A DNA stretch of 64,000 nucleotides from NCBI RefSeq assembly GCF_022374875.2, contig NZ_CP092427.2, forward strand, positions 2,790,001 through 2,854,000, given 5' to 3'. Shown here piece by piece: positions 1 through 64,000 of the stretch (positions are counted from its first letter, which is position 1; each line of letters opens with the position of its first letter). The position numbers and the translations under genes were made by a program. Source of the DNA: Mycolicibacterium rufum. Its GTDB lineage: Bacteria > Actinomycetota > Actinomycetes > Mycobacteriales > Mycobacteriaceae. The notes beneath the pieces are model-generated. The model was not told where the DNA came from, ran no database searches, and saw only the letters and a program-made list of their open reading frames with translations.

Positions 1-1815
1 GTGATGAAACGGCCCATCGCGTTCGCCGCGCCGATCCTGATCGTGATGATCCTGCTGGTGATCCCGCTCGGCCAGCTGGCCCTCGGCGGCATCAGCGAGA
101 AGTACCTGCCACCGGACAACAAGGTGCGCATCGCCCAGGAGGACTTCGACAAGACCTTCCCCGGGTTCCGCACCGAACCCCTGACGATCGTCGTCGAACG
201 GCAGGACGGGCAGCCCGTCACCGATCAGCAACTCGCCGACGTGCGCGCCAAGGCGATGACGATCAGCGGGTTCACCGATCCGGACAACGACCCGAGCAAG
301 ATGTGGCAGGAGCGTTCCGTGCAGGAGGGCGGGTCGAAGGACCCGTCGGTCCGGACGATCCAGAACGGTCTGGTGAGCCGCAACGACGCGCCGCAGAAGA
401 TCGAGGAGCTGCGGTCCATCACACCGCCACGCGGCCTGGACATCTCGGTCGGCGGCACCCCGGCACTCGAGCAGGACAGCATCCACAGCCTGTTCGACAG
501 GCTGCCGCTGATGGTCGTGGTGCTGATCCTGACCACCACGGTGCTGATGTTCCTGGCCTTCGGGTCGATCGTGCTGCCGATCAAGGCCGCGCTGATGAGT
601 GCGCTGACACTCGGGTCGACGATGGGCATCCTGACGTGGATGTTCGTCGAGGGCCACGGGTCGGGGCTGATGAACTACACGCCACAGCCGCTGATGGCGC
701 CGATGATCGGCCTGATCATCGCGGTGATCTGGGGTCTGTCCACCGACTACGAGGTGTTCCTGGTGTCCCGCATGGTCGAGGCGCGGGCGAGGGGCATGTC
801 GACCGCGGAGGCCATCCGGATCGGCACCGCCACCACCGGCCGCCTCATCACCGGCGCCGCGCTGGTGCTGGCCGTCGTCGCGGGCGCCTTCGTGTTCTCC
901 GACCTGGTGATGATGAAGTACCTGGCGTTCGGTCTGCTGATCGCGCTGCTGCTGGACGCGACGATCATCCGGATGTTCCTGGTGCCGGCGATCATGAAGC
1001 TGCTCGGCGACGACTGCTGGTGGGCGCCGCGCTGGATGAAGCGCATCCAGGAGAAGCTGGGCCTGGGCGAGACCGAACTGCCCGACGAGCGCGTGCGGCC
1101 GCTGGTGCGTGAGACCGCACCCGCCGAGGCGCTGGTCGGCGCCGGCGGTCCCCCGGTGGCCGCCCCGCCGCGGGCGCTGCCGCCGCACGATCCCGGCCAT
1201 CCCGCCCCCGACCGTGGCGCCGCACCCGGCGTCACCACCCGCATCGCGACCGGTGCGCACGCCGGCGGACCGTCCGCCGCGGGCACCACCCGGCTGCCGG
1301 GCGCCCCGGCACGGCCGCCGGCCCCGGAGCCCGAACCGCAGACCACCCGGCTGTCGGTCGCCAAGAACAGTGCGCTCAACACCGTTCGCAACGCCGTGAG
1401 CAGCGCCGCCGACGCGGTGACGCAGCGCGGTCAGCGGCCGTCGGCACCGTCGCCGTCGGCGCCCAAGCGCGACGAACGCGAGATCGAGTCCTGGCTCGGG
1501 GACCTGCGCGGCAGCGGTGCCGGCACCCCGGCACCGGCACCGGCGCGGCCGTCGGCGGAGCCGACGCGGGCTCTGGCCGATCCCCGGCCCGATCAGGGCG
1601 GCAACGAGCCGACCACCGCGTTCTCCGCGCAGCGGCCCGACGCGTCGCAGGACGACGACTCCGCCGAGGCGACCCGCGCGATCCCGACCGCGCGGCAGTC
1701 CGACGCGGACACGGCGACCGAGAAGCTCAACACCCGGCCCGAGGACGACGCGCCCCGGCGCGGCGGCAACGGGCTGAGCGCGCAGGAACTGCTGCGCCGC
1801 GAAGGCCGGCTGTAG
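1..1815 (+). CDS. mmpL3: MmpL3 trehalose monomycolate transporter, 3' part (5' end outside window)
   Basis: RND/MMPL-superfamily inner-membrane flippase that exports trehalose monomycolate for the mycolate outer membrane; it is essential in mycobacteria and the target of SQ109-type inhibitors. The 604 visible residues contain one membrane segment (about 5-28), the second periplasmic domain, a five-helix bundle (about 165-335) with the proton-relay pair D249-Y250 (motif STDYE, equivalent to the second DY pair of MmpL3), and a long Pro/Ala/Thr-rich cytoplasmic tail typical of MmpL3. The visible ATG/GTG at the window edge is internal, not the true start. Identity is supported by the tail and by the Rv0206c-Rv0205-Rv0204c-Rv0203-mmpL11 gene order that follows. 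Confidence 0.95.
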   Translation: MMKRPIAFAAPILIVMILLVIPLGQLALGGISEKYLPPDNKVRIAQEDFDKTFPGFRTEPLTIVVERQDGQPVTDQQLADVRAKAMTISGFTDPDNDPSKMWQERSVQEGGSKDPSVRTIQNGLVSRNDAPQKIEELRSITPPRGLDISVGGTPALEQDSIHSLFDRLPLMVVVLILTTTVLMFLAFGSIVLPIKAALMSALTLGSTMGILTWMFVEGHGSGLMNYTPQPLMAPMIGLIIAVIWGLSTDYEVFLVSRMVEARARGMSTAEAIRIGTATTGRLITGAALVLAVVAGAFVFSDLVMMKYLAFGLLIALLLDATIIRMFLVPAIMKLLGDDCWWAPRWMKRIQEKLGLGETELPDERVRPLVRETAPAEALVGAGGPPVAAPPRALPPHDPGHPAPDRGAAPGVTTRIATGAHAGGPSAAGTTRLPGAPARPPAPEPEPQTTRLSVAKNSALNTVRNAVSSAADAVTQRGQRPSAPSPSAPKRDEREIESWLGDLRGSGAGTPAPAPARPSAEPTRALADPRPDQGGNEPTTAFSAQRPDASQDDDSAEATRAIPTARQSDADTATEKLNTRPEDDAPRRGGNGLSAQELLRREGRL

Positions 1816-2961
1816 TCACTTCGCGATGTCGTCGGGCTCGGCGTCGAGCACCGGCCCGTCGTCGGCTTCCTGCGCGGCCTGCACGGCGGCCGGGTCCTCG
1901 GCGATGAGCACGCGGATCGCGCTGTTGAGGAACGCCAGTACCGGCACGGCGAGCAGCGCGCCGACGATGCCTGCCAGCACGCCGCCGCCCGCGATCGCGA
2001 GCACGACGGCCAGCGGGTGGATCGACACGGCGCGGCCCATCACCAGCGGCTGCAGCACGTGGCCCTCCAACTGCTGGACGGCGAGGATCAGCCCGAGCGT
2101 GATGAGCGCATAGATCAGGCCTTTGGTCAGCAGCGCGACGATGACCGCGAGGAACCCGGTGACCACGGCGCCGACCAGCGGGATGAACGCGCCCAGGAAC
2201 ACCAGCGAGGCCAGCGGCAGCGCGAGCGGCACCCCCATGATCGCCAGCCCGACGCCGATGCCGAGCGCGTCGACGAGCGCGACCAGGAAGGTCGCCCGCA
2301 CGTAACCGATCAGCGAGTGGAACCCGGCGCGACCGGCGTCGCGGACCCGCTGGCGGGTGCCGGTCGGGAAGATCCGGGTGACGAACTCGAAGATGTTGCG
2401 CCCGCCGTGCAGCAGGAAGATCAGCGTGAACAGCACCAGCAGTGCGCCGGTGACGATCTCGGTGATGGTGCCTGCGGTGGACAGCGCGCCGCTGGTCACC
2501 TTCTCCTGGTTGTTACGCAGCGCCTCGATCGCCGAGTTGCCCGCGTTGTCGATCTGTTCGCGGCTCAGCCCCAAGGGGCCGTCGACCAGCCAGCGGCGCA
2601 CCCCGTCGATGCTGCGGGTGACCTGCTCGACCAGTGCGGGCGTGCCCTCGATGAACTGGCTGATGACGAACGTCAGCAGGCCGCCGACCAGGGCCAGCCC
2701 GCCGAGCAGGATCAGCGCGACCGCACCGCCGCGCGGCGCACCCCGGCGGTCCAGGAAGTCGACGGCCGGCATCAGCAGCGCCGCGGCCAGCGTGGCCAGC
2801 GCGACCGGCACGACGATGACCTCGACCTGCAGCACCACCCAGAGCAGCGCGAACACCGCGCCGAAGATCACCAGCAGCCGCCAGGCCCACGCCGCACCCC
2901 GGCGCACCAGCGGGCTCACCGACGCGTCGGCGGCGGGGTCGGAGAACGGTCCGGCAGACAT
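1816..2961 (-). CDS. AI-2E family permease (Rv0205-like)
   Basis: Integral membrane protein of 381 aa with the AI-2E/PerM family fold: two pairs of hydrophobic helices near residues 25-95, a long polar central stretch, then helices from about 165 to 360. The conserved family segments (the PLAL and [14 protein letters not shown] types) are present. The family transports small solutes or sodium; the substrate of the mycobacterial member is not known. Its stop codon abuts the mmpL3 stop convergently with no gap. The ATG at 2961 lies 6 nt after a TACGCT -10 element, suggesting a leaderless mRNA. Position matches Rv0205 in M. tuberculosis. Confidence 0.85.
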
Positions 2962-2967
2962 TCCGGT

Positions 2968-2973
2968 AGCGTA
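2968..2973 (-). promoter_or_regulatory. Putative -10 element of a leaderless promoter for the AI-2E permease
   Basis: On the minus strand the hexamer TACGCT (TANNNT consensus) ends 6 nt before the ATG at 2961 and no Shine-Dalgarno sequence is visible. This is the spacing expected for a leaderless transcript starting at or next to the A of the start codon. Inferred from sequence only. Confidence 0.4.
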
Positions 2974-3025
2974 ACGGCCTCGCTGATCATGAATTCGGTT
3001 CGCCGGATTCCGGGGATCGACGCCT

Positions 3026-3031
3026 TACCCT
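3026..3031 (+). promoter_or_regulatory. Putative -10 element of a leaderless promoter for the YbhN-type gene
   Basis: TACCCT ends 7 nt before the GTG at 3039 and no ribosome binding site precedes that start. The arrangement mirrors the divergent promoter at 2968-2973, so the 77-bp gap between the two genes probably holds two leaderless promoters. Confidence 0.4.
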
Positions 3032-3038
3032 GTAGGGC

Positions 3039-4214
3039 GTGTCACACGACGCTCCTCCGAGCGGCACCCAGGCGGGCAGCGCCGGCCGGGAGCGGCCCGC
3101 ACGGGGCAAGTACTGGTGGCTGCGATGGGTGCTCATCGCGGTCGCGGTCCTCGTGCTGACCATCGAGTTGGCGCTGGTGCGCGATCAACTCGCCAAGGCG
3201 TGGAAGAGCCTGTACTCCGCGGACTGGTGGTGGGTGCTGGCGGCCGCGGTCGCGGCGATGGCCTCGATGCACAGCTTCGCCCAGATCCAGCGCACGCTGC
3301 TGGCCTCGGCCGGCGTGCACGTGCGGCAGTGGCGTAGTGAGGCCGCGTTCTACGCCGGTAACGCGTTGTCGACGACGATGCCCGGCGGGCCGGTGCTCTC
3401 GGCGACGTTCATCTACCGCCAACAGCGGCTGTGGGGCGCCTCGCCGCTGGTCGCCTCGTGGCAGCTGGTGATGTCGGGCGTGCTGCAGATCGTCGGGCTG
3501 GCGCTGCTCGGCTTGGCCGGCGCGTTCATGCTCGGCGCCAGCAAGAACCCGCTGTCGCTGATCTTCTCCCTCGGCGGGTTCCTGGCGCTGATCCTGCTGG
3601 CGCAGGCGGTGGCGACACGGCCGGAGCTCATCGAGGGCATCGGCGTGCGGGTGCTGTCGTGGGTCAACTCCGCGCGCGGCCGCCCCACCGACACCGGGCT
3701 GGGCAAGTGGCGGGAGATCCTGGCGCAGCTGGAATCGGTGCAGCTGGGCCGGCGCGACCTGTCGGTGGCGTTCAGCTGGTCGCTGTTCAACTGGATCGCC
3801 GACGTCGGCTGCCTGCTGGCGGCCTGCTACGCGACCGGCGGCCACCCGTCGCTGGCCGGGGTGACGGTCGCCTACGCCGCGGCCCGCGCAGTCGGCTCGA
3901 TCCCGCTGATGCCGGGTGGGCTGCTGGTCGTGGAGGCGGTACTGGTGCCCGGCCTCGTCTCCAGCGGGATGTCGCTGGCCTCGGCGATCTCCGCGATGCT
4001 GATCTACCGGCTGATCAGCTGGATCTTCATCGCCGCGATCGGCTGGGTGGTGTTCTTCTTCATGTTCCGCACCGAGAAGGATGTCGACCCGGACTCGAAC
4101 GCCCTCGCGCGTGCCGACGACGGGCCGTGCCCGCAGTTCAGTCCCGACCCCGAGGCGCCGCACCCGCCGGACCGCATCGCCGACCCCCCGGACCAAACCC
4201 GAGAAGCCTCATGA
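3039..4214 (+). CDS. YbhN/UPF0104-type multi-spanning membrane protein (Rv0204c-like)
   Basis: 391-aa polytopic protein related to the membrane domain of lysylphosphatidylglycerol synthases (LPG_synthase_TM/UPF0104). Eight or so helices run from about residue 28 to 345; the family signature around PGGPVLSATFIYRQ (about 112-128) and the late MPGGLLVVEAVL segment (about 294-306) are visible. These proteins are thought to act as lipid flippases, but substrates are mostly unknown; there is no catalytic synthase domain here. The GTG start at 3039 is chosen because of the leaderless -10 box. Its TGA overlaps the ATG of the next gene by 4 nt, so the two are translationally coupled. Position corresponds to Rv0204c. 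Confidence 0.8.
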   Translation: MSHDAPPSGTQAGSAGRERPARGKYWWLRWVLIAVAVLVLTIELALVRDQLAKAWKSLYSADWWWVLAAAVAAMASMHSFAQIQRTLLASAGVHVRQWRSEAAFYAGNALSTTMPGGPVLSATFIYRQQRLWGASPLVASWQLVMSGVLQIVGLALLGLAGAFMLGASKNPLSLIFSLGGFLALILLAQAVATRPELIEGIGVRVLSWVNSARGRPTDTGLGKWREILAQLESVQLGRRDLSVAFSWSLFNWIADVGCLLAACYATGGHPSLAGVTVAYAAARAVGSIPLMPGGLLVVEAVLVPGLVSSGMSLASAISAMLIYRLISWIFIAAIGWVVFFFMFRTEKDVDPDSNALARADDGPCPQFSPDPEAPHPPDRIADPPDQTREAS

Positions 4215-5440
4215 CGTTTCGCCGTCCCACCGCGCTGCTGGCGGTGGGGGTGATGGTGGCGGCCTGCTCGTCGGCGCCGGCTCCGGAGACCGCCACGACG
4301 ACGGGCACCTCGCCCGCGCCCGCCACCCCGGCGGCGACGGCCGAACCGTCGGTGCTCACCCCGGTGATCGCGCACGCGGTGGCCGAACCGATCCCGGTGC
4401 CGGCCACCGACGGCAAGACCCATCTGGTCTACGAGCTGGCGCTGACCAACACGCTGTCCCAGGACGTCACGCTGACCTCCCTGGCGGTGCGCGACGGCGA
4501 CCGGACGCTGCTGGACCTGCCCGCCGACGCCATCGGGGCGTGGACACGTCTCTTCGGAACACCTTCTCCCACAACGGTTCTCGGGCCCGCGCAGAGTGCC
4601 TACGTCTGGCTGGACGTCGCGCTGACCGACGGGGCGCCCGTCCCCGAGCGGCTCACCCACGCACTCGGGATCTCGCTTCGCCAACCCCAACCGCCGCTGA
4701 TCCCGGCCACGCTGACCGAGAACGTCGCGCCGGTGGCGGTGCAGAAGCGCCGGCCGATCGTCATCAGGCCGCCACTGACCGGCCCGAACTGGCTGGACGC
4801 CGACGGCTGCTGTGGCATCTCCGGTCATCGCGGCGCGCTCAACCCCATCAACGGACAGGCCTGGGCCGCAGAACGGTTCGCGATCGACTACCTGCAGCTG
4901 ACGCCGGACGGCCGGCTGTTCACCGGGGCGAGCACCGACCTGGCCGGCTTCCCGTACTACGGCGCCGACATCCACGCCGTCGCCGACGGTCCGGTGGTCT
5001 CCGTCGCCGACGGCATGCCCGAGGCGGTGCCGTTCGCCGCCCCGACCGGTCTCGCGCTCGACCAGTACCCCGGCAACCACGTCGTGCAGGATCTCGGCGA
5101 CGGCAACTACGCCCTCTACGCCCACCTGCAGACCGGCAGCATCGCGGTCAAGCCGGGCGATCGCCTCTCCGCCGGCCAGGTGCTCGCGCGGCTGGGCAAC
5201 ACCGGCAACACCGACGCCCCGCACCTACACTTCCATGTGATGAGCACCCCGGACCCGCTGCGCGCCGACGGTCTGCCGTTCGTGTTCTCGTCCTTCGATC
5301 TGCAGGCCACGCTGCCCGACTCGCAGGACGCGCTGAGCGCAGGCCGGCCCGCGACGATGCCCCCGCCGTCGCCGCCCCGACCGCAGCGCGACGTGATGCC
5401 GCTGCAGGACGATTTGATGACCTATGCCGCGAACCCGTAG
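4211..5440 (+). CDS. M23/LytM-like lipoprotein
   Basis: 409-aa protein with a lipoprotein signal peptide (lipobox VAAC, Cys about residue 19), an immunoglobulin-like proline/threonine-rich N-terminal half, and a C-terminal M23 (LytM) fold at about 215-350. The terminal HLHFHV motif and the preceding YAHLQTGS segment are intact. The first zinc motif, normally HxxxD, reads RFAID here, so the first His ligand is replaced by Arg. It may therefore bind metal differently or be a non-catalytic peptidoglycan-binding LytM protein. Coupled to the YbhN-type gene by an ATGA overlap and to the DUF3054 gene by a 17-nt overlap. Confidence 0.75.
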   Translation: MTFRRPTALLAVGVMVAACSSAPAPETATTTGTSPAPATPAATAEPSVLTPVIAHAVAEPIPVPATDGKTHLVYELALTNTLSQDVTLTSLAVRDGDRTLLDLPADAIGAWTRLFGTPSPTTVLGPAQSAYVWLDVALTDGAPVPERLTHALGISLRQPQPPLIPATLTENVAPVAVQKRRPIVIRPPLTGPNWLDADGCCGISGHRGALNPINGQAWAAERFAIDYLQLTPDGRLFTGASTDLAGFPYYGADIHAVADGPVVSVADGMPEAVPFAAPTGLALDQYPGNHVVQDLGDGNYALYAHLQTGSIAVKPGDRLSAGQVLARLGNTGNTDAPHLHFHVMSTPDPLRADGLPFVFSSFDLQATLPDSQDALSAGRPATMPPPSPPRPQRDVMPLQDDLMTYAANP

Positions 5441-5783
5441 CCGCACGCCGGCGGCACTGGCCGCCGACGTGGTGTGCGTGGTGGTGTTCTGCGCGATCGG
5501 GCGGCGCAGTCACGCCGAGGGGCTGACCGTCGCCGGCGTGGCCGAGACGGCCTGGCCGTTCCTGACCGGAACGGCGGTGGGCTGGCTGCTCGCCCGGGCC
5601 TGGCGGCGCCCGGTGGCGTTGCTGCCGACGGGCGTGGTGGTGTGGGTCTCGACCGTCGTGATCGGGATGCTGCTGCGCAAGCTCACCGGGCAGGGCACCG
5701 CGACGAGCTTCATCGTGGTGGCGTCGCTGACCACTGCGGCGCTGCTGCTGGGATGGCGGGCGATCGCCCGATCATTCGTCTGA
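5424..5783 (+). CDS. DUF3054 small membrane protein
   Basis: 119-aa protein with four hydrophobic segments (about 10-27, 41-58, 65-86, 94-112) and the RPVALLPTG-VVW motif typical of DUF3054. Function unknown. It starts inside the M23-like gene (17-nt overlap), so it is the third gene of the operon from 3039, and its 3' end overlaps the convergent histidine kinase gene by 12 nt. Confidence 0.75.
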   Translation: MPRTRSRTPAALAADVVCVVVFCAIGRRSHAEGLTVAGVAETAWPFLTGTAVGWLLARAWRRPVALLPTGVVVWVSTVVIGMLLRKLTGQGTATSFIVVASLTTAALLLGWRAIARSFV

Positions 5784-7112
5784 ATCCTCTTGCGGCGCAG
5801 GCGCTGTCGAGACGGTCAGGGTGGCACGTAGACCCCCGAGCGGACCGTCGGACAACTCGATCGTGCCGCCGTGCAGGGCCGCCTGCTGCGCGACCAGCGC
5901 GAGCCCCAGCCCCGACCCGCCCGGGGCGGCGTTGCTGCCGCGCGAGAACCGGCCCAGCACGGTCAGGTGCTCGTCGACGGGCAGGCCGCGGCCGTTGTCG
6001 TCGACGACGATCGTCATCAGGTTCTCCCGGCGGTGGGCGGCGAGCACGATGCGGGTGGCCCGGCCGTGGGTGATCGCGTTGCGCACCAGGTTGTCCACCG
6101 CCAGCCGCAACCCACCCGGCCAGCCGAGCAGGAAGCCGAGGTCGTCGGCGGCGTGCACCTCGATCGTCACGTCCCGGCTCACCCGCATGTTCTCCCGGGC
6201 CACCCGGTCCAGCATGTCGGTGACGTCGATGACCTCGCGGTCCTCGGCCTGCGCGAGCTGTCCCGACGCGAGCTGGCCCAGCGCGGTGATGATGCCCTCG
6301 ACGCGGCGCTGGGCCCGCGACAGGTCGGCCACCACCTCGGCGCGTTCCTCGGCGGGCAGATCGTGGATGCGCAGCGTGTCCAGGTCGGCACGCATCGCGG
6401 TCAACGGGGTGCGCAACTCGTGGGCGGCGTTGGCGGCGAAGTCCTGGGCGGCCTGCAGCGAGTTGGTGGTGGCGCGCTGGGCGGCGGCGAGCCGGTCGAG
6501 CATCGCGCTCATCGCCTCGGACAGGTCCTCGGCCTCCCGCACGCCGCGCACCGTCGGGATCTGCTCGGAGCCCTTGCCGAGTGTCTTGGTGTGTTCGGTC
6601 AGCTTGCGCAGCGGGCGGATCGCCGGACCGGCCAGCAGCCAGCCCAGGCCGGCGGCGATCAGCACCGTCACCACGCCGACGGCGATGTAGAGCGGCACCC
6701 GGGCGCGGTTGAGCAGGATGCTGTCGGCGCGGATGCCGATCGACATCAGCACGCCGCCGTTCTGTTCGACCGGCAGGGTCCGCACCCGGTACTCGACCCC
6801 GTTGACCGTCACCGTCTCGGTGCCGGGCGGCAGCGCGGGCAGCTGGAAGCCGCGCTGGTACACCACCTGCCCGGAGGAGCGCGACCGCCCGGTCTGCAGC
6901 ACGCCGCGGCGTGGGTCGGAGAGCTGCTCGGGGTAGACGCTGGCGTCGACGATCGCGTCGAGGCGCCGATCCAGTTGCGCCGCATCGTTGTTGGCCAACA
7001 CCAGGGACGTGAGGATGGTGAACGCCGCGACCACCGCGGCCGCCGCGGCCGCCGACGCGATCGCGACCCGCGTCCGCAGCGAGGCGGACCGCAGCGCCCG
7101 CGGCAGTCTCAC
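5772..7112 (-). CDS. PrrB-like sensor histidine kinase
   Basis: 446-aa inner-membrane sensor kinase. Membrane segments at about 15-40 and 150-172 flank a roughly 110-residue extracytoplasmic sensor domain; then come a HAMP linker, the HisKA H-box (AHELRTPL, phosphoacceptor His), N-box (LVRNAITH), and G boxes (DNGRGL, GGSGLGLAL). The layout resembles PrrB of the PrrAB system. The GTG at 7112 is chosen because upstream in-frame sequence overlaps the regulator gene; a nearby alternative start is possible. It lies 22 nt after the response regulator gene and is very likely co-transcribed with it and with the heme-binding gene upstream. Confidence 0.85.
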   Translation of the reverse strand: MRLPRALRSASLRTRVAIASAAAAAAVVAAFTILTSLVLANNDAAQLDRRLDAIVDASVYPEQLSDPRRGVLQTGRSRSSGQVVYQRGFQLPALPPGTETVTVNGVEYRVRTLPVEQNGGVLMSIGIRADSILLNRARVPLYIAVGVVTVLIAAGLGWLLAGPAIRPLRKLTEHTKTLGKGSEQIPTVRGVREAEDLSEAMSAMLDRLAAAQRATTNSLQAAQDFAANAAHELRTPLTAMRADLDTLRIHDLPAEERAEVVADLSRAQRRVEGIITALGQLASGQLAQAEDREVIDVTDMLDRVARENMRVSRDVTIEVHAADDLGFLLGWPGGLRLAVDNLVRNAITHGRATRIVLAAHRRENLMTIVVDDNGRGLPVDEHLTVLGRFSRGSNAAPGGSGLGLALVAQQAALHGGTIELSDGPLGGLRATLTVSTAPAPQEDSDE

Positions 7113-7134
7113 AGGCGAACCGGGCGCAGGGTTC

Positions 7135-7881
7135 TCACGCCTCTTCCCGCAGCACGTATCCGATGCCGCGCACGGTGTGGATGACGCGTGGCAGGCCGTC
7201 GCGCTCGAGCTTGCGCCGCAGATAGGAGACGAACACGTCGGCCACGTTGGTGTCGACGTCGAAGTCGTAGCCCCACACCAGTTCCAGCAGGCGCTGCCGG
7301 CTGAGCACGACCCCGGCGTTCTCGGCCAGCGCGGCGAGCAGATCGAACTCCCGCTTGGTGAGCTCGACACGCTCGCCGGCGACGAACACCAACCGGCGCG
7401 ATGTGTCGATGGTCAGCGATCCCACCGTCATCGTGTCCGAGGTGGGGTCGGAGTGATGGGCCCGGCGCAGCAGCGCATGCAGCCGGGCCACCAGCTCACC
7501 GAGGTCGAACGGTTTGGTCAGGTAGTCGTCGGCACCGGCCTCGAGCCCGGCGATCCGGTCGTTGACCGTGTCGCGCGCCGACAGCACACAGATCGGGATC
7601 TCGTTGCCCAGCGCGCGCAGCGCCGTCACCACCGCGACGCCGTCCAGTTCGGGCATCTGCACGTCGAGCACCAGCGCGTCGTGCGATTCGCTGGACAGCA
7701 GCCGCAGCGCTTCCTTGCCCGTCGCCGCGACGCGCACATCGAAGCCCGAATGCCGCAGACCCCGGGCCACCGAGGTGCGAACATCCGGGTCGTCGTCCAC
7801 CATCAGCACCGTCCGACCCGCGCCGTCCTGGGCGGACAGCTCCCCCCCACGAGTGGGCGAAGCGTCCACCCTGTCTCGCAT
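7135..7881 (-). CDS. PrrA-like OmpR-family response regulator
   Basis: 248-aa two-component regulator. The receiver domain (about 24-140) has the acidic pair DDD, the phosphoacceptor Asp in [12 protein letters not shown], and the KPF lysine motif. The C-terminal winged-helix DNA-binding domain (about 155-245) ends in the [11 protein letters not shown] signature. It is closest in style to PrrA but is a separate paralogue, since prrA lies elsewhere in mycobacteria. The ATG at 7881 starts 5 nt after the stop of a heme-binding protein gene, so all three genes probably form one operon. Targets cannot be deduced from the sequence. Confidence 0.87.
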
Positions 7882-7886
7882 CGCGG

Positions 7887-8282
7887 CTACGGGAACAGCG
7901 GTCCGTTGGGGTCGCCCTCCGAGAAGCCGCACCGGTTCTTGATGTCCACCAGCGGCTGCCGGATGGACGTCAGCTCCGCCTTGACCTGCGGATTGGCGTT
8001 CATGTAGTCGACGACCTTGGCGCGCAGCTGGTCCGGCGGCAGGCCCTGCAGGCCGGAGAAGAAGTCGTTGACCGCGGGATGGGTGAACAGGTACGCCGAC
8101 GTCGACGCCGAGACGCCGGAAGCCACCCCGGAGAAGTCGGCCGCGGTGCAGTTCGGCGGAAGGGCCGGCTGAGCCGACGCCATCGGCGCCGCGGCGAGCA
8201 CGCCGAACAACGAGGCGCCGGTGACCGCGCCCGCGCCCAGTGCGCCGGCGACGGCGCGGCGGATGGGGCCCGAGATCAACAT
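7887..8282 (-). CDS. Rv0203-type secreted heme-binding protein (copy 1)
   Basis: 131-aa exported protein: Sec signal peptide (about 1-35, cleavage after ASA) and a small alpha-helical domain with two cysteines (about 42 and 121) and the [16 protein letters not shown] pattern of the mycobacterial haemophore family. M. tuberculosis Rv0203 binds heme and passes it to MmpL3 and MmpL11, both encoded nearby here. Start chosen at 8282 because of an AAGGAG ribosome binding site 6 nt upstream. Unusually it leads into the two-component genes with a 5-nt gap. Confidence 0.8.
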
Positions 8283-8416
8283 GAAGTCTCCTTCAAACAA
8301 GAGGTGGACAGCCGCCACCGTGTCGGTGGCCGACCTGAGACCATCCTAGGAAGCTAAGCAGACCGGCAGCCGAGTTTCCCGCCGAGCAATTAACCAATCG
8401 TGAGAAAACCGCCGCA

Positions 8417-8920
8417 TCACCGCAGCGGTGGCGCGGTCGCGGCCTCCGCGGTGCCGACGCCCACGCTCTGCGCGGCCGGCGGGCTCGCAGGTTGAGCCGG
8501 GATCTGGGCCGGGGTCTGGGCGGCTTGCACCAGCCCGAGGATCTGCGGCAGCGACACCGGCAGTTGGCACCGGCCGGCCAGTGCCGTCAGCGGCTGCTGC
8601 AGCCTGCGCAGATCGGCCGCGACGAGCGGATTGGCGTCGAAGTAGGACTTCAGGGCGCCGAGCGACTGCGGGCCGCTCTGCTGCTGGGTGATCAGCGTCA
8701 GCGCCTGGTTGGTCTGCGGATGCGTCTCCAGGTACGCGCCGGTGCTGGTGGCCACCGACCCGGCGGTCTTGGCGACCTCGCTGGCCGCGCAGGGGTCCGG
8801 CGCGGCCTGCCCCGTCGGCGCCGCGGGACCGGTCACCAGCACTGCACCGGCACCGACGGCGAACGCCGCGGCCAGCGCCGCGCCGGCCCTGCGCGCGGGG
8901 AAACCCGAGGTTGCTTTCAT
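8417..8920 (-). CDS. Rv0203-type secreted heme-binding protein (copy 2)
   Basis: 167-aa paralogue of the preceding gene: signal peptide (about 1-40), the same two-cysteine helical domain with STGAYLETHPQTNQAL, and an added Pro/Ala/Gln-rich C-terminal tail of about 45 residues that copy 1 lacks. A GAGGAG ribosome binding site fixes the ATG at 8920. It lies 134 bp upstream of copy 1 on the same strand and divergent from mmpL11, as Rv0203 is in M. tuberculosis, making this copy the likely positional orthologue of Rv0203. Confidence 0.78.
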   Translation of the reverse strand: MKATSGFPARRAGAALAAAFAVGAGAVLVTGPAAPTGQAAPDPCAASEVAKTAGSVATSTGAYLETHPQTNQALTLITQQQSGPQSLGALKSYFDANPLVAADLRRLQQPLTALAGRCQLPVSLPQILGLVQAAQTPAQIPAQPASPPAAQSVGVGTAEAATAPPLR

Positions 8921-9189
8921 CACGAACTCCTCACCGGATGCGGGCGCCCACACGCGCCGCAAACGTCGTACGGTCAACAGCAAAGATCCCCGACCGACGA
9001 ACCTCGTCCGGGCCATCGTGCCATCGCCGGCGCCCCGGCGCCCAATCGGGACGCCGCGCACGGCGGACATGAGAGCTGCATGAGGCATCTCTGGCAGGAC
9101 CGTTGGGCGCGGTCCGCGACCAGGCTGCTGCTGTACCCTTTCGCTACGAAAGGCCGGGGAGAAAGTGGGGAGTTCCCATCCAGCAGTTC

Positions 9190-12120
9190 ATGATGCGCGT
9201 CAGCAGCAACCTGCGCAGATTCCGCTGGGCGGTGTTCGCCGTATGGCTGCTGCTGTTGGTGCCGTCGATCTACCTGGCGCTGAACCAGTCCGGCAATCTG
9301 ACCGGCGGCGGCTTCGAGGTCGAGGGCTCCCAGTCGCTCTATGTCCAGCGCCAGCTCGAGGCGCAATTCCCCGACCAGGGCGCCTCCCCGCTCGCGCTGG
9401 TCGCCGCACCCCGCCCGGACGCCTCGTTCGACGACATGAACGCCGCGGTCGCCCGCCTGGAGGCCATTGCGCGCGAGGTTCCCAGCGTCACGATCATGCC
9501 CAACCCGGCGCAGCCGCCACCCCAGCCTGACCGCCCCTACGTCATCACCCTGCAACTGGACTTCCAGAACACCGGCGCCGTCGACGTCGCCAAGCAGTTG
9601 CGGGAGAAGGTCGGCATCGACGGCGACGAACCCGGCGAGACGGAGAACGGCAAGGTCCGGCTCTACGTGATCGGCCAGGGCGCGCTCGGAGCGGCCGCCA
9701 CCCTGGCCACCAAGCACGACATCGCGCAGGCCGAGAAGTGGAACTTCCCGATCGTCCTGGTGATCCTGCTGGCCGTGTTCGGCTCGCTGGCCGCCGCGGC
9801 GATGCCGCTGCTGCTCGGCATCTGCACCGTCGTGGTGACGATGGGGCTGGTCTTCCTGCTGTCGATGTACACGACGATGTCGGTGTTCGTCACCTCGACC
9901 GTGTCGATGTTCGGCATCGCGGTGGCCATCGACTACTCGCTGTTCATCCTGATGCGGTTCCGGGAGGAGCTGCGGGCCGGCCGGGAACCCGAGGACGCCG
10001 CGGACGCCGCGATGGCGACGTCCGGTCTGGCGGTGGTGCTCTCCGGCCTGACGGTGATCGCGTCGGTCACCGGCATCTACCTGATCAACACCCCGGTGCT
10101 GCGCTCCATGGCCACCGGCGCGATCCTCGCCGTCGCGGTGGCGGTGCTGACGTCGACGACGCTGACCCCGGCCGTGCTGGCCACGTTCGGGAGGCGGGCC
10201 GCGCGCCGCTCGTCGTATCTGCACTGGGGCCGCGGCGTGGAGGCCACGCAGTCGAAGTTCTGGACCCGCTGGACCGGCTGGGTGATGCGGCGGCCGTGGC
10301 TGTCGGCGCTGGGCGCGGCCGCGGTGCTGCTGGCGCTGGCCGCGCCGGCGTTCTCGATGATGCTCGGCAACAGCATGCAGCGGCAGTTCGACCCCACCCA
10401 CGAGATCCGCGGCGGCGTCAACGCCGCGGCCGAGGCGCTGGGCCCGGGGGCGCTCGGCCCGGTGCGCGTGCTGGTGACGTTCCCGGAGGGCAACGCGGCG
10501 TCCGCGCCGGCCAAGGAACCGTTGCTGACCGCGATCCGGCAGAAGATGGCCCAGGCGCCCAACACCGTGTCGGTGACCCCGCCGGTGTTCGGTCAGGACT
10601 ACCGCAGCGCGCTGCTGTCGGCGGTGCTGTCGGTGGATCCCGAGGACATGGGCTCCCGCGACACCGTGGACTGGATGCGCGAACAACTGCCGCCGGTGGC
10701 CGGTGACACCGCACGGATCTCCGTCGGCGGGCCGACCGCGCTGATCAAGGACTTCGACGACCGGGTGGCCGAGATCCAGCCGCTGGTGTTCGCGTTCGTG
10801 GCACTGATCGCGTTCGTCATGCTGCTGATCTCGATCCGCTCGGTCTTCCTGGCGCTCAAGGGCGTGGTGATGACCGTGCTGTCGGTGGCCGCGGCCTACG
10901 GCAGCCTGGTGGTGGTGTTCCAGTGGGGCTGGCTGTCCGACCTCGGGTTCAAGCAGATCTCGTCGCTGGACAGCACGATCCCGCCGCTGGTGCTCGCGCT
11001 GACATTCGGCCTGTCGATGGACTACGAGATCTTTCTGCTCACCCGGATCCGGGAACGGTTCCTGCAGACCGGCAACACCCGCGACGCGGTGGCCTACGGC
11101 GTGTCCACCAGTGCGCGAACCATCACCAGCGCCGCGCTGATCATGATCGCGGTGTTCATCGGGTTCGCGTTCGCCGGGATGCCGCTGGTCGCGCAGCTCG
11201 GGGTGGCGTGCGCGGTCGCGATCGCCGTCGACGCCACCGTGGTGCGGCTGGTGCTGGTGCCGGCGCTGATGGCGATGTTCGACGAATGGAACTGGTGGCT
11301 GCCGCGCTGGCTCGACCGCGTGCTGCCGTCGGTGGACTTCGAGAAGCCGCTGCCCAAGGCCGACATCGGCGACCTCATCATCATTCCCGACGACATCTCG
11401 GCGCTGGCCCCGTCGGGCGCCGACCTGCGCACCGTGGTCAAGTCCGCCGCCAAGCTAAAAACGCTTGCACCGCAGGCGATCACGGTTGCTGATCCGTTGG
11501 CGTTCAGCGGCTGCCAGCCGTGCGGCAAGCTGGTGGCCGGGCGCCTGAGGAGCGAGGGCCGGGTGCCCGCGACCATCGGCAACCGGGCCCACGGCAAGAC
11601 GGTCGCGGTGAAGCTGCCCAAGCATCCGGTGACGATGTGGCGGGGCCGGCTCGACGTGGCCCTCGACGCGCTGGCCGTCGAAAGGGCTCAGGAGGTCGCT
11701 GCCGCCGAGCATTCTGCCCACACGCCGCTGGAGCGGATCAGCCCGATGGAGACCACCAACGTGCTGCTGCCCACCGGTGACCGGCTGCAGATCCCGACCG
11801 GCGCCGAGACCCTTCGGCTGAAGAGCTTCCTGATCATGGAGCGCAACGGCGCCCGCGACTACTCGGAGTTCGCCGACCTGGTGGGTTCGATGGACACGCA
11901 GACCGCGGCGGAAGTGCTCACGGGCATGGACCGGTACTACTGTGGTCAACCGGCGCGCGAGCACTGGGTGGCCACCCAGCTGGTGCGCCGCCTGGCCGAT
12001 CCCCGGCCCTCGGACGGGCCCGACATCGCATCCTCGGGCGCCGACGCGGAGGCCGACTGGGCGAGGGTCAGGCAGCGGTGCCTGTCGGTCGCGGTGGCCA
12101 TGCTGGAGGAGGCGAGGTGA
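9190..12120 (+). CDS. mmpL11: MmpL11 lipid transporter
   Basis: 976-aa RND/MMPL transporter that in mycobacteria exports monomeromycolyl diacylglycerol and mycolate wax esters and has been linked to heme uptake. Twelve membrane helices in two bundles carry DY pairs at D248 (AIDYSLF) and D611 (SMDYEIF); the roughly 230-residue cytoplasmic tail is characteristic of MmpL11. The start at 9190 (MMRVSSNLRRFRW) matches the family N-terminus; longer in-frame sequence upstream is not conserved-looking. Its TGA overlaps the GTG of the next gene (GTGA). Confidence 0.93.
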   Translation: MMRVSSNLRRFRWAVFAVWLLLLVPSIYLALNQSGNLTGGGFEVEGSQSLYVQRQLEAQFPDQGASPLALVAAPRPDASFDDMNAAVARLEAIAREVPSVTIMPNPAQPPPQPDRPYVITLQLDFQNTGAVDVAKQLREKVGIDGDEPGETENGKVRLYVIGQGALGAAATLATKHDIAQAEKWNFPIVLVILLAVFGSLAAAAMPLLLGICTVVVTMGLVFLLSMYTTMSVFVTSTVSMFGIAVAIDYSLFILMRFREELRAGREPEDAADAAMATSGLAVVLSGLTVIASVTGIYLINTPVLRSMATGAILAVAVAVLTSTTLTPAVLATFGRRAARRSSYLHWGRGVEATQSKFWTRWTGWVMRRPWLSALGAAAVLLALAAPAFSMMLGNSMQRQFDPTHEIRGGVNAAAEALGPGALGPVRVLVTFPEGNAASAPAKEPLLTAIRQKMAQAPNTVSVTPPVFGQDYRSALLSAVLSVDPEDMGSRDTVDWMREQLPPVAGDTARISVGGPTALIKDFDDRVAEIQPLVFAFVALIAFVMLLISIRSVFLALKGVVMTVLSVAAAYGSLVVVFQWGWLSDLGFKQISSLDSTIPPLVLALTFGLSMDYEIFLLTRIRERFLQTGNTRDAVAYGVSTSARTITSAALIMIAVFIGFAFAGMPLVAQLGVACAVAIAVDATVVRLVLVPALMAMFDEWNWWLPRWLDRVLPSVDFEKPLPKADIGDLIIIPDDISALAPSGADLRTVVKSAAKLKTLAPQAITVADPLAFSGCQPCGKLVAGRLRSEGRVPATIGNRAHGKTVAVKLPKHPVTMWRGRLDVALDALAVERAQEVAAAEHSAHTPLERISPMETTNVLLPTGDRLQIPTGAETLRLKSFLIMERNGARDYSEFADLVGSMDTQTAAEVLTGMDRYYCGQPAREHWVATQLVRRLADPRPSDGPDIASSGADAEADWARVRQRCLSVAVAMLEEAR

Positions 12121-12623
12121 CGGTGTCGTCCGAACCTCGCGTGTCCCCGACCGGCGGCCAGTCCCGGGGCCCGCACTCCGACGACCGGCCGGTCGAGTTC
12201 TGGCCGACGGCGGCGATCCGCGCCGCTCTCGAGCACGACGATCTGAGCGTGTGGCAGCGCATCGTGGTGGCGATCAAGCGGGACCCCTACGGCCGCACCG
12301 CCCGTCAGGTGGAAGAGGTGCTCGAGACCGCCGAGCCCTACGGGGTGTCCCGCGCGATGTCGGAGGTGCTGGTGCGCACCCGCGAACACCTCGAGGCCAA
12401 CGAGTGCGCCGAGGTCGCCCGCCACGTCCGGCTGCTGCTGGACCGCTCGGGGCTCGGCGAGCAGGAGTTCGCCTCGCGCATCGGGGTGCCCGCCGCGGAC
12501 TTCGCCACCTATCTCAGCGGCGCGGTCAGCCCGCCGGCGTCGCTGATGATCCGGATGGGCCGGCTCTCCGAGCGGTTCGCCAAGATGCGCACCCATCGCC
12601 CGGGACACAAGCCGGCACACTAG
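12117..12623 (+). CDS. Rv0201c-like conserved protein
   Basis: 168-aa soluble, charged protein without a signal peptide. Residues about 105-155 resemble a helix-turn-helix of the XRE type (LLLDRSGLGEQEFASRIGV followed by a helix and SPPASLMIRM), so DNA binding is possible but not proven. Translationally coupled to mmpL11 by a 4-nt GTGA overlap, the same order as Rv0202c-Rv0201c. Function unknown; a role tied to MmpL11 activity or expression is inference from coupling. Confidence 0.7.
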   Translation: MTVSSEPRVSPTGGQSRGPHSDDRPVEFWPTAAIRAALEHDDLSVWQRIVVAIKRDPYGRTARQVEEVLETAEPYGVSRAMSEVLVRTREHLEANECAEVARHVRLLLDRSGLGEQEFASRIGVPAADFATYLSGAVSPPASLMIRMGRLSERFAKMRTHRPGHKPAH

Positions 12624-12632
12624 GCACGGGCG

Positions 12633-13322
12633 CTACCGCGAGTGGATCGGCGAGACGTCGTCGACCAGCCAGCGGCCGTCGGTCTTCGACAACGTCACCC
12701 GCAGCGCCAGCACCGCCGTGTCGGCGGGCTTGCCCGGTGAGGTCTGGGTGCCGCGCAGGATCACCGCGACGCTGGCGGCCTGCGGCCCGATCGCCTCGAC
12801 GCCCGCCGACACCGTGCTCGCCTGGGCCGCGACGTTGCGGCTGCCCAGGTCCTTGGCCACGCCCGCGAAGTCGTTCCTGAAACGCTCGGCGCTCTCGGAG
12901 GTCATCATCTGCGCGGCGCGGTCGATCGACGCCGTCGGGTTCTGCGGGGTAAACGTCGCCGACGCCTCGGCCACGCTGCTGGCGATGCCCGTCACCTCGG
13001 CGCTGTCGGCGCCCAGCGTCCGGTCGGGCACCGTCCACTGCGTGTAGCCGATCACGGCCGCGGCCACCAGAGCCGCCGTCGCGGTGCCCACCACCGCCAG
13101 CCGCAGCCCGGGCCCGTCGTCGTCGGTGCCCACGGTGACGCCGTCGCGCCGCGCCAGCACGAAGTTCACGATCACGGCCTGGACGACCAGCAGACACAGC
13201 ACCGAGCACACCGACACCCACCACAGCGGCCACGCCAGCGCGACACCGATGTACACCAGCCCCGCGACGGCGGCCACCGGGGCCAGCACGTCGAACAGCA
13301 GGACACGCAGCCGGTTCCTCAT
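12633..13322 (-). CDS. omamB: OmamB-like orphan Mce-associated membrane protein (Rv0200-like)
   Basis: 229-aa protein with two N-terminal hydrophobic segments (about 8-30 and 32-55), a third at about 75-95, and an extracytoplasmic domain of the Mce-associated type ending in DGRWLVDDVSPI. The family works with Mce lipid-import systems. It overlaps the upstream omamA stop codon (ATGA) and ends convergently 10 bp from the Rv0201c-like gene. The symbol rests on synteny with Rv0200 and on the Mam-type architecture. Confidence 0.7.
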   Translation of the reverse strand: MRNRLRVLLFDVLAPVAAVAGLVYIGVALAWPLWWVSVCSVLCLLVVQAVIVNFVLARRDGVTVGTDDDGPGLRLAVVGTATAALVAAAVIGYTQWTVPDRTLGADSAEVTGIASSVAEASATFTPQNPTASIDRAAQMMTSESAERFRNDFAGVAKDLGSRNVAAQASTVSAGVEAIGPQAASVAVILRGTQTSPGKPADTAVLALRVTLSKTDGRWLVDDVSPIHSR

Positions 13323-13906
13323 CGGATCGGCTCCAGCCGGGAGATCAGCAGCGTGCCGTCGACGTCGGAGACGTCCATGCGCAACGTCCAGCGCACGGTC
13401 TGCGGTGCGTCGGTGCCGGCGTTCTCGCTGACCGACGTCGCGATGACCATGACGGTGTCGGTGCGGGAGGCCAGCCCGGACAGGTCCGAGCGTGGCGGCG
13501 GCGGGGTGCCGGGCTGATCGTGGTGGATGGTCTCGATCGCGACGGCGTTGATCTGGCCCGTGGTGCGCGCCTTGAGCGTGCGCACCAGCTTGCGGTACGG
13601 CTCCACGGTCGCCTCGAAGTCGGTGTTGAGCTGGCCGACGGTGCCCTCGTGCAACGTGTTCAGATCCGCGTCGACGGAGTCGGTGTTCATGTTGATCAAC
13701 ACGCCCGTCCAGTCCGCGGCGGCCTGCAGCACCCGGGTGCGGTACGCCCGCTCCTCGGTGTCGTTGTGGTGGGCGTTCCAGATCAGCGTGCCGAGGACGA
13801 CGGCGGCCACCGCGACGAGGACCAGCACCGCCGAGGCGATGCCGTAGACGCTGACGACACGGGGCGCCTCCTCGCCGCGCTGCGGTTCGGGCTGGTCATC
13901 AGGCAT
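13319..13906 (-). CDS. omamA: OmamA orphan Mce-associated membrane protein (Rv0199-like)
   Basis: 195-aa bitopic protein: short cytoplasmic N-terminus, a single membrane helix (about 20-42), and a periplasmic Mce-associated domain. OmamA (Rv0199) is reported to stabilise the MceG ATPase and support Mce-dependent cholesterol or lipid uptake. The start at 13906 is set by a TACCCT -10 box 7 nt upstream (leaderless), rather than the longer open frame. Overlaps omamB by 4 nt; divergent from zmp1 with a 40-bp gap. Confidence 0.78.
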   Translation of the reverse strand: MPDDQPEPQRGEEAPRVVSVYGIASAVLVLVAVAAVVLGTLIWNAHHNDTEERAYRTRVLQAAADWTGVLINMNTDSVDADLNTLHEGTVGQLNTDFEATVEPYRKLVRTLKARTTGQINAVAIETIHHDQPGTPPPPRSDLSGLASRTDTVMVIATSVSENAGTDAPQTVRWTLRMDVSDVDGTLLISRLEPIR

Positions 13907-13913
13907 GCGGGTG

Positions 13914-13919
13914 AGGGTA
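13914..13919 (-). promoter_or_regulatory. Putative -10 element of leaderless omamA promoter
   Basis: On the minus strand TACCCT ends 7 nt before the ATG at 13906 with no Shine-Dalgarno sequence. The same hexamer and spacing occur at 3026-3031. Confidence 0.4.
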
Positions 13920-13946
13920 CCCGGGCGTTTCTGGAAGGATGTCGGG

Positions 13947-15929
13947 GTGACGGTAGAAGCGACCTCCCTCAAGTCCGGTATCGATCTGCGCTACGTCGAC
14001 GACTCCGCCCGGCCCCAGGACGACCTGTTCGGTCACGTCAACGGCCGCTGGCTCGCGGAGTACCAGATCCCCGCGGACCGGGCCACCGACGGCGCGTTCC
14101 GCACGCTCTACGACCGCGCCGAGGAACAGATCCGGGACCTGATCACCGAGGCTTCCCAGGCGCACGCGCCTGACGGCACCGATCAGCAACGCATCGGCGA
14201 CCTGTACGCGAGCTTCATGGACGAGGACACGATCCGGGCGCGGGGGTTGGCGCCGCTGCTCGAGGAGCTGACGACGATCGACGCCGCCGACAGCCCGGAG
14301 GCGCTGGCCGCGGTGCTCGGGGCGCTGCAGCGCACCGGCGTCGGCGGCGGCACCGGGATCTACGTCGACACCGACTCGAAGAACTCCAGCCGCTACCTGC
14401 TGCACCTGACGCAGTCGGGCATCGGGCTGCCCGACGAGTCGTACTTCCGCGAGGAGCAGCACGCCGAGATCCTCGCGGCCTACCCGAAGCACATCGCCGC
14501 GATGTTCGGGCTCGTCTACGGCGGTGACCACCTGCAGACCGCGCAGGACATCGTCGCGCTCGAGACCCGGATCGCGTCGGCGCACTGGGATGTGGTGAAG
14601 CGCCGCGACGCCGACCTGACCTACAACCTGCGCACCTTCGCCGAGGTGACCTCGGAGGCGCCCGGGTTCGACTGGCGCGGTTGGCTGACCGCGCTGGGCG
14701 CGTCCGACGAGGCGGCCGCCGAGCTGGTGGTCCGCCAGCCGGACGTGCTGACCGCGTTCGCGGCGCTGTGGTCGGAGGCGGACCTGGCGACGTGGAAGAA
14801 CTGGCTGCGGTGGCGGCTGATCCACGCGCGCGCGTCGCTGCTGACCGACGAGCTGGTGGCCGAGGACTTCGCGTTCTACGGCCGGCTGCTCTCGGGCACC
14901 GAGGAGATCCGGGCGCGCTGGAAGCGCGGGGTGTCAGTGGTCGAGTCGCTGATGGGCGACGCACTGGGCCGGCTCTACGTCGAGCGCTACTTCCCGCCGC
15001 AGGCCAAGGCGCGGATGGACGAGCTGGTGGCCAACCTGCGCGAGGCCTACCGGGTCAGCATCGAGTCCCTGGAGTGGATGACACCGCAGACCCGCCAGAA
15101 AGCGTTGGCCAAGCTGGACACGTTCACCCCGAAGATCGGCTACCCGGCGAAGTGGCGCGACTATTCGTCGCTCGTCATCGCCCGCGACGATCTCTACGGC
15201 AACTACCGCCGGGGCTATGCGCTGGAGTACGACCGCGATCTGGCCAAGCTCGGAGGCCCGGTGGACCGCGACGAGTGGTTCATGACGCCGCAGACCGTCA
15301 ACGCGTACTACAACCCGGGGATGAACGAGATCGTGTTCCCGGCCGCGATCCTGCAGCCGCCGTTCTTCGACGCCGAGGCCGACGACGCCGCCAACTACGG
15401 CGGGATCGGCGCGGTGATCGGCCACGAGATCGGGCACGGCTTCGACGATCAGGGCGCCAAGTACGACGGTGACGGCAACCTGGTGGACTGGTGGACCGAC
15501 GAGGACCGGACCGAGTTCGGGGCGCGCACCACGGCGCTGATCGAGCAGTACGAGCAGTTCACCCCGCGCGGGCTGGATCCGTCGCACCACGTGAACGGCG
15601 CGTTCACCGTCGGGGAGAACATCGGCGATCTCGGCGGTCTGTCGATCGCGTTGCTGGCCTACCGGTTGTCGCTCAAGGGGCAGCCGGCCCCCGTCATCGA
15701 CGGGTTGACCGGCGAACAGCGGGTGTTCTTCGGCTGGGCGCAGGTATGGCGCACGAAGTCCCGTGAGGCGGAGGCGGTTCGGCGTCTGGCCATCGATCCG
15801 CACTCGCCGCCGGAGTTCCGGTGCAACGGCGTGGTGCGCAACATGGACGCGTTCTATGAGGCGTTCGAGGTGGGCGAGGCCGACGAGCTGTATCTGGAAC
15901 CCGAACGGCGCGTGCGGATCTGGAACTGA
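13947..15929 (+). CDS. zmp1: Zmp1 zinc metalloprotease (M13/neprilysin family)
   Basis: 660-aa M13 peptidase, orthologue of Rv0198c, which in M. tuberculosis affects phagosome maturation and inflammasome signalling. The catalytic zinc site is intact: HEIGH at 493-497 and GENIGD with E557 as third ligand; the substrate-binding NAYYNPGMNEIVFPAAILQP segment lies about 40 residues upstream. No signal peptide is visible, as in Zmp1. The GTG at 13947 is chosen because the conserved SGIDLRYVDD start follows closely and an AGGA motif lies upstream; the longer frame runs into the divergent omamA promoter. Confidence 0.95.
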   Translation: MTVEATSLKSGIDLRYVDDSARPQDDLFGHVNGRWLAEYQIPADRATDGAFRTLYDRAEEQIRDLITEASQAHAPDGTDQQRIGDLYASFMDEDTIRARGLAPLLEELTTIDAADSPEALAAVLGALQRTGVGGGTGIYVDTDSKNSSRYLLHLTQSGIGLPDESYFREEQHAEILAAYPKHIAAMFGLVYGGDHLQTAQDIVALETRIASAHWDVVKRRDADLTYNLRTFAEVTSEAPGFDWRGWLTALGASDEAAAELVVRQPDVLTAFAALWSEADLATWKNWLRWRLIHARASLLTDELVAEDFAFYGRLLSGTEEIRARWKRGVSVVESLMGDALGRLYVERYFPPQAKARMDELVANLREAYRVSIESLEWMTPQTRQKALAKLDTFTPKIGYPAKWRDYSSLVIARDDLYGNYRRGYALEYDRDLAKLGGPVDRDEWFMTPQTVNAYYNPGMNEIVFPAAILQPPFFDAEADDAANYGGIGAVIGHEIGHGFDDQGAKYDGDGNLVDWWTDEDRTEFGARTTALIEQYEQFTPRGLDPSHHVNGAFTVGENIGDLGGLSIALLAYRLSLKGQPAPVIDGLTGEQRVFFGWAQVWRTKSREAEAVRRLAIDPHSPPEFRCNGVVRNMDAFYEAFEVGEADELYLEPERRVRIWN

Positions 15930-15933
15930 GCGC

Positions 15934-16350
15934 TCAGCGCAGGTAAGGCCGCACCGCGAGCAGGTAGCCGGCGAGCAGCATCAGCGGAGCCGCCAGCGGC
16001 AGCCAGGGCATCTCGACCGGCACCGCGCCGACGAGCGCGGTGACGGTGGCGAACCCGACGGCGGCCGTCATCGTCGGTACCGTGGCGGCGTCGTGGCGCG
16101 TCACCAGGTAGGTGGTCGCGGCCAACCCAGCCAGGGTGGTGTCCAGCGGGGCGGGGGCGGCGAGCACGACGGTCAGCACGGTCAGGGCCACCGCGACACC
16201 GGCCGCAGGCCGCCACCAGATGCCGCCCGCGACGGCCGCCAGCGCGGCCGCAGCCGCCGCCAATGCCCAGCCGTCGCCGGTGCGCGCGGCCGCGCCCACC
16301 ATGACGACGCCGAAGATCAACGGCAGCAGGGCTTTCCGGAGCGCCGTCAT
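15934..16350 (-). CDS. Small polytopic membrane protein at end of MoxR operon
   Basis: 138-aa, almost entirely hydrophobic protein with about five predicted membrane segments and no charged catalytic motif. No family recognised. Starts by an ATGA overlap with the DUF58 gene, so it is the last gene of the five-gene MoxR operon. Ends 4 bp from the zmp1 stop, convergent. Confidence 0.6.
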   Translation of the reverse strand: MTALRKALLPLIFGVVMVGAAARTGDGWALAAAAAALAAVAGGIWWRPAAGVAVALTVLTVVLAAPAPLDTTLAGLAATTYLVTRHDAATVPTMTAAVGFATVTALVGAVPVEMPWLPLAAPLMLLAGYLLAVRPYLR

Positions 16351-17564
16351 CGTCGCGCCCGGTGTTCGGGGACCAGCGCCATCGCCTGGTCCAGCGTCGC
16401 GGATCCCGGCCACGCGACGATGTCCACGCCGACGGTCGCCATGTCGCGGTACATGAAGGACCGCTGCATCGACCACATCCGGTCGACGAGGGGGTCGAGG
16501 TCGCCGTCGACGGGGCAGCCCTCCAGCACGTCGACCGCCACCACCGGGTGACCGCGCCGGCGCAGGTCGATCAGCGCGAGCGCGAACTCGGTGTCGAGCA
16601 TGGTGGAGAACGCGACGACGATCGCGCCGGCGGGCAGTGCCGGGCGCGGCGCGAGAGTGCCGGTGGCCGACTCGAAGTCACCCGTCGCGCCGAGCATCGT
16701 GTCGAGGATCCGGTAGAACTGCCGCTGCCCGATGTCGGCGCCGAGCCACCGGGTGGCGCGGCCGCCGAGCGCGACCAGACCGGCTCGGTCGCCGTACCGC
16801 AACGCGCTCTGCACCACTTGCGCTGCGCCCCGGGCGGTGCGTTCGGTGGCCGCGGTGGCCGGCCCGGGCGGCTGCGGGTAGGTGTCGAAGAGCACCACCA
16901 CGTCGGCGGCGCGGTCGGTGAGGCGCTCGGTGACGTGCAGCGCGCCGCGGCGCGCGCTGACCGGCCAGTTGACGGTGCGCAACTGGTCGCCGGGCACATA
17001 GGGCCGGATGTCGGCGTACTCCACCCCGGGTCCGGTGTGGCGGGTCAGATGGGTGCCCAGCCGATCGAGCAGGTCGGTGCGCGGGATCGCGGTGGATTGT
17101 GGTGGGGCGAACGGGAATACGCAGACCTGGGCGGCGGCCACGGACCCGACGCCCTCGAGCAGGCCGCCGCGGCCGAGGACGCGCACCTCCGCCTCGATCG
17201 GGTAGCGACCCCAGCGCGCGGCCCGCACCGCCACCGTCGGCGCGGCGTCGACGACCTCGAGGTCCATGCCCGGCGGCGCCACGGCGGTCAGCCGGACCGC
17301 GCCGCCGTCGTCAGCCCGGGCCGAGAGCGTCACCGTCACCTGTTCGTCTTCGAAGCAGCGGTGCAGCGCCGGTTCACCGATCACCGACACCGTCGGCACG
17401 GCTCGCTGCCAGCCCAGCGAGCACAGCACGGCGAGCAGCGGCGCGGCGAACGCGATCAGTTCCCACCGGCCGGTCAGCGCCGCCGCGGTGATCGCGAGGG
17501 CGGCACACGTCGCGAGGGATCGGGTCAGCGGCGAGGCGCGCCAACGCAATTCAGCGTCCGTCAC
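16347..17564 (-). CDS. DUF58 protein with von Willebrand-like domain
   Basis: 405-aa protein: two N-terminal membrane helices (about 18-58), a beta-rich region, then the DUF58 core with the signature GVEYADIRPYVPGDQLRTVNWP (about 225-246, quoted in part) and a vWA-like fold containing DVVVLFDTYP. DUF58 proteins accompany MoxR AAA+ ATPases, presumably as the partner whose assembly or folding is assisted. GTG start from the GTGA overlap with the moxR stop. Confidence 0.82.
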   Translation of the reverse strand: MTDAELRWRASPLTRSLATCAALAITAAALTGRWELIAFAAPLLAVLCSLGWQRAVPTVSVIGEPALHRCFEDEQVTVTLSARADDGGAVRLTAVAPPGMDLEVVDAAPTVAVRAARWGRYPIEAEVRVLGRGGLLEGVGSVAAAQVCVFPFAPPQSTAIPRTDLLDRLGTHLTRHTGPGVEYADIRPYVPGDQLRTVNWPVSARRGALHVTERLTDRAADVVVLFDTYPQPPGPATAATERTARGAAQVVQSALRYGDRAGLVALGGRATRWLGADIGQRQFYRILDTMLGATGDFESATGTLAPRPALPAGAIVVAFSTMLDTEFALALIDLRRRGHPVVAVDVLEGCPVDGDLDPLVDRMWSMQRSFMYRDMATVGVDIVAWPGSATLDQAMALVPEHRARR

Positions 17565-18532
17565 GACGACCCCCTGGCTCGCGGCACGGGGGTCCGGCGC
17601 AGCAGATCCTCGACCACGTCGCCACCGGCCACCTTGCGCACCCACATCTCCGGCCGCAGGCTGATGCGGTGCGCCATCACGGGCACGGCCAGCGCTTTGA
17701 CGTCCTCGGGCACGACGTAGTCACGGCCCAGCAGCAGCGCCCGGGCGCGGGCCAGCTGCACGAGGTCCAGTTCGGCACGCGGGCTCGCTCCAACCGCGAC
17801 CTGCGGATGGTGCCGGCTGGCGGCGGCCAGCGCGACGACGTACTCGAGCACGTCGTCGTGCACCGTGACCAACTCCACGGATTCCTGCATGGCCAGCAGG
17901 TCGTGCCCGTCGACCACCTGGGCCACCTCGGGCGCCGCCGATCCGCGCTCCAGGCGACGGCGCAGCATCGTCGTCTCCTCCTGCTCGGACAGGTATTTCA
18001 GCTCCAGCCGCAGCGCGAACCGATCCAGTTGCGCCTCGGGCAGCGGATAGGTGCCCTCGTATTCGATCGGGTTGTCGGTGGCCAGCACCAGGAACGGCTC
18101 GGGCAACCGGTGGGTGACGCCGTCGATGCTGACCTGCCGTTCGGCCATCGCCTCCAGCAGCGCCGCCTGGGTTTTCGGTGGGGTGCGGTTGATCTCGTCG
18201 CCCAGCAGCAGATTGGTGAAGATCGGGCCGCCGCGGAACTCGAAGCGGCCGGACTGCATGTCGTAGATCGTGGAGCCGAGCAGGTCGGCGGGCAGCAGGT
18301 CGGGAGTGAACTGGACGCGGGTGAACCGCAGACCCAGCGCGGCGGCGAACGACTTGGCGATCAACGTCTTTCCGAGTCCCGGCAAATCCTCGACGAGCAC
18401 GTGACCGCGGGCGAGCACCGTGGTCAGGATCAGCGTCAGCGCGGCACGCTTGCCGACGACGACGCGGCTGATCTCCTCGAGCACGGCCTCGCACTGCGCG
18501 GTGGTGGCGGCGGGTTGCAGGGAAGGGCTCAC
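17561..18532 (-). CDS. MoxR-type AAA+ ATPase
   Basis: 323-aa MoxR-family ATPase. Walker A is degenerate in the usual MoxR way (DLPGLGKT, about 45-52), Walker B is LLGDEINRTPPKTQ (about 113-126), sensor 1 is LATDNPIEYEGTYPLPEAQ and the arginine-finger region LDRF follows. MoxR proteins act as chaperone-like ATPases for neighbouring vWA/DUF58 proteins. The GTG at 18532 overlaps the upstream stop codon (GTGA), and the protein starts at the typical short N-terminus. Confidence 0.88.
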   Translation of the reverse strand: MSPSLQPAATTAQCEAVLEEISRVVVGKRAALTLILTTVLARGHVLVEDLPGLGKTLIAKSFAAALGLRFTRVQFTPDLLPADLLGSTIYDMQSGRFEFRGGPIFTNLLLGDEINRTPPKTQAALLEAMAERQVSIDGVTHRLPEPFLVLATDNPIEYEGTYPLPEAQLDRFALRLELKYLSEQEETTMLRRRLERGSAAPEVAQVVDGHDLLAMQESVELVTVHDDVLEYVVALAAASRHHPQVAVGASPRAELDLVQLARARALLLGRDYVVPEDVKALAVPVMAHRISLRPEMWVRKVAGGDVVEDLLRRTPVPRARGSS

Positions 18533-19011
18533 AGTCGCTCCAAACGGCGCAGGATCTCGTCGAGGGTGCCGCGTCCGGGCCCGGGTTCGGTGGTACCGGT
18601 GCGGGAGACGTTGTCCGGATCCACCCACGGCCACAGCCGTTCCCCGAACAGCATCCGTCCGGTGGTGGCGAAGGCGTTGGGGTCCTTCGCCTTTCGCTGA
18701 CCGGCCGCGAGCTCGAACTGGCGCGCCAGCATCGGCCGCAGCCTCCGGTCCCAGTCCGATCGCGACGATTCCGACCAGGAGATCAGGGTCTCGGTGCGGG
18801 ACAGCCAGCGCTGCAACGACATTGCGGGTCCGTCGGTGACGTCGTCGCCGTCGGGCGCGGCGCGCTGCGTGAGGCGCCTGCGCACCTCGAGGAGCACCAC
18901 CACCAGCGCAACGCCGGTGGCCGCGATGACCAGGTCGCGGTCCAGCAGGACGAACGCGCACACCTCGGCCGCGACAACGACGGCGACGGCGGCGACCACG
19001 AGTTTCGTCAT
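18529..19011 (-). CDS. Membrane-anchored conserved protein of MoxR operon
   Basis: 160-aa protein with two hydrophobic helices at the N-terminus (about 3-20 and 23-42) and a cytoplasmic domain containing RWLSRTETLISWSESSRSDW and RMLFGERLWPWVDP. Similar small proteins occur between DUF4129 and MoxR genes in actinobacteria; no function known. Both ends overlap neighbours by 4 nt. Confidence 0.7.
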   Translation of the reverse strand: MTKLVVAAVAVVVAAEVCAFVLLDRDLVIAATGVALVVVLLEVRRRLTQRAAPDGDDVTDGPAMSLQRWLSRTETLISWSESSRSDWDRRLRPMLARQFELAAGQRKAKDPNAFATTGRMLFGERLWPWVDPDNVSRTGTTEPGPGRGTLDEILRRLERL

Positions 19012-19940
19012 GAGACGTCCTGCAGGGCGCGCTGGACGACCTGCAGCGCGTGCACGGCCTCGGCGCGGTGTTCCTCGGTCATCACGTGCGGACTGAAGCG
19101 GGCCTCCTCGAACAGGTCGACCAGTTGGGTGGCGCTGCCGGCGTGCACCGCTCGGCGGGCGACGGCACGGGCCAGCACCTCCGAGGGGGTGTCGGACGCC
19201 TGCGGAACGGTCCCGGGCGACTTCTCCAGCTCCTGTTCCATCGCGAGATAGCAGGCGATGATCGCCTCGCGGGGGTCCCGGCTGCGGTCGCCGACCTCGG
19301 CCAGCCCGAGCTCCGCCGCCCGGGCCAGATCGGGTCCCCTGGGCGACGGAGGGTTCGCAGGAGCGTCGTCGACGGGCAGCGGCGCGGGGGCCGGGGACCG
19401 CCGGCGACGGGTGACGGTCGCCAGGACCGAGAGCAGGAGCAGCACGACGGCCGTGCCCATCAGCAGGCCGAACACGTCGGAACCGCCGCTTGAATCCGGT
19501 TCGGGCGGAGTCGGATTCGCGGTGGCGGGGTCGGGCCGGGTGGTCGGTTCCGCCGGGGCGGTGCCGACGTCGACCGGCGAGAGCCATCGCATCAGCAGGG
19601 TGATCACGAGCAGCCACGCCAGCAGCGCGGCCGCGGCGATCAGCAGCAGCCGCCACGGGATGGTTCGGGGCTCGCCACCCCGGCGGCGGGGCAGTTCACC
19701 GGCGGCGCGGGGCGGCCGGGGCGAGCGCTGGTGGGTCACCAGCGACACCGCGAGGGCGGTCAGGGACACCGCGAGCATCACGACGACGGCGACGAGCGAG
19801 CCGGTGCCGTCGCTGTCGGTCGCCGCGGGCTCTGCGGGTGGCGGCGCGCCGGGGAGGTAGCCGCGCAGGGCGATCGCGGCGAGCAACGTCAGCACCAGAA
19901 CGCCGACGGTACGGATCACCGCCTTGTCGCCACCGGGCAT
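19008..19940 (-). CDS. DUF4129 membrane protein, first gene of MoxR operon
   Basis: 310-aa protein with three membrane segments (about 6-24, 50-72, 100-125), a fourth before the C-terminal domain, and a DUF4129 domain at the end (AREAIIACYLAMEQ-type helix and the signature ARFSPHVMTEEHR). DUF4129 is often fused to transglutaminase-type proteins in MoxR operons, here alone. ATG at 19940 (MPGGDK) preferred over an upstream in-frame ATG at 19967; either is possible. Confidence 0.75.
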   Translation of the reverse strand: MPGGDKAVIRTVGVLVLTLLAAIALRGYLPGAPPPAEPAATDSDGTGSLVAVVVMLAVSLTALAVSLVTHQRSPRPPRAAGELPRRRGGEPRTIPWRLLLIAAAALLAWLLVITLLMRWLSPVDVGTAPAEPTTRPDPATANPTPPEPDSSGGSDVFGLLMGTAVVLLLLSVLATVTRRRRSPAPAPLPVDDAPANPPSPRGPDLARAAELGLAEVGDRSRDPREAIIACYLAMEQELEKSPGTVPQASDTPSEVLARAVARRAVHAGSATQLVDLFEEARFSPHVMTEEHRAEAVHALQVVQRALQDVS

Positions 19941-20011
19941 CCGCGCCCACCCTTCGCCTGCCTCCATCGTGGCACGGCGGGCGGGCGCAGCGGCGTGTCT
20001 ACGGGACTACG

Positions 20012-21052
20012 TCAGAAGATCTGCCAGTCCGACGCACCGTCGGGCTGGTTGTAGAGGCCGCCCTTGGAGTTCTTCACCACGACGGGATCACCGCTGCCGA
20101 AGTTGTCGTAGAACCATTGCGCGTTGGCGGGGCTGAGGTTGATGCAGCCGTGGCTGACGTTGCGCTTGCCCTGATCGCCGACCGACCACGGCGCGCTGTG
20201 CACGAAGATGCCGCTGTTGTCGATGCGTACCGCGTCCTGCACCTTGAGCTTGTAGCCCTCGGCGGAGTCGACCGGCACGCCGTAGGTGGACGAGTCCATC
20301 ACGATGTCGGCGAACTTCTCCAGCACGTAGTACGTGCCGTTCTTGGTCTCGTGCTTGCCGTCGGTCTTGCCCATCGACACCGGGAACGTCTTCTCGACCT
20401 TGCCGTTGCGCACGATCGTCATCGTGTGCGTCGAGTCGTCGACGGTGGCGACCAGCTGCTCGGGCACCGTGAAGCTCGACTTGGTGCCGGCGGCATCGAT
20501 GTTCACGACGGTGCCTGCGGGCCAGAAGTCCTGCGGCCGCCAGCGCAGCTGGGTGTCGCTGGTCCAGTAGAAGCGGCCGGGAACCGGCGGCACCGAGGAG
20601 ATGTGCACCGCGTCCTGGGCCATCTGCCGGTTGGCGATGGGCCGCTGGAAGTTGATGTAGATCGGCTTGGCCGCGCCCGCGATCGACCCGTTGGTGGGGT
20701 TGAACGACGGCGGCACGAACGGCGGCTGACCGACGAACGGCGTCGGGTTCTGGCCGGCGGGCGTGCCCTCCGGGATCGGCAGCGGATCGCCGGGGATGAC
20801 GGCGAACGGGTCGGCCGGGGTCGGCGCCGCGGCCGGGACGGCCGGAGCAGGCGCCGGGGGCGCGAACGGGTTCGGGAAGGCCAGCGGGTCGGGCGCGGGC
20901 GCCGGGGCGACCGGAGCCACCGGGTCCACCGGTGCCGGCGGCGCCGCCACATCGGGTTGCGCCGACGCCGACGGGGCGCTCAGCACCATCCCTGCGACCA
21001 CCGTCATCACCGACACGACGGTGATGAACCGGCTCCTGTTTGCCTGCCGCAT
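20012..21052 (-). CDS. L,D-transpeptidase (LdtMt4/Rv0192 type)
   Basis: 346-aa cell-wall enzyme that forms 3-3 peptidoglycan cross-links or attaches partners. Sec signal peptide (about 1-31, cleavage after ASA), a long Pro/Ala-rich linker to about residue 95, an Ig-like domain, then the YkuD catalytic domain with H285 and the HGCIN motif (His301, nucleophile Cys303). ATG at 21052 has a GGAGG ribosome binding site 8 nt upstream. Synteny (near Rv0198c-Rv0190) and domain layout point to LdtMt4/Rv0192. Carbapenem-sensitive family. Confidence 0.9.
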
Positions 21053-21226
21053 GCGTGTACCTCCAGTCCCGCGACTGCACCCAGTGTGGCACAGTGCCAA
21101 TTTCGACGCCGATGCCGATCGTGCTGGCCAGCAGGGGTTCCACGCCCCGACGGCCCCGCAGTCGAGAGCCTTGACCTGCACAGATGATCGTCACACCGGC
21201 GTCAGGCGTTACCCCGGCCGGCACCG

Positions 21227-21232
21227 TACGCT
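21227..21232 (+). promoter_or_regulatory. Putative -10 element of leaderless promoter
   Basis: TACGCT ends 7 nt before the ATG at 21240, and no ribosome binding site is visible, consistent with a leaderless transcript of the thiamine-binding-like gene. Confidence 0.35.
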
Positions 21233-21239
21233 CGGCGGA

Positions 21240-21536
21240 ATGATCGTTGCGTTCAGCATCAGCCCGTCAGGCGGGGACGAGACCGGTGGCGTGAGTGAGG
21301 CGGTCGCGGCCGCGGTGCGGGTGGTGCGGGCCTCCGGGTTGCCCAACGAGACGAACGCGATGTTCACCAACATCGAGGGTGACTGGGACGAGGTGATGGC
21401 CGTCGTCAAGCAGGCCGTCGAGGCCGTCGCGGCCGTCGCACCGCGGGTCAGCCTGGTGCTGAAGGCGGACATCCGGCCCGGCTACACGGGTCAGCTCACG
21501 GCGAAGGTGCAGCGCATCGAGGACGCACTCGGGTAG
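21240..21536 (+). CDS. MTH1187/DUF77-type thiamine-binding-like protein
   Basis: 98-aa protein of the MTH1187/YkoF-like superfamily (thiamine_BP): beta strand [10 protein letters not shown], the glycine-rich [19 protein letters not shown] helix and the [18 protein letters not shown] segment typical of the family. Members bind thiamine or hydroxymethylpyrimidine. The gene is monocistronic as far as seen and probably leaderless. Confidence 0.75.
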
Positions 21537-21561
21537 GGCGTTGCCCCGAGGCGCGCGAAAC

Positions 21562-21595
21562 CTTACTCTTCAGTAAGAACAGTTGTTCACTGAAG
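21562..21595. promoter_or_regulatory. Nested inverted repeats upstream of the alpha/beta hydrolase gene
   Basis: Two overlapping perfect inverted repeats: CTTACT (21562-21567) with AGTAAG (21572-21577), 4-nt spacer; and CTTCAGT (21568-21574) with ACTGAAG (21589-21595), 14-nt spacer. They share bases, so the two cannot pair at once. The pair ends 10 nt before the ATG at 21605. An AT-richer patch in a GC-rich genome, probably an operator for a TetR-like or similar regulator. Confidence 0.45.
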
Positions 21596-21604
21596 GGTGT
21601 CGGC

Positions 21605-22828
21605 ATGCGGACGACGGACATCGAGTCCCTTGGGGAGGTCGCCGCCGAGGGTCTGACCGTGCTGAACACGCTGGTGCGCGGCGTGCACACCGGGATCGCG
21701 GGGCGGGTGTTCCGGTCGCTCGGGCCGGCGGCCCGGCCGGTCGAGATCGTGCACGACGCGATCGCCGGGGCCGTCTACGACGCCCTCGACGCGACGGGCC
21801 ACCGGCTCCCTCCTGCGGTGGCGGGCCTGGCGGTCGCGGGCCTGGCGTTCGACGACGACCCGCCGCTGGACGAGCGACCCGGCATCGCGGAGGCCATCGC
21901 CGCACTCAACGGCATCTACGGCGACGAACTGGCCGACCGCGACAACGTCCTGGCCGCGCCGATGTCGGTGCGGGTGCACGGGCGGCCGGTGGCGCTGACG
22001 CCCGACGCGGTGACGGCCGCGTTCCCCGCGCCCACCGACACGCTGGTGGTGTTCGTGCACGGGCTGTGCCAGACGGAGTCGTCGTGGCACCGCCCGCCGC
22101 GACCGTCGGTGGCGGCCGACGCGCGGTGGTACGGCGAACGGCTGCGAGAGGACCACGGCGTCACGCCGATCCAGATCCGGTACAACACGGGGCTGCACAT
22201 CTCGACCAACGGCCGGGCGTTCGACGAGCTGCTGACCCGGCTGGTCGAGGTCTGGCCGGTGCCGGTGCGCCGCATCGCGCTGGTGGGTCACTCGATGGGC
22301 GGCCTGGTGGCGCGGTCGGCCTGCCACTACGGCCACGAGCAGAACCGTCGCTGGACCCGGGCCACGCGGCAGGTGGTGTGCCTGGGCTCGCCGCACCTGG
22401 GCGCCGACCTGGAGAAGGGGGTGAACGCCGCGACGTGGCTGCTGATCCGGCTGCGGGAGACCCGCGCGATCGCGGAGCTGCTGAACCTGCGCAGCGACGG
22501 CATCAAGGATCTGCGTTTCGGCTCGGTGCTCGACGACGACTGGGCCGACGCCCACCCTGACGAGTTCCTCCGGGATCGCTGCGGCGAGGCGCCGTTCCTC
22601 CCCCACGCCCGCTATCACTTCGTCGCCACCTCCGCGGCTCCGGCCGCGCTGGGTCTGCTGGTCGGCGACCACCTGGTGCGTCCGTCGAGCGCTTCGGGCC
22701 GGGGGCGGAAGCGACAGGTCCCGTTCGGCGACGGGGACGGCCTGGTGATGACCGGTCTGCATCACTTCGACCTGCTCAATCACCCGCAGATCTACGACCG
22801 GCTGCATCACTGGCTCGGCGGCGGGTGA
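21605..22828 (+). CDS. Alpha/beta hydrolase, PGAP1-like lipase fold
   Basis: 407-aa protein without an obvious signal peptide. The hydrolase core begins at about residue 145 with VVFVHGLCQTESSW (oxyanion region), followed by the nucleophile elbow GHSMGG (about 228-233) and a lid/helix region; catalytic Asp and a late His (TGLHHFDLLNH) can be seen. The N-terminal 140 residues are an all-helical cap typical of mycobacterial esterases of this group. Substrate unknown. The promoter carries nested inverted repeats, suggesting repression by an unlinked regulator. Confidence 0.8.
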   Translation: MRTTDIESLGEVAAEGLTVLNTLVRGVHTGIAGRVFRSLGPAARPVEIVHDAIAGAVYDALDATGHRLPPAVAGLAVAGLAFDDDPPLDERPGIAEAIAALNGIYGDELADRDNVLAAPMSVRVHGRPVALTPDAVTAAFPAPTDTLVVFVHGLCQTESSWHRPPRPSVAADARWYGERLREDHGVTPIQIRYNTGLHISTNGRAFDELLTRLVEVWPVPVRRIALVGHSMGGLVARSACHYGHEQNRRWTRATRQVVCLGSPHLGADLEKGVNAATWLLIRLRETRAIAELLNLRSDGIKDLRFGSVLDDDWADAHPDEFLRDRCGEAPFLPHARYHFVATSAAPAALGLLVGDHLVRPSSASGRGRKRQVPFGDGDGLVMTGLHHFDLLNHPQIYDRLHHWLGGG

Positions 22829-22884
22829 GCGAAACCACACGCCGGCGGCGTTCGGATCTGCGGTCCTGAATCCGTCTCACCGAC

Positions 22885-23193
22885 ATGGACACACACAGAG
22901 AACACGCACTGCCCGAGGAGGGCGCGCCGGTGGGTCCCGTCGCCGGAGAGACGCTCAAGGATCCGGCGGGTTGGCCCGGCCACACCATGATCGCGGTGGG
23001 GCTGCTCGCGTTCGCCCTCTCGCTCACCGGCTTCGCCGTCGGCCGCAGCGGACTGGCCACGGCCGGGGTCGCGGTCGCCGTGCTGGCGCTGTCGGCCGGC
23101 GTGGGCTGGCTGGTGGCCGAGCACCGTCGACTGCGAGCGCGAGCGAGCACCCTCACGCCCGAGCGTCCGGAGGATGTCGCGCCGCCGCAGTGA
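22885..23193 (+). CDS. Short two-helix membrane protein (UsfY-like?)
   Basis: 102-aa protein with a polar N-terminus, a conserved-looking GPVAGETLKDPAGWPGH segment, two membrane helices (about 34-52 and 58-78), and a charged C-terminus. The N-terminal pattern recalls the stress-induced mycobacterial UsfY family, but this is from memory and weak. No RBS of note; 56 bp downstream of the hydrolase gene, so possibly co-transcribed with it. Confidence 0.5.
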   Translation: MDTHREHALPEEGAPVGPVAGETLKDPAGWPGHTMIAVGLLAFALSLTGFAVGRSGLATAGVAVAVLALSAGVGWLVAEHRRLRARASTLTPERPEDVAPPQ

Positions 23194-23287
23194 CCGGTTC
23201 ATCCCCAGAGCCGTTTTCATCCCCAGATTCTGTTGTGGCCGAGGGCTTTCGGTCGACGTGGTCGTAGCGCGCTGCGACCATGGGGTC

Positions 23288-24550
23288 ATGTCCCCGAGCG
23301 CGTCTGCTGAGCCGGCGGCGAAGAGTTTCGATGAACGACTCGGCGAGTTGTTCGACGAGCTGGCGGAGTTGACCGGCCAGCGCAACGCGATCGACGGGCG
23401 GATCGTGGACATCGTCGCGGAGATCGAGCGCGACGGTCTCTGGGGCGCGACGGGAGCGCGTTCGGTTCCGGCGTTGGTCGCGTGGAAGACCGGGGTGACC
23501 CCGTCGCGGGCGGAAACCATTGCTGCCGTGGCACATCGGCTCGAGGAGTTCCCTCAGTGCGCCGCCGGTCTGCGGAACGGAACGCTGTCACTGGACCAGG
23601 TCGGCGTGATCGCCCAGCAGGCCGCCCCCGGTTCGGACGCCCACTTCTCGGAATTGGCGCGGTCCGCGACCGTCACTCAGTTGCGCACCGCGCTCAAACT
23701 ACAACCCAAGCCGGAGCCGGAACCCCGGCCGGATGCCGACCTCGAGCATGATCCCGAACCGGGCCCGCAAGCGTCCATCACCACGAACTCCGACGAGCAA
23801 TACAGGTACTGGCAGATCCGCCTTCCGCATGTCGAGGCTGCGGCGTTCGAAGCGGCCCTTCGATCCCATCGGGACGCGTTGATCACCGAGTGGAAGCAAT
23901 GCGCCGAGACCGATCAGCGACCACCGATGCCCACGACCGCCGACGCGTTCATGCGCCTGGTGGAGGCCGGTTGGGATGCCGAAGCAGCGGTCCGCCCGCA
24001 CGGGCAACGCACCACGGTCGTCGTCCATGTCGACGCGAAGGACGCTGTCGCGTCACTGCATCTCGGGCCCATGCTCGACGACGCAGACCGCCGATACCTG
24101 ACCTGTGATGCCACCTGCGAGGCGTGGTTCCACCGTGACGGCCGGCTCATCGGCGCGGGCCGAACCACGCGGACGGTGAACCGTCGGCTTCGCCGCGCGC
24201 TGGAGTATCGAGACCGCACCTGCGTGGTACCCGGGTGCGGAGCGACCCTGGGCCTGCACGCTCATCACCTCGTGCACTGGGAGGAAGGCGGACCGACCGA
24301 GCTGTGGAATCTCGCGTTGGTCTGTCCCTACCACCACCGAGCGCACCACCGCGGAATCATCACCATCACCGGCCCCGCCGACGCGCTGACTGTCACCGAC
24401 AGCGCAGGGCGTGCGCTGAGCTCCGCCTCGTTGGCCCGGCCCCCGACGACTCCGCCACCCGCGGTCGAGCCCTGCCGCGGGCCCACCGGTGAACGTGCCG
24501 ACTGGTGGTGGTACCAACCGTTCGAGCCCCCGCCTACCGACGCGAACTAG
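23288..24550 (+). CDS. HNH endonuclease-signature, DUF222/13E12-repeat type protein
   Basis: 420-aa protein of the 13E12-repeat family common in mycobacteria: N-terminal DUF222 helical domain (about 20-150), a Pro/Glu-rich hinge, and a C-terminal HNH motif (CVVPGCGATLGLHAHHLVHW, then CPYHHRAHHRG) with intact cysteines and histidines. 13E12 proteins are abundant and often mobile, though no inverted repeats flank this one. GC content appears lower than in neighbouring genes at its ends. Biological role unknown. Confidence 0.85.
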   Translation: MSPSASAEPAAKSFDERLGELFDELAELTGQRNAIDGRIVDIVAEIERDGLWGATGARSVPALVAWKTGVTPSRAETIAAVAHRLEEFPQCAAGLRNGTLSLDQVGVIAQQAAPGSDAHFSELARSATVTQLRTALKLQPKPEPEPRPDADLEHDPEPGPQASITTNSDEQYRYWQIRLPHVEAAAFEAALRSHRDALITEWKQCAETDQRPPMPTTADAFMRLVEAGWDAEAAVRPHGQRTTVVVHVDAKDAVASLHLGPMLDDADRRYLTCDATCEAWFHRDGRLIGAGRTTRTVNRRLRRALEYRDRTCVVPGCGATLGLHAHHLVHWEEGGPTELWNLALVCPYHHRAHHRGIITITGPADALTVTDSAGRALSSASLARPPTTPPPAVEPCRGPTGERADWWWYQPFEPPPTDAN

Positions 24551-24559
24551 GTCGACCCG

Positions 24560-24865
24560 TCAGGACCGCACGAGGCGGGCGATGGCCGCGGACGCTTCGG
24601 CGAGCTTCGCGTCGGCCTCAGCGCCGCCGGCTTCGACGGCGTGGGTGACGCAGTGGCCGAGGTGCTCGTCGAGGAGCCCGAGGGCCACCGACTGCAGGGC
24701 GCTGTTGACGGCGCTGATCTGCGTGAGGATGTCGATGCAGTACTTGTCCTCGTCGATCATCTTGGCGATGCCGCGCACCTGCCCCTCGATCCGGCGCAAC
24801 CGCTTGGCGTAGTTCTCCTTCTGCGCGGAGTACCCGTGGGCGCCGGTGTCGTCTGTTTCGGTCAC
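24560..24865 (-). CDS. ricR: RicR copper-sensing CsoR-family repressor
   Basis: 101-aa CsoR/RicR repressor. The Cu(I) ligands C43, H68 and C72 are present with the family spacing of 25 and 4 residues. Orthologue of Rv0190, which represses copper-defence genes until Cu(I) binds. GTG at 24865 overlaps the DUF305 stop (GTGA), so the two genes are one operon driven from the RicR box at 25496-25510, giving autoregulation. Confidence 0.92.
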   Translation of the reverse strand: MTETDDTGAHGYSAQKENYAKRLRRIEGQVRGIAKMIDEDKYCIDILTQISAVNSALQSVALGLLDEHLGHCVTHAVEAGGAEADAKLAEASAAIARLVRS

Positions 24866-25479
24866 GGAGTCCCCTCCAGCATCGTGTTCATCTGCCCGAT
24901 CTCGGCCTGCTGCGTGGACACCATCGTCCTGGCCATCGCCAGCGCGTCGACGTTCTCGCCGTCGGCGATCTCGGCCTTGGCCATCTCGATCGCCCCCTGG
25001 TGGTGGGTGATCATCGACTGCAGCCACAGTCTGTCGAAGTCGGCGCCGCGCAGCGACTCCAAGCGTGTCACCGTCGCCGGGTCGACCATGCCGGGCAGGT
25101 TCTGGTCGGGACCGCCGGCATCGGCCTGGCCCAGCTTCGGCTGCTCGTTCCACTGCACCAGGAAGACGTTGAGCGTGTTGATCTCGGACTGCTGCTCACC
25201 GGTGATGCGGGTGGCCAACGCGGCCAGGTCCTTGTTGGTCGAGCGTTGCGGCACCAGCTCGGCGAGCTGGACGGCCTGTCGGTGGTGGTCGATCACCTGC
25301 TGGGCGAACGTCACGTCGGCCGCGTTGAAGCCGGCCGGCTCGCCGGTGATCACCGGGGTGTCGGTGGACGTCGGCCCCGCCTGCCCCGACGAGGGCGCCG
25401 AGCTGTCGCACGCGACCAGCCCGACGACGGCCACCACGGCGGTCAGTACGGCGGCCACCACCCGGACGATCAGCGTCAT
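24862..25479 (-). CDS. DUF305 lipoprotein, copper-linked
   Basis: 205-aa exported protein with a lipoprotein signal (lipobox LVAC, Cys about 24) and two DUF305/ferritin-like helical repeats, each with the HHxxA pattern (VIDHHRQAVQLAEL and MITHHQGAIEMAKAE). DUF305 proteins are frequent in copper-resistance loci and have been linked to copper binding by His/Met. It is the first gene of the ricR operon and lies directly downstream of a RicR box, so copper induction is likely. Confidence 0.82.
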   Translation of the reverse strand: MTLIVRVVAAVLTAVVAVVGLVACDSSAPSSGQAGPTSTDTPVITGEPAGFNAADVTFAQQVIDHHRQAVQLAELVPQRSTNKDLAALATRITGEQQSEINTLNVFLVQWNEQPKLGQADAGGPDQNLPGMVDPATVTRLESLRGADFDRLWLQSMITHHQGAIEMAKAEIADGENVDALAMARTMVSTQQAEIGQMNTMLEGTP

Positions 25480-25495
25480 GCCGTCAGCGTACTAG

Positions 25496-25510
25496 TACCC
25501 CACGGGGGTA
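25496..25510. promoter_or_regulatory. RicR box (TACCC-N5-GGGTA)
   Basis: Perfect palindrome TACCCCACGGGGGTA matching the TACCC-N5-GGGTA consensus of the mycobacterial RicR regulon. It lies 17 bp upstream of the DUF305-ricR start and 48 bp upstream of the divergent ilvD start. Expected to be bound by apo-RicR and released by Cu(I). Confidence 0.8.
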
Positions 25511-25521
25511 TCGATAACGGT

Positions 25522-25550
25522 TTGGCCGGGTGAAACGCCAGGCGCATAAT
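25522..25550 (+). promoter_or_regulatory. Putative ilvD promoter, leaderless
   Basis: -35-like TTGGCC (25522-25527), 17-bp spacer, -10 CATAAT (25545-25550). The ATG at 25558 follows 7 nt later without a Shine-Dalgarno sequence, consistent with leaderless ilvD mRNA. Confidence 0.45.
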
Positions 25551-25557
25551 CGTGCGC

Positions 25558-27270
25558 ATGCCCTCACAGTCCCCAGACGCGACGCCAGACATCAAGCCCC
25601 GTAGCCGCGACGTCACCGACGGACTCGAACGGGCGGCCGCCCGCGGCATGCTCCGCGCGGTCGGCATGGGCGACGAGGACTTCGCCAAGTCGCAGATCGG
25701 CGTCGCGTCTTCGTGGAACGAGATCACGCCCTGCAACCTGTCGCTGGACCGGCTCGCCAAGGCCGTGAAGGAGGGCGTCTTCGAAGCAGGCGGCTTCCCG
25801 ATGGAATTCGGCACCATCTCGGTGTCCGACGGCATTTCGATGGGCCACGAGGGCATGCACTTCTCGCTGGTGAGCCGCGAGATCATCGCCGACAGTGTGG
25901 AAACCGTCATGCAGGCCGAGCGCCTGGACGGCTCGGTGCTGCTCGCCGGCTGCGACAAGTCCCTGCCCGGCATGCTGATGGCCGCCGCCCGCCTCGACCT
26001 CGCCAGCGTGTTCCTCTACGCCGGCTCGATCCTGCCCGGCAAGGCCAAGCTCTCCGACGGCACCGAGAAGGACGTCACGATCATCGACGCGTTCGAGGCC
26101 GTGGGCGCCTGCGCGCGCGGACTGATGTCCCGCGAGGACGTCGACGCGATCGAGCGCGCGATCTGTCCCGGCGAGGGTGCCTGCGGCGGCATGTACACCG
26201 CGAACACCATGGCCTCGGCCGCGGAGGCGCTCGGGATGTCGCTGCCCGGTTCGGCCGCACCCCCGGCCACCGACCGCCGCCGCGACGGCTTCGCCCGCAA
26301 GAGCGGCATCGCGGTCGTCGAGCTGCTGCGCCGCGGCATCACCGCCCGCGACATCCTCACCAAGGAGGCGTTCGAGAACGCGATCGCCGTGGTGATGGCG
26401 TTCGGCGGCTCCACCAACGCCGTGCTGCACCTGCTCGCCATCGCCGCCGAGGCCGGCGTGAAGCTGTCGCTGGAGGACTTCACCCGGGTCGGCGCCAAGG
26501 TGCCGCACCTCGCCGACGTCAAGCCGTTCGGGTCCTACGTGATGAACGACGTCGACCGCATCGGCGGCGTGCCCGTCGTGATGAAGGCCCTGCTCGATGC
26601 CGGTCTGCTGCACGGTGATTGCCTCACCGTGACGGGCAGGACGATGGCCGAGAACCTCGCGCACATCGCGCCGCCGGACCCCGACGGCAAGGTGCTGCGC
26701 GCGCTGTCCGAGCCGATCCACCCGACCGGCGGCATCACGATCCTGCACGGGACGCTGGCCCCGGAGGGCGCCGTCGTCAAGTCCGCCGGCTTCGACTCCG
26801 ACGTCTTCGAAGGCACCGCACGGGTTTTCGAGCGTGAGCGGGCAGCGCTGGACGCGCTCGAGGACGGCACCATCACGCACGGGGACGTCGTCGTCATCCG
26901 GTACGAGGGCCCCAAGGGCGGTCCGGGCATGCGCGAGATGCTCGCGATCACCGGCGCGATCAAGGGCGCGGGGCTCGGCAAGGACGTGCTGCTGATGACC
27001 GACGGCCGGTTCTCGGGCGGCACCACCGGGCTGTGCGTCGGTCACATCGCGCCCGAGGCCGTCGACGGCGGCCCGATCGCGTTCCTGCGCGACGGTGACC
27101 GCATCCGCCTCGACGTCGGCAAGGGCACCCTCGACGTGCTGGTCGACGAGGCCGAATTCGAGTCGCGCAAGGCAGGTTTCGAGCCGCTGCCGCCGCGCTA
27201 CACCACCGGCGTGCTGGCCAAGTACACCAAGCTGGTCGGATCGGCGGCCGGCGGCGCGGTCTGCGGCTAG
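25558..27270 (+). CDS. ilvD: Dihydroxy-acid dehydratase
   Basis: 570-aa IlvD, which dehydrates 2,3-dihydroxyisovalerate and its isoleucine counterpart in branched-chain amino acid synthesis. The three cluster-ligand cysteines are visible: C59 (PCN), C132 (GCDK) and C209 (ACGGM), as in [2Fe-2S] dehydratases; the DGRFSGGT substrate signature is near the end. The ATG at 25558 is preferred over the GTG at 25552 because of the -10 spacing. Orthologue of Rv0189c. It shares its promoter gap with the copper operon. The next gene starts right after its stop. Confidence 0.95.
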
Positions 27271-27885
27271 ATGTCGCTGGCCTTCCTGCTGACCACGCTC
27301 GTCGTGGTCGCCACCCCGGGCACCGGTGCGCTGTACACCGTCGCCACAGGGCTGGCGCACGGCACCCGCGCGGCGATCGTGGCGGCCGTGGGCTGCACGT
27401 TGGGCATCGTGCCGCACATGGTGGCCGCGGTCAGCGGGCTGGCGGCGATCCTGCACAGCAGCGCTGTCGCGTTCCAGACGCTGAAGTACCTCGGCGTGGC
27501 GTACCTGCTGTATCTGGCGTGGCTCACCTGGCGTGACGATTCGGAACTGGTCACCGACGCCGGCCCCACGGCCGCGCCGGGGCCGTGGCGCATCGTCGGC
27601 ACCGCGATCGGGGTCAACGTGCTGAACCCGAAACTGACGCTGTTCTTCTTCGCGTTCCTGCCGCAGTTCGTCGATCCGGCGGGCGGCGCGGCCGTCGTGC
27701 GGATGGTCGGGCTCTCGGGCGTCTTCATGGCCGTCACCCTGGTCGTGTTCGCGGCCTACGGCGTCTTCGCCGCCGGGGTACGCACGCAGGTGATCCGGCG
27801 GCCCCGTGTGGTGACGTGGATGCGCCGCACCTTCGCCGCGACGTATGTGGCCCTGGCGGCCCGGATGGCCGTCACCTCGCGCTGA
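27271..27885 (+). CDS. LysE/RhtB family amino-acid exporter
   Basis: 204-aa membrane protein with five to six helices and family motifs ATPGTGALYTVATGLAHG near the N-terminus and GVNVLNPKLTLFFFAFLPQF in the middle. The family exports amino acids such as homoserine, threonine or lysine. The ATG directly follows the ilvD stop codon (TAG-ATG), so the two are almost surely co-transcribed; a link to export of branched-chain amino acids or intermediates is inference. Confidence 0.85.
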   Translation: MSLAFLLTTLVVVATPGTGALYTVATGLAHGTRAAIVAAVGCTLGIVPHMVAAVSGLAAILHSSAVAFQTLKYLGVAYLLYLAWLTWRDDSELVTDAGPTAAPGPWRIVGTAIGVNVLNPKLTLFFFAFLPQFVDPAGGAAVVRMVGLSGVFMAVTLVVFAAYGVFAAGVRTQVIRRPRVVTWMRRTFAATYVALAARMAVTSR

Positions 27886-27889
27886 CCGG

Positions 27890-27952
27890 TAGCGCCGATA
27901 CGAGTGCTAGCGGCGCTATTGACGTTCGTCGCCCCCGGGGTTAGCGTCGCTA
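27890..27952 (+). promoter_or_regulatory. Promoter with three TAGCG-N-CGCTA operator palindromes
   Basis: Perfect 11-bp palindromes TAGCGGCGCTA (27908-27918) and TAGCGTCGCTA (27942-27952), plus a one-mismatch copy TAGCGCCGATA (27890-27900). A -35 TTGACG (27919-27924) and a -10 TAGCGT (27942-27947) with a 17-bp spacer lie between and within them; ATG follows at 27955, 7 nt after the -10 (leaderless). Operators overlapping -10 and abutting -35 suggest tight repression by an unidentified dimeric regulator. Confidence 0.6.
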
Positions 27953-27954
27953 GC

Positions 27955-28332
27955 ATGACTGTCACCATCGCCTACGTGCTGTCCGGCCTGCTGGCCGCCG
28001 CCATCATCGCCATCGGCGCGCGCTTTCTCGTCGCACCGCGCGTCGCCGCCGCCGGGTACGGCGTGCAGCCGGACCTCGACGCGCGCCACGCCGGCGCCTA
28101 TCTGAGCGTCAAGGGCGTCCGCGACATCGCGACCGGGCTGATCGTCGCGATCCTGATGATCGCCGGCGCCACCCACCTCATCGGGTGGGTGGTGCTGGCC
28201 GCCACCGTGATCCCGATCGCCGACGCCATCATCGTGCTCCGCAACGACGGCTCGCCCGCCATCGCCTGGGGCGTGCACGGCGCGACCGCGGCGGTCATGC
28301 TCGTCACCTCGGCCCTGCTGCTGCTGTCCTGA
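27955..28332 (+). CDS. DUF4267-type small membrane protein (Rv0188-like)
   Basis: 125-aa protein with four membrane helices and the ARHAGAYLSVKGVRDIATGL motif typical of DUF4267. Orthologous position to Rv0188. Function unknown. Expressed from its own apparently repressed, leaderless promoter rather than from ilvD, since an operator-rich 70-bp gap separates it from the LysE gene. Confidence 0.75.
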   Translation: MTVTIAYVLSGLLAAAIIAIGARFLVAPRVAAAGYGVQPDLDARHAGAYLSVKGVRDIATGLIVAILMIAGATHLIGWVVLAATVIPIADAIIVLRNDGSPAIAWGVHGATAAVMLVTSALLLLS

Positions 28333-28353
28333 ACGGGAAGCCGTCGATCCGGA

Positions 28354-29334
28354 TCAGCGCGACGCGTCGTCGAGCGCCTTCTTCACGTCGGCCTGCGTCT
28401 CCTCGAGGAACGCGCCCAGTTCGGCACCGGCCAGGTAGGCGGTGGTGAACTGCCGCTGCTGGGCGATTCGCGTCCAGGTGGGCGTCCGCACCATCTCGCC
28501 GAGCACCTTCTGCCAGTAGGCAACGGCCTGCTCGGGCATGCCGGGCGGCCCGTAGAGCCCCCGCCAGTTCGACAGCGTCACGTCGAATCCCTGCTCGCGG
28601 GCGGTCGGGACGTCGACACCGGGCACCCGCTCCTCGGCCAACACCGCCAGTGCCCGCACCGTTCCGGCCGTGATCTCGTCGACGAACTCGCTGAGCCCGC
28701 CGACCGCCACAGGGATGTGGCCGGCGCGCAGCGCGGCGATCTGATCGCCGCCGCCCTCGAGCGGCGCGTAGCGCACCGCCGACGGGTCGCCGCCCGCGGC
28801 GGACACCAGCAGGTCGAACGGCGCCTCGTCGTCCTTGGCGGCACCGACGGCGAGGTCGCCGGGACGGGTCTTCGCGGCGGCCATCACGTCGCCGAGTGTC
28901 GCGAAAGGCGCGGCCGGATCGGCGATGACGACGAAGTACTCCGTCATCAGCCGGGCGATCATCGTGACGTCGCGGTAGCCGTAGGGGGACACACCCCGGA
29001 TCTGATTCATCATCATCGACAGCGACGTCACCGAGATCTGATCGTCGGCGCCGGCGTGCTGCTCGACCATCGCCGCAAGGGCATCGGCCCCGCTCCTGCC
29101 GGGCCGGTTCACCACGGTGAGCGGCACGTCGACCAGCTTCTCGCTGCGCAGCGCCTCGACGACCGACCGCAGCGTCAGATCGAAGCCACTCCCGGGACCG
29201 GCGCCGGCGATCATCGTGATCGGCGCCGACGGATACCGCGCCGGCTCTGAGACCGGTTGCGCGCGTTGGCATCCCGCGACGAGCAGAACGGCCGTCATCA
29301 GAGCGCCGATCGCGGACCGGCGGAACAGACACAT
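28354..29334 (-). CDS. Tripartite tricarboxylate transporter (TctC/Bug-type) binding lipoprotein, orphan
   Basis: 326-aa lipoprotein (lipobox VAGC, Cys about 22) with the Bug/TctC fold: YPSAPITMIAGAGPGSGFDLTLR near the N-terminus and a glycine-rich NRPGRSGADAL loop. These proteins bind carboxylates outside the membrane and hand them to TctA/TctB permeases. No tctA or tctB lies in the window, so it is an orphan receptor or sensor. 62 bp upstream of it on the same strand is the end of glpK (copy 1). Confidence 0.82.
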   Translation of the reverse strand: MCLFRRSAIGALMTAVLLVAGCQRAQPVSEPARYPSAPITMIAGAGPGSGFDLTLRSVVEALRSEKLVDVPLTVVNRPGRSGADALAAMVEQHAGADDQISVTSLSMMMNQIRGVSPYGYRDVTMIARLMTEYFVVIADPAAPFATLGDVMAAAKTRPGDLAVGAAKDDEAPFDLLVSAAGGDPSAVRYAPLEGGGDQIAALRAGHIPVAVGGLSEFVDEITAGTVRALAVLAEERVPGVDVPTAREQGFDVTLSNWRGLYGPPGMPEQAVAYWQKVLGEMVRTPTWTRIAQQRQFTTAYLAGAELGAFLEETQADVKKALDDASR

Positions 29335-29396
29335 GAGACGCCATTCTCGCCGACGAGGGCGCCGATCACCGGGAGGCGAGCGCACCTGCGCGTTGG

Positions 29397-30914
29397 CTAC
29401 CGCTCCGCGGTCGCGGCGGCCTCGTCGACCGTCAGCGCCCGGGCCACGGCCGAGCGCCACCCGGCGCTCTCCCGCCGGCGCAGCCGCGCGTCCATGTCCG
29501 GGTACCACGCCGCGGCGACATGGCGGTGGCTGCGCAGGGCGGCCCGATCGGGCCAGAACCCCATCGCGAGCCCGGCGGCGTAGGCCGCGCCCAACGACAC
29601 CGTCTCGGACACGAAGGGGCGCATCACCGGCACGTCGAGCACGTCGGCGACGAACTGCATGAGCAGATGGTTCGACGTCATCCCGCCGTCGACGGCCAGC
29701 CGCGCCAGAGGCACCCCGGAGTCGGTCGTCATCGCGTTCACCACCTCCCACGTCTGCCACGCCACAGCCTCGAGCACCGCGCGGGCCAGGTGCCCCCGGG
29801 TGATGTACGACGTGAGCCCGACGACGATGCCGCGCGCCTCGGAATCCCAGTGCGGGGCGAAGATTCCGGAGAACGCGGGCACGATGTAGCAGCCGCCGTT
29901 GTCCTCGACGGTCCGGGCCAGCGTCTCGATCTGCGGCGCCGTGCCGATGACGCCCAGCGAATCGCGGAACCACTGGACCAGCGACCCGGCCACCGCGATG
30001 GGCCCCTCCAGCGCGTACATGGTCTCCATGCCCGGCGCCGCGTAGGCGACCGTGGACAGCAGGCCGTGCTCCGAGCGCACGATCGAGGTGCCGACGTTCA
30101 TCAGCAGGAAGGCGCCGGTGCCGTACGTGCACTTGGCGTCGCTGGGTTCGAAGCACAGCTGACCGAACAGGGCGGCCTGCTGATCGCCCAGCGCCGCGGC
30201 GATCGGCACTCCGGGGACGACGGTGGCGCAGCGGCCGTACACCTCCCCGTTCGACACGATCCGGGGCATCATCGCCTCCGGAATGTCGAAGTGCCCCAGT
30301 AACTTCGAACTCCACTGCAACGTGTGCAGATCCATCAGCAGGGTCCTGCTGGCGTTGGTGACGTCGGTGACGTGGACGCCGCCCTTCGGTCCGCCGGTCA
30401 GATTCCAGATCAGCCAGGTCTCCAGCGTGCCGAACAGTACGTCACCTCGCCGGGCCCGGGATTCGAGACCGCGAACGTTGTCCAGAAGCCACCGCAGCCG
30501 CGGCGCGGCGAAGTAGGTGGCCGGATCGAGCTCCGCGATGCGCCGGAAATCCTCGGCGTGCGAAGCGATCTGGTCGACCACCGGCCCGGACCGGGTGTCC
30601 TGCCAGGTGATCGCCGGCGCCACCGGCCGGCCCGTGCGGCGGTCCCACACCACCGTGGTCTCGCGCTGGTTGGCGATCCCGAGCGCGACGACGTGGGACC
30701 GGTCCAGCCCCGCCGCCTTCAGCGCCTCAGGCACGACGCGGCGCACGTTGCGCCACAACTCGAGGGCATCCTGTTCGGCCCACCCAGGCTGCGGGAAGCT
30801 CTGGCGTTGCTCGCGCTGGGCGATGGCGAGCATTCGGGCGCGCCGATCGAACACCATGCAGCGCGCCGACGTGGTGCCGAGGTCGACCGTCGCGATCACG
30901 CGTTGGTCGCTCAC
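29397..30914 (-). CDS. glpK: Glycerol kinase (copy 1), FGGY family
   Basis: 505-aa FGGY kinase that makes sn-glycerol-3-phosphate from glycerol and ATP. Motifs: ATP-binding DLGTTSARCMVFD (start), WQDTRS, the FGGY signature 1 region GTLETWLIWNLTGG, YGTGAFLLMN, and GGMTSNHLLMQFVADVLDVPV near the end. Same length as copy 2 but clearly diverged from it; relaxed specificity for another polyol is possible. Its GTG overlaps the gylR stop (GTGA), so regulator and kinase are co-translated. Confidence 0.83.
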   Translation of the reverse strand: MSDQRVIATVDLGTTSARCMVFDRRARMLAIAQREQRQSFPQPGWAEQDALELWRNVRRVVPEALKAAGLDRSHVVALGIANQRETTVVWDRRTGRPVAPAITWQDTRSGPVVDQIASHAEDFRRIAELDPATYFAAPRLRWLLDNVRGLESRARRGDVLFGTLETWLIWNLTGGPKGGVHVTDVTNASRTLLMDLHTLQWSSKLLGHFDIPEAMMPRIVSNGEVYGRCATVVPGVPIAAALGDQQAALFGQLCFEPSDAKCTYGTGAFLLMNVGTSIVRSEHGLLSTVAYAAPGMETMYALEGPIAVAGSLVQWFRDSLGVIGTAPQIETLARTVEDNGGCYIVPAFSGIFAPHWDSEARGIVVGLTSYITRGHLARAVLEAVAWQTWEVVNAMTTDSGVPLARLAVDGGMTSNHLLMQFVADVLDVPVMRPFVSETVSLGAAYAAGLAMGFWPDRAALRSHRHVAAAWYPDMDARLRRRESAGWRSAVARALTVDEAAATAER

Positions 30915-31678
30915 CGCGCCGACTCGAGGGTCAGCATCACCGCGGTGGCTGCCTGCCGAAGACCCTCCAGCAGATCGTCTCGCGGTGCCCCGTCGCCGTG
31001 GAGCAACTCCTCCGGGGCGCCGTGCAGCGCGATCGCCGCCACCGTCGAGCGACGACCGTGCACGGGGACTGCGATGTCGGCGGAGTCCGGGTCGCATTCG
31101 CCGTCGGCCGTCGCGACCCCCTCCGCCCTGATCCGTGTCACCGTCGCGGCCAGCCGCGACCGGTTCACCGACGTCCTGCGGGTGAACCGATCCAGCGTGA
31201 GATTGCGCAGAAGCCGTTCGCGCAGAGGCGAATACGCGAGCACGAGCTTGCCGCACCCGGTCGCGTGCAGAGGCAGGCGCTCACCGACCCGCAGGGTCTG
31301 GCGCCGGTCGTCGGGCCGGAACACGTGGTGCACGATCTCGGCCTCCTGGCCGTCGAGCATCGTGAGCAGCACCTCCATGCCGGTGCCCAGCGCCAGCGCG
31401 TCCGCCCACGGCATCGCCGCCGAGCGCAGGTCGTTGCCGTCCAGTTCCACGATCTCGTGCGAGACGAGCCGCGGGCCCGGCGAATAGTCGCCGGTGTCGT
31501 CGTCCTGATCGAGGTACTCGAGATCGACCAGGGTGCGCAGGATGCCGTGCGTGGTGGTCTTGGACAGCCCCACCTCCTGCGCGATCTCCCGCAACTGCAG
31601 CGCACGGCCGCTGCGTTCGACGAGGTCGGTGATCGCGGTCGCGCGGACGATGGCCTGGATGGGACCGGGCATGCGCAT
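30911..31678 (-). CDS. gylR: GylR-type IclR regulator of glycerol genes
   Basis: 255-aa IclR-family protein: winged helix (about 8-65, with LREIAQEVGLSKTTTHGILRTL), linker, and C-terminal effector domain with LPLHATGCGKLVLA and the DIAVPV segment. It sits between two glycerol operons and faces glpF, as gylR does upstream of glpFKD in M. smegmatis. The ATG at 31678 is chosen; a longer frame would run through the operator at 31717-31733. Effector presumably glycerol or glycerol-3-phosphate (inference). Confidence 0.8.
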   Translation of the reverse strand: MRMPGPIQAIVRATAITDLVERSGRALQLREIAQEVGLSKTTTHGILRTLVDLEYLDQDDDTGDYSPGPRLVSHEIVELDGNDLRSAAMPWADALALGTGMEVLLTMLDGQEAEIVHHVFRPDDRRQTLRVGERLPLHATGCGKLVLAYSPLRERLLRNLTLDRFTRRTSVNRSRLAATVTRIRAEGVATADGECDPDSADIAVPVHGRRSTVAAIALHGAPEELLHGDGAPRDDLLEGLRQAATAVMLTLESAR

Positions 31679-31716
31679 GCTCCTGACTGGCGCTGAGACG
31701 AGGGCCACGGCGCTCC

Positions 31717-31733
31717 GTTCGACATTGTCGAAC
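31717..31733. promoter_or_regulatory. Perfect palindrome, likely GylR operator
   Basis: GTTCGAC-ATT-GTCGAAC, 7-bp arms and a 3-bp spacer, in the 150-bp gap between gylR and glpF. Its form fits IclR-family sites and the GylR boxes reported upstream of the M. smegmatis glpFKD operon (recalled, not checked). Could control both directions. Confidence 0.6.
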
Positions 31734-31828
31734 AACGACGGTTGATGCAAGTCACACCGCGTCCTTACGTTCGCAACACGTCACCAATCGAGTGCCCTTT
31801 CCGGGACGACACGCATACGGAGGAAGCG

Positions 31829-32674
31829 ATGACTGCATCGGTAAAAGCGAAGAACCCCTTACTCGGGGAACTGTCCGGCGAGTTGCTGGGCACCGCGATC
31901 CTGGTCCTGTTCGGCTGCGGGGTCGTGGCCCAGGTGATCACCGGAGGGTTCCCCGACTTGGTCACCTCGGGCGACCACAACTCGATCGCCTTCGGATGGG
32001 GCCTGGGCGTCACGATGGCCGTCTTCGTCGCGGGCCGCATCAGCGGCGCCCACCTGAATCCGGCGGTCACCGTGGCGCTGACGGTCTTTCGCGGTTTCGA
32101 GCGCCGGAAGGTGTTGCCGTACATCGCGGCTCAGATGGCCGGCGCGCTGATCGGGGCGCTCGTCGTGCGTTTCGTCTACGCCGACCAGATCGCCGCGGTG
32201 GACGCCGGACACACCAAGGCCACCCAGGGCATCTTCTCCACGTCGCCGGGCGAGGGCGTCTCGATCCTGACGGCGTTCTCCGACCAGATCGTCGGCACCG
32301 CGCTGCTGGTCATGGTGATCTTCGCGCTGACCAGCGCGGTGAACAATCCTCCGCTGGCCAACACCGCACCACTGATCATCGGCCTGCTGGTGGTCGCCAT
32401 CGGCATGGCGTGGGGCACCAACGCCGGCTACGCGATCAACCCGGCGCGCGACTTCGGTCCCCGGCTGGCGTCCTGGATCACCGGCTATCAGGACGCGATG
32501 TTCTCGGCCAACGGCCCCGAACTGTACTTCTGGGTGCCGATCGTCGCGCCGATCATCGGCGGCCTGCTCGGCGGGGCGTTGTTCGTGTACTGCATCGAGA
32601 GGTTCCTCCCCGCCACCGCAGACCAACCCCAGGAGATCGGTGTGGAGCAACCCGCCGCGCTTCCCGACCGCTGA
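31829..32674 (+). CDS. glpF: Glycerol uptake facilitator (aquaglyceroporin)
   Basis: 281-aa major intrinsic protein with six membrane helices and both pore motifs: NPA in SGAHLNPAVTVALT and in AINPARDFGPRL, the Asp after the second NPAR being diagnostic of glycerol facilitators. Passes glycerol passively; trapping is by GlpK. The ATG at 31829 has a GGAGG ribosome binding site 6 nt upstream. First gene of glpF-glpK-glpD. Confidence 0.93.
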   Translation: MTASVKAKNPLLGELSGELLGTAILVLFGCGVVAQVITGGFPDLVTSGDHNSIAFGWGLGVTMAVFVAGRISGAHLNPAVTVALTVFRGFERRKVLPYIAAQMAGALIGALVVRFVYADQIAAVDAGHTKATQGIFSTSPGEGVSILTAFSDQIVGTALLVMVIFALTSAVNNPPLANTAPLIIGLLVVAIGMAWGTNAGYAINPARDFGPRLASWITGYQDAMFSANGPELYFWVPIVAPIIGGLLGGALFVYCIERFLPATADQPQEIGVEQPAALPDR

Positions 32675-32734
32675 CCCCGACCACTGACCCCGATCACTCC
32701 TTCCGACATTTCCTTCTCCAGAAAGGCCGTTCCC

Positions 32735-34252
32735 ATGCCCGAATTCATCGGATCCGTCGACCAAGGCACCACCAGCACCCGCTTCATGGTGTTCGACCAC
32801 GGCGGCAACGTGATCGCCGCACACCAGCTCGAACACGAGCAGATCCTGCCCCAGGCCGGCTGGGTGGAACACAACCCGGTGGAGATCTGGGAGCGCACCT
32901 CCTCGGTCATCCAGACGGCGCTGGGCAAGGCAGGGCTGTGCAGCAGCGACCTCGCCGCGATGGGCATCACCAACCAGCGTGAGACGACGGTGGTGTGGAA
33001 CAAGCGAACAGGCCGGCCCTACTACAACGCGATCGTGTGGCAGGACACCCGCACCGACCGGATCGCCAGCGCGCTGGAGGCCCAGGGGCACGGCGAGACG
33101 ATCCGGCACAAGGCCGGCCTGCCGCCGGCGACCTACTTCTCCGGCGGCAAGATCAAGTGGATCCTCGAGAACGTCGACGGCGTGCGCGAAGCGGCCGAAC
33201 GCGGCGAGGCGCTGTTCGGCAACACCGACAGCTGGTTGCTGTGGAAGTTGACCGGCGGCAGCCACGGTGGCGTGCACGTCACCGACGTGACCAACGCGAG
33301 CCGCACGATGCTGATGAACCTGGAGACCCTCGACTGGGACGACGAACTGCTGAAGCTGTTCGGGATTCCGCGGCAGATGCTCCCCGACATCGTCCCGTCG
33401 TCCTCCCCGGAGCCCTACGGCATGACGCTCGAGGACGGGCCGCTGGGCGGCCAGGTGCCGCTGACCGGCGCGCTCGGTGACCAGCAGGCCGCCACGGTCG
33501 GACAGGTGTGCTTCGCCCCCGGCGAAGCCAAGAACACCTACGGCACCGGCAATTTCATGCTGATCAACACCGGCACCGACATCGTGCGCTCGAAGTCCGG
33601 ACTGCTCACCACGGTCGCCTACAAGCTCGGCGACGAGGACGCCGTCTACGCACTGGAGGGCTCGATCGCCGTCACCGGCTCAGCCGTGCAGTGGCTCCGC
33701 GACCAACTCGGGATCATCAGCGGCGCAGCACAATCCGAGGTACTGGCCCGCCAGGTGGAGGACAACGGCGGCGTCTACTTCGTGCCCGCGTTCTCCGGGC
33801 TGTTCGCCCCGCACTGGCGCTCCGACGCCCGGGGTGCGATCGTCGGGCTGTCCCGGTTCAACACCAACGCCCACGTGGCCCGCGCGACGTTGGAGGCGAT
33901 CTGCTATCAGAGCCGCGACGTCGTCGAGGCGATGGAGGCCGACTCCGGGGTGCACCTGGAGGTGCTCAAGGTCGACGGCGGCATCACCGCGAACAACCTG
34001 TGCATGCAGATCCAGGCCGACGTCCTGGGTGTCGACGTGGTCAAGCCCGTCGTCGCCGAGACCACCGCGCTCGGCGCGGCCTACGCGGCCGGGCTGGCGG
34101 TCGGCTTCTGGAAGGACACCGACGAGCTGCGCAAGAACTGGCTCGAGGACAAGCGGTGGCAGCCGCAGTGGTCCGACGAGCAGCGCCAGACCGGCCACGC
34201 CCAGTGGAGCAAGGCCGTGTCGCGCACGCTCGACTGGGTGGACGTCAGCTGA
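32735..34252 (+). CDS. glpK: Glycerol kinase (copy 2), in glpFKD operon
   Basis: 505-aa glycerol kinase with the full set of family motifs: [15 protein letters not shown] at the start, [20 protein letters not shown], and the late [22 protein letters not shown] signature. Preceded by an AGAAAGG ribosome binding site. It sits between glpF and glpD, so this is the main catabolic glycerol kinase; copy 1 beyond gylR is the accessory one. Confidence 0.95.
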
Positions 34253-34288
34253 TCGCCACCCGACATCTTCGATCCGAAAGGTCCACTC

Positions 34289-36010
34289 ATGCAATCGTTT
34301 CCCCTCTCACCACACCACCGTGACGTCGCGCTGGCCGACATGGCGGACACACCGCTGGACATCCTGATCATCGGCGGCGGCGTGGTCGGCGCGGGCGCCG
34401 CGCTCGACGCCGCCACCCGCGGGCTGCGCACCGGGCTGGTCGAGGCCCGTGACCTCGCCTCCGGCACGTCGAGCCGCTCCAGCAAGCTGATCCACGGCGG
34501 CCTGCGCTACCTGGAGATGCTCGACTTCAGGCTGGTCGCCGAGGCGCTGTCCGAACGCGGGCTGATGCTCGAGAAGCTGGCGCCGCATCTGGTCCGGCCC
34601 GTGAAGTTCCTCTACCCGCTCAAGCACCGCGGCTGGGAGCGGCTGTACCTCGGCGCCGGGCTCGCGCTCTACGACGCGATGTCCAAGGCGTCCGGGCACG
34701 GCGCCGGGGTGCCGCTGCACCGGCACCTGACCCGCCGCGGCGCGCTGCGCGCAGCGCCGTCGTTGAGCAAGGACGCCCTCGTCGGGGCCCTGCAGTACTA
34801 CGACGCCCAGGTCGACGACGCCCGGCACACCATGACCATCGCCCGGACCGCGGCCGCCTACGGCGCGCGGGTCGCCACCCGCACCCGCGTGGTCGACCTG
34901 ATCCGCGAGGGTGAGCGGGTCACCGGCGCCCGTGTGGTGGACCTGGAGTCCGGTCGCGAGCACACCATCCGGGCGCGGCAGGTCATCAACGCCACCGGTG
35001 TGTGGACCGACGACACCCAGACGCTGGCCAACGAGCGCGGTCAGTTCCACGTGCGCTCGAGCAAGGGCATCCACCTGGTGGTGCCGCGGGACCGCATCCG
35101 GTCCTCGACCGGGATCATCCTGCGCACCGAGACGTCGGTGCTGTTCGTCATCCCCTGGGGCCGGCACTGGATCATCGGTACCACCGACACCGACTGGTCG
35201 CTGGACAAGGCCCACCCGGCCGCGAGCCAGAGGGACATCCGCTACCTGCTCGACCAGGTGAACGCGGTGCTGCGGACGCCGCTCACCGAGGCCGACGTCG
35301 AGGGGGTGTTCGCGGGGTTGCGGCCGTTGCTCGCGGGCGAGAGCGCCGACACCTCCGCGCTGTCACGTGAACACGCTGTCGCGCACAGTGTTCCGGGTCT
35401 GGTGGTGATCGCCGGCGGCAAGTACACCACCTACCGGGTGATGGCCAAGGACGCCGTCGACGAGGCCGTGCACGGCCTGGGCGAGACCTTCGACCGGCGG
35501 ATCCCCGGCTGCATCACCGACGACGTCCCGCTGCTGGGCGCCGAGGGATACCGGGCGATGTGGAACGCCCGGGCGCAGCTGGCTGCTGATTCCGGCCTCA
35601 GCGACGCGCGCATCGCGGCGCTGTTGAACCGGTACGGCTCGATGACCACCGAGATCCTCGCCCTCATCCGAGAGGACCCCTCGTTGGGTGAGCCGCTGGC
35701 GGCCGCCGACGACTACCTGCGCGCCGAGGTGGTGTACGGCACCACCCACGAGGCCGCCCTGCATCTGGACGACGTGCTGTGCCGGCGTACGCGCATCTCG
35801 ATCGAGACGTTCGACCGCGGCACCGAATCCTGCTCGGAGGTGGCCGATCTGATGGCTCCGGTGCTGGGCTGGTCCGCCGAGCAGAAGGAGCGGGAGATCG
35901 CGCACTACCTGGCCCGCGTCGCCGCCGAGCGGGAGAGCCAGGCGATGCCCGACGACGAGACCGCCGACGGTGCGCGTCTGGGCGCCGCGGACATCGTGCC
36001 GGTCAGCTGA
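34289..36010 (+). CDS. glpD: Aerobic glycerol-3-phosphate dehydrogenase
   Basis: 573-aa membrane-associated FAD enzyme that oxidises glycerol-3-phosphate to dihydroxyacetone phosphate and feeds electrons to menaquinone. FAD dinucleotide-binding motif IIGGGVVGAGAALDAATRG (about 27-45), the GlpD signatures SSRSSKLIHGGLRYLE and GGKYTTYRVMAKDAVD, and a C-terminal helical domain. AAAGG ribosome binding site before the ATG. Last gene of the glp operon; converges on the symporter gene. Confidence 0.95.
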   Translation: MQSFPLSPHHRDVALADMADTPLDILIIGGGVVGAGAALDAATRGLRTGLVEARDLASGTSSRSSKLIHGGLRYLEMLDFRLVAEALSERGLMLEKLAPHLVRPVKFLYPLKHRGWERLYLGAGLALYDAMSKASGHGAGVPLHRHLTRRGALRAAPSLSKDALVGALQYYDAQVDDARHTMTIARTAAAYGARVATRTRVVDLIREGERVTGARVVDLESGREHTIRARQVINATGVWTDDTQTLANERGQFHVRSSKGIHLVVPRDRIRSSTGIILRTETSVLFVIPWGRHWIIGTTDTDWSLDKAHPAASQRDIRYLLDQVNAVLRTPLTEADVEGVFAGLRPLLAGESADTSALSREHAVAHSVPGLVVIAGGKYTTYRVMAKDAVDEAVHGLGETFDRRIPGCITDDVPLLGAEGYRAMWNARAQLAADSGLSDARIAALLNRYGSMTTEILALIREDPSLGEPLAAADDYLRAEVVYGTTHEAALHLDDVLCRRTRISIETFDRGTESCSEVADLMAPVLGWSAEQKEREIAHYLARVAAERESQAMPDDETADGARLGAADIVPVS

Positions 36011-36031
36011 CCGGCATCCGGCCGGGCGGCG

Positions 36032-37501
36032 CTACCGGGCGTCGACCCGGTCGGCGTGCTCCCGGCCGGCCAGCCGGGCGTCCCACTCGGCGAGCACCTC
36101 GGGGGAGGTGCGCGGCGTCGCCAGGCTCGCGACCACGTACACCACCAGGCTGGCGGCCAGCCCGTAGTAGATGGGTTCGTTGGCCAGCACGTCGCCGACG
36201 ATCACCATCGTGCCGAGCGTGACGACGGTACCCACCGCCATCGACCAGAGCGCCCCCGCGCCGGTGGCCCGCTTCCACAGGAACCCGCCCAGGATGGCGA
36301 CCAACAGTCCGCCGACGAGGATGTCGTAGGCGATCGTCAGCGCGGCCACCACGTCGTTGAGCAGCGCGGCGATCACGATCACCACGATGCCGAGGACCAC
36401 CACGTACATCCGGTCGGAATGCACGTCCCGCTCGGCGTCCCGGTCGGTGTCCGGGGTGCGGCCGATCATCCTCTGCAGCAACGGTTTCACGTCCGTACGG
36501 GTCACGGTCGCGGTGGCGATCAGGGCGCCCGACGCGGTGGACATCATCGCCGCGACCGCCGCGGCGAGCACCAGCCCGCTGATCCCCACCGGCAGGATGC
36601 TCTCGGCGATCTGGGCGTAGACGTCGTCCTTGGCCTCGATGTCGGGCAGGAACGTCGACGCCGCCATGCCGATCACCGCTCCGGCGACGCCGTAGAGCAC
36701 GCAGTACAGCGCCGCGGTGGTGCCGCCCCACTTGGCGACCTGCGGCGAGCGCGCGGTGAACACCCGCTGCCAGATGTCCTGGCCGATCAGCATGCCGAAG
36801 CTGTACACCACGAAAAACGTGATGATGGTGGGCATTCCGATGGCCCCCAGGTCGAACACCGCGTCGCCGGCGCGTTCCCGGATGCCGGCGAAGCCGCCCG
36901 CCTTGCTCAGCGTGAACGGCAGCAGCAGCGCGAAGATGCCGATGGTCTTGAGGATGAACTGCACCATGTCGGTCAGCGTGATCGACCACATGCCGCCGAT
37001 CGAGGAGTACAGCATCACCACCGCGCCGCCGATGATCACCGACACCGTGCGGTCGGTGCCGAACAGGACGTTGAACACCGTCGCGTAGGCGATCGTGGAC
37101 GTCACCGACAGCATCAGCGTGTAGGCGGCCATCACCAGGCCGGACGACGACGTCGCGTCCATGCCGTAGCGCAGCCGCAGCATCTGCGCGACGGTGTAGA
37201 CCTTCAGCCGCTGGATGCGGCCGGCGAAGAACAGGCTGAGCGCGAGCAGGCCGACCGCGATGGAGACGACCAGCCACATCCCCGACAGCCCCCACTTGTA
37301 GCCGAGGCCAACACCGCCGACGGTCGACGCGCCGCCGAGCACCACGGCGGCCATCGTGCCGGTGTACAGGGTCGGGCCCAGCCGCCGCCCGGCGACCAGG
37401 AAGTCGGCCGAATCCTTGGTTCTGGTCTTGCCCCAGAACCCGAACGCCAGCATGGCGAGGAGGTAGACGACGATGATCGCGATGTCGAGCGGCTTGCCCA
37501 T
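36032..37501 (-). CDS. Sodium:solute symporter (SSS family)
   Basis: 489-aa symporter with about 13 helices. Family features include GRRLGPTLYTGTMAAVVLGGAST in helix 2-3 and the sodium-site ALLAAAVAAMMSTASGALIATATV region (about 330). Related to proline/pantothenate/carboxylate symporters; substrate not predictable. ATG has an AGGAG site 6 nt upstream. It follows the ThDP enzyme gene by 9 nt on the same strand, so the pair probably imports and decarboxylates a 2-oxo acid or similar (inference). Confidence 0.85.
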   Translation of the reverse strand: MGKPLDIAIIVVYLLAMLAFGFWGKTRTKDSADFLVAGRRLGPTLYTGTMAAVVLGGASTVGGVGLGYKWGLSGMWLVVSIAVGLLALSLFFAGRIQRLKVYTVAQMLRLRYGMDATSSSGLVMAAYTLMLSVTSTIAYATVFNVLFGTDRTVSVIIGGAVVMLYSSIGGMWSITLTDMVQFILKTIGIFALLLPFTLSKAGGFAGIRERAGDAVFDLGAIGMPTIITFFVVYSFGMLIGQDIWQRVFTARSPQVAKWGGTTAALYCVLYGVAGAVIGMAASTFLPDIEAKDDVYAQIAESILPVGISGLVLAAAVAAMMSTASGALIATATVTRTDVKPLLQRMIGRTPDTDRDAERDVHSDRMYVVVLGIVVIVIAALLNDVVAALTIAYDILVGGLLVAILGGFLWKRATGAGALWSMAVGTVVTLGTMVIVGDVLANEPIYYGLAASLVVYVVASLATPRTSPEVLAEWDARLAGREHADRVDAR

Positions 37502-37510
37502 GGTGAACTC

Positions 37511-39112
37511 CTAGGTGGCTGAGAACATCCGCAGCGTTGCGGACAGGACGACAACCGCGGGTCCGCGTGCCGTGAAGGTGCCGGCGACGACGTCGCCGAC
37601 GGTGTCGAGGGTGGCGGCGTGCGCAGGCACCCCGAAACTGGTGGCGAGCGCGACGAAGTCGGGCCGCGCGAGTTCGGTCGCGGTGGCCTGGCCGAACGCG
37701 CCGGTCATGTATTCGCGCAGGATGCCGTAGCCGCCGTCGTCGACGATCAGCCACGTGACGTCCGCGTCGTGCTGGCGGGCGGTGGCGAGTTCGGCGATCG
37801 AGTACATCGCGCCGCCGTCCCCGGACACTGCCAGCGTCCGGTGCCCGGTGCCGATCGCGGCCGCCAGCGCGGCGGGAAACGCGAAGCCCAGCCCGCCCGC
37901 GCCCTGCGCCGAATGGAACTCGCCGTCGCGCGGATCCCACGCCGACCACGCCCAGTAGCCCGCGATCGTCATATCCCAGAACGTGTGCGCCGCAACAGGA
38001 GTCGCGGCCCGCAGATCGCGGATCAGGGCGCGCTCGGCGGCAACGTCCTGGGTGGCGAGCCGGTCCTCGACGGCGGCGCGCAGCGCCGCGGCGCGGTCGG
38101 CGCCGTCGCCCCTCGTGCGCGGGGTCACCTGCGCAGCGATCGCGGTCAGCGCCTGTGCGGCGTCGGCATGGACGGCGAGCGCGGGATGGTTCGCGCCGAG
38201 CACCCGGGCCTCGGCGTCGACGTGGATCACCGTGCCCGTGGGTGACAGCGTGAAGTAGTTGCTCGTCACCTCCCCCATCGCGGTGCCGACGGCGAGCAGC
38301 ACGTCGGCGTCCTCGAGCAGGGACGTGGTGTGCCGGTCCTCGATCCACGACGCCGCCGAGAGCGGGTGGTCGAAGGAAAGGGCGCCCTTGCCGCCGACGG
38401 TCGACACGACCGGGGCGTCGATCTTCTCGGCGAGCGCGACCAGCGCCTGAGCCCCACCACGCGAGCGGCGCACACCGCCGCCGGCGAGGATCACCGGCCG
38501 CTGCGCGCCATCGAGGGCGGCGGCGGCCGCGCAGACCACGTCGGCGCGGGGCGGACGTGCCGTGACGGCGGTGGCGACGGACGTCACCGGCGGTACATCC
38601 GTCGGTTCGAGCAGGACGTCCTGCGGGATCTCCACCCACGTCGGGCCGGCGGGCGCGGACTGGGCCAGCGACCACGCGTCGGCCAGGAGGCTGGGCAGCT
38701 GACCCGAATCCCGAGCCACCGCCGTGCTTTTCGTGACGTTGAGCGCGCTGCGCTGCTGGTCGTCGAGCTGGTGCAGCGCCCCGCGGCGCAGGCCCATCGC
38801 CGCGCGTGGCACCTGACTGGCGATCACCAGCACCGGCACCCCGGTGGCGTAGGCCTCCTGCAGTGCGCCCAGTGCGGTCAGCGCACCCGGCCCGGTCGAC
38901 AGGAACAGCACGCCGACCTCACCGGTCGCCCGGGCGTAGCCGTCGGCACCGAACGCCGAGTTGTTCTCCACCCGCGAGCTGACGAACGTCAGATCGCTGC
39001 GCCGGATCGCGTCGAACAGCCCGAGCGCGTTCTGCCCGGGGATGCCGAAGACGTGCGTCGCGCCGAGCGCCGTCAGCGTCTCGACGACGACGTCGCCGCC
39101 GTTGCGCTCCAT
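37511..39112 (-). CDS. Thiamine-diphosphate-dependent enzyme (acetolactate synthase/benzoylformate decarboxylase type)
   Basis: 533-aa ThDP enzyme with three domains: Pyr domain with catalytic Glu in VENNSAFGADGYARATG (about 47-63), a Rossmann-like middle domain, and the PP domain with the ThDP/Mg motif SGDGGAMYSIAELATARQHDADVTWLI (quoted in part) at about 425. The family ranges from acetolactate synthase to benzoylformate, oxalyl-CoA and phenylpyruvate decarboxylases; no FAD-type AHAS regulatory subunit is adjacent, so a catabolic decarboxylase or lyase is more likely. Start ATG 39112. Confidence 0.8.
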   Translation of the reverse strand: MERNGGDVVVETLTALGATHVFGIPGQNALGLFDAIRRSDLTFVSSRVENNSAFGADGYARATGEVGVLFLSTGPGALTALGALQEAYATGVPVLVIASQVPRAAMGLRRGALHQLDDQQRSALNVTKSTAVARDSGQLPSLLADAWSLAQSAPAGPTWVEIPQDVLLEPTDVPPVTSVATAVTARPPRADVVCAAAAALDGAQRPVILAGGGVRRSRGGAQALVALAEKIDAPVVSTVGGKGALSFDHPLSAASWIEDRHTTSLLEDADVLLAVGTAMGEVTSNYFTLSPTGTVIHVDAEARVLGANHPALAVHADAAQALTAIAAQVTPRTRGDGADRAAALRAAVEDRLATQDVAAERALIRDLRAATPVAAHTFWDMTIAGYWAWSAWDPRDGEFHSAQGAGGLGFAFPAALAAAIGTGHRTLAVSGDGGAMYSIAELATARQHDADVTWLIVDDGGYGILREYMTGAFGQATATELARPDFVALATSFGVPAHAATLDTVGDVVAGTFTARGPAVVVLSATLRMFSAT

Positions 39113-39291
39113 CGGTGATCCTTGTCGGTGGGGGATGTGGTGTGGCTCACGGTAGAACCGCACCCCCGCTGTCGCAAGCAGTTCCGTCGCCACACCCACC
39201 GAGTTCGTCCTGATCTGCCGACCCTCGGCGGCTGATCCGTGCAGATCCGGCGCGCGCCGACGATGCGACGACCGATTCGCCGACAGGGTCC

Positions 39292-39310
39292 GGCCGAAAA
39301 ATCTTCGGCC
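39292..39310 (-). terminator. Possible terminator hairpin after the SRPBCC gene
   Basis: GGCCGAA and TTCGGCC form a 7-bp stem with a 5-nt loop, 5 bp beyond the stop of the gene at 39315-39755. No U tract follows, which is common in mycobacteria. The remaining gap to 39113 holds nothing recognisable other than the presumed promoter of the ThDP gene. Confidence 0.4.
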
Positions 39311-39314
39311 TCGA

Positions 39315-39755
39315 TCACCGCCCCTTGAGGTGCAGCACCCGCGTGCGCAGCCCGTCGGTGGCCGTCTCCATCAGCCCCTTGGCCCCCCGTTTCACCACGA
39401 AGCCGGGCAGTGGGACCGTCGGGTCCACGGTCAGGTCGAATCTCACCCGGGTGGCGTCCCCGTCGGGGACCAGGGTGTAGCGGCCCTCCTGGGCGCGCTG
39501 CTGTTTCGAACTGACCAGGGTCCAGCTGACCCCGTCGTCGTGGACCGCGTAGTCGAGCACCTGCTCGTCGCTGACCCCGACGATCTTGACCACCTGCCGG
39601 GACCGGGTGGGCCGGCCCTGATCGTCGCGGTCGAGGATTTCGACCTCCTGGTGCGCCGAGGACCATTCGGTCAGCGACTCGAGGTCGAACAGCACGTCCA
39701 TGATCTCCGCGGGCGACGCCTCGATGACGGTCTCGCGGGATTCGGTGATGGCCAT
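39315..39755 (-). CDS. SRPBCC (polyketide cyclase/START-like) protein
   Basis: 146-aa START/SRPBCC fold with the mycobacterial signature AITESRETVIEASPAEIMDVLFDLESLTEWSS (in part) and EVEILDRDDQGRPTR. These small hydrophobic-pocket proteins bind lipids or polyketide-like ligands; no catalytic residues assigned. Starts directly after the stop of the upstream GlsB/YeaQ-type gene, so they form an operon. Confidence 0.8.
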   Translation of the reverse strand: MAITESRETVIEASPAEIMDVLFDLESLTEWSSAHQEVEILDRDDQGRPTRSRQVVKIVGVSDEQVLDYAVHDDGVSWTLVSSKQQRAQEGRYTLVPDGDATRVRFDLTVDPTVPLPGFVVKRGAKGLMETATDGLRTRVLHLKGR

Positions 39756-40037
39756 CTAGACGCGGGGCCGGCTGCCGCGCTTGCCGGTGATGCCCAGGTA
39801 GGCGGCGATCAGCACGATCGCGAAGATGATGCCGACCAGGAACGGGATGATCTTGAATCCACCGTTCTGGTTGGAGTAGCCGAGCTTGTACGACACCCAG
39901 GCGCCCAGGAAGGACCCGAGCGCGCCCAGCACGATGGTCATCAGCACGCCGATGTTCTGCTTGCCCGGCATGACGAGCCGGGCCAGTGCGCCGACGATGA
40001 GACCGACGACGATGGCGCCGATGATGGTTCCGATCAC
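39756..40037 (-). CDS. GlsB/YeaQ/YmgE family small membrane protein
   Basis: 93-aa protein with three helices and the family motif GLIVGALARLVMPGKQNIGVLMTIVLGALGS (in part), glycine-rich. Commonly stress-induced; the old name transglycosylase-associated is not a demonstrated activity. Its stop touches the start of the SRPBCC gene. Confidence 0.85.
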   Translation of the reverse strand: MIGTIIGAIVVGLIVGALARLVMPGKQNIGVLMTIVLGALGSFLGAWVSYKLGYSNQNGGFKIIPFLVGIIFAIVLIAAYLGITGKRGSRPRV

Positions 40038-40078
40038 GATGTGCTCCTTGCTCAGCCGTTGTCCCGACGGCCGGAGGA

Positions 40079-40462
40079 TTACCCGTCGGCGCCGGAATCA
40101 ACCGCCATCATCTCGATGCGCCGCAGCGCGACGGCGAGCACCGGGAGGTAGGCGGGCGCCCACACGGGGGCGCTCATCCACGCGCGGCAGCCTCCTGCGG
40201 TGGGTTCGACCCCGTGGTGGGTGGCGGGCACGCCTGCGACCCGCCACGCCCAGGACCGACCCTGGTCGAGTTCGGTGATGGTGAACGGCAGCGGCACGCC
40301 GACCGGGGTCCAGACCCGGCCCGTCGCGCCGAGTTCGAACCCGGCGCCGTCGAGTTCGGCGCCCGCGACGGTCGGGCCCCACTGCGGCCAGGCGTCGAGG
40401 TCGACGAGGAGGCGCCACACCGCGTCGGCGGGCGCGGGGATCTGTCTGCTCACGGTCCACAC
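40079..40462 (-). CDS. Second SRPBCC family protein
   Basis: 127-aa SRPBCC protein (VSRQIPAPADAVWRLLVDLDAWPQWGP start, helix-grip fold). Distinct from the gene at 39315. Start is either GTG 40462 or GTG 40453; the second gives the usual family N-terminus. Ligand unknown. It lies 24 bp downstream of the PhlG-like gene on the same strand and may be the tail of that operon. Confidence 0.7.
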   Translation of the reverse strand: MWTVSRQIPAPADAVWRLLVDLDAWPQWGPTVAGAELDGAGFELGATGRVWTPVGVPLPFTITELDQGRSWAWRVAGVPATHHGVEPTAGGCRAWMSAPVWAPAYLPVLAVALRRIEMMAVDSGADG

Positions 40463-40486
40463 GGCGATCGGGATACCCGTCCGGCG

Positions 40487-41260
40487 TCAGCCGAACCGCG
40501 CGTGCAGCGCGGGCAGGAACGCCGCGAGGTGGTTCATCTCCTGGGCGCAGTGCACCATCAGGTCGCGCGGGTCGGGCAGCTGGCGCGCCGCGACCGGCCG
40601 GATCATGCTGTTGGCCAACAGATTCCCGTGCCGGACGCCGATGTGCGCGCCGCCCATCCAGAACCGCGACCGCATCTCGGCGCCGCCCGCCGTGGGCCGG
40701 ACCTGGTGCACCAGCCAGCCGATGTCCACCGGAAGCTCCGAGGATCCCAGCCGCGCGCACACCGCCACGGCGTCACCCCGCCGATGCGGCGCGAGTCCCA
40801 GCTGCTCGGGCGGCACGAAGCGGATGGCGGCTTTCGTGTACGCCGATCCGAGGTACTCCTCGACCAGCGAGGTGCGTCCGACGTAGTGCCCGTCACCGCC
40901 GCCGTCGGCCCAGCGCGCCGAGACGTGCGCGCGCGGATGCCACAGCTTGTACCGGCGGGCGTCGCTGCCGTGCCAGCCGAACCACCAGTCCCACATCTGC
41001 GGCGTCACCCCGGGCATCTCGGTCAGCACCGCCACCGTGAAGCCGCCGCGGCCCAGCCGTCCGTAGCCGGTCTCGGTGGCGTGGTGGCCGTCGTCGAGAA
41101 GATCTGCAGCACTGGCGAGGTCGAGCAGCGTCTGGTCGGCCTGCGGGCCGTGGTGCAGCGCGTCGAGGACGTGGCCGGGCAGTGGGGCCATGCGCGGGTC
41201 GAAGAAGCCGCCCCACGCGGTGTCGGCGTCGCCGGCGCGGTATCCCAGGTAGGTCGTCAC
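40487..41260 (-). CDS. PhlG-like (2,4-diacetylphloroglucinol hydrolase family) C-C hydrolase
   Basis: 257-aa protein of the DAPG-hydrolase fold. The region MWDWWFGWHGSDARRYKLWH-PRAHVSARW (about 92-122) carries the conserved His residues expected to bind zinc, with further Glu and His in VEEYLG and VRHGNLLANS. PhlG cleaves a C-C bond of acyl-phloroglucinols; related proteins act on other acylated phenols, so the substrate here is open. GTG at 41260 overlaps the flavoenzyme stop (GTGA). Confidence 0.65.
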   Translation of the reverse strand: MTTYLGYRAGDADTAWGGFFDPRMAPLPGHVLDALHHGPQADQTLLDLASAADLLDDGHHATETGYGRLGRGGFTVAVLTEMPGVTPQMWDWWFGWHGSDARRYKLWHPRAHVSARWADGGGDGHYVGRTSLVEEYLGSAYTKAAIRFVPPEQLGLAPHRRGDAVAVCARLGSSELPVDIGWLVHQVRPTAGGAEMRSRFWMGGAHIGVRHGNLLANSMIRPVAARQLPDPRDLMVHCAQEMNHLAAFLPALHARFG

Positions 41261-42597
41261 ACCCGCCCCATCCAGCTGTGGAAGCGGCCCGCCGGATCGT
41301 AGACCGCGCGAACCCGGTCCAGCTCGGTCATCGCGGCGTCGGTGGCGAACGGGGCGGGGCGGCGGCCGAGGTTCTCGTCGGCCAGCTGGATCCCGGTCTG
41401 CAGGTGGTCCATCGCCGCGAGGTTCGACCGCGCCCAGTCGCCGTGGGTGTCGTCGTCGGCGGCGTCCTCCCAGACCCCGTAGAGCGCGAGGTAGATCTCG
41501 TCCTCGAGGCTGTAGGCCATGTCCTGGCGCGGCGGGGACGGCCCCCAGTTCAGCCACAGGAAGTGCGCCGGGTGCGGCGGCATCGTCTCGAGGATCCGGC
41601 GGATTCCCGGCATCAGCTCCTCCGCGCTCGCCGAGGTCCACATGTTGTCGGTGCCGTACCGGTATCCGGTCGGGTAGTTGCTCATCACGCCCCCGTACCA
41701 GGTCTCCAGATCCGACGGGGCGTAGGGCACCGCGATGGTGGCGCGCTCCCGCGCCGGGCAGGTGTCGAGCAGGGCCAGCGCAGCGGTGGCCTCGGCCTCG
41801 GAGTCGGCGAACACCGGCGAGGCCAACACGATCGAGGGAGTGTCGAGGCCGGCGCCGGGCACCGCCCGCGACGCGACGATCTGCAGTTCGACCCGGCGGT
41901 CCACCTCGGCGCTGATCGCGCGCGCCCACGGATAGATCTCCTCGGCGCAGGCCATCGGGTAGACGTAAAGGCTGCTGCCGCACACCGCAGGCCGCGGATA
42001 CAGCCGCAGGTGGAAGGCGACCACGACGGCGAAGAAGCCGGGCCCCGATCCGCGTGCGGCCCAGTACAGATCGGGGTGGTGTTCGGCGTCGACGAACAGG
42101 CGCTCGCCGTCGGCGGTCACCACGTCGAGGCCGAGCACGCTCTCGCACGCCGGGCCGAGCACCCGGCTGTTCCACCCGTAGCCGCCTTGCAGCAGGTAGC
42201 CGCCGATCCGCACGCCCCGGCAATGGCCCGCGGGAAAGAACAATCCCAGCTGATCCAGCCGGGCGGCCAGCACGCTGCCGCCCATCCCGGGGCCGACGAC
42301 GGCGGTGCGGTGGTCGGTGTCGACGGCGCAGTCGTCGAGGCGGCTGACGTCGAGCAGCATGCCGCCGTCGCGTACGTGGTTGCCGGCCCAGCTGTGGCCG
42401 CCCGAACGGACGCCGATCCGCAGGTCGTGGCGCGCGGCGTAGCGCACCGCGGCCACCACCTCGTCGGCGTCGGCGGCCTGCACGACGAGGTCGGGGTAGC
42501 GCTCGGGAGTGCGGGCGTTCCACACGGTCTGGGCGCGGGCCTGCTCGTAGCCGTCGTCGCCGCGGAAGAAATGCCGTCCGTCGGGAAGGTCCGCCAC
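41257..42597 (-). CDS. Berberine-bridge-type FAD oxidoreductase
   Basis: 446-aa PCMH-type flavoenzyme. The FAD domain shows SGGHSWAGNHVRDGG (His for 8-alpha-histidyl FAD) and PAGHCRGVRIGGYLLQGG (Cys positioned for 6-S-cysteinyl FAD), so bicovalent FAD is likely. The BBE domain ends in NLAAMDHLQTG... and YDPAGRFHSW. Family members oxidise phenols, alcohols or sugars. Start set at GTG 42597, with GGAGG 8 nt upstream; the longer frame would overlap the divergent regulator. Operon with the PhlG-like gene suggests degradation of a phenolic compound. Confidence 0.8.
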   Translation of the reverse strand: MADLPDGRHFFRGDDGYEQARAQTVWNARTPERYPDLVVQAADADEVVAAVRYAARHDLRIGVRSGGHSWAGNHVRDGGMLLDVSRLDDCAVDTDHRTAVVGPGMGGSVLAARLDQLGLFFPAGHCRGVRIGGYLLQGGYGWNSRVLGPACESVLGLDVVTADGERLFVDAEHHPDLYWAARGSGPGFFAVVVAFHLRLYPRPAVCGSSLYVYPMACAEEIYPWARAISAEVDRRVELQIVASRAVPGAGLDTPSIVLASPVFADSEAEATAALALLDTCPARERATIAVPYAPSDLETWYGGVMSNYPTGYRYGTDNMWTSASAEELMPGIRRILETMPPHPAHFLWLNWGPSPPRQDMAYSLEDEIYLALYGVWEDAADDDTHGDWARSNLAAMDHLQTGIQLADENLGRRPAPFATDAAMTELDRVRAVYDPAGRFHSWMGRV

Positions 42598-42670
42598 CGC
42601 TCTGCCCTCCGCTCCAGATCCGGATAACGGATCATGGTGGTTCGTATAGCGGATCACTATAGTGCTCGCC
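42598..42670. promoter_or_regulatory. Divergent regulatory gap between flavoenzyme and IclR gene
   Basis: 73 bp containing CGGATCA twice (42628-42634 and 42650-42656, 22 bp apart) and TATAG-N7-CTATA (42644-42660). The repeated half-sites two helical turns apart fit binding by the adjacent IclR regulator. AT-rich CTATAG tracts probably include the -10 elements of both genes. Confidence 0.5.
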
Positions 42671-43384
42671 ATGGCGGCGACGGACGAGAATCATCGATCC
42701 CGCGATGACGGCCTGCAGGCGCTGCGGCGGGCCGCCGCGGCGCTCGACGAGATCGCCACCGCACCGGGTCGGCTGCGTCCGGCCGACATCGCGACGAACC
42801 TCGGGCTGGCCAAGTCGACGGCGCGCCGCCTGCTCGTCGCGCTCGCCGACGTCGGGTTCGCGGCCGTCGACGACGACGGGCGCTACCGCCTCGGCGACCG
42901 CCTGCTGGGTCTGGGCAGCGCCGACGGTGCGCACCTGGCGGCGGCGCTGCGCCCGGTCCTCGACGCGGTCGCGTCGGCGACCGGCGAGACGGTCGATCTG
43001 TCGGTGCTGCGCGGCAGGCAGATGTGGTTCATCGACCAGATCGAGTCCCCGCACCGGCTGCGCGCGGTGTCGGCGATCGGCGGCCGATTTCCGTTGTTCG
43101 ACACCGCGAACGGCAAGGCCGCGCTGGCGCTGCTCGACGACGACGAGGTGCCCGCCGCGCTGACCGACGAGATCCGGGAGGTGCGCCGCACCGGCATCGC
43201 CTACGACCGCGACGAACACACCGCCGGCATCTCCGCCGCGGGCATCGCCCGGCGAGTGCCGGGCGGCCACGTGCTGGCCATCTCCGTGCCCGCGCCCACC
43301 GAGCGGTTCCTGGCCCACGAGGCGGTGATCGTCGAGGCACTGCGGGCCGCGGCGCGCTCTCCGCTGTGGGACACCGCCGGCTGA
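42671..43384 (+). CDS. IclR-family regulator of the flavoenzyme/PhlG-like operon
   Basis: 237-aa IclR-type protein: N-terminal winged helix (about 15-75, LGLAKSTARRLLVALADVGF) and effector domain (about 85-230) with LFDTANGKAALALL and AISAAGIARRVPGG. Divergent from the flavoenzyme, with the shared 73-bp operator gap, it probably controls that operon in response to an aromatic ligand (inference). Start ATG 42671. Ends 4 bp from the convergent TetR gene. Confidence 0.8.
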   Translation: MAATDENHRSRDDGLQALRRAAAALDEIATAPGRLRPADIATNLGLAKSTARRLLVALADVGFAAVDDDGRYRLGDRLLGLGSADGAHLAAALRPVLDAVASATGETVDLSVLRGRQMWFIDQIESPHRLRAVSAIGGRFPLFDTANGKAALALLDDDEVPAALTDEIREVRRTGIAYDRDEHTAGISAAGIARRVPGGHVLAISVPAPTERFLAHEAVIVEALRAAARSPLWDTAG

Positions 43385-43388
43385 GCCG

Positions 43389-43943
43389 TCAGCGGCCGCC
43401 GGAGAGCACGATGTCGACCGCCGCCGCGATCACCGCGTCGTCGGGCAGGGCGCCGAACAACAGCGACGGGCACGTGACCACCCCGGTCAGCATCGACAGC
43501 GCGGCCTCCAGTCGCGCGCCGGAGAACCGCTGCGCCAACAACATCCGCAGCGGCCGCTGACCCTCGAGGTTGACCCGGTCGCGCAGGCGCGCGGCAGCGG
43601 CACTGGTGGCCGATTGCGCCAGGCCGAAGACCACGCGGTCGAGCCGCAGGTCGAGCACCGACCGCCGGAACACCGTGAGCTCACCGATGAGATCGGCGCG
43701 CAGGTCCCCGCTCGGAGGATGATGCGGCCACCCCCCCAGCGCGTCGAGGGCCAGCCGCACCAGGTCCAGCCGTGACGGCCAGTGGGCGTAGAGCGTGGTC
43801 TTCGAGTAGCCGGCGACGTCGGCCAGGTGGGCGTGGGTCAGGTCGTCGAAGCCGCCGGACCGCAGCACCTCCAGCGCCGCGCGGGCGACGTCGGCGCGCG
43901 TGCGGGCGACGCGCGCGTCCTCGCCGTCCCTGTCCATGGCCAC
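43389..43943 (-). CDS. TetR-family regulator next to the MAA operon
   Basis: 184-aa TetR-type repressor: helix-turn-helix (about 28-50, LADVAGYSKTTLYAHWPSRLD) and an all-helical ligand domain with no recognised ligand. Divergent from the mys operon across a 210-bp AT-richer gap containing an inverted repeat, so it is the prime candidate regulator of MAA biosynthesis. Start either GTG 43943 or ATG 43937. Confidence 0.8.
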   Translation of the reverse strand: MAMDRDGEDARVARTRADVARAALEVLRSGGFDDLTHAHLADVAGYSKTTLYAHWPSRLDLVRLALDALGGWPHHPPSGDLRADLIGELTVFRRSVLDLRLDRVVFGLAQSATSAAAARLRDRVNLEGQRPLRMLLAQRFSGARLEAALSMLTGVVTCPSLLFGALPDDAVIAAAVDIVLSGGR

Positions 43944-44014
43944 GCCGGCACCTTTCGGTCGAGGTCGCAGGGCGCGTCACCGTTGCGTCAGAAACTGGAT
44001 TGGTGGACGCCCTT

Positions 44015-44045
44015 TTCATTAATGGTTCTGCTGTGTACTAATGAA
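44015..44045. promoter_or_regulatory. Inverted repeat in TetR-mys intergenic gap
   Basis: TTCATTA (44015-44021) and TAATGAA (44039-44045), perfect 7-bp arms with a 17-bp spacer. The left arm extends into the 8-bp palindrome CATTAATG (44017-44024). Markedly AT-rich against a GC-rich background. Likely TetR operator(s) controlling the regulator and the mys operon; the 44046-44153 stretch is probably leader sequence ending in a GAAGGG-type ribosome binding site. Confidence 0.55.
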
Positions 44046-44153
44046 CTGTAGATCCAATAGCTGTGGATCGAGAGCTTTTGCCCCGATGCGCGTCGAGCAC
44101 CCGGCGCCCGGAGTTCCGCGGTCTTCACCATTCACCGCCAGAAGGGAAAACCC

Positions 44154-44819
44154 ATGCCCGCCATACTTTTCGGATCGATCAGCACCCTCGCCGACACGTC
44201 GGAGCTGCAGCGTCAGGCGTTCAACCAGGCGTTCACCGAGCACGGCCTGGACTGGAACTGGTCGCAGGAGCAGTACCGCTCCATGCTCGGCAGCAACGGC
44301 GGCGCGCAGCGCATCACCGACTTCGCCGCCGACCAGGGCGTGGAGGTGGATGCCGCCGCCGTGCACGCCACCAAGTCGCGGCTGTTCCAGGAACTGCTGA
44401 GCGAGGTCGCACTGCTGCCGCGGCCCGGGGTGCGCGAGACGATCGCGCACGCCAAGGCGGCCGGGCACCGGATCGGGTTCGTCACCACGACGTCGAAGGC
44501 CAACGTCGACGCCCTGCTGACGGCTCTGGAGCCCGAGATCGACGCGTCCACGTTCGACGTCATCGTCTACGACGACCACGTCGACGAACCCAAACCCGCA
44601 CCCGCGGCGTACCTGCTCGCGCTGGACTGGCTCGGCCTCGAGCCCGCCGACGCCGTCGCGATCGAGGACAACATCGGGGGCGTGCGTGCCGCGCTCGCCG
44701 CCGGGCTGCGCTGCATCGCCTTCCCGAACGCCAACACCGCCGGTGCCGACTTTGCCGAGGCCACCGACACCGCCGACCACCTCGACGCCGACCGCGTGGT
44801 GGCGTTGGCCGCTGCTTGA
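44154..44819 (+). CDS. HAD-IA (CbbY-like) protein lacking the catalytic aspartates, first gene of mys operon
   Basis: 221-aa haloacid-dehalogenase-fold protein with cap domain. Motif I, normally DxDGTL, reads GSISTL at residues 7-12: the nucleophile Asp7 is Gly and the acid/base Asp9 is Ile. Motif II (FVTTTSK), motif III lysine (EPKPAPAAY) and motif IV (AIEDN) remain. Homologues with the same FGS-I-TL change exist in bacteria (recollection), so it is probably a conserved non-hydrolytic sugar-phosphate-binding protein rather than a decayed gene. It lies 42 bp before mysA; a role in handling sedoheptulose 7-phosphate is inference. Confidence 0.8.
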   Translation: MPAILFGSISTLADTSELQRQAFNQAFTEHGLDWNWSQEQYRSMLGSNGGAQRITDFAADQGVEVDAAAVHATKSRLFQELLSEVALLPRPGVRETIAHAKAAGHRIGFVTTTSKANVDALLTALEPEIDASTFDVIVYDDHVDEPKPAPAAYLLALDWLGLEPADAVAIEDNIGGVRAALAAGLRCIAFPNANTAGADFAEATDTADHLDADRVVALAAA

Positions 44820-44861
44820 CCAAACGACGCTGCCTGATCGAACGAAACGGAGACTGCCCGC

Positions 44862-46073
44862 ATGAGCGACCTCACCGCACGAGTCACCGCCTCGGAGCGC
44901 AACTTCCACGTCGAAGGCTACGAGCGCATCGCCTACGACCTGACCTACGTCGACGGCGTGTTCGACGTCGACAACACCGCACTCGCCGACGCCTACCGAC
45001 GCTACGGCCGCACGCTGATGGTCGTCGACGAGGTGGTCTACGACCTCTACCGCGACAGCATCGACGCCTACTTCGACCACCACGGGATCGCGCTGACCGT
45101 CGTCGGCGTGCACATCCACGAGACCGCCAAGTCGCTGGAGACCTTCGAGCGCATCGTCACCGAGTTCGACCATTTCGGCCTGGTGCGCACCGAGCCGGTG
45201 CTGGTGGTCGGCGGTGGATTGACCACCGACGTCGCGGGATTCGCGTGCGCGAGCTACCGGCGCAACACGCCCTACATCCGCATCCCCACCACCCTGATCG
45301 GGCTGATCGACGCCAGCGTGTCGATCAAGGTCGCGGTCAACCACGGCCACCACAAGAACCGGCTCGGCGCGTACCACGCCTCCCAGCAGGTGTTCCTGGA
45401 CTTCTCGTTCCTCAAGACGCTGCCCGAGGACCAGATCCGCAACGGGATGGCCGAGCTGATCAAGATCTCCGTGGTCGGCAACGCCGAGATCTTCGATCTG
45501 CTCGAACGTTTCGGGCCCGAGCTGCTCGCCACCCGGTTCGGCCACCACGGCGGCACGCCGCTGCTGCGGGCCACCGCCCACCGGCTCACCTACCAGGCGA
45601 TCGCCACCATGCTCGAGCTGGAGGCACCCAACCTGCACGAGATCGACCTGGACCGGGTCATCGCGTTCGGGCACACCTGGAGCCCGACGCTGGAGCTGAC
45701 GCCGCCCACGCCGTTCTTCCACGGCCACGCGATCAGCATCGACATGGCGCTGTCGGTCACGCTCGCCGAACGCCGCGGCCTGCTGACCGCCGGCGGCCGC
45801 GACCGCGTGCTGGCGACGATGAGCGCGCTGGGGTTGTCGCTGGACTCCGAGTACCTGACCCCCGAGCTGCTCGAGACGGCGACGGCGGCGATCCTGCGCA
45901 CCCGCGACGGCATCCTGCGCGCCGCGGTGCCCGACCCGATCGGCACCTGCCGCTTCCTCAACGACGTCACCGTCGACGAGCTCGTCGACACGCTGACGCT
46001 GCACAAGAAGCTGTGCGCCGAATACGACCGCGGCGGCGACGGCGTCGACGCGTTCACCGCCATCGATGGCTGA
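44862..46073 (+). CDS. mysA: MysA, desmethyl-4-deoxygadusol synthase (sedoheptulose 7-phosphate cyclase)
   Basis: 403-aa member of the dehydroquinate-synthase-like sugar phosphate cyclases; NAD-dependent conversion of sedoheptulose 7-phosphate to desmethyl-4-deoxygadusol, the MAA core. NAD loop GGGLTTD (118-124); zinc ligands E198, H271 and H287 in GMAELIK, FGHTWSP and FFHGHA. The [19 protein letters not shown] start and the C-terminal YDRGGDGVD ending closely resemble cyanobacterial MysA (Ava_3858). 2-epi-5-epi-valiolone synthase is the alternative, made unlikely by the mysB-D partners. Confidence 0.92.
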
Positions 46074-46875
46074 GGTCCTCACCGCGGCGCCGCGGCCGGT
46101 CACCCCGACGACCATCCTCGCCCAGCAGCTCACCGAGCTCTACGACCACGTCCGAGTCCAGCCGGACGCCGACCCGGAGACGCTCGAGAAGCTGCGTCAG
46201 GCACGGGATCTCGCGACCGGCCTGGATCCGTACCTGGAGGCCAACACCACCGGGGAGTCCCCGGCTCTGGCCGAGCTGGCGCGCCGTACGCGGGCGCACC
46301 TGTGGCGCGACGGGCTCGAGCAGGAGATGCTCTCCGGGCACGTCGAAGGGCAGCTGCTCAAGTTCCTGGTGCGGATGACCGGGGCGGCCCGAGTGCTCGA
46401 GATCGGCATGTTCACCGGCTATTCCGCGCTGGCGATGGCCGAGGCGCTACCGGACCACGGTGTGGTCGTCGCGTGCGAGATCGACCCGGGCGCCGCGGAT
46501 CTCGCCCGCGCGGCGTTCGACGCCTCCGGCATCGGGGACCGCATCCGGATCGAACTCGGGCCCGCGCTGGAGACGCTGCGCCGGATGGCCGACGGCGGGG
46601 AGCCCCCGTTCGACATCGTGTTCGTCGACGCCGACAAAGCCGGCTACCTGGGTTACCTGGACCTGCTGCTGGACTCGGCGCTGCTGTCTCCGGGCGCGGT
46701 GATCGCGGTGGACAACACGCTGATGCAGGGCCAGCCGTGGACCGACGGCGCGGTCACCGACAACGGCACCGCGATCGCCACGTTCAACCGCGCGCTGGCC
46801 GACGACCCCCGGACCGAACAGGTGCTGATCCCCGTCCGCGACGGGCTGACCCTGATCCGTCCGCTCCCGCGATGA
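46066..46875 (+). CDS. mysB: MysB, O-methyltransferase forming 4-deoxygadusol
   Basis: 269-aa class I SAM methyltransferase of the MysB type. SAM motif [20 protein letters not shown] (about 106-125), the acidic metal/adenosine motif FIDADK-equivalent FVDADKAGY, and VDNTLMQGQ; the upstream [19 protein letters not shown] segment is characteristic of cyanobacterial MysB (Ava_3857). It methylates desmethyl-4-deoxygadusol. Its start overlaps the mysA stop by 8 nt and its stop overlaps mysC (ATGA). Different from the Rv0187-like methyltransferase at 50056. Confidence 0.93.
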
Positions 46876-48236
46876 CGCTCACCGCGGAGACCACCGAACG
46901 GGCCGCCCCGGAGGGTGCGGTGCGGCGTCGTCCGGACGCCGCCCGCACCCTCGCCACCCTCGCGGCACTGACCGCCACACTGCCGGTCGATCTGGCGATC
47001 ACCGGGGCGGCGCTGCTGCGCCGCGCCCCCCGTCCGGCCGTCCGCCCCGCGGCGCGTCCGCGCACGGTGCTCGTCAGCGGCGGCAAGATGACCAAGGCGC
47101 TGCACCTGGCGCGCGCGTTCCATCTGGCCGGGCACCGCGTGGTGCTCGCCGAGTCGGCCAAGTACCGCTGGACCGGGCACCGCTTCTCGCGGGCGGTGTC
47201 GGCTTTCCACTGCCTGCCCGACGCGTCCGATCCGCGCTACCCGCAGGCCCTGGCCGACATCATCGTCGCCGAGGGGGTCGACGTGTTCGTCCCGGTGTCC
47301 AGTCCCGCGGCCAGCGTGCCCGAGGCGATGGTGGCGGATTTGGTCCGTGATCGGGTGGCCGGACGCTGCGAGGTGCTGCACGGCTCGGCCGCGCTCATCG
47401 CGACACTCGACGACAAGCGCGACTTCAGCCGGCTGGCCACGTCGATCGGGCTGAGCGTGCCCGAGTCGGTGCTGATCACCGATCCCCGCGACGTCGAGCG
47501 CTTCGACTTCGCGCCCGGCCGCTCCTACATCCTCAAGAGACTCTCCTACAACCCGGTCGGCCGCACCGATCTGACGCGTCTGCACCGCGACACCCCCGAG
47601 CACAACGCCGCGTTCGCACACTCCCTGGACATCTCGCCCGCCGACCCGTGGCTGCTGCAGGAGTACGTCGACGGGCAGGAGTACTGCACCCACGCCACGG
47701 TGCGCGACGGTGCCGTCGCCGTGTACGGCTGCTGCGAATCCTCAGCGGTGCAACTGAATTACCGCTTCGTCGACCGGCCGGCGATGCGGGCCTGGGTCAC
47801 CCGCTTCGCCGCGGCGCTGGGTCTGACCGGGCAGGTGTCGTTCGACTTCATCGAGGCCGCCGACGGGCGCGTGTACGCGATCGAGTGCAACCCCCGCACC
47901 CACAGCGCCATCACGATGTTCCACGATCACCCCGAGCTCGCGCACGCCTACCTCGAGGACCGGCCCACCGCCATCACCCCGCTGCCCGGATCCACGCCGA
48001 CCTACTGGATCTACCACGAAGTGTGGCGCCTGGTACGCGGACCCGACCGGCTGCGCCGGCTGCGGGTAATCGCGGGAGGCCGCGACGCGATCTTCGCGGC
48101 GTGGGATCCGCTGCCCTATCTCGCGGTGTACCACCTGCAGATCCCCGCGCTGCTGATCGACAACCTGCGGCGCCGGCGAGGGTGGCGGCGCATCGACTTC
48201 AACATCGGCAAGCTCGTCGAAGCGGGCGGTGATTGA
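46872..48236 (+). CDS. mysC: MysC, ATP-grasp ligase forming mycosporine-glycine
   Basis: 454-aa ATP-grasp enzyme that couples glycine to 4-deoxygadusol. A hydrophobic N-terminal segment (about 30-55) precedes the signature VLVSGGKMTKALHLARAFHLAGHR (in part, about 66-90); ATP-grasp residues in YILKRLSYN and IECNPRTHSAITMFHDHP; and the C-terminal RIDFNIGKLVEAGGD is shared with cyanobacterial MysC (Ava_3856). The N-terminal hydrophobic stretch suggests membrane association, as in other MysC proteins. Confidence 0.94.
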   Translation: MTLTAETTERAAPEGAVRRRPDAARTLATLAALTATLPVDLAITGAALLRRAPRPAVRPAARPRTVLVSGGKMTKALHLARAFHLAGHRVVLAESAKYRWTGHRFSRAVSAFHCLPDASDPRYPQALADIIVAEGVDVFVPVSSPAASVPEAMVADLVRDRVAGRCEVLHGSAALIATLDDKRDFSRLATSIGLSVPESVLITDPRDVERFDFAPGRSYILKRLSYNPVGRTDLTRLHRDTPEHNAAFAHSLDISPADPWLLQEYVDGQEYCTHATVRDGAVAVYGCCESSAVQLNYRFVDRPAMRAWVTRFAAALGLTGQVSFDFIEAADGRVYAIECNPRTHSAITMFHDHPELAHAYLEDRPTAITPLPGSTPTYWIYHEVWRLVRGPDRLRRLRVIAGGRDAIFAAWDPLPYLAVYHLQIPALLIDNLRRRRGWRRIDFNIGKLVEAGGD

Positions 48237-49263
48237 GGTGGGGCGCACCATCATCCAGCTCGTCGGATCGCCGGTGGACGAGTTCCACGCCGAGCTGTCA
48301 CGGCTGTATGCGGGCGCCAGCGCGGCGGCGCTGGCCGAGCGCCACAGCGTCGCCTTCGCCTACGTCGCCCCCGGCGGCACCTGGCAGTTCCCCGACGCCC
48401 TCGACGCGCACAGCCTGGCCGCGGCCGAACCGCTGTCGGCGGCGGCGGGCATCGCGGCGCTGGCCGGGATGCGTGCGGATGTCGTTCTGCCGCAGATGTT
48501 CTGCCACCCGGGGATGACGTCGTACCGGGCGCTGCTGGACCTGCTGGGGCTGCGCTACCTCGGCAACACCCCCGAGGTGATGGCCAACACCGAGGACAAG
48601 GCGGTGGCGCGCGCACTGGTAGCGGCCCACGGCGTCGCGGTGCCGGCGGGCCGGGTCGTGACGCACCCCGTAACCCACCCCGACGAGGTGGACCTGCCGC
48701 TGCCGGTGGTCGTCAAGCCCGCCCGGTCGGACAACTCGATGGGGGTGTCGCTGGTCACCGACCGGGCGGAGTTGGGGGAGGCGGTGGGCCGGGCGAGGTC
48801 GCATTCGGCCGACGTACTCGTCGAGACGTTCGTGCCACTCGGGCGCGAGGTGCGCTGCGGCGTGCTGGAGGTCGACGGCCGGCTGGTGTGCCTGCCGCTG
48901 GAGGAGTACGCGCTCGACGCCCCGATCCGGTTGCCGGCCGACAAGCTGGGCCGCACCGGGGGCGGGGACCTGCGCCTGGTGGCCGGCGACGCGGGCCGCG
49001 CGTGGATCGTGCAGCGCGACGACCCGGCAGTCGCCGCGGTGTGGCGGGCGGCGCAGGCGTGCTTCCGGGCGCTGGGCTGCCGGCACTACGGGCTCTTCGA
49101 CTTCCGTATCGATCCCGACGGCGTGCCGTGGTTCCTGGAGGCCGGGCCCTACTGCTCGTTCGCGCCGTCCAGCGTGATCGTCAAAATGGCTGCCGCGCAA
49201 GGTCTTCCACTGACCGATCTGTTCGACACCCTGTGCCGCGAGGCACGCATCGAGGCGGCATGA
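48229..49263 (+). CDS. mysD: MysD, D-Ala-D-Ala-ligase-like enzyme adding the second amino acid
   Basis: 344-aa ATP-grasp ligase of the MysD type, which attaches a second amino acid (Ser in shinorine, Thr in porphyra-334, or Gly) to mycosporine-glycine. Key segments: QLVGSPVDEFHAELSRLY, LPQMFCHPGMTSYRALLDLL, VVKPARSDNSMGVSLV (ATP loop), LGREVRCGVLEVDG and CRHYGLFDFRID with FLEAGPYCSFAPSSV. All match MysD in order. The amino acid cannot be read from sequence. GTG 48229 overlaps mysC; GTG 48238 is the alternative. Overlaps the dioxygenase by 4 nt. Confidence 0.92.
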   Translation: MIEVGRTIIQLVGSPVDEFHAELSRLYAGASAAALAERHSVAFAYVAPGGTWQFPDALDAHSLAAAEPLSAAAGIAALAGMRADVVLPQMFCHPGMTSYRALLDLLGLRYLGNTPEVMANTEDKAVARALVAAHGVAVPAGRVVTHPVTHPDEVDLPLPVVVKPARSDNSMGVSLVTDRAELGEAVGRARSHSADVLVETFVPLGREVRCGVLEVDGRLVCLPLEEYALDAPIRLPADKLGRTGGGDLRLVAGDAGRAWIVQRDDPAVAAVWRAAQACFRALGCRHYGLFDFRIDPDGVPWFLEAGPYCSFAPSSVIVKMAAAQGLPLTDLFDTLCREARIEAA

Positions 49264-50045
49264 CGATCGAGGTGACCACCCGCCATCCGATCGGCGCCCG
49301 GATCCGGGGTGTGCGGGTCGGCCCGCTGGACCCGACGGTCGTCGCGCACCTGCGGGCGCTGCTCGCGGTGCACGGGGTGCTCGTGCTGCCGGATCAGCGC
49401 GTCGACGACGCCGACTTCGCGCGGTTCCTGCAGAGCTTCGGCGAGCTGGTGTTCACCACCGGGGAGACCCCGGTGCCGCACGCCCCGCTGCTCAACGTGA
49501 TCACCAACGTGGGGCGCACGCGGGCGCCGCGGTCGTCGTTCCACGTCGACACCAGTTATCTGCGCTGCCCGCCGGCCTACACCGCACTGCGCGCGGTGAC
49601 GGTGCCCGAGCGTGGCGGGCAGACGTTGTTCACCAACCAGTACCACGCCTACGACACGCTGCCGCGGGAGATGCAGGCCCGCATCCGGAACCGGGTCGTC
49701 ACCCACGTGGTCACCGGTCTGGACCTCGACGAGGGCGCGGAGACCTCAGCGCGGCACCCGCTGGTGCTGCGGCACCCGCTGTCCGGCCGGACGGCGCTGT
49801 ACCTGTCGACCCGGCAGCGGTGCCGCGAGGTCAGCGGGATGGCGCCGGAGGCCGCGGAGCAGTTGATCGATGAGCTACTCGAGCATTCGACCCGGCAGGA
49901 CAACGTGTTTCGGCATCAGTGGCAGCCCGACGACGTGGTGATCTGGGACAACCGGTGCGTCATGCACAGGGCCGACCACGACGGCGTGGTCGGCGACCGG
50001 GTGATGCACCGCGGCACGGTCGTGGACCGCACGGCCTGGGGTTGA
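49260..50045 (+). CDS. TauD/TfdA-family Fe(II)/2-oxoglutarate dioxygenase, candidate MAA tailoring enzyme
   Basis: 261-aa dioxygenase with the complete facial triad H95, D97 (FHVDTS) and H236 (VMHRAD), plus R251 for 2-oxoglutarate. Not of the PhyH family of cyanobacterial MysH, which makes palythines by oxidative trimming of the glycine arm, though it could catalyse an analogous reaction. The ATGA overlap with mysD makes it part of the operon. Its product is unknown; the nearest analogue activity is N-dealkylation or hydroxylation of the imine amino-acid side chain. Confidence 0.85.
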   Translation: MTIEVTTRHPIGARIRGVRVGPLDPTVVAHLRALLAVHGVLVLPDQRVDDADFARFLQSFGELVFTTGETPVPHAPLLNVITNVGRTRAPRSSFHVDTSYLRCPPAYTALRAVTVPERGGQTLFTNQYHAYDTLPREMQARIRNRVVTHVVTGLDLDEGAETSARHPLVLRHPLSGRTALYLSTRQRCREVSGMAPEAAEQLIDELLEHSTRQDNVFRHQWQPDDVVIWDNRCVMHRADHDGVVGDRVMHRGTVVDRTAWG

Positions 50046-50055
50046 CCGCCTGGGG

Positions 50056-50715
50056 TTAGCGCAGGACCGCGACCGCGAAGCCGTCCCAGCCCTTGGTGCC
50101 GACGGTCTGGATCGCGGCGGTGTCCAGACGCGGGTGCTCGCCCATCATCGCGAGCATGTCGCGCACCGCCTGAGCCTGCCGGTCGTCCGGCCGGGGCGCC
50201 AGCACGCGACCGAAGCGGGCGATGTTGTCGACGATGATCACGGTTCCCGGCGCGCCGAGGGTGATGGCCCATTCGACATAGGCGACGTTGTTCTCCTTGT
50301 CCGCGTCGATGAACACGAGGTCGAACGGCGCGCGGTCGGCCAGCGTGGGCAGGGTGTCGAGGGCGGCGCCGACGATGATCTCGACCCGGTCGGCCACCCC
50401 CGCGCGGTCCAGGTTGGCGCGGGCCACCTCGGCGTGCGCGGGCTCGAACTCCAGGCTGACCACCGCGCCGTCCGGTCCGACGGCGCGGGCCAGTGCGATG
50501 GTGCTGTAGCCGGCGAGCGTGCCGATCTCGAGGACCCGGCGCGCCTTGGCCACCCGCACCCACAGCGACAGCAGCTTGGCGTGCTGCGCCGACACCTCGA
50601 TGGCCGGCATCCCGGCCGCGGACGCTGCGTCGCGCGCAGCGCGCAGCGCGTCGTCCTCGGTGTGCAGCAGGTCGGTGAACATCGCGTCGAGGGACACCCA
50701 GTCGGGCTCGGTCAC
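50056..50715 (-). CDS. Class I SAM O-methyltransferase (Rv0187-like)
   Basis: 219-aa catechol-O-methyltransferase-type enzyme: SAM motif VLEIGTLAGYSTIALARAVG (about 60-79), metal motif FIDADKENN and IVDNIARFG. Its length and features match Rv0187, reported to be a metal-dependent O-methyltransferase. Convergent with the mys operon and separated by 10 bp; it marks the return to the conserved backbone and need not act on MAAs. GTG start at 50715. Confidence 0.83.
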   Translation of the reverse strand: MTEPDWVSLDAMFTDLLHTEDDALRAARDAASAAGMPAIEVSAQHAKLLSLWVRVAKARRVLEIGTLAGYSTIALARAVGPDGAVVSLEFEPAHAEVARANLDRAGVADRVEIIVGAALDTLPTLADRAPFDLVFIDADKENNVAYVEWAITLGAPGTVIIVDNIARFGRVLAPRPDDRQAQAVRDMLAMMGEHPRLDTAAIQTVGTKGWDGFAVAVLR

Positions 50716-50739
50716 ATCAGCGACGCTACCGCGCGCGGC

Positions 50740-51234
50740 TCAGCCGATCACGCCCTCGTTCGCGCACACCACCCGCAGCACGTGGGCCACCTCCGGGCCC
50801 ATCACCGCGGCGGCGAGCTCACGCAGCGTCGCGACGAACTCCGGTCCGTGCGCGGGCTCGGTGTCGCAGAGGTGGTGCGCGACCTCGTGCAGCACCACCA
50901 GCTCGCGCAGCGCCCACGCCTCGCGGCCCTGCGGCACCGCGATCGTCGCGGCGTCACCCGCGCGTTCGTAGTGCGCGGCGGTCGCGCCCCGGCGCGGCCG
51001 CACCCGCAGCGGCCCACGCACCGGCCAGGTCGCCGCGACCGACGGTAGGGCGAGGACCTCGTCGACATAGGCCTGGACCGAGTCCACCGACGCGAAGCGC
51101 GCTTCGGGCGGCAGCGTCAGCTGGGTGCCGAAGAACTCGACGATCCGGTTGTTGCGCTCTGCGGCCCGGTCGAACATCGTCCGCACGAACCCTTCGGCCG
51201 CATAGACTTTCGCGCGCTGGGCGTCCCGGGTCAT
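50740..51234 (-). CDS. TIGR04338-type metallohydrolase-like protein (Rv0185-like)
   Basis: 164-aa protein with an intact HEVAHHL zinc motif (HExxH, about residue 118) and downstream Glu/His candidates in AHGPEFV, giving a possible HExxH-x7-H metal site. The TIGR04338 family is restricted to actinobacteria; activity unproven. Its ATG overlaps the DUF2786 gene stop (ATGA), same order as Rv0184-Rv0185. Confidence 0.72.
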   Translation of the reverse strand: MTRDAQRAKVYAAEGFVRTMFDRAAERNNRIVEFFGTQLTLPPEARFASVDSVQAYVDEVLALPSVAATWPVRGPLRVRPRRGATAAHYERAGDAATIAVPQGREAWALRELVVLHEVAHHLCDTEPAHGPEFVATLRELAAAVMGPEVAHVLRVVCANEGVIG

Positions 51235-51983
51235 CTCCCCAGTGCCCGGCGGGCCCCCGCCAGTTCGGTGTCGCCGCCCAGCCGCGCCCGCCGGCCGGCA
51301 CGGTCACCGGCCCGCCGCGCCGCCGAGGAGTAGCCCGCCGTCGCGCTCGTCGCCCGCCACGTGCCCCGCGCCCGCGACGTCTGCCGGTAGTAGTCCCTGA
51401 GCTCGAGGTCCTTGTCGCGCAACGCGATCGCGGTCCCGGTCTTCGCCGACGGACCCGAGGTGGCCTCCTTCTGGGCCTGTTCGCGCGCCTCGGCGAGCCG
51501 TTGCCCGACCCGTGCGCCGAACGCGAGCTGGAAGTTGATGCGCGCGGTGATGGTCGGTGTCGGCCGGTGCGCGCCGGAGGCGGTGTAGTCCTTCGACGCA
51601 CGGACCATCTGCAGCACCAGGCTGGTGTACAGCGCATGGGTGGCGTCGATGTCCTCGGCGAAGCCGTAGGCGTAGACGAACGTCGAGTTCGACGCGATGT
51701 CGCATTTGACGTCGTTGGCCGCGGCGATGACCACGAACAGCTGCACGTAGGTGCGCAGACCCCGGGCGCCGGGCTCGCCGATGGTGACGGTGCGCTGCAC
51801 CGGCGTCTGCGCGGCGGTGCGGGTGGCGCTGTGCGACCGGGCGACCGCCAGGTCGATCGAGGTGGCGGTGGCCAGCCGCTGCGCGGCCGCCATGAATGCC
51901 TCGGCCTCGTGTTCGTTGTCGGTGCCCTCGGCCTGGCGCAGCAGCGCGGCAATCCGGGCCAGCATCTTCTCGTCGGAGCTCAT
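51231..51983 (-). CDS. DUF2786 protein (Rv0184-like)
   Basis: 250-aa soluble protein. The N-terminal MLARIAALLRQAEGTDNEHEAEAFMAAAQRLA-type helix pair (quoted in part) is the DUF2786 signature; a DUF7168-like region follows. The Rv0185-like partner supplies the metal motif. Role unknown; the conserved gene pair suggests that they work together. ATG 51983 is favoured over an upstream in-frame ATG at 52013. Confidence 0.75.
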   Translation of the reverse strand: MSSDEKMLARIAALLRQAEGTDNEHEAEAFMAAAQRLATATSIDLAVARSHSATRTAAQTPVQRTVTIGEPGARGLRTYVQLFVVIAAANDVKCDIASNSTFVYAYGFAEDIDATHALYTSLVLQMVRASKDYTASGAHRPTPTITARINFQLAFGARVGQRLAEAREQAQKEATSGPSAKTGTAIALRDKDLELRDYYRQTSRARGTWRATSATAGYSSAARRAGDRAGRRARLGGDTELAGARRALGR

Positions 51984-52070
51984 GCCCGAAAACCTAGGCC
52001 GGGCCGCAGACATGTCATCGACGACCAGTATCGCTCATCCCCACAACCGGATTCATCCACAGCCGCGCGG

Positions 52071-53938
<1,868 letters not shown>

Positions 53939-53952
53939 CTATTTTTCGGGGG

Positions 53953-53981
53953 CTGACCCTGTCGGTGGTGCTGCGTAAGCT
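53953..53981 (+). promoter_or_regulatory. Putative sigG promoter, leaderless
   Basis: -35-like CTGACC (53953-53958), 17-bp spacer, -10 TAAGCT (53976-53981); the GTG start at 53989 follows 7 nt later with no ribosome binding site. Consistent with leaderless sigG mRNA. Confidence 0.4.
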
Positions 53982-53988
53982 GCCAGAC

Positions 53989-54996
53989 GTGACCGTGTTG
54001 GCTGTCGAGGGCAGCAGCGCCGAGGATGCCTTTCTCGCCGATGCCCAGCGGTATCGGCGGGAATTGCTCGCGCACTGCTACCGGATGACCGGGTCCCTGC
54101 ACGATGCGGAGGACCTGGTGCAGGAGACGTTCCTGCGGGCGTGGAAGTCGTATCACGGGTTCGAGGGCAAGTCCTCGATCCGCACCTGGCTGTACCGGAT
54201 CGCGACGAACACCTGCCTGACCGCACTGGAGGGCCGGAACCGGCGGCCGCTGCCCAGCGGGCTCGGCCAGCCGTCGTCGGACCCCCTCGCCGAACTGCAC
54301 GAACGGCATGAGATCACGTGGCTGGAACCGCTGCCCGACGCGCCGCGGGAGGACCCGTCGGACCCGTCGGTGATCGCCGAGTCCCGCGAGTCGGTGCGGT
54401 TGGCGTTCATCGCGGCGCTACAGCATCTGCCGCCGCGGCAGCGCGCGGTGCTGGTGCTGCGCGAGGTGCTGCAGTGGAAGGCCGCCGAGGTGGGCGCGGC
54501 GATCGGCGCGTCGACCGCGGCGGTCAACAGCCTGCTGCAGCGGGCCCGCGCCCAGCTCGACGAGGTGGCGCCCAGCCGCGACGACGAGGCGGCCGACCTC
54601 GACTCGCCGGAGGCGGCCGAGATGCTGGACCGCTTCATCGCCGCGTTCGAGACCTACGACATTGACCGGCTGGTCGAGCTGTTCACCGCCGATGCGATCT
54701 GGGAGATGCCGCCCTTCGACGGGTGGTACGACGGCCCGGCCGACATCGTGTCGCTGTCGAAGAACCACTGCCCCGCCGAGGGGCCCGACGACATGCTCTA
54801 CCTGCGCACCACCGCCAACGGCCAGCCGGCCGCGGCGATGTACATGCGCAACCCGAAGACCGGGGTGCACGAGGCGTTCCAACTGCAGGTGCTCGACATC
54901 CGTGACACGGGCATCGCACACGTCGTGGCGTTCATGGAGCAGTCGCTGTTCGAGAAGTTCGGCCTGCCCCTGACGCTGAACCCGTCGGCGCGATAG
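53989..54996 (+). CDS. sigG: SigG ECF sigma factor with C-terminal SnoaL-like domain
   Basis: 335-aa ECF sigma factor, orthologue of Rv0182c, induced by DNA damage and in macrophages in M. tuberculosis. Region 2 (about 18-75, LVQETFLRAWKSYHGF and IRTWLYRIATN), region 4 (about 135-190, LPPRQRAVLVLREVL and IGASTAAVNSLLQRARAQL), then a SnoaL-like C-terminal extension (about 210-325) that likely modulates activity in place of an anti-sigma factor. GTG 53989 is preferred over the longer frame because of the leaderless promoter. Its stop lies inside an ArsR-type operator. Confidence 0.9.
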   Translation: MTVLAVEGSSAEDAFLADAQRYRRELLAHCYRMTGSLHDAEDLVQETFLRAWKSYHGFEGKSSIRTWLYRIATNTCLTALEGRNRRPLPSGLGQPSSDPLAELHERHEITWLEPLPDAPREDPSDPSVIAESRESVRLAFIAALQHLPPRQRAVLVLREVLQWKAAEVGAAIGASTAAVNSLLQRARAQLDEVAPSRDDEAADLDSPEAAEMLDRFIAAFETYDIDRLVELFTADAIWEMPPFDGWYDGPADIVSLSKNHCPAEGPDDMLYLRTTANGQPAAAMYMRNPKTGVHEAFQLQVLDIRDTGIAHVVAFMEQSLFEKFGLPLTLNPSAR

Positions 54997-55058
54997 GCAA
55001 TCAAAGGGTTGCGCTTTCCGCGGCGCCCCGTTAGCGTGATAGGCAACCAGGAGGTTGC
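54992..55058. promoter_or_regulatory. Tandem 21-bp operators of the ArsR-SRPBCC operon
   Basis: Two near-identical 21-bp sites, 54992-55012 and 55038-55058 (17 of 21 bases identical), start with GATAGGCAA and end with GGTTGC. The second contains the perfect inverted repeat GCAACC-AGGA-GGTTGC (55043-55058) and overlaps the ribosome binding site of the SRPBCC gene. The first spans the sigG stop codon. Most likely bound by the co-encoded ArsR repressor. Confidence 0.7.
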
Positions 55059-55063
55059 ATGAC

Positions 55064-55543
55064 ATGACAGATCGTATCGAGAAGAGCGCAGTGCTGCGAG
55101 CCCCGCTCGACCGGGTGTGGCGGGCGATCAGCGATTCCGCGGAGTTCGGCATCTGGTTCGGGATGACCGTCGACGCACCGTTCGTCGCGGGCACCACGGT
55201 CACCGGGGTGATGGCGCCGACCGCGGTGGACGACGAGGTGGCCGCCCAGCAGGAGGCGTTCGCCGGGGTGTCGTTTCCCCTGCACGTCGTCGCGCTGGAG
55301 CCGCAGCGCTACTTCGCGTTCCGGTGGAATCCGTTGCCGGAGCCCGAATTCGCGGACCTGACCACGCTGGTGGAGTTCACCCTGACCGAGGCCGACGGCG
55401 GCGTCCTCCTCGAGATCGTGGAGTCCGGCTTCGACGCGCTCCCCGAGACCCGGCGCGCCGCGGCGTTCGCCGACAACAGCGGTGGGTGGGCCACCCAGCT
55501 CCGCCTCGTCGGGCGGTATGTGGCGGCACCGCAGTGGGCGTGA
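55064..55543 (+). CDS. SRPBCC/AHSA1-domain protein
   Basis: 159-aa AHSA1-like SRPBCC protein: start RIEKSAVLRAPLDRVWRAISDS, central FPLHVVALEPQRYFAFRW, end GWATQLRLVGRYV. Such proteins are typical partners of ArsR regulators. ATG 55064 with AGGAGG 9 nt upstream. GTGA overlap with arsR. Ligand unknown. Confidence 0.82.
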   Translation: MTDRIEKSAVLRAPLDRVWRAISDSAEFGIWFGMTVDAPFVAGTTVTGVMAPTAVDDEVAAQQEAFAGVSFPLHVVALEPQRYFAFRWNPLPEPEFADLTTLVEFTLTEADGGVLLEIVESGFDALPETRRAAAFADNSGGWATQLRLVGRYVAAPQWA

Positions 55544-55866
55544 CGGCGGAGGCGAGCACGACGGCGGCGCCGGTCTTCGACGCGCTCGGCGATCCGCACC
55601 GGCTGCGCATGGTCGTCTGGCTGTGCGACACCGGACCGTGCTCGACGTCGGCGGTGACGCAGTCGGTTCCGGTGACGCGGCAGGCGGCGACCAAGCACCT
55701 CACCCTGCTGGAGTCGGCGGGGGTGGTCCGCAGCGAGAAGCGCGGACGTGAGCGGATCTGGTCGGTGCAGACCGCGTCGTTGACCGCCGCCCAGGACTAC
55801 CTGGCCACGCTGTCGCAACGCTGGGACCGGCGCATCGACCGGTTGCGGGCGTTCGTCGAGGACTGA
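55540..55866 (+). CDS. ArsR-family regulator paired with SRPBCC protein
   Basis: 108-aa winged-helix protein: APVFDALGDPHRLRMVVWL and QSVPVTRQAATKHLTLLESAGVV recognition helix region. It lacks the CxC metal motif of classic ArsR proteins, so it is of the SdpR-like, non-metal type commonly encoded with SRPBCC genes. Probably represses its own operon through the tandem sites at 54992-55058. Ends 1 bp from the convergent MarR gene. Confidence 0.85.
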   Translation: MTAEASTTAAPVFDALGDPHRLRMVVWLCDTGPCSTSAVTQSVPVTRQAATKHLTLLESAGVVRSEKRGRERIWSVQTASLTAAQDYLATLSQRWDRRIDRLRAFVED

Positions 55867-55867
55867 C

Positions 55868-56308
55868 TCAGCGCGGAAGCCGCTCGAGCACCCGCCCGAT
55901 CGCGGCGCCGAACGCGCGCTGCTGAGCCGCCGAGAGCCCGTCGAACACCACCGAGCGGACCAGATCGACATGCCCGGGCGCCGCGGTTTCCAGCGCCGAG
56001 CGGCCCGCGTCGGTGATCGTCACGGTCGCGGCGCGCCGGTCGTCGTCGTCGCCCTCGCGCGCCACCAGGTCCCGCCCGCGCATCCGGCGCAGTTGGTGGG
56101 AGAGCCGGCTCTGTTCCCATCCGATCAGCTCGCCGAGGTCGGTGATGCGCAGCGGGCCGCGCTCGGACAGGGCGACCAGAACATCGTAGTCGGACAGCGA
56201 CAGCTCGCAGTCCGCTTGGAGCTGTCGGTGCATCGCCGTGTGCAATCTGCTGGTCATCGCCAGATAGTCCCGCCAGATGCGCTGCTGCTCGGCCGTGAGC
56301 CATTCCAT
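55868..56308 (-). CDS. MarR-family regulator
   Basis: 146-aa MarR protein with winged helix (about 40-105: LSLSDYDVLVALSERGPLRITDLGELIGWEQSRLSHQLRRM, in part) and the wing EGDDDDRRAATVTITDAG. ATG 56308 (MEWLTAEQQ) is 6 nt after a TACAGT -10 box, implying a leaderless mRNA. Divergent from pirin, which it may regulate together with its own gene. Confidence 0.83.
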   Translation of the reverse strand: MEWLTAEQQRIWRDYLAMTSRLHTAMHRQLQADCELSLSDYDVLVALSERGPLRITDLGELIGWEQSRLSHQLRRMRGRDLVAREGDDDDRRAATVTITDAGRSALETAAPGHVDLVRSVVFDGLSAAQQRAFGAAIGRVLERLPR

Positions 56309-56314
56309 CACCCC

Positions 56315-56341
56315 ACTGTACGGAATACATGATGCGTCATG
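56315..56341. promoter_or_regulatory. MarR promoter and CATGA-N4-TCATG operator
   Basis: Minus-strand -10 TACAGT (56315-56320) before the MarR start, and an inverted repeat CATGA-TGCG-TCATG (56328-56341) near the expected -35 position. Suggests MarR autoregulation and control of pirin, 60 bp away on the other strand. Confidence 0.45.
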
Positions 56342-56400
56342 CATGTTGTCGGACGCAGAGCAGCCACCTAGGCTGGCCTGGACTCCCGAGGAGTGATCGC

Positions 56401-57168
56401 ATGACCACCACCCGCAGCGTCGTCCACATCCGGCGCGCCGACGACCGCGCCGCCACGAAGATCGCCTGGCTGGACTCCAAGCACTCGTTCTCCTTCGGCG
56501 GTCACTACGAACCCGACAACACCCACCACGGGCTGCTGCTGGTCAACAACGACGACATCGTCAAGCCCGGTACCGGTTTTGACACCCATCCGCACCGCGA
56601 CATGGAGATCGTCACGTGGGTGCTGCGCGGCTCACTGGTGCACCAGGACTCCACCGGCCACTCCGGCGTCATCTACCCGGGACTGGCGCAGCGGATGTCG
56701 GCGGGCCGCGGCATCCTGCACTCCGAGAAGAACGACTCATGGACGCTGACCGGCGACGAAACCCACAGCGAGCCGGTGCATTTCGTCCAGATGTGGGTGG
56801 TGCCCGACGAATCCGGCATCACCCCGGGCTACCAGCAGCTCGAGATCGACGACGAGCTGCTGCGCGGCGGCCTGGTCACGATCGCCTCCGGCATGCCCGA
56901 GCACAGCGACGCCGCGGCCATCACGATCCGCAACCGCTACGCGGCGCTGCACGGCGCCCGGCTGCAGCCGGGGCAGAGCGTGGAACTCCCCGACGCGCCG
57001 TACCTGCACCTGTTCGTGCCCCGCGGCGAGGTCGTCCTCGAGGGTGCGGGCCCGCTGCACGAAGGTGACGCCGTGCGGTTCACCGCGTCGGGCGGCCAGC
57101 GCGTCACCGCCACCGACGCCGCCGAGATCCTCGTGTGGGAGATGCATGCCGGACTTGCTGCGGCATAA
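56401..57168 (+). CDS. Pirin-like bicupin protein (Rv0181c-like)
   Basis: 255-aa pirin family protein with N-terminal cupin metal site HPHRDMEIVTWVLRGSLVHQD (His59, His61, Glu and His, roughly) and the C-terminal cupin. The family includes quercetin dioxygenases and redox-responsive regulators, so function is uncertain. Positional match to Rv0181c. Overlaps the following lipoprotein gene by 23 nt. Confidence 0.87.
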   Translation: MTTTRSVVHIRRADDRAATKIAWLDSKHSFSFGGHYEPDNTHHGLLLVNNDDIVKPGTGFDTHPHRDMEIVTWVLRGSLVHQDSTGHSGVIYPGLAQRMSAGRGILHSEKNDSWTLTGDETHSEPVHFVQMWVVPDESGITPGYQQLEIDDELLRGGLVTIASGMPEHSDAAAITIRNRYAALHGARLQPGQSVELPDAPYLHLFVPRGEVVLEGAGPLHEGDAVRFTASGGQRVTATDAAEILVWEMHAGLAAA

Positions 57169-58456
57169 CCGAATCGGCGCGCTGCTCGTCGGCGCCACCC
57201 TGCTGGCGGGCTGCACCGACGCGCCGGCGCCGCCCCCTGCGGCGTCGTCTTCGGGTGCCACCGCGTCCTCCGCGCCGCCGGCCACCGGGGCGGCCACGGT
57301 CACCGTCGAGGTGCCGCCGGGTCTGGCCGAGGCGCCGTTCGACCAGCCGCGCCAGGTGCGCGTCCCGGCCGGCTGGACCATGTCGGTGTGGGCGCGCACC
57401 CCGCGGCCGCGGCTGGCCGCCTGGGCGCCGGACGGCACGCTGCTGGTGTCGGTCCCGAGTGCGGGCACGGTGCTGCGGTTCACCCCGCGCGAGGGCGGGG
57501 CCGAGGAATCGGTGCTGCTGGACGGGCTGAACCAACCCCACGGCCTGGCCGTCGCGGGCTCGACGCTCTACGTCGCACAGAGCGACCGGGTCGACGCGTA
57601 CGACTACCGCGACGGCACGGCCACCGCCCCCCGCGTCGTCGCGGACGGCCTGCCCGACGCGAAGAGCCCCGACCTGCGCGGCGCCTACTCCCACGCGCTC
57701 AAGAGTGTGGCGGTCGGGCCGGACGGCGCGGTGTACTTCTCGATCGGGTCGACGGGCAACATCTCGGCCGAGGACCGCACCGCCACCCCGCCGCGGGCGA
57801 CGATCATGCGGGTGCCGCCCGGCGGCGGCCCCGCCGAGCCGTTCGCCACCGGTGTCCGCAACGGCACCGGGCTGGCCGTCGCCCCTGACGGCGCGATCTG
57901 GACCGCCAACAACGGCCGCGACAACGTCGCCGACCCGGCTACCGGGAGGGTCGACCCCGCCTACGTCGGCGAGAACCCCCGCGAACAGATCGCCCGGCTG
58001 GCGCCGGGACGCGAACTGGGTTGGCCCTACTGCAATCCCGTCCCGGGCACGTCCGGTCCCGCGAACCTGCCGTTCGTGCGCGACGTGCAGACCAACCCGG
58101 ACGGCGATCGCCTCGACTGCGCCGCGCTGCCCCCGGTGGAACAGAGCATGGGGGCGCACAGCGCGCCGCTGGGCCTGAGCTTCGTCGACGGCGCCCTGCC
58201 CGCGCCGTACGCGCGGGGTGCGCTGATCGGGGTGCACGGATCGTGGAACCGGCAGCCGCCCCGCGAACCCGAGGTGTCGTTCTACCCGTGGCGCGACGGC
58301 GGTCTCGGTGACCAGCAGACGCTCGTCGGCGGTTTCCAGGGCGACGGCGGATCCCGCTGGGGCAGGCCGGTGGCGGCGGTCGCCGGCCCGGACGGCGCCG
58401 TCTACATCACCGACGACGCCGCCGACGCGATCTACCGGCTGGCGCCGCCCGCCTGA
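57146..58456 (+). CDS. Sorbosone/glucose dehydrogenase-like beta-propeller lipoprotein
   Basis: 436-aa exported lipoprotein (lipobox LLAGC, Cys about 23), a Pro/Ala linker, then a six-bladed beta-propeller of the L-sorbosone/PQQ-type glucose dehydrogenase group: DGLNQPHGLAVAG, GVRNGTGLAVAPDG and GRDNVADP, YCNP, HSAPLGLSF. Related enzymes need PQQ; no PQQ biosynthesis genes lie in the window. Starts inside pirin, so the two are co-transcribed. Ends 25 nt inside the convergent SRPBCC gene. Confidence 0.8.
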   Translation: MPDLLRHNRIGALLVGATLLAGCTDAPAPPPAASSSGATASSAPPATGAATVTVEVPPGLAEAPFDQPRQVRVPAGWTMSVWARTPRPRLAAWAPDGTLLVSVPSAGTVLRFTPREGGAEESVLLDGLNQPHGLAVAGSTLYVAQSDRVDAYDYRDGTATAPRVVADGLPDAKSPDLRGAYSHALKSVAVGPDGAVYFSIGSTGNISAEDRTATPPRATIMRVPPGGGPAEPFATGVRNGTGLAVAPDGAIWTANNGRDNVADPATGRVDPAYVGENPREQIARLAPGRELGWPYCNPVPGTSGPANLPFVRDVQTNPDGDRLDCAALPPVEQSMGAHSAPLGLSFVDGALPAPYARGALIGVHGSWNRQPPREPEVSFYPWRDGGLGDQQTLVGGFQGDGGSRWGRPVAAVAGPDGAVYITDDAADAIYRLAPPA

Positions 58457-58893
58457 TCCGGCGCCAGGTCGTTGAGCACGGCGGTCAGCTGCCGCTCGGT
58501 GTCGCCGGCGAGCCGTTCGAAAGCCCGCTTCATCACCGGGTTGAGCAGCCGCGCCGTGCCGTGCATCTGTCGTTCGGCCTCGAAGGTGATCACCGACCCG
58601 GCACCGTCGGGCTCGATCGTGATGATGTCGACCGAGGTGGCCGAGCTGCTCTCGCCGACGAAGACCACCCTGCGCTCGGTCAGCTCGTCGAGCGTGTAGG
58701 TCTGTTCCGCCGTGCGGCCGAGGATCTTCGAGACGTTGTGCCAGTAGGCGCCCTCGGTCACCGGGCCGCTGTCGACGCGTTCGCAGCGCTGCGTGCCGGG
58801 GTCCCACTGCTCGGCGTGGGCGAAGTCCTTGAGGTAGTCCAGGACGACCGTGGGAGGCGGACTGACGGTGAACGTGCGGGACACGGTAGCCAT
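58432..58893 (-). CDS. SRPBCC family protein
   Basis: 153-aa SRPBCC/START-like protein (SRTFTVSPPPTVVLDYLKDFAHAEQWDPGT start; TERRVVFVGESSSATSVD, MKRAFERLAGDTERQL C-terminal helix). The third SRPBCC gene type in the window, unrelated in detail to the others. Ligand unknown. Confidence 0.78.
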   Translation of the reverse strand: MATVSRTFTVSPPPTVVLDYLKDFAHAEQWDPGTQRCERVDSGPVTEGAYWHNVSKILGRTAEQTYTLDELTERRVVFVGESSSATSVDIITIEPDGAGSVITFEAERQMHGTARLLNPVMKRAFERLAGDTERQLTAVLNDLAPDQAGGASR

Positions 58894-58918
58894 GCCCCAG
58901 GATTACCCCTTTGTCAGC

Positions 58919-58999
58919 AAACTTTCGCGCGACCCGCCCGGAATCGTCCTGTGATATTCCTGTGACGAAAGTTGACAGCGTGTCTACTGGGATTACTGT
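58919..58999 (+). promoter_or_regulatory. Promoter with inverted and direct repeats upstream of the phosphodiester glycosidase-like gene
   Basis: -35 TTGACA (58972-58977) and -10 TACTGT (58994-58999), 16-bp spacer. AACTTTCG (58919-58926) and CGAAAGTT (58966-58973) form a perfect inverted repeat whose right arm overlaps the -35. CCTGTGA occurs twice 11 bp apart (58948-58954, 58959-58965), one helical turn. Suggests activator or repressor control. Confidence 0.55.
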
Positions 59000-59046
59000 T
59001 GTCCTTCCGACCAGGTCCGTCGACCCACCTTCGAGAGGAGCCGCTG

Positions 59047-60129
59047 GTGCCGACTCCTGCCGCAAACATTCGACGGGCGCTGAGAGGGATGGCCGCTGCG
59101 ATGGCGTGCGCGGTGGTGGCCGCCGGGATCACCGCGCCGGCCGCCGCCGCGGCGAGCGCCCGTGAGCTGCTCGCCGGCGCGATCGCCAACACCAAGGGCT
59201 CGTATCTGGTCTACAACTTCGGCGGCGGATTCCCCGCGCCCATGCTCGACGCCGCGGGCACCTGGTACGAGATGACCAACGGCGGCCGGCTGATGATCAT
59301 CAAGGGCGCGTCCTCCCGGCTGGCCCCCCGGCTGCTGGCCGACTCCCACACCGGCTTCCAGGCCCGCTGCGAACGCGATCCGCGGGCCCGCACGGCCGAA
59401 GGCCTGCTGCAGGCCTCGGAGACCTACTCGCCGCTGCAGGCGTGGCAGGTGCTCGGGCAGCCGACCATCGCGATCAACGCGAACTTCTTCGACGTGCGCG
59501 GCCAGCAGGGCGGCTCGTGGAAGTCCACCGGGTGCAGCTCACCGCTGGGGGCCTATGTCGACAACACCCGCAATCTGGGCCGCACCAACGCCGCGGTCAC
59601 CGGCACCCTCGCCTACGCGGGCAAGCAGGGACTCTCCGGCGGCAACGAGAACTGGATGGCGCTCTCGACCATGATCCTGCCGGTGCAGGGGGCTCCGTTC
59701 GTGGTGCCGCCGACGAGCGACACCGACTTCGACGCCGCGTCTCCGGTGATCGCCGGCTTGCTCGACAAGGGCACCCGATTCGTCGCGGTGGCCGGCTTGC
59801 ACCTGCTCGCTCCCGGCGACACCGGTCAGATGAACGATCCCGGCCCGAGCGCGGCCCGCACCGCTATCGCCTACGTCCGCGACCGTGACGAGATGTACGT
59901 GTTCTCCGGCGGCAGCTACACCCCCGACCAGATCCAGGACCTGTTCCGCGGGTTGGGCAGCGACACCGCGATCCTGCTCGACGGCGGCGGCTCGACCGCG
60001 ATCGTGTTGCGCCGCGACACCGGCGGGATGTGGGCGGGCGCCGGCTCCCCGCAGGGCTCCTGCGACACGATGGCGGTGCTGTGCGACTCGCACGAGCGGG
60101 CGCAACCCGCCTGGCTGGCGTTCAACTAG
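59047..60129 (+). CDS. Secreted phosphodiester glycosidase (NAGPA)-domain protein
   Basis: 360-aa exported protein: signal peptide (about 1-35) and a NAGPA/DUF2233 domain (about 150-355) with the family segments AINANFFDVRGQQGGSW and AILLDGGGSTAIVLR. The domain hydrolyses sugar phosphodiesters in characterised members (UCE in mammals, YvbJ-like in bacteria); the natural mycobacterial substrate is unknown, a cell-wall phosphodiester being plausible. GTG 59047 follows a GAGAGGAG ribosome binding site. Overlaps the 3' end of the fructosamine kinase remnant by 4 nt. Confidence 0.8.
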   Translation: MPTPAANIRRALRGMAAAMACAVVAAGITAPAAAAASARELLAGAIANTKGSYLVYNFGGGFPAPMLDAAGTWYEMTNGGRLMIIKGASSRLAPRLLADSHTGFQARCERDPRARTAEGLLQASETYSPLQAWQVLGQPTIAINANFFDVRGQQGGSWKSTGCSSPLGAYVDNTRNLGRTNAAVTGTLAYAGKQGLSGGNENWMALSTMILPVQGAPFVVPPTSDTDFDAASPVIAGLLDKGTRFVAVAGLHLLAPGDTGQMNDPGPSAARTAIAYVRDRDEMYVFSGGSYTPDQIQDLFRGLGSDTAILLDGGGSTAIVLRRDTGGMWAGAGSPQGSCDTMAVLCDSHERAQPAWLAFN

Positions 60130-60461
60130 AGGGCGCTGCGCGCCGCCGCCCCGGTCTGACCGGCATAGCCCGCGCCGAACAGCACGACGTGGGCCAGCAG
60201 CGGATACAGCTGGTGGAGCCCGACGCGGTCGCGCCAGCCGTCGGCCAGCGGCCGCACGCTCTGGTAGCCCTCGAGCACGGCATCACGGTGCGGGCAGTCG
60301 AACAGCGCGAGCATCGCCAGATCGGTCTCCCGGTGTCCGCCATGGGCGGCCGGATCGATCAGCACCACCCCGCGGGGCGTCCACATCACGTCGCCGCTCC
60401 ACAGGTAGCCGTGCAGCCGGCTCGGCGGGACGGCGGAGATCGCCCGCAGACGCCAAAATCG
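60126..60461 (-). pseudogene. Truncated fructosamine/ketosamine-3-kinase remnant
   Basis: Only the C-terminal about 110 residues of a fructosamine kinase remain (family length about 290). Readable pieces: PSRLHGYLWSGD, VLIDPAAHGGHRETDLAML, LHQLYPLLAHVVLFGAGY. In the family the first is LHGDLWSGN with the catalytic Asp; here it is Tyr, and Asn is Asp. Homology stops at about 60450 and an in-frame stop lies at 60462-60464. Reads as a gene cut by an insertion or deletion and now decaying. Confidence 0.75.
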
Positions 60462-60854
60462 TCACCGCCTGATTCGACGCAGGACCGCGTTGTGGGAGCG
60501 GCGGCATCGAACCTCACCGTTGAATACGGGGTGAAGAGTCCGACGCAGGCACAGATGGCGACCGCACAGAAAGCCGCCACGCAACACGGAGTCGCTGTAG
60601 CGGGCGGAGTGGCACGCCGACACCCGTGGTTTGAGGCTCGAGCAGGCTCGACGCGAGGCCCAAAGCGCCGTGAGCGCGCCGTGACAACGGCCGCGACACG
60701 CGCCGACCGCAGCGGAACTGTGGTGGATCGTCGCGGCGGGTCAGAAGCGACATTGTGGGCGAGATGCGCTGAAGGTAGCCGTACTGGTCTGCGCTGGCTG
60801 CGGGGCGCGATTGTTACTGCGATGCCCATGGCGAGGGCCAGCGCAGCGATGTGG
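60462..60854. other. About 390 bp with no recognisable gene, at a probable breakpoint
   Basis: Open frames exist on both strands but none has a family-like sequence, ribosome binding site or start context. A minus-strand frame at about 60500-60640 encodes a short hydrophobic, Cys-rich stretch of the membrane-helix kind, possibly a gene remnant. Bounded by the kinase breakpoint on the left and the mmpL stop on the right. Confidence 0.5.
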
Positions 60855-63800
60855 TCAGTGGTGCGCTCCCACGGGGGTCGACGGGGCGGAAGCTTGGCGT
60901 CGTGAGGGGCGTTGTGGCCACCAGCTGGCTTCGCGTAGGAGGGTGGCGATGGCGGGCACGGTGAGGGTGCGCACGATGAAGGTGTCGAGCAGTAGTCCAA
61001 ATCCGATGATGAGGCCGGCTTGGATCATGATGGCTACCGAGCCGACCATGAGGCCGAACATGCTGGCGGCGAAGATGAGGCCGGCGGAGGTGATGACGGC
61101 GCCGGTGTTGGCGACCGTGCGCAGGACGCCGACGCGGATGTTGCTTCCGGATTCTTCGCGTAGTCGCGAGACGAGCAGCATGTTGTAGTCGGCTCCGACA
61201 GCGACGAGGATGATGAATGCCAACAGTGGTACGGGCCAAGCGATTTCGTGTCCGAGGATCCATTGGAATACCAGGACGCCGAATCCGATTGAGGCGAGGT
61301 AGTTGACCAGGACGGTGCCGAGCAGGTAGATCGGTGCCAGCAGTGCGCGTAGCAGCAGCACCAGGATGAGGCCGACAATGACGGTGGTGGCGATGGCCAG
61401 TTGGGCGAAGTCTGCCCACAGGAGCCGTTGGATGTCGGAATTGACGGCTGGGAAGCCAGCGACGGAGACGGTGGCGTCGGCCAGTGAGGTGTTGGGTCGT
61501 GCGGTGTTGGCGGTGTTGGTGATGCGGTTGGCGAGGTCCATGGCTTCGACGCTGTAGGGGTCGTGGCTGGTTTCGATCATGAACCGTGCTGTTTTGCCGT
61601 CGGGTGAGAGGAATTGTTTGGCGACGTCGGTGAATTGGCGATTCTCGAAGGCGTTGGCGGGCAGATAGAAACCGCTGGATGAGTCGGAGTCCTGGGCAGC
61701 GCGTGCAGAGTTTTGTAGCTGGGTGGCGATCTGGCTCATCCCGGAGAGCATGTCGATGTTGCTGTCGGCCAGGGCGCGCACACCGGTGGCCAACGCTTGG
61801 GCGCCGGAGGCGAGTTGGCCGATCCCGTCTTGCAGGCGGCGAAGGTTGGCGGCCAGGTCAGCGGGGTTTCCGAGGGCGCCAAAGGCGTTGTCCAGTGAGG
61901 TGACCGCGTTCTGGACGTTGGTGAGTGTTCCGGCGACGGTGGCATTGCTGGCGGGGTTATATCGGTCGCCGAGGTCGGCGATCTGGTTGAAGAATCCGCT
62001 GTTGCGCAATGTGATCAGGATCTGTACTTGGTCGCGGATCTGGGCGCATTGGGGTGTGGTGGCACACCACGGCGAGGTGTTCAGGGCGCCCACGAGCGGC
62101 TCCAATGTGGTGATCGCGTGTTGTGCCTGGTCGGCCAGGGGGCGTAGTCCTGGGCCGGATTGGATGGCCTGATCGACCGCGGGGGCGGTCGCTGACAGTT
62201 GTTGCAGCAGTGGTCGGAATTGGTTGACCTGAGTGCCGGCGGATTGGGCTTGAGTGAGGATTCCCGCCAGGGGGGCTAGGGCGGTGCGCATTGTGGTGTC
62301 GAGTTGGGCCAGTCCGGCGGCGAGTTGATCGGCGCCATCGGTGAGTTTCGTGAGGTCGTCTCGGCGGGCGTTGCCGCCGGCGACTGCGCCGGCCATCTTG
62401 TCTCCAATTCGACCGTTCTGCCAGGCGAGTTGCGCTTGATCGAGGCGTTCCCCGGTGGGGCGGGTGACACCGGAGACTTTGGTGACTCCGGGAACCTGGG
62501 AGACGCGGGATGCCATTTCGTCGAGGTCGGCCAGTCCCTTGCCGGTGCGCATGTCGGTGGGGTTTTCCACGACCAGGAACTCGCTGATGACAACGTCTTT
62601 GCGGAAGTGGCGGTCGAGTAGCTGGTAGCCCTGGTTGCTGGCGGTGGTGGCAGGTTGGCCTTTGCGGTCGTCGTAGCTGATTTTTATGGTCACGGCTACC
62701 GCGGACAGTGCGAGCAGGATCACGAGGCTGGTAATCAGCAGCGGCACCGGGCGGCGCACCACCGCCACGGCGACACTGTTCCAATAGCGGCGGGTGCGAT
62801 CGGATTTGGGTTCACCGATGCCGCGTTTCGCTGCCAGCGCCAGCACCGGCGGCAGCAGGGTGACTGTAGCCAGGAAACCGAAGAGAACGGCGATGGCGCA
62901 CGCCGGGCCCAGGGCGGCGAACACACTCAAGCGGGCGAAGACCATCGCCAGGAAGGCCAGTGCGACAGTCGCTGCTGAGGCCAGGATCACACGGCCGATG
63001 CTGGCGGTAGCGTGGATGATGGCCTGATCCGCCCGCACCTGGGCACGGCGCTGCTCGTGGTAGCGGCTGATCAGGAACACGGTGTAATCGGTGCCGGCGC
63101 CGAGCAGGATCGCGGTCATGAACGCGACGGTGAACTGCGAGACTGGCATACCCATGTCGCCGAGCGCAGACAATACGCCGCGCCCGACGGCCAGGCTCAG
63201 TCCGATGACCAGCAGCGGCAACAGCGCGGTGAACACCGACCGGTAGACGATCAGCAGGATCAGGGCGATGATGCCGGCGGTGGCGATCGAGATCAACAGC
63301 AGGTCGTGCTCGGCAGAGGCGATCATGTCGCTGAACGTCGCCGGCGGTCCGGTCACCTGCACAGTCGTCGACGATCCGGCGAACACCTCGGCGGCAATGC
63401 TGCGAACAGTCTTGACCGACTCGGCGGCGGTGGGATCTCCCAGCGTGCCGGCCACCCCCACCGGCAAGTACCAGGCGTTTTCATCGGCGCTGAGGGCTTG
63501 GGCTTTGGTGACCGGATCTGCCAGCAGGTCTTGAACCTGCAGAACATGGTCCTTCTCGTCCTGCAACCGGGCCACGAGCTGGTCGTAGCGTTCCTGCGTC
63601 GCCGGGGTCAGACCGTTGGGGTCCTCCATCGCGACGAACAACAGGGTCTTCGAGCCTTGCTCGCCGAACGCGGCACTCATCCGCTCCACGGTTTGTAGCG
63701 ATGGAGCATCGCGCGGGATCAGGTCCACCGATTGCTGCCGCACCACGGTTTCCAACTGGGGAAACAGCAGCGCCAAGACGATTGCTGCGCCCAGCCAGGC

Positions 63801-63938
63801 CCCCATCACCAGGGCTTTGTGCCGCAGCGTGAACCGACCCAGCGCCGCCAGGCGTGCACTGTACTCGCGGTTGTGCTGAGGCTCGCAGGAGTCGTACGTG
63901 GTCTGGCGGGGGGAATCGGTGTCCCTGCCGTCGGTCAC
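60855..63938 (-). CDS. MMPL/RND transporter of the MmpL4/5-like architecture
   Basis: 1027-aa RND transporter with 12 helices; DY pairs in AGTDYTVFLISRY (about 290) and VGADYNMLLVSRL (about 930). The second periplasmic region carries a long helical hairpin (about 490-720) with a Cys pair (WCATTPQC), the coiled-coil insert of MmpL4/MmpL5-type transporters that dock to periplasmic partners. GTG 63938 has GGAGG 4 nt upstream; the TTG at 63941 is too close to it. Codon use is less GC-rich than its neighbours, most clearly in the 60855-62660 half. No mmpS in the window. Confidence 0.85.
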   Translation of the reverse strand: MTDGRDTDSPRQTTYDSCEPQHNREYSARLAALGRFTLRHKALVMGAWLGAAIVLALLFPQLETVVRQQSVDLIPRDAPSLQTVERMSAAFGEQGSKTLLFVAMEDPNGLTPATQERYDQLVARLQDEKDHVLQVQDLLADPVTKAQALSADENAWYLPVGVAGTLGDPTAAESVKTVRSIAAEVFAGSSTTVQVTGPPATFSDMIASAEHDLLLISIATAGIIALILLIVYRSVFTALLPLLVIGLSLAVGRGVLSALGDMGMPVSQFTVAFMTAILLGAGTDYTVFLISRYHEQRRAQVRADQAIIHATASIGRVILASAATVALAFLAMVFARLSVFAALGPACAIAVLFGFLATVTLLPPVLALAAKRGIGEPKSDRTRRYWNSVAVAVVRRPVPLLITSLVILLALSAVAVTIKISYDDRKGQPATTASNQGYQLLDRHFRKDVVISEFLVVENPTDMRTGKGLADLDEMASRVSQVPGVTKVSGVTRPTGERLDQAQLAWQNGRIGDKMAGAVAGGNARRDDLTKLTDGADQLAAGLAQLDTTMRTALAPLAGILTQAQSAGTQVNQFRPLLQQLSATAPAVDQAIQSGPGLRPLADQAQHAITTLEPLVGALNTSPWCATTPQCAQIRDQVQILITLRNSGFFNQIADLGDRYNPASNATVAGTLTNVQNAVTSLDNAFGALGNPADLAANLRRLQDGIGQLASGAQALATGVRALADSNIDMLSGMSQIATQLQNSARAAQDSDSSSGFYLPANAFENRQFTDVAKQFLSPDGKTARFMIETSHDPYSVEAMDLANRITNTANTARPNTSLADATVSVAGFPAVNSDIQRLLWADFAQLAIATTVIVGLILVLLLRALLAPIYLLGTVLVNYLASIGFGVLVFQWILGHEIAWPVPLLAFIILVAVGADYNMLLVSRLREESGSNIRVGVLRTVANTGAVITSAGLIFAASMFGLMVGSVAIMIQAGLIIGFGLLLDTFIVRTLTVPAIATLLREASWWPQRPSRRQASAPSTPVGAHH

Positions 63939-63951
63939 CAAACCTCCATAA

Positions 63952-63991
63952 GTAGCGATACTGCCGGTATCGCTACGCTACTACAGGTAGC
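63952..63991. promoter_or_regulatory. Strong palindromic operator upstream of the mmpL gene
   Basis: GTAGCGATAC (63952-63961) and GTATCGCTAC (63967-63976): perfect 10-bp arms, 5-bp spacer. A second inverted repeat GCTAC-TACAG-GTAGC (63977-63991) follows immediately. 14 bp before the GTG start. Typical of a TetR-type repressor site; the regulator gene would lie beyond the window edge. Confidence 0.65.
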
Positions 63992-64000
63992 GGACGTGCG

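Follow-up and report, generated by a model that had tools for sequence, protein, structure and literature searches.

A putative mycosporine-like amino acid operon of Mycolicibacterium rufum carries a CbbY-related HAD protein that lacks the catalytic aspartate motif

Results

Gene content of the locus

The window, i.e. the whole 64 kb stretch of M. rufum DNA analysed here (64,000 nucleotides), holds seven adjacent open reading frames, all present and open. A gene of a TetR-family regulator (43389..43943, minus strand; TetR_N, 34.9 bits) is divergent from six genes on the plus strand, HAD-mysA-mysB-mysC-mysD-TauD, which span 44154-50045. The first of these encodes a HAD-fold protein (44154..44819; HAD_2, 87.9 bits), a relative of CbbY with FGSIST as motif I in place of the catalytic Asp motif, hereafter referred to as GSI-type. 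It is followed by mysA (44862..46073), assigned to desmethyl-4-deoxygadusol synthase, a cyclase of the DDGS type, from the DHQ_synthase profile, structure matches and a tree; by mysB (46066..46875), an O-methyltransferase gene (Methyltransf_3, 172.8 bits) syntenic with mysB of other clusters; by mysC (46872..48236), encoding an ATP-grasp ligase; by mysD (48229..49263), encoding a D-Ala-D-Ala-ligase-like ATP-grasp protein (Dala_Dala_lig_C, 75.1 bits); and by the gene of a TauD/TfdA-family Fe(II)/2-oxoglutarate dioxygenase (49260..50045; TauD, 183.8 bits), whose HxD and C-terminal His/Arg motifs align with those of solved relatives. The neighbouring reading frames mysA/mysB, mysB/mysC, mysC/mysD and mysD/TauD overlap by a few bases. 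Each name is backed by Pfam/NCBIfam profiles with the exception of MysC, which had no Pfam match and scored 383.5 bits with its best NCBIfam model, PRK06849, against a model cutoff of 406; a sequence search of the PDB with MysC found no relative. The layout proposed in the initial annotation, with MysA to MysD in canonical order, a HAD-like gene in front, a dioxygenase behind and a divergent TetR gene, is confirmed by the reading frames and profiles, and since many genomes repeat the gene set in the same order, it is not a product of chance. MysD is of the D-Ala-D-Ala-ligase type, as would be expected for a disubstituted product.

Directly before tetR lie genes of a FAD_binding_4 oxidoreductase (41257-42672, minus strand) and an IclR regulator (42662-43384, plus strand), a pair common to L074, L075, L082, L135, L136 and L138. 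At the other end, a second Methyltransf_3 gene (50056-50715, minus strand) is convergent with TauD; among the loci searched, a gene of this type adjoins the cluster only in close relatives, e.g. L074, L082 and L135-L139. A sigma-70-type factor with a SnoaL-like domain is encoded at 53935-54996 (plus strand).

Distribution in mycobacteria

MysC was matched strongly (E ≤ 3e-72) in 41 of 396 same-genus genomes, that of the window included, so that roughly a tenth of the genomes sampled has the MysC of such a cluster; 14 further genomes gave weak matches only (27-32% identity). In a phylum-wide sample MysC was present in 7/396 genomes, again counting the window's own, and a MysC search of plasmids returned one Nostoc record. 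Larger regions were fetched for 39 of the 41 same-genus loci, the remaining two being the window and the fragmentary G303. HAD, mysA, mysC, mysD and TauD were each found in 39/39 of these mycobacterial loci (in L151 the HAD match is split in two pieces) and mysB in 31/39. The idea that the cluster is rare in mycobacteria, for which a synteny survey had been suggested, is rejected on the basis of the 41/396 count. The six-gene architecture, initially regarded as unusual because of its two extra genes, proved to be the usual one, as HAD and TauD occur in all 39 fetched loci and have both been reported as conserved in PMC11888242.

The divergent tetR gene is present in 37 of the 39 fetched loci. 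A putative operator-like site was located at 44042..44059 (plus strand) in the tetR/HAD intergenic region. Its motif was trained on all extractable tetR/HAD intergenic regions, 39 with that of the window, and is common to all 39 of these same regions; 44042-44059 is the only match above 9 bits within the 64 kb window.

The cyclase

The phylogeny of the cyclase had been named as a test that could overturn the assignment of the operon: a 2-epi-5-epi-valiolone synthase (EEVS) at its start would lead to an aminocyclitol that is not a mycosporine-like amino acid (MAA). MysA is indeed a sugar phosphate cyclase, and an EEVS, ValA, ranks second among its solved matches. The scores, however, are 540 bits to 5tpr, listed as a 3-dehydroquinate synthase, which we take to be the Anabaena DDGS, and 268 bits to 4p53, which we take to be ValA. 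The latter identification is also given in a passage of PMC4426668. In a tree of 39 cyclases, which carries a long-branch warning and was built, like all trees in this work, by a quick method without bootstrap, the window MysA shares a clade with 5tpr and the cyclases of other mys clusters, ValA and the 3-dehydroquinate synthases lying outside it. At 217 alignment columns where DDGS and EEVS references differ, MysA has the DDGS residue in 104 and the EEVS residue in 34, the rest being neither, and the gene adjoins mysB, mysC and mysD. Bit scores, tree and column counts all favour DDGS; an EEVS-type cyclase is rejected, and an aminocyclitol product is highly improbable. The window's own genome has one further cyclase match, 32% identical to MysA, which is presumably AroB.

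A separate group of mys-cluster cyclases (L178, L179, L220, L229, L234, L235, L237, L238, L240 and L241) shows only 35-39% identity to the window MysA and makes up a clade of its own, distinct from both DDGS and ValA; L178 and L179 also carry a GSI-type HAD.

The HAD protein

Both by sequence and by predicted fold, the nearest solved relative of the HAD protein is CbbY of R. sphaeroides (4uar, 4uat; 42-43% identity in the fold alignment), a xylulose-1,5-bisphosphate phosphatase according to the portion of PMC10212915 that deals with it. The model of the window protein (mean pLDDT 95.9) shows the HAD fold with a cap. Hence, the designation as HAD-like holds for the fold, with the HAD_2 and CbbY matches, and fails for the catalytic Asp motif: where CbbY has F-D-V-D-G-T, residues 6-11 of the window protein (codons 44169..44186, plus strand) read F-G-S-I-S-T, so that Asp8 and Asp10 of CbbY correspond to Gly7 and Ile9, and the DxD of motif I with its nucleophilic Asp is absent. 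In addition, Glu17 and His20 of CbbY are replaced by Ser16 and Gln19.

The relatives examined share this replacement. Gly7-Ser8 occurs in 120/120 homologs (the best 120 of 1473 listed), and in 80/80 named loci (the best 80 of 133 relatives) Gly7 and Ser8 are followed by Ile or Leu at position 9; Gly-Ser-Ile/Leu likewise stands for DxD in 39/39 fetched mycobacterial loci. The patterns used to scan genome contigs for HAD comprised positions 10-19 and a C-terminal stretch, positions 7-9 lying outside them. All four Gly codons are used for Gly7 among the best 80 of 133 relatives, and together with the 80/80 count this rules out chance or sequence error behind the missing Asp. Motifs II-IV are kept in the same best 80 of 133, with Thr111, Thr113, Lys147, Glu171 and Asp172 in 80/80 and position 112 being Thr in 77/80 and Ser in 3/80. 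The dN/dS ratio of HAD against five relatives is 0.185-0.284, within the range of mysB and mysD. Of the 28 HAD matches whose motif was read in the phylum-wide sample, 7 were GSI-type (52-99% identical), 19 had DxD (at most 42% identical) and 2 were not aligned; the 7 genomes with GSI-type HAD are the same 7 that have MysC. In the HAD tree, 50 MAA-linked sequences lie on one side of a branch with support 80; together with L205 they are set off by a branch with support 99. The tree labels L205 as DxD, though it is in fact GSI-type, and also L049 and L051, whose motif I was not aligned. Judging from these alignments, the CbbY-related HAD of MAA clusters is very probably no HAD phosphatase.

The remodelled pocket might instead house an enzyme with different chemistry, acting through Ser8 or another residue. 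Such an enzyme would agree with purifying selection on HAD and with the invariance of Gly7, Ser8, Asp14, Ser16, Glu17, Gln19, Lys147, Glu171 and Asp172 (80/80, best 80 of 133 relatives). However, the same invariance fits a binding protein too, and as positions 14-19 lie within the search pattern, theirs is partly due to the selection of loci. Moreover, the solved matches inspected were DxD phosphatases and mutants thereof, none with a GSI motif. We therefore consider new chemistry distinctly unlikely, and prefer a non-hydrolytic accessory protein.

Linkage of HAD and TauD

When loci were found by HAD alone, 77 of 80 (the best 80 of 133 relatives) contained a mys gene; for the other three, L089, L118 and L134, MysC was found at another genomic site. 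In 66 of these 80 loci (again the best 80 of 133), HAD is accompanied by a TauD with 48% identity or more. In L068, L095, L102, L106, L117 and L118, where such a TauD is missing, the locus is cut by a contig end, and L120, L122 and L129 have only a 30-36% TauD match in the usual place. The loci of L069, L086, L087, L113 and L131, as well as the mycobacterial locus L176, have HAD and a complete cluster with no MAA-type TauD nearby; a genome-wide TauD search gave no match in L086 and L113 and only 31-32% matches in L069, L087 and L131. These six complete actinobacterial clusters argue against HAD being a strict partner of TauD, and such a role was rejected.

L107 (Microlunatus flavus) has the order HAD-TauD-mysC-mysD and neither mysA nor mysB in the locus; the sole cyclase match of this genome is 31% identical.

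Among 292 sampled cyanobacterial genomes, including G782, which was picked because of its HAD, MysC is present in 30. MAA-type HAD is found nowhere in these 30 genomes (0/30), and 0/32 of their MysC regions contain an MAA-type HAD or TauD. Motif I could be read in 52 of 61 cyanobacterial HAD matches, 50 being DxD and 2 GSI. Four cyanobacterial records among the best 80 of 133 relatives (L064, L089, L127 and L134) do have a GSI-type HAD, and in 4/4 it adjoins TauD; the mys genes of L127 run divergently. The HADs of the four records form a starred group nested within the actinobacterial HADs, and their TauDs form a starred group whose placement the tree does not settle. In the cyclase tree, L064 and L127 fall together with G831, a cyanobacterium that has no GSI-type HAD. 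Because HAD adjoins TauD in 4/4 of these records, while neither gene lies near MysC in 30/30 sampled MysC-positive cyanobacteria, a joint transfer of the pair into MAA-making cyanobacteria is probable. PMC11888242 describes HAD and TauD as absent from its Cyanobacteriota, whereas we find both in the four records.

These data also bear on the step that HAD serves. It could act at the first one, binding a ketose phosphate, such as sedoheptulose 7-phosphate, which it would feed to MysA or protect: the ligand of CbbY, its nearest relative, is a ketose bisphosphate, the phosphate/Mg motifs are kept, and HAD stands directly before mysA in most loci and also occurs in clusters without TauD. On the other hand, MAA-type HAD is missing from 30/30 MysC-positive cyanobacteria, the cyanobacterial HAD adjoins TauD, the mys genes of L127 are divergent, and R. 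fascians mysABC yielded mycosporine-glycine without HAD (PMC11284840). A first-step role thus appears possible but rather doubtful, and a non-hydrolytic accessory of a later step is preferred.

GSI-type HADs occur outside mys clusters as well: in a cyanobacterium (L205:1396-2097, minus strand), the genome of which does have MysC, and on a Roseobacter litoralis plasmid (L294:8989-9660), beside trkH. One further homolog, among the best 120 of 1473 listed, comes from a Pseudomonadota MAG. The neighbours in L205 are presumably rsgA and glgC. A strict limitation of the GSI motif to mys clusters is hence rejected, and these cases argue against a role in MAA formation only.

Loss of mysB

Eight of the 39 fetched mycobacterial loci (L140, L155, L161, L162, L168, L170, L171 and L172) are without mysB. 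In them, the aligned parts of mysA and mysC are 64-106 bases apart, and the remaining genes align without stops and nearly full length. A genome-wide search found a mysB ortholog in 0/8 of these genomes, with matches of 33-40% only (none in one genome), and both control genomes gave orthologs (69-70%). On the MysC tree, which also holds L088, identical to L168, the absence of mysB needs three changes, two of them forced by starred branches, pointing to about three losses. The products of the mysB-less clusters would be O-desmethyl MAAs, provided that no other methyltransferase takes over.

Discussion

The UV-absorbing MAAs are sought as natural sunscreens; the initial annotation proposed for this operon a disubstituted, probably further modified MAA that may also act as an antioxidant. 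In the experiment described in PMC11284840, Streptomyces albidoflavus with synthetic mysABC based on R. fascians D188 proteins produced mycosporine-glycine, as seen from absorbance near 310 nm and LC-MS. R. fascians records L060 and L125 (not D188 itself) are 79% identical to the window in MysA, 58% in MysB and 61-64% in MysC. Because these homologous genes made mycosporine-glycine, an MAA product of the window operon is very likely, and because they did so without HAD, HAD is not needed for this intermediate. For later steps the evidence is second-hand: PMC11888242 quotes unpublished results for S. coelicolor, where expression of the R. fascians operon, HAD and TauD included, led to shinorine, palythine and palythine-serine. 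A palythine-type end product in M. rufum is suggested by the presence of TauD.

From these results, the following route may be proposed. MysA would convert sedoheptulose 7-phosphate to desmethyl-4-deoxygadusol, which MysB would methylate; MysC would then add glycine, giving mycosporine-glycine, and MysD a second amino acid, giving a shinorine-like imine. The last step is probably an oxidation of the N-linked glycine by TauD, upon which the glycine would leave and palythine-type MAAs result. HAD would be a non-hydrolytic accessory, placed most likely in the late branch with TauD, and its retained phosphate/Mg site may bind a ligand that is phosphorylated or anionic. The order of reactions in M. 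rufum, the TauD reaction and the role of HAD are thus all part of the proposal. Taken together, we regard the locus as a TetR-controlled standard actinobacterial MAA operon with probable palythine-type products and a CbbY-derived HAD as a non-hydrolytic accessory, with a probability of about 80%.

A further-reaching view, which we hold tentatively and consider improbable on balance, is that GSI-type HADs are a new, nucleophile-less HAD class, selected as a partner of TauD or a late step within a mobile HAD-TauD module, and that the mysB-less mycobacteria make undescribed O-desmethyl MAAs. If true, the two-gene HAD-TauD module would turn shinorine makers into palythine makers.

Among known systems, the cyanobacterial mysABCD clusters share the order mysA-mysB-mysC-mysD with the window, and in those with a DDGS-type cyclase MysA is 59-64% identical to that of the window; they differ in that MAA-type HAD and TauD are both missing from the vicinity of MysC in 30/30 sampled genomes. 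According to the relevant passages of PMC10510106, cyanobacterial MysH belongs to another family than the window TauD, while MysI, as described there, is likewise a TauD/TfdA-family dioxygenase proposed for palythine-type products. We found no paper on the clusters in literature on MAAs and Mycolicibacterium, and in literature searches with partial subscription coverage a link between HAD and MAA clusters appeared only in PMC11888242. That GATOR-GC study reports that actinobacterial MAA clusters conserve HAD and TauD, and leaves the role of the HAD gene unvalidated; its passages make no mention of the missing catalytic residue and use 'nucleophile' and 'phosphatase' 0 times. As its search required the O-methyltransferase, mysB-less clusters would be missed. 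The clusters of Pseudonocardia alni and Rhodococcus fascians D188, as presented there, have the gene set of the window: cyclase, O-methyltransferase, ATP-grasp, D-Ala-D-Ala ligase, HAD and TauD. It is well supported that the window operon is of a published kind, and what makes it interesting is the conserved, disarmed HAD, the association of this protein with TauD and the fact that mysB was lost more than once; what the present work adds to the known systems is the HAD without the catalytic DxD, the HAD-TauD pairing in cyanobacteria and the mysB-less mycobacterial clusters.
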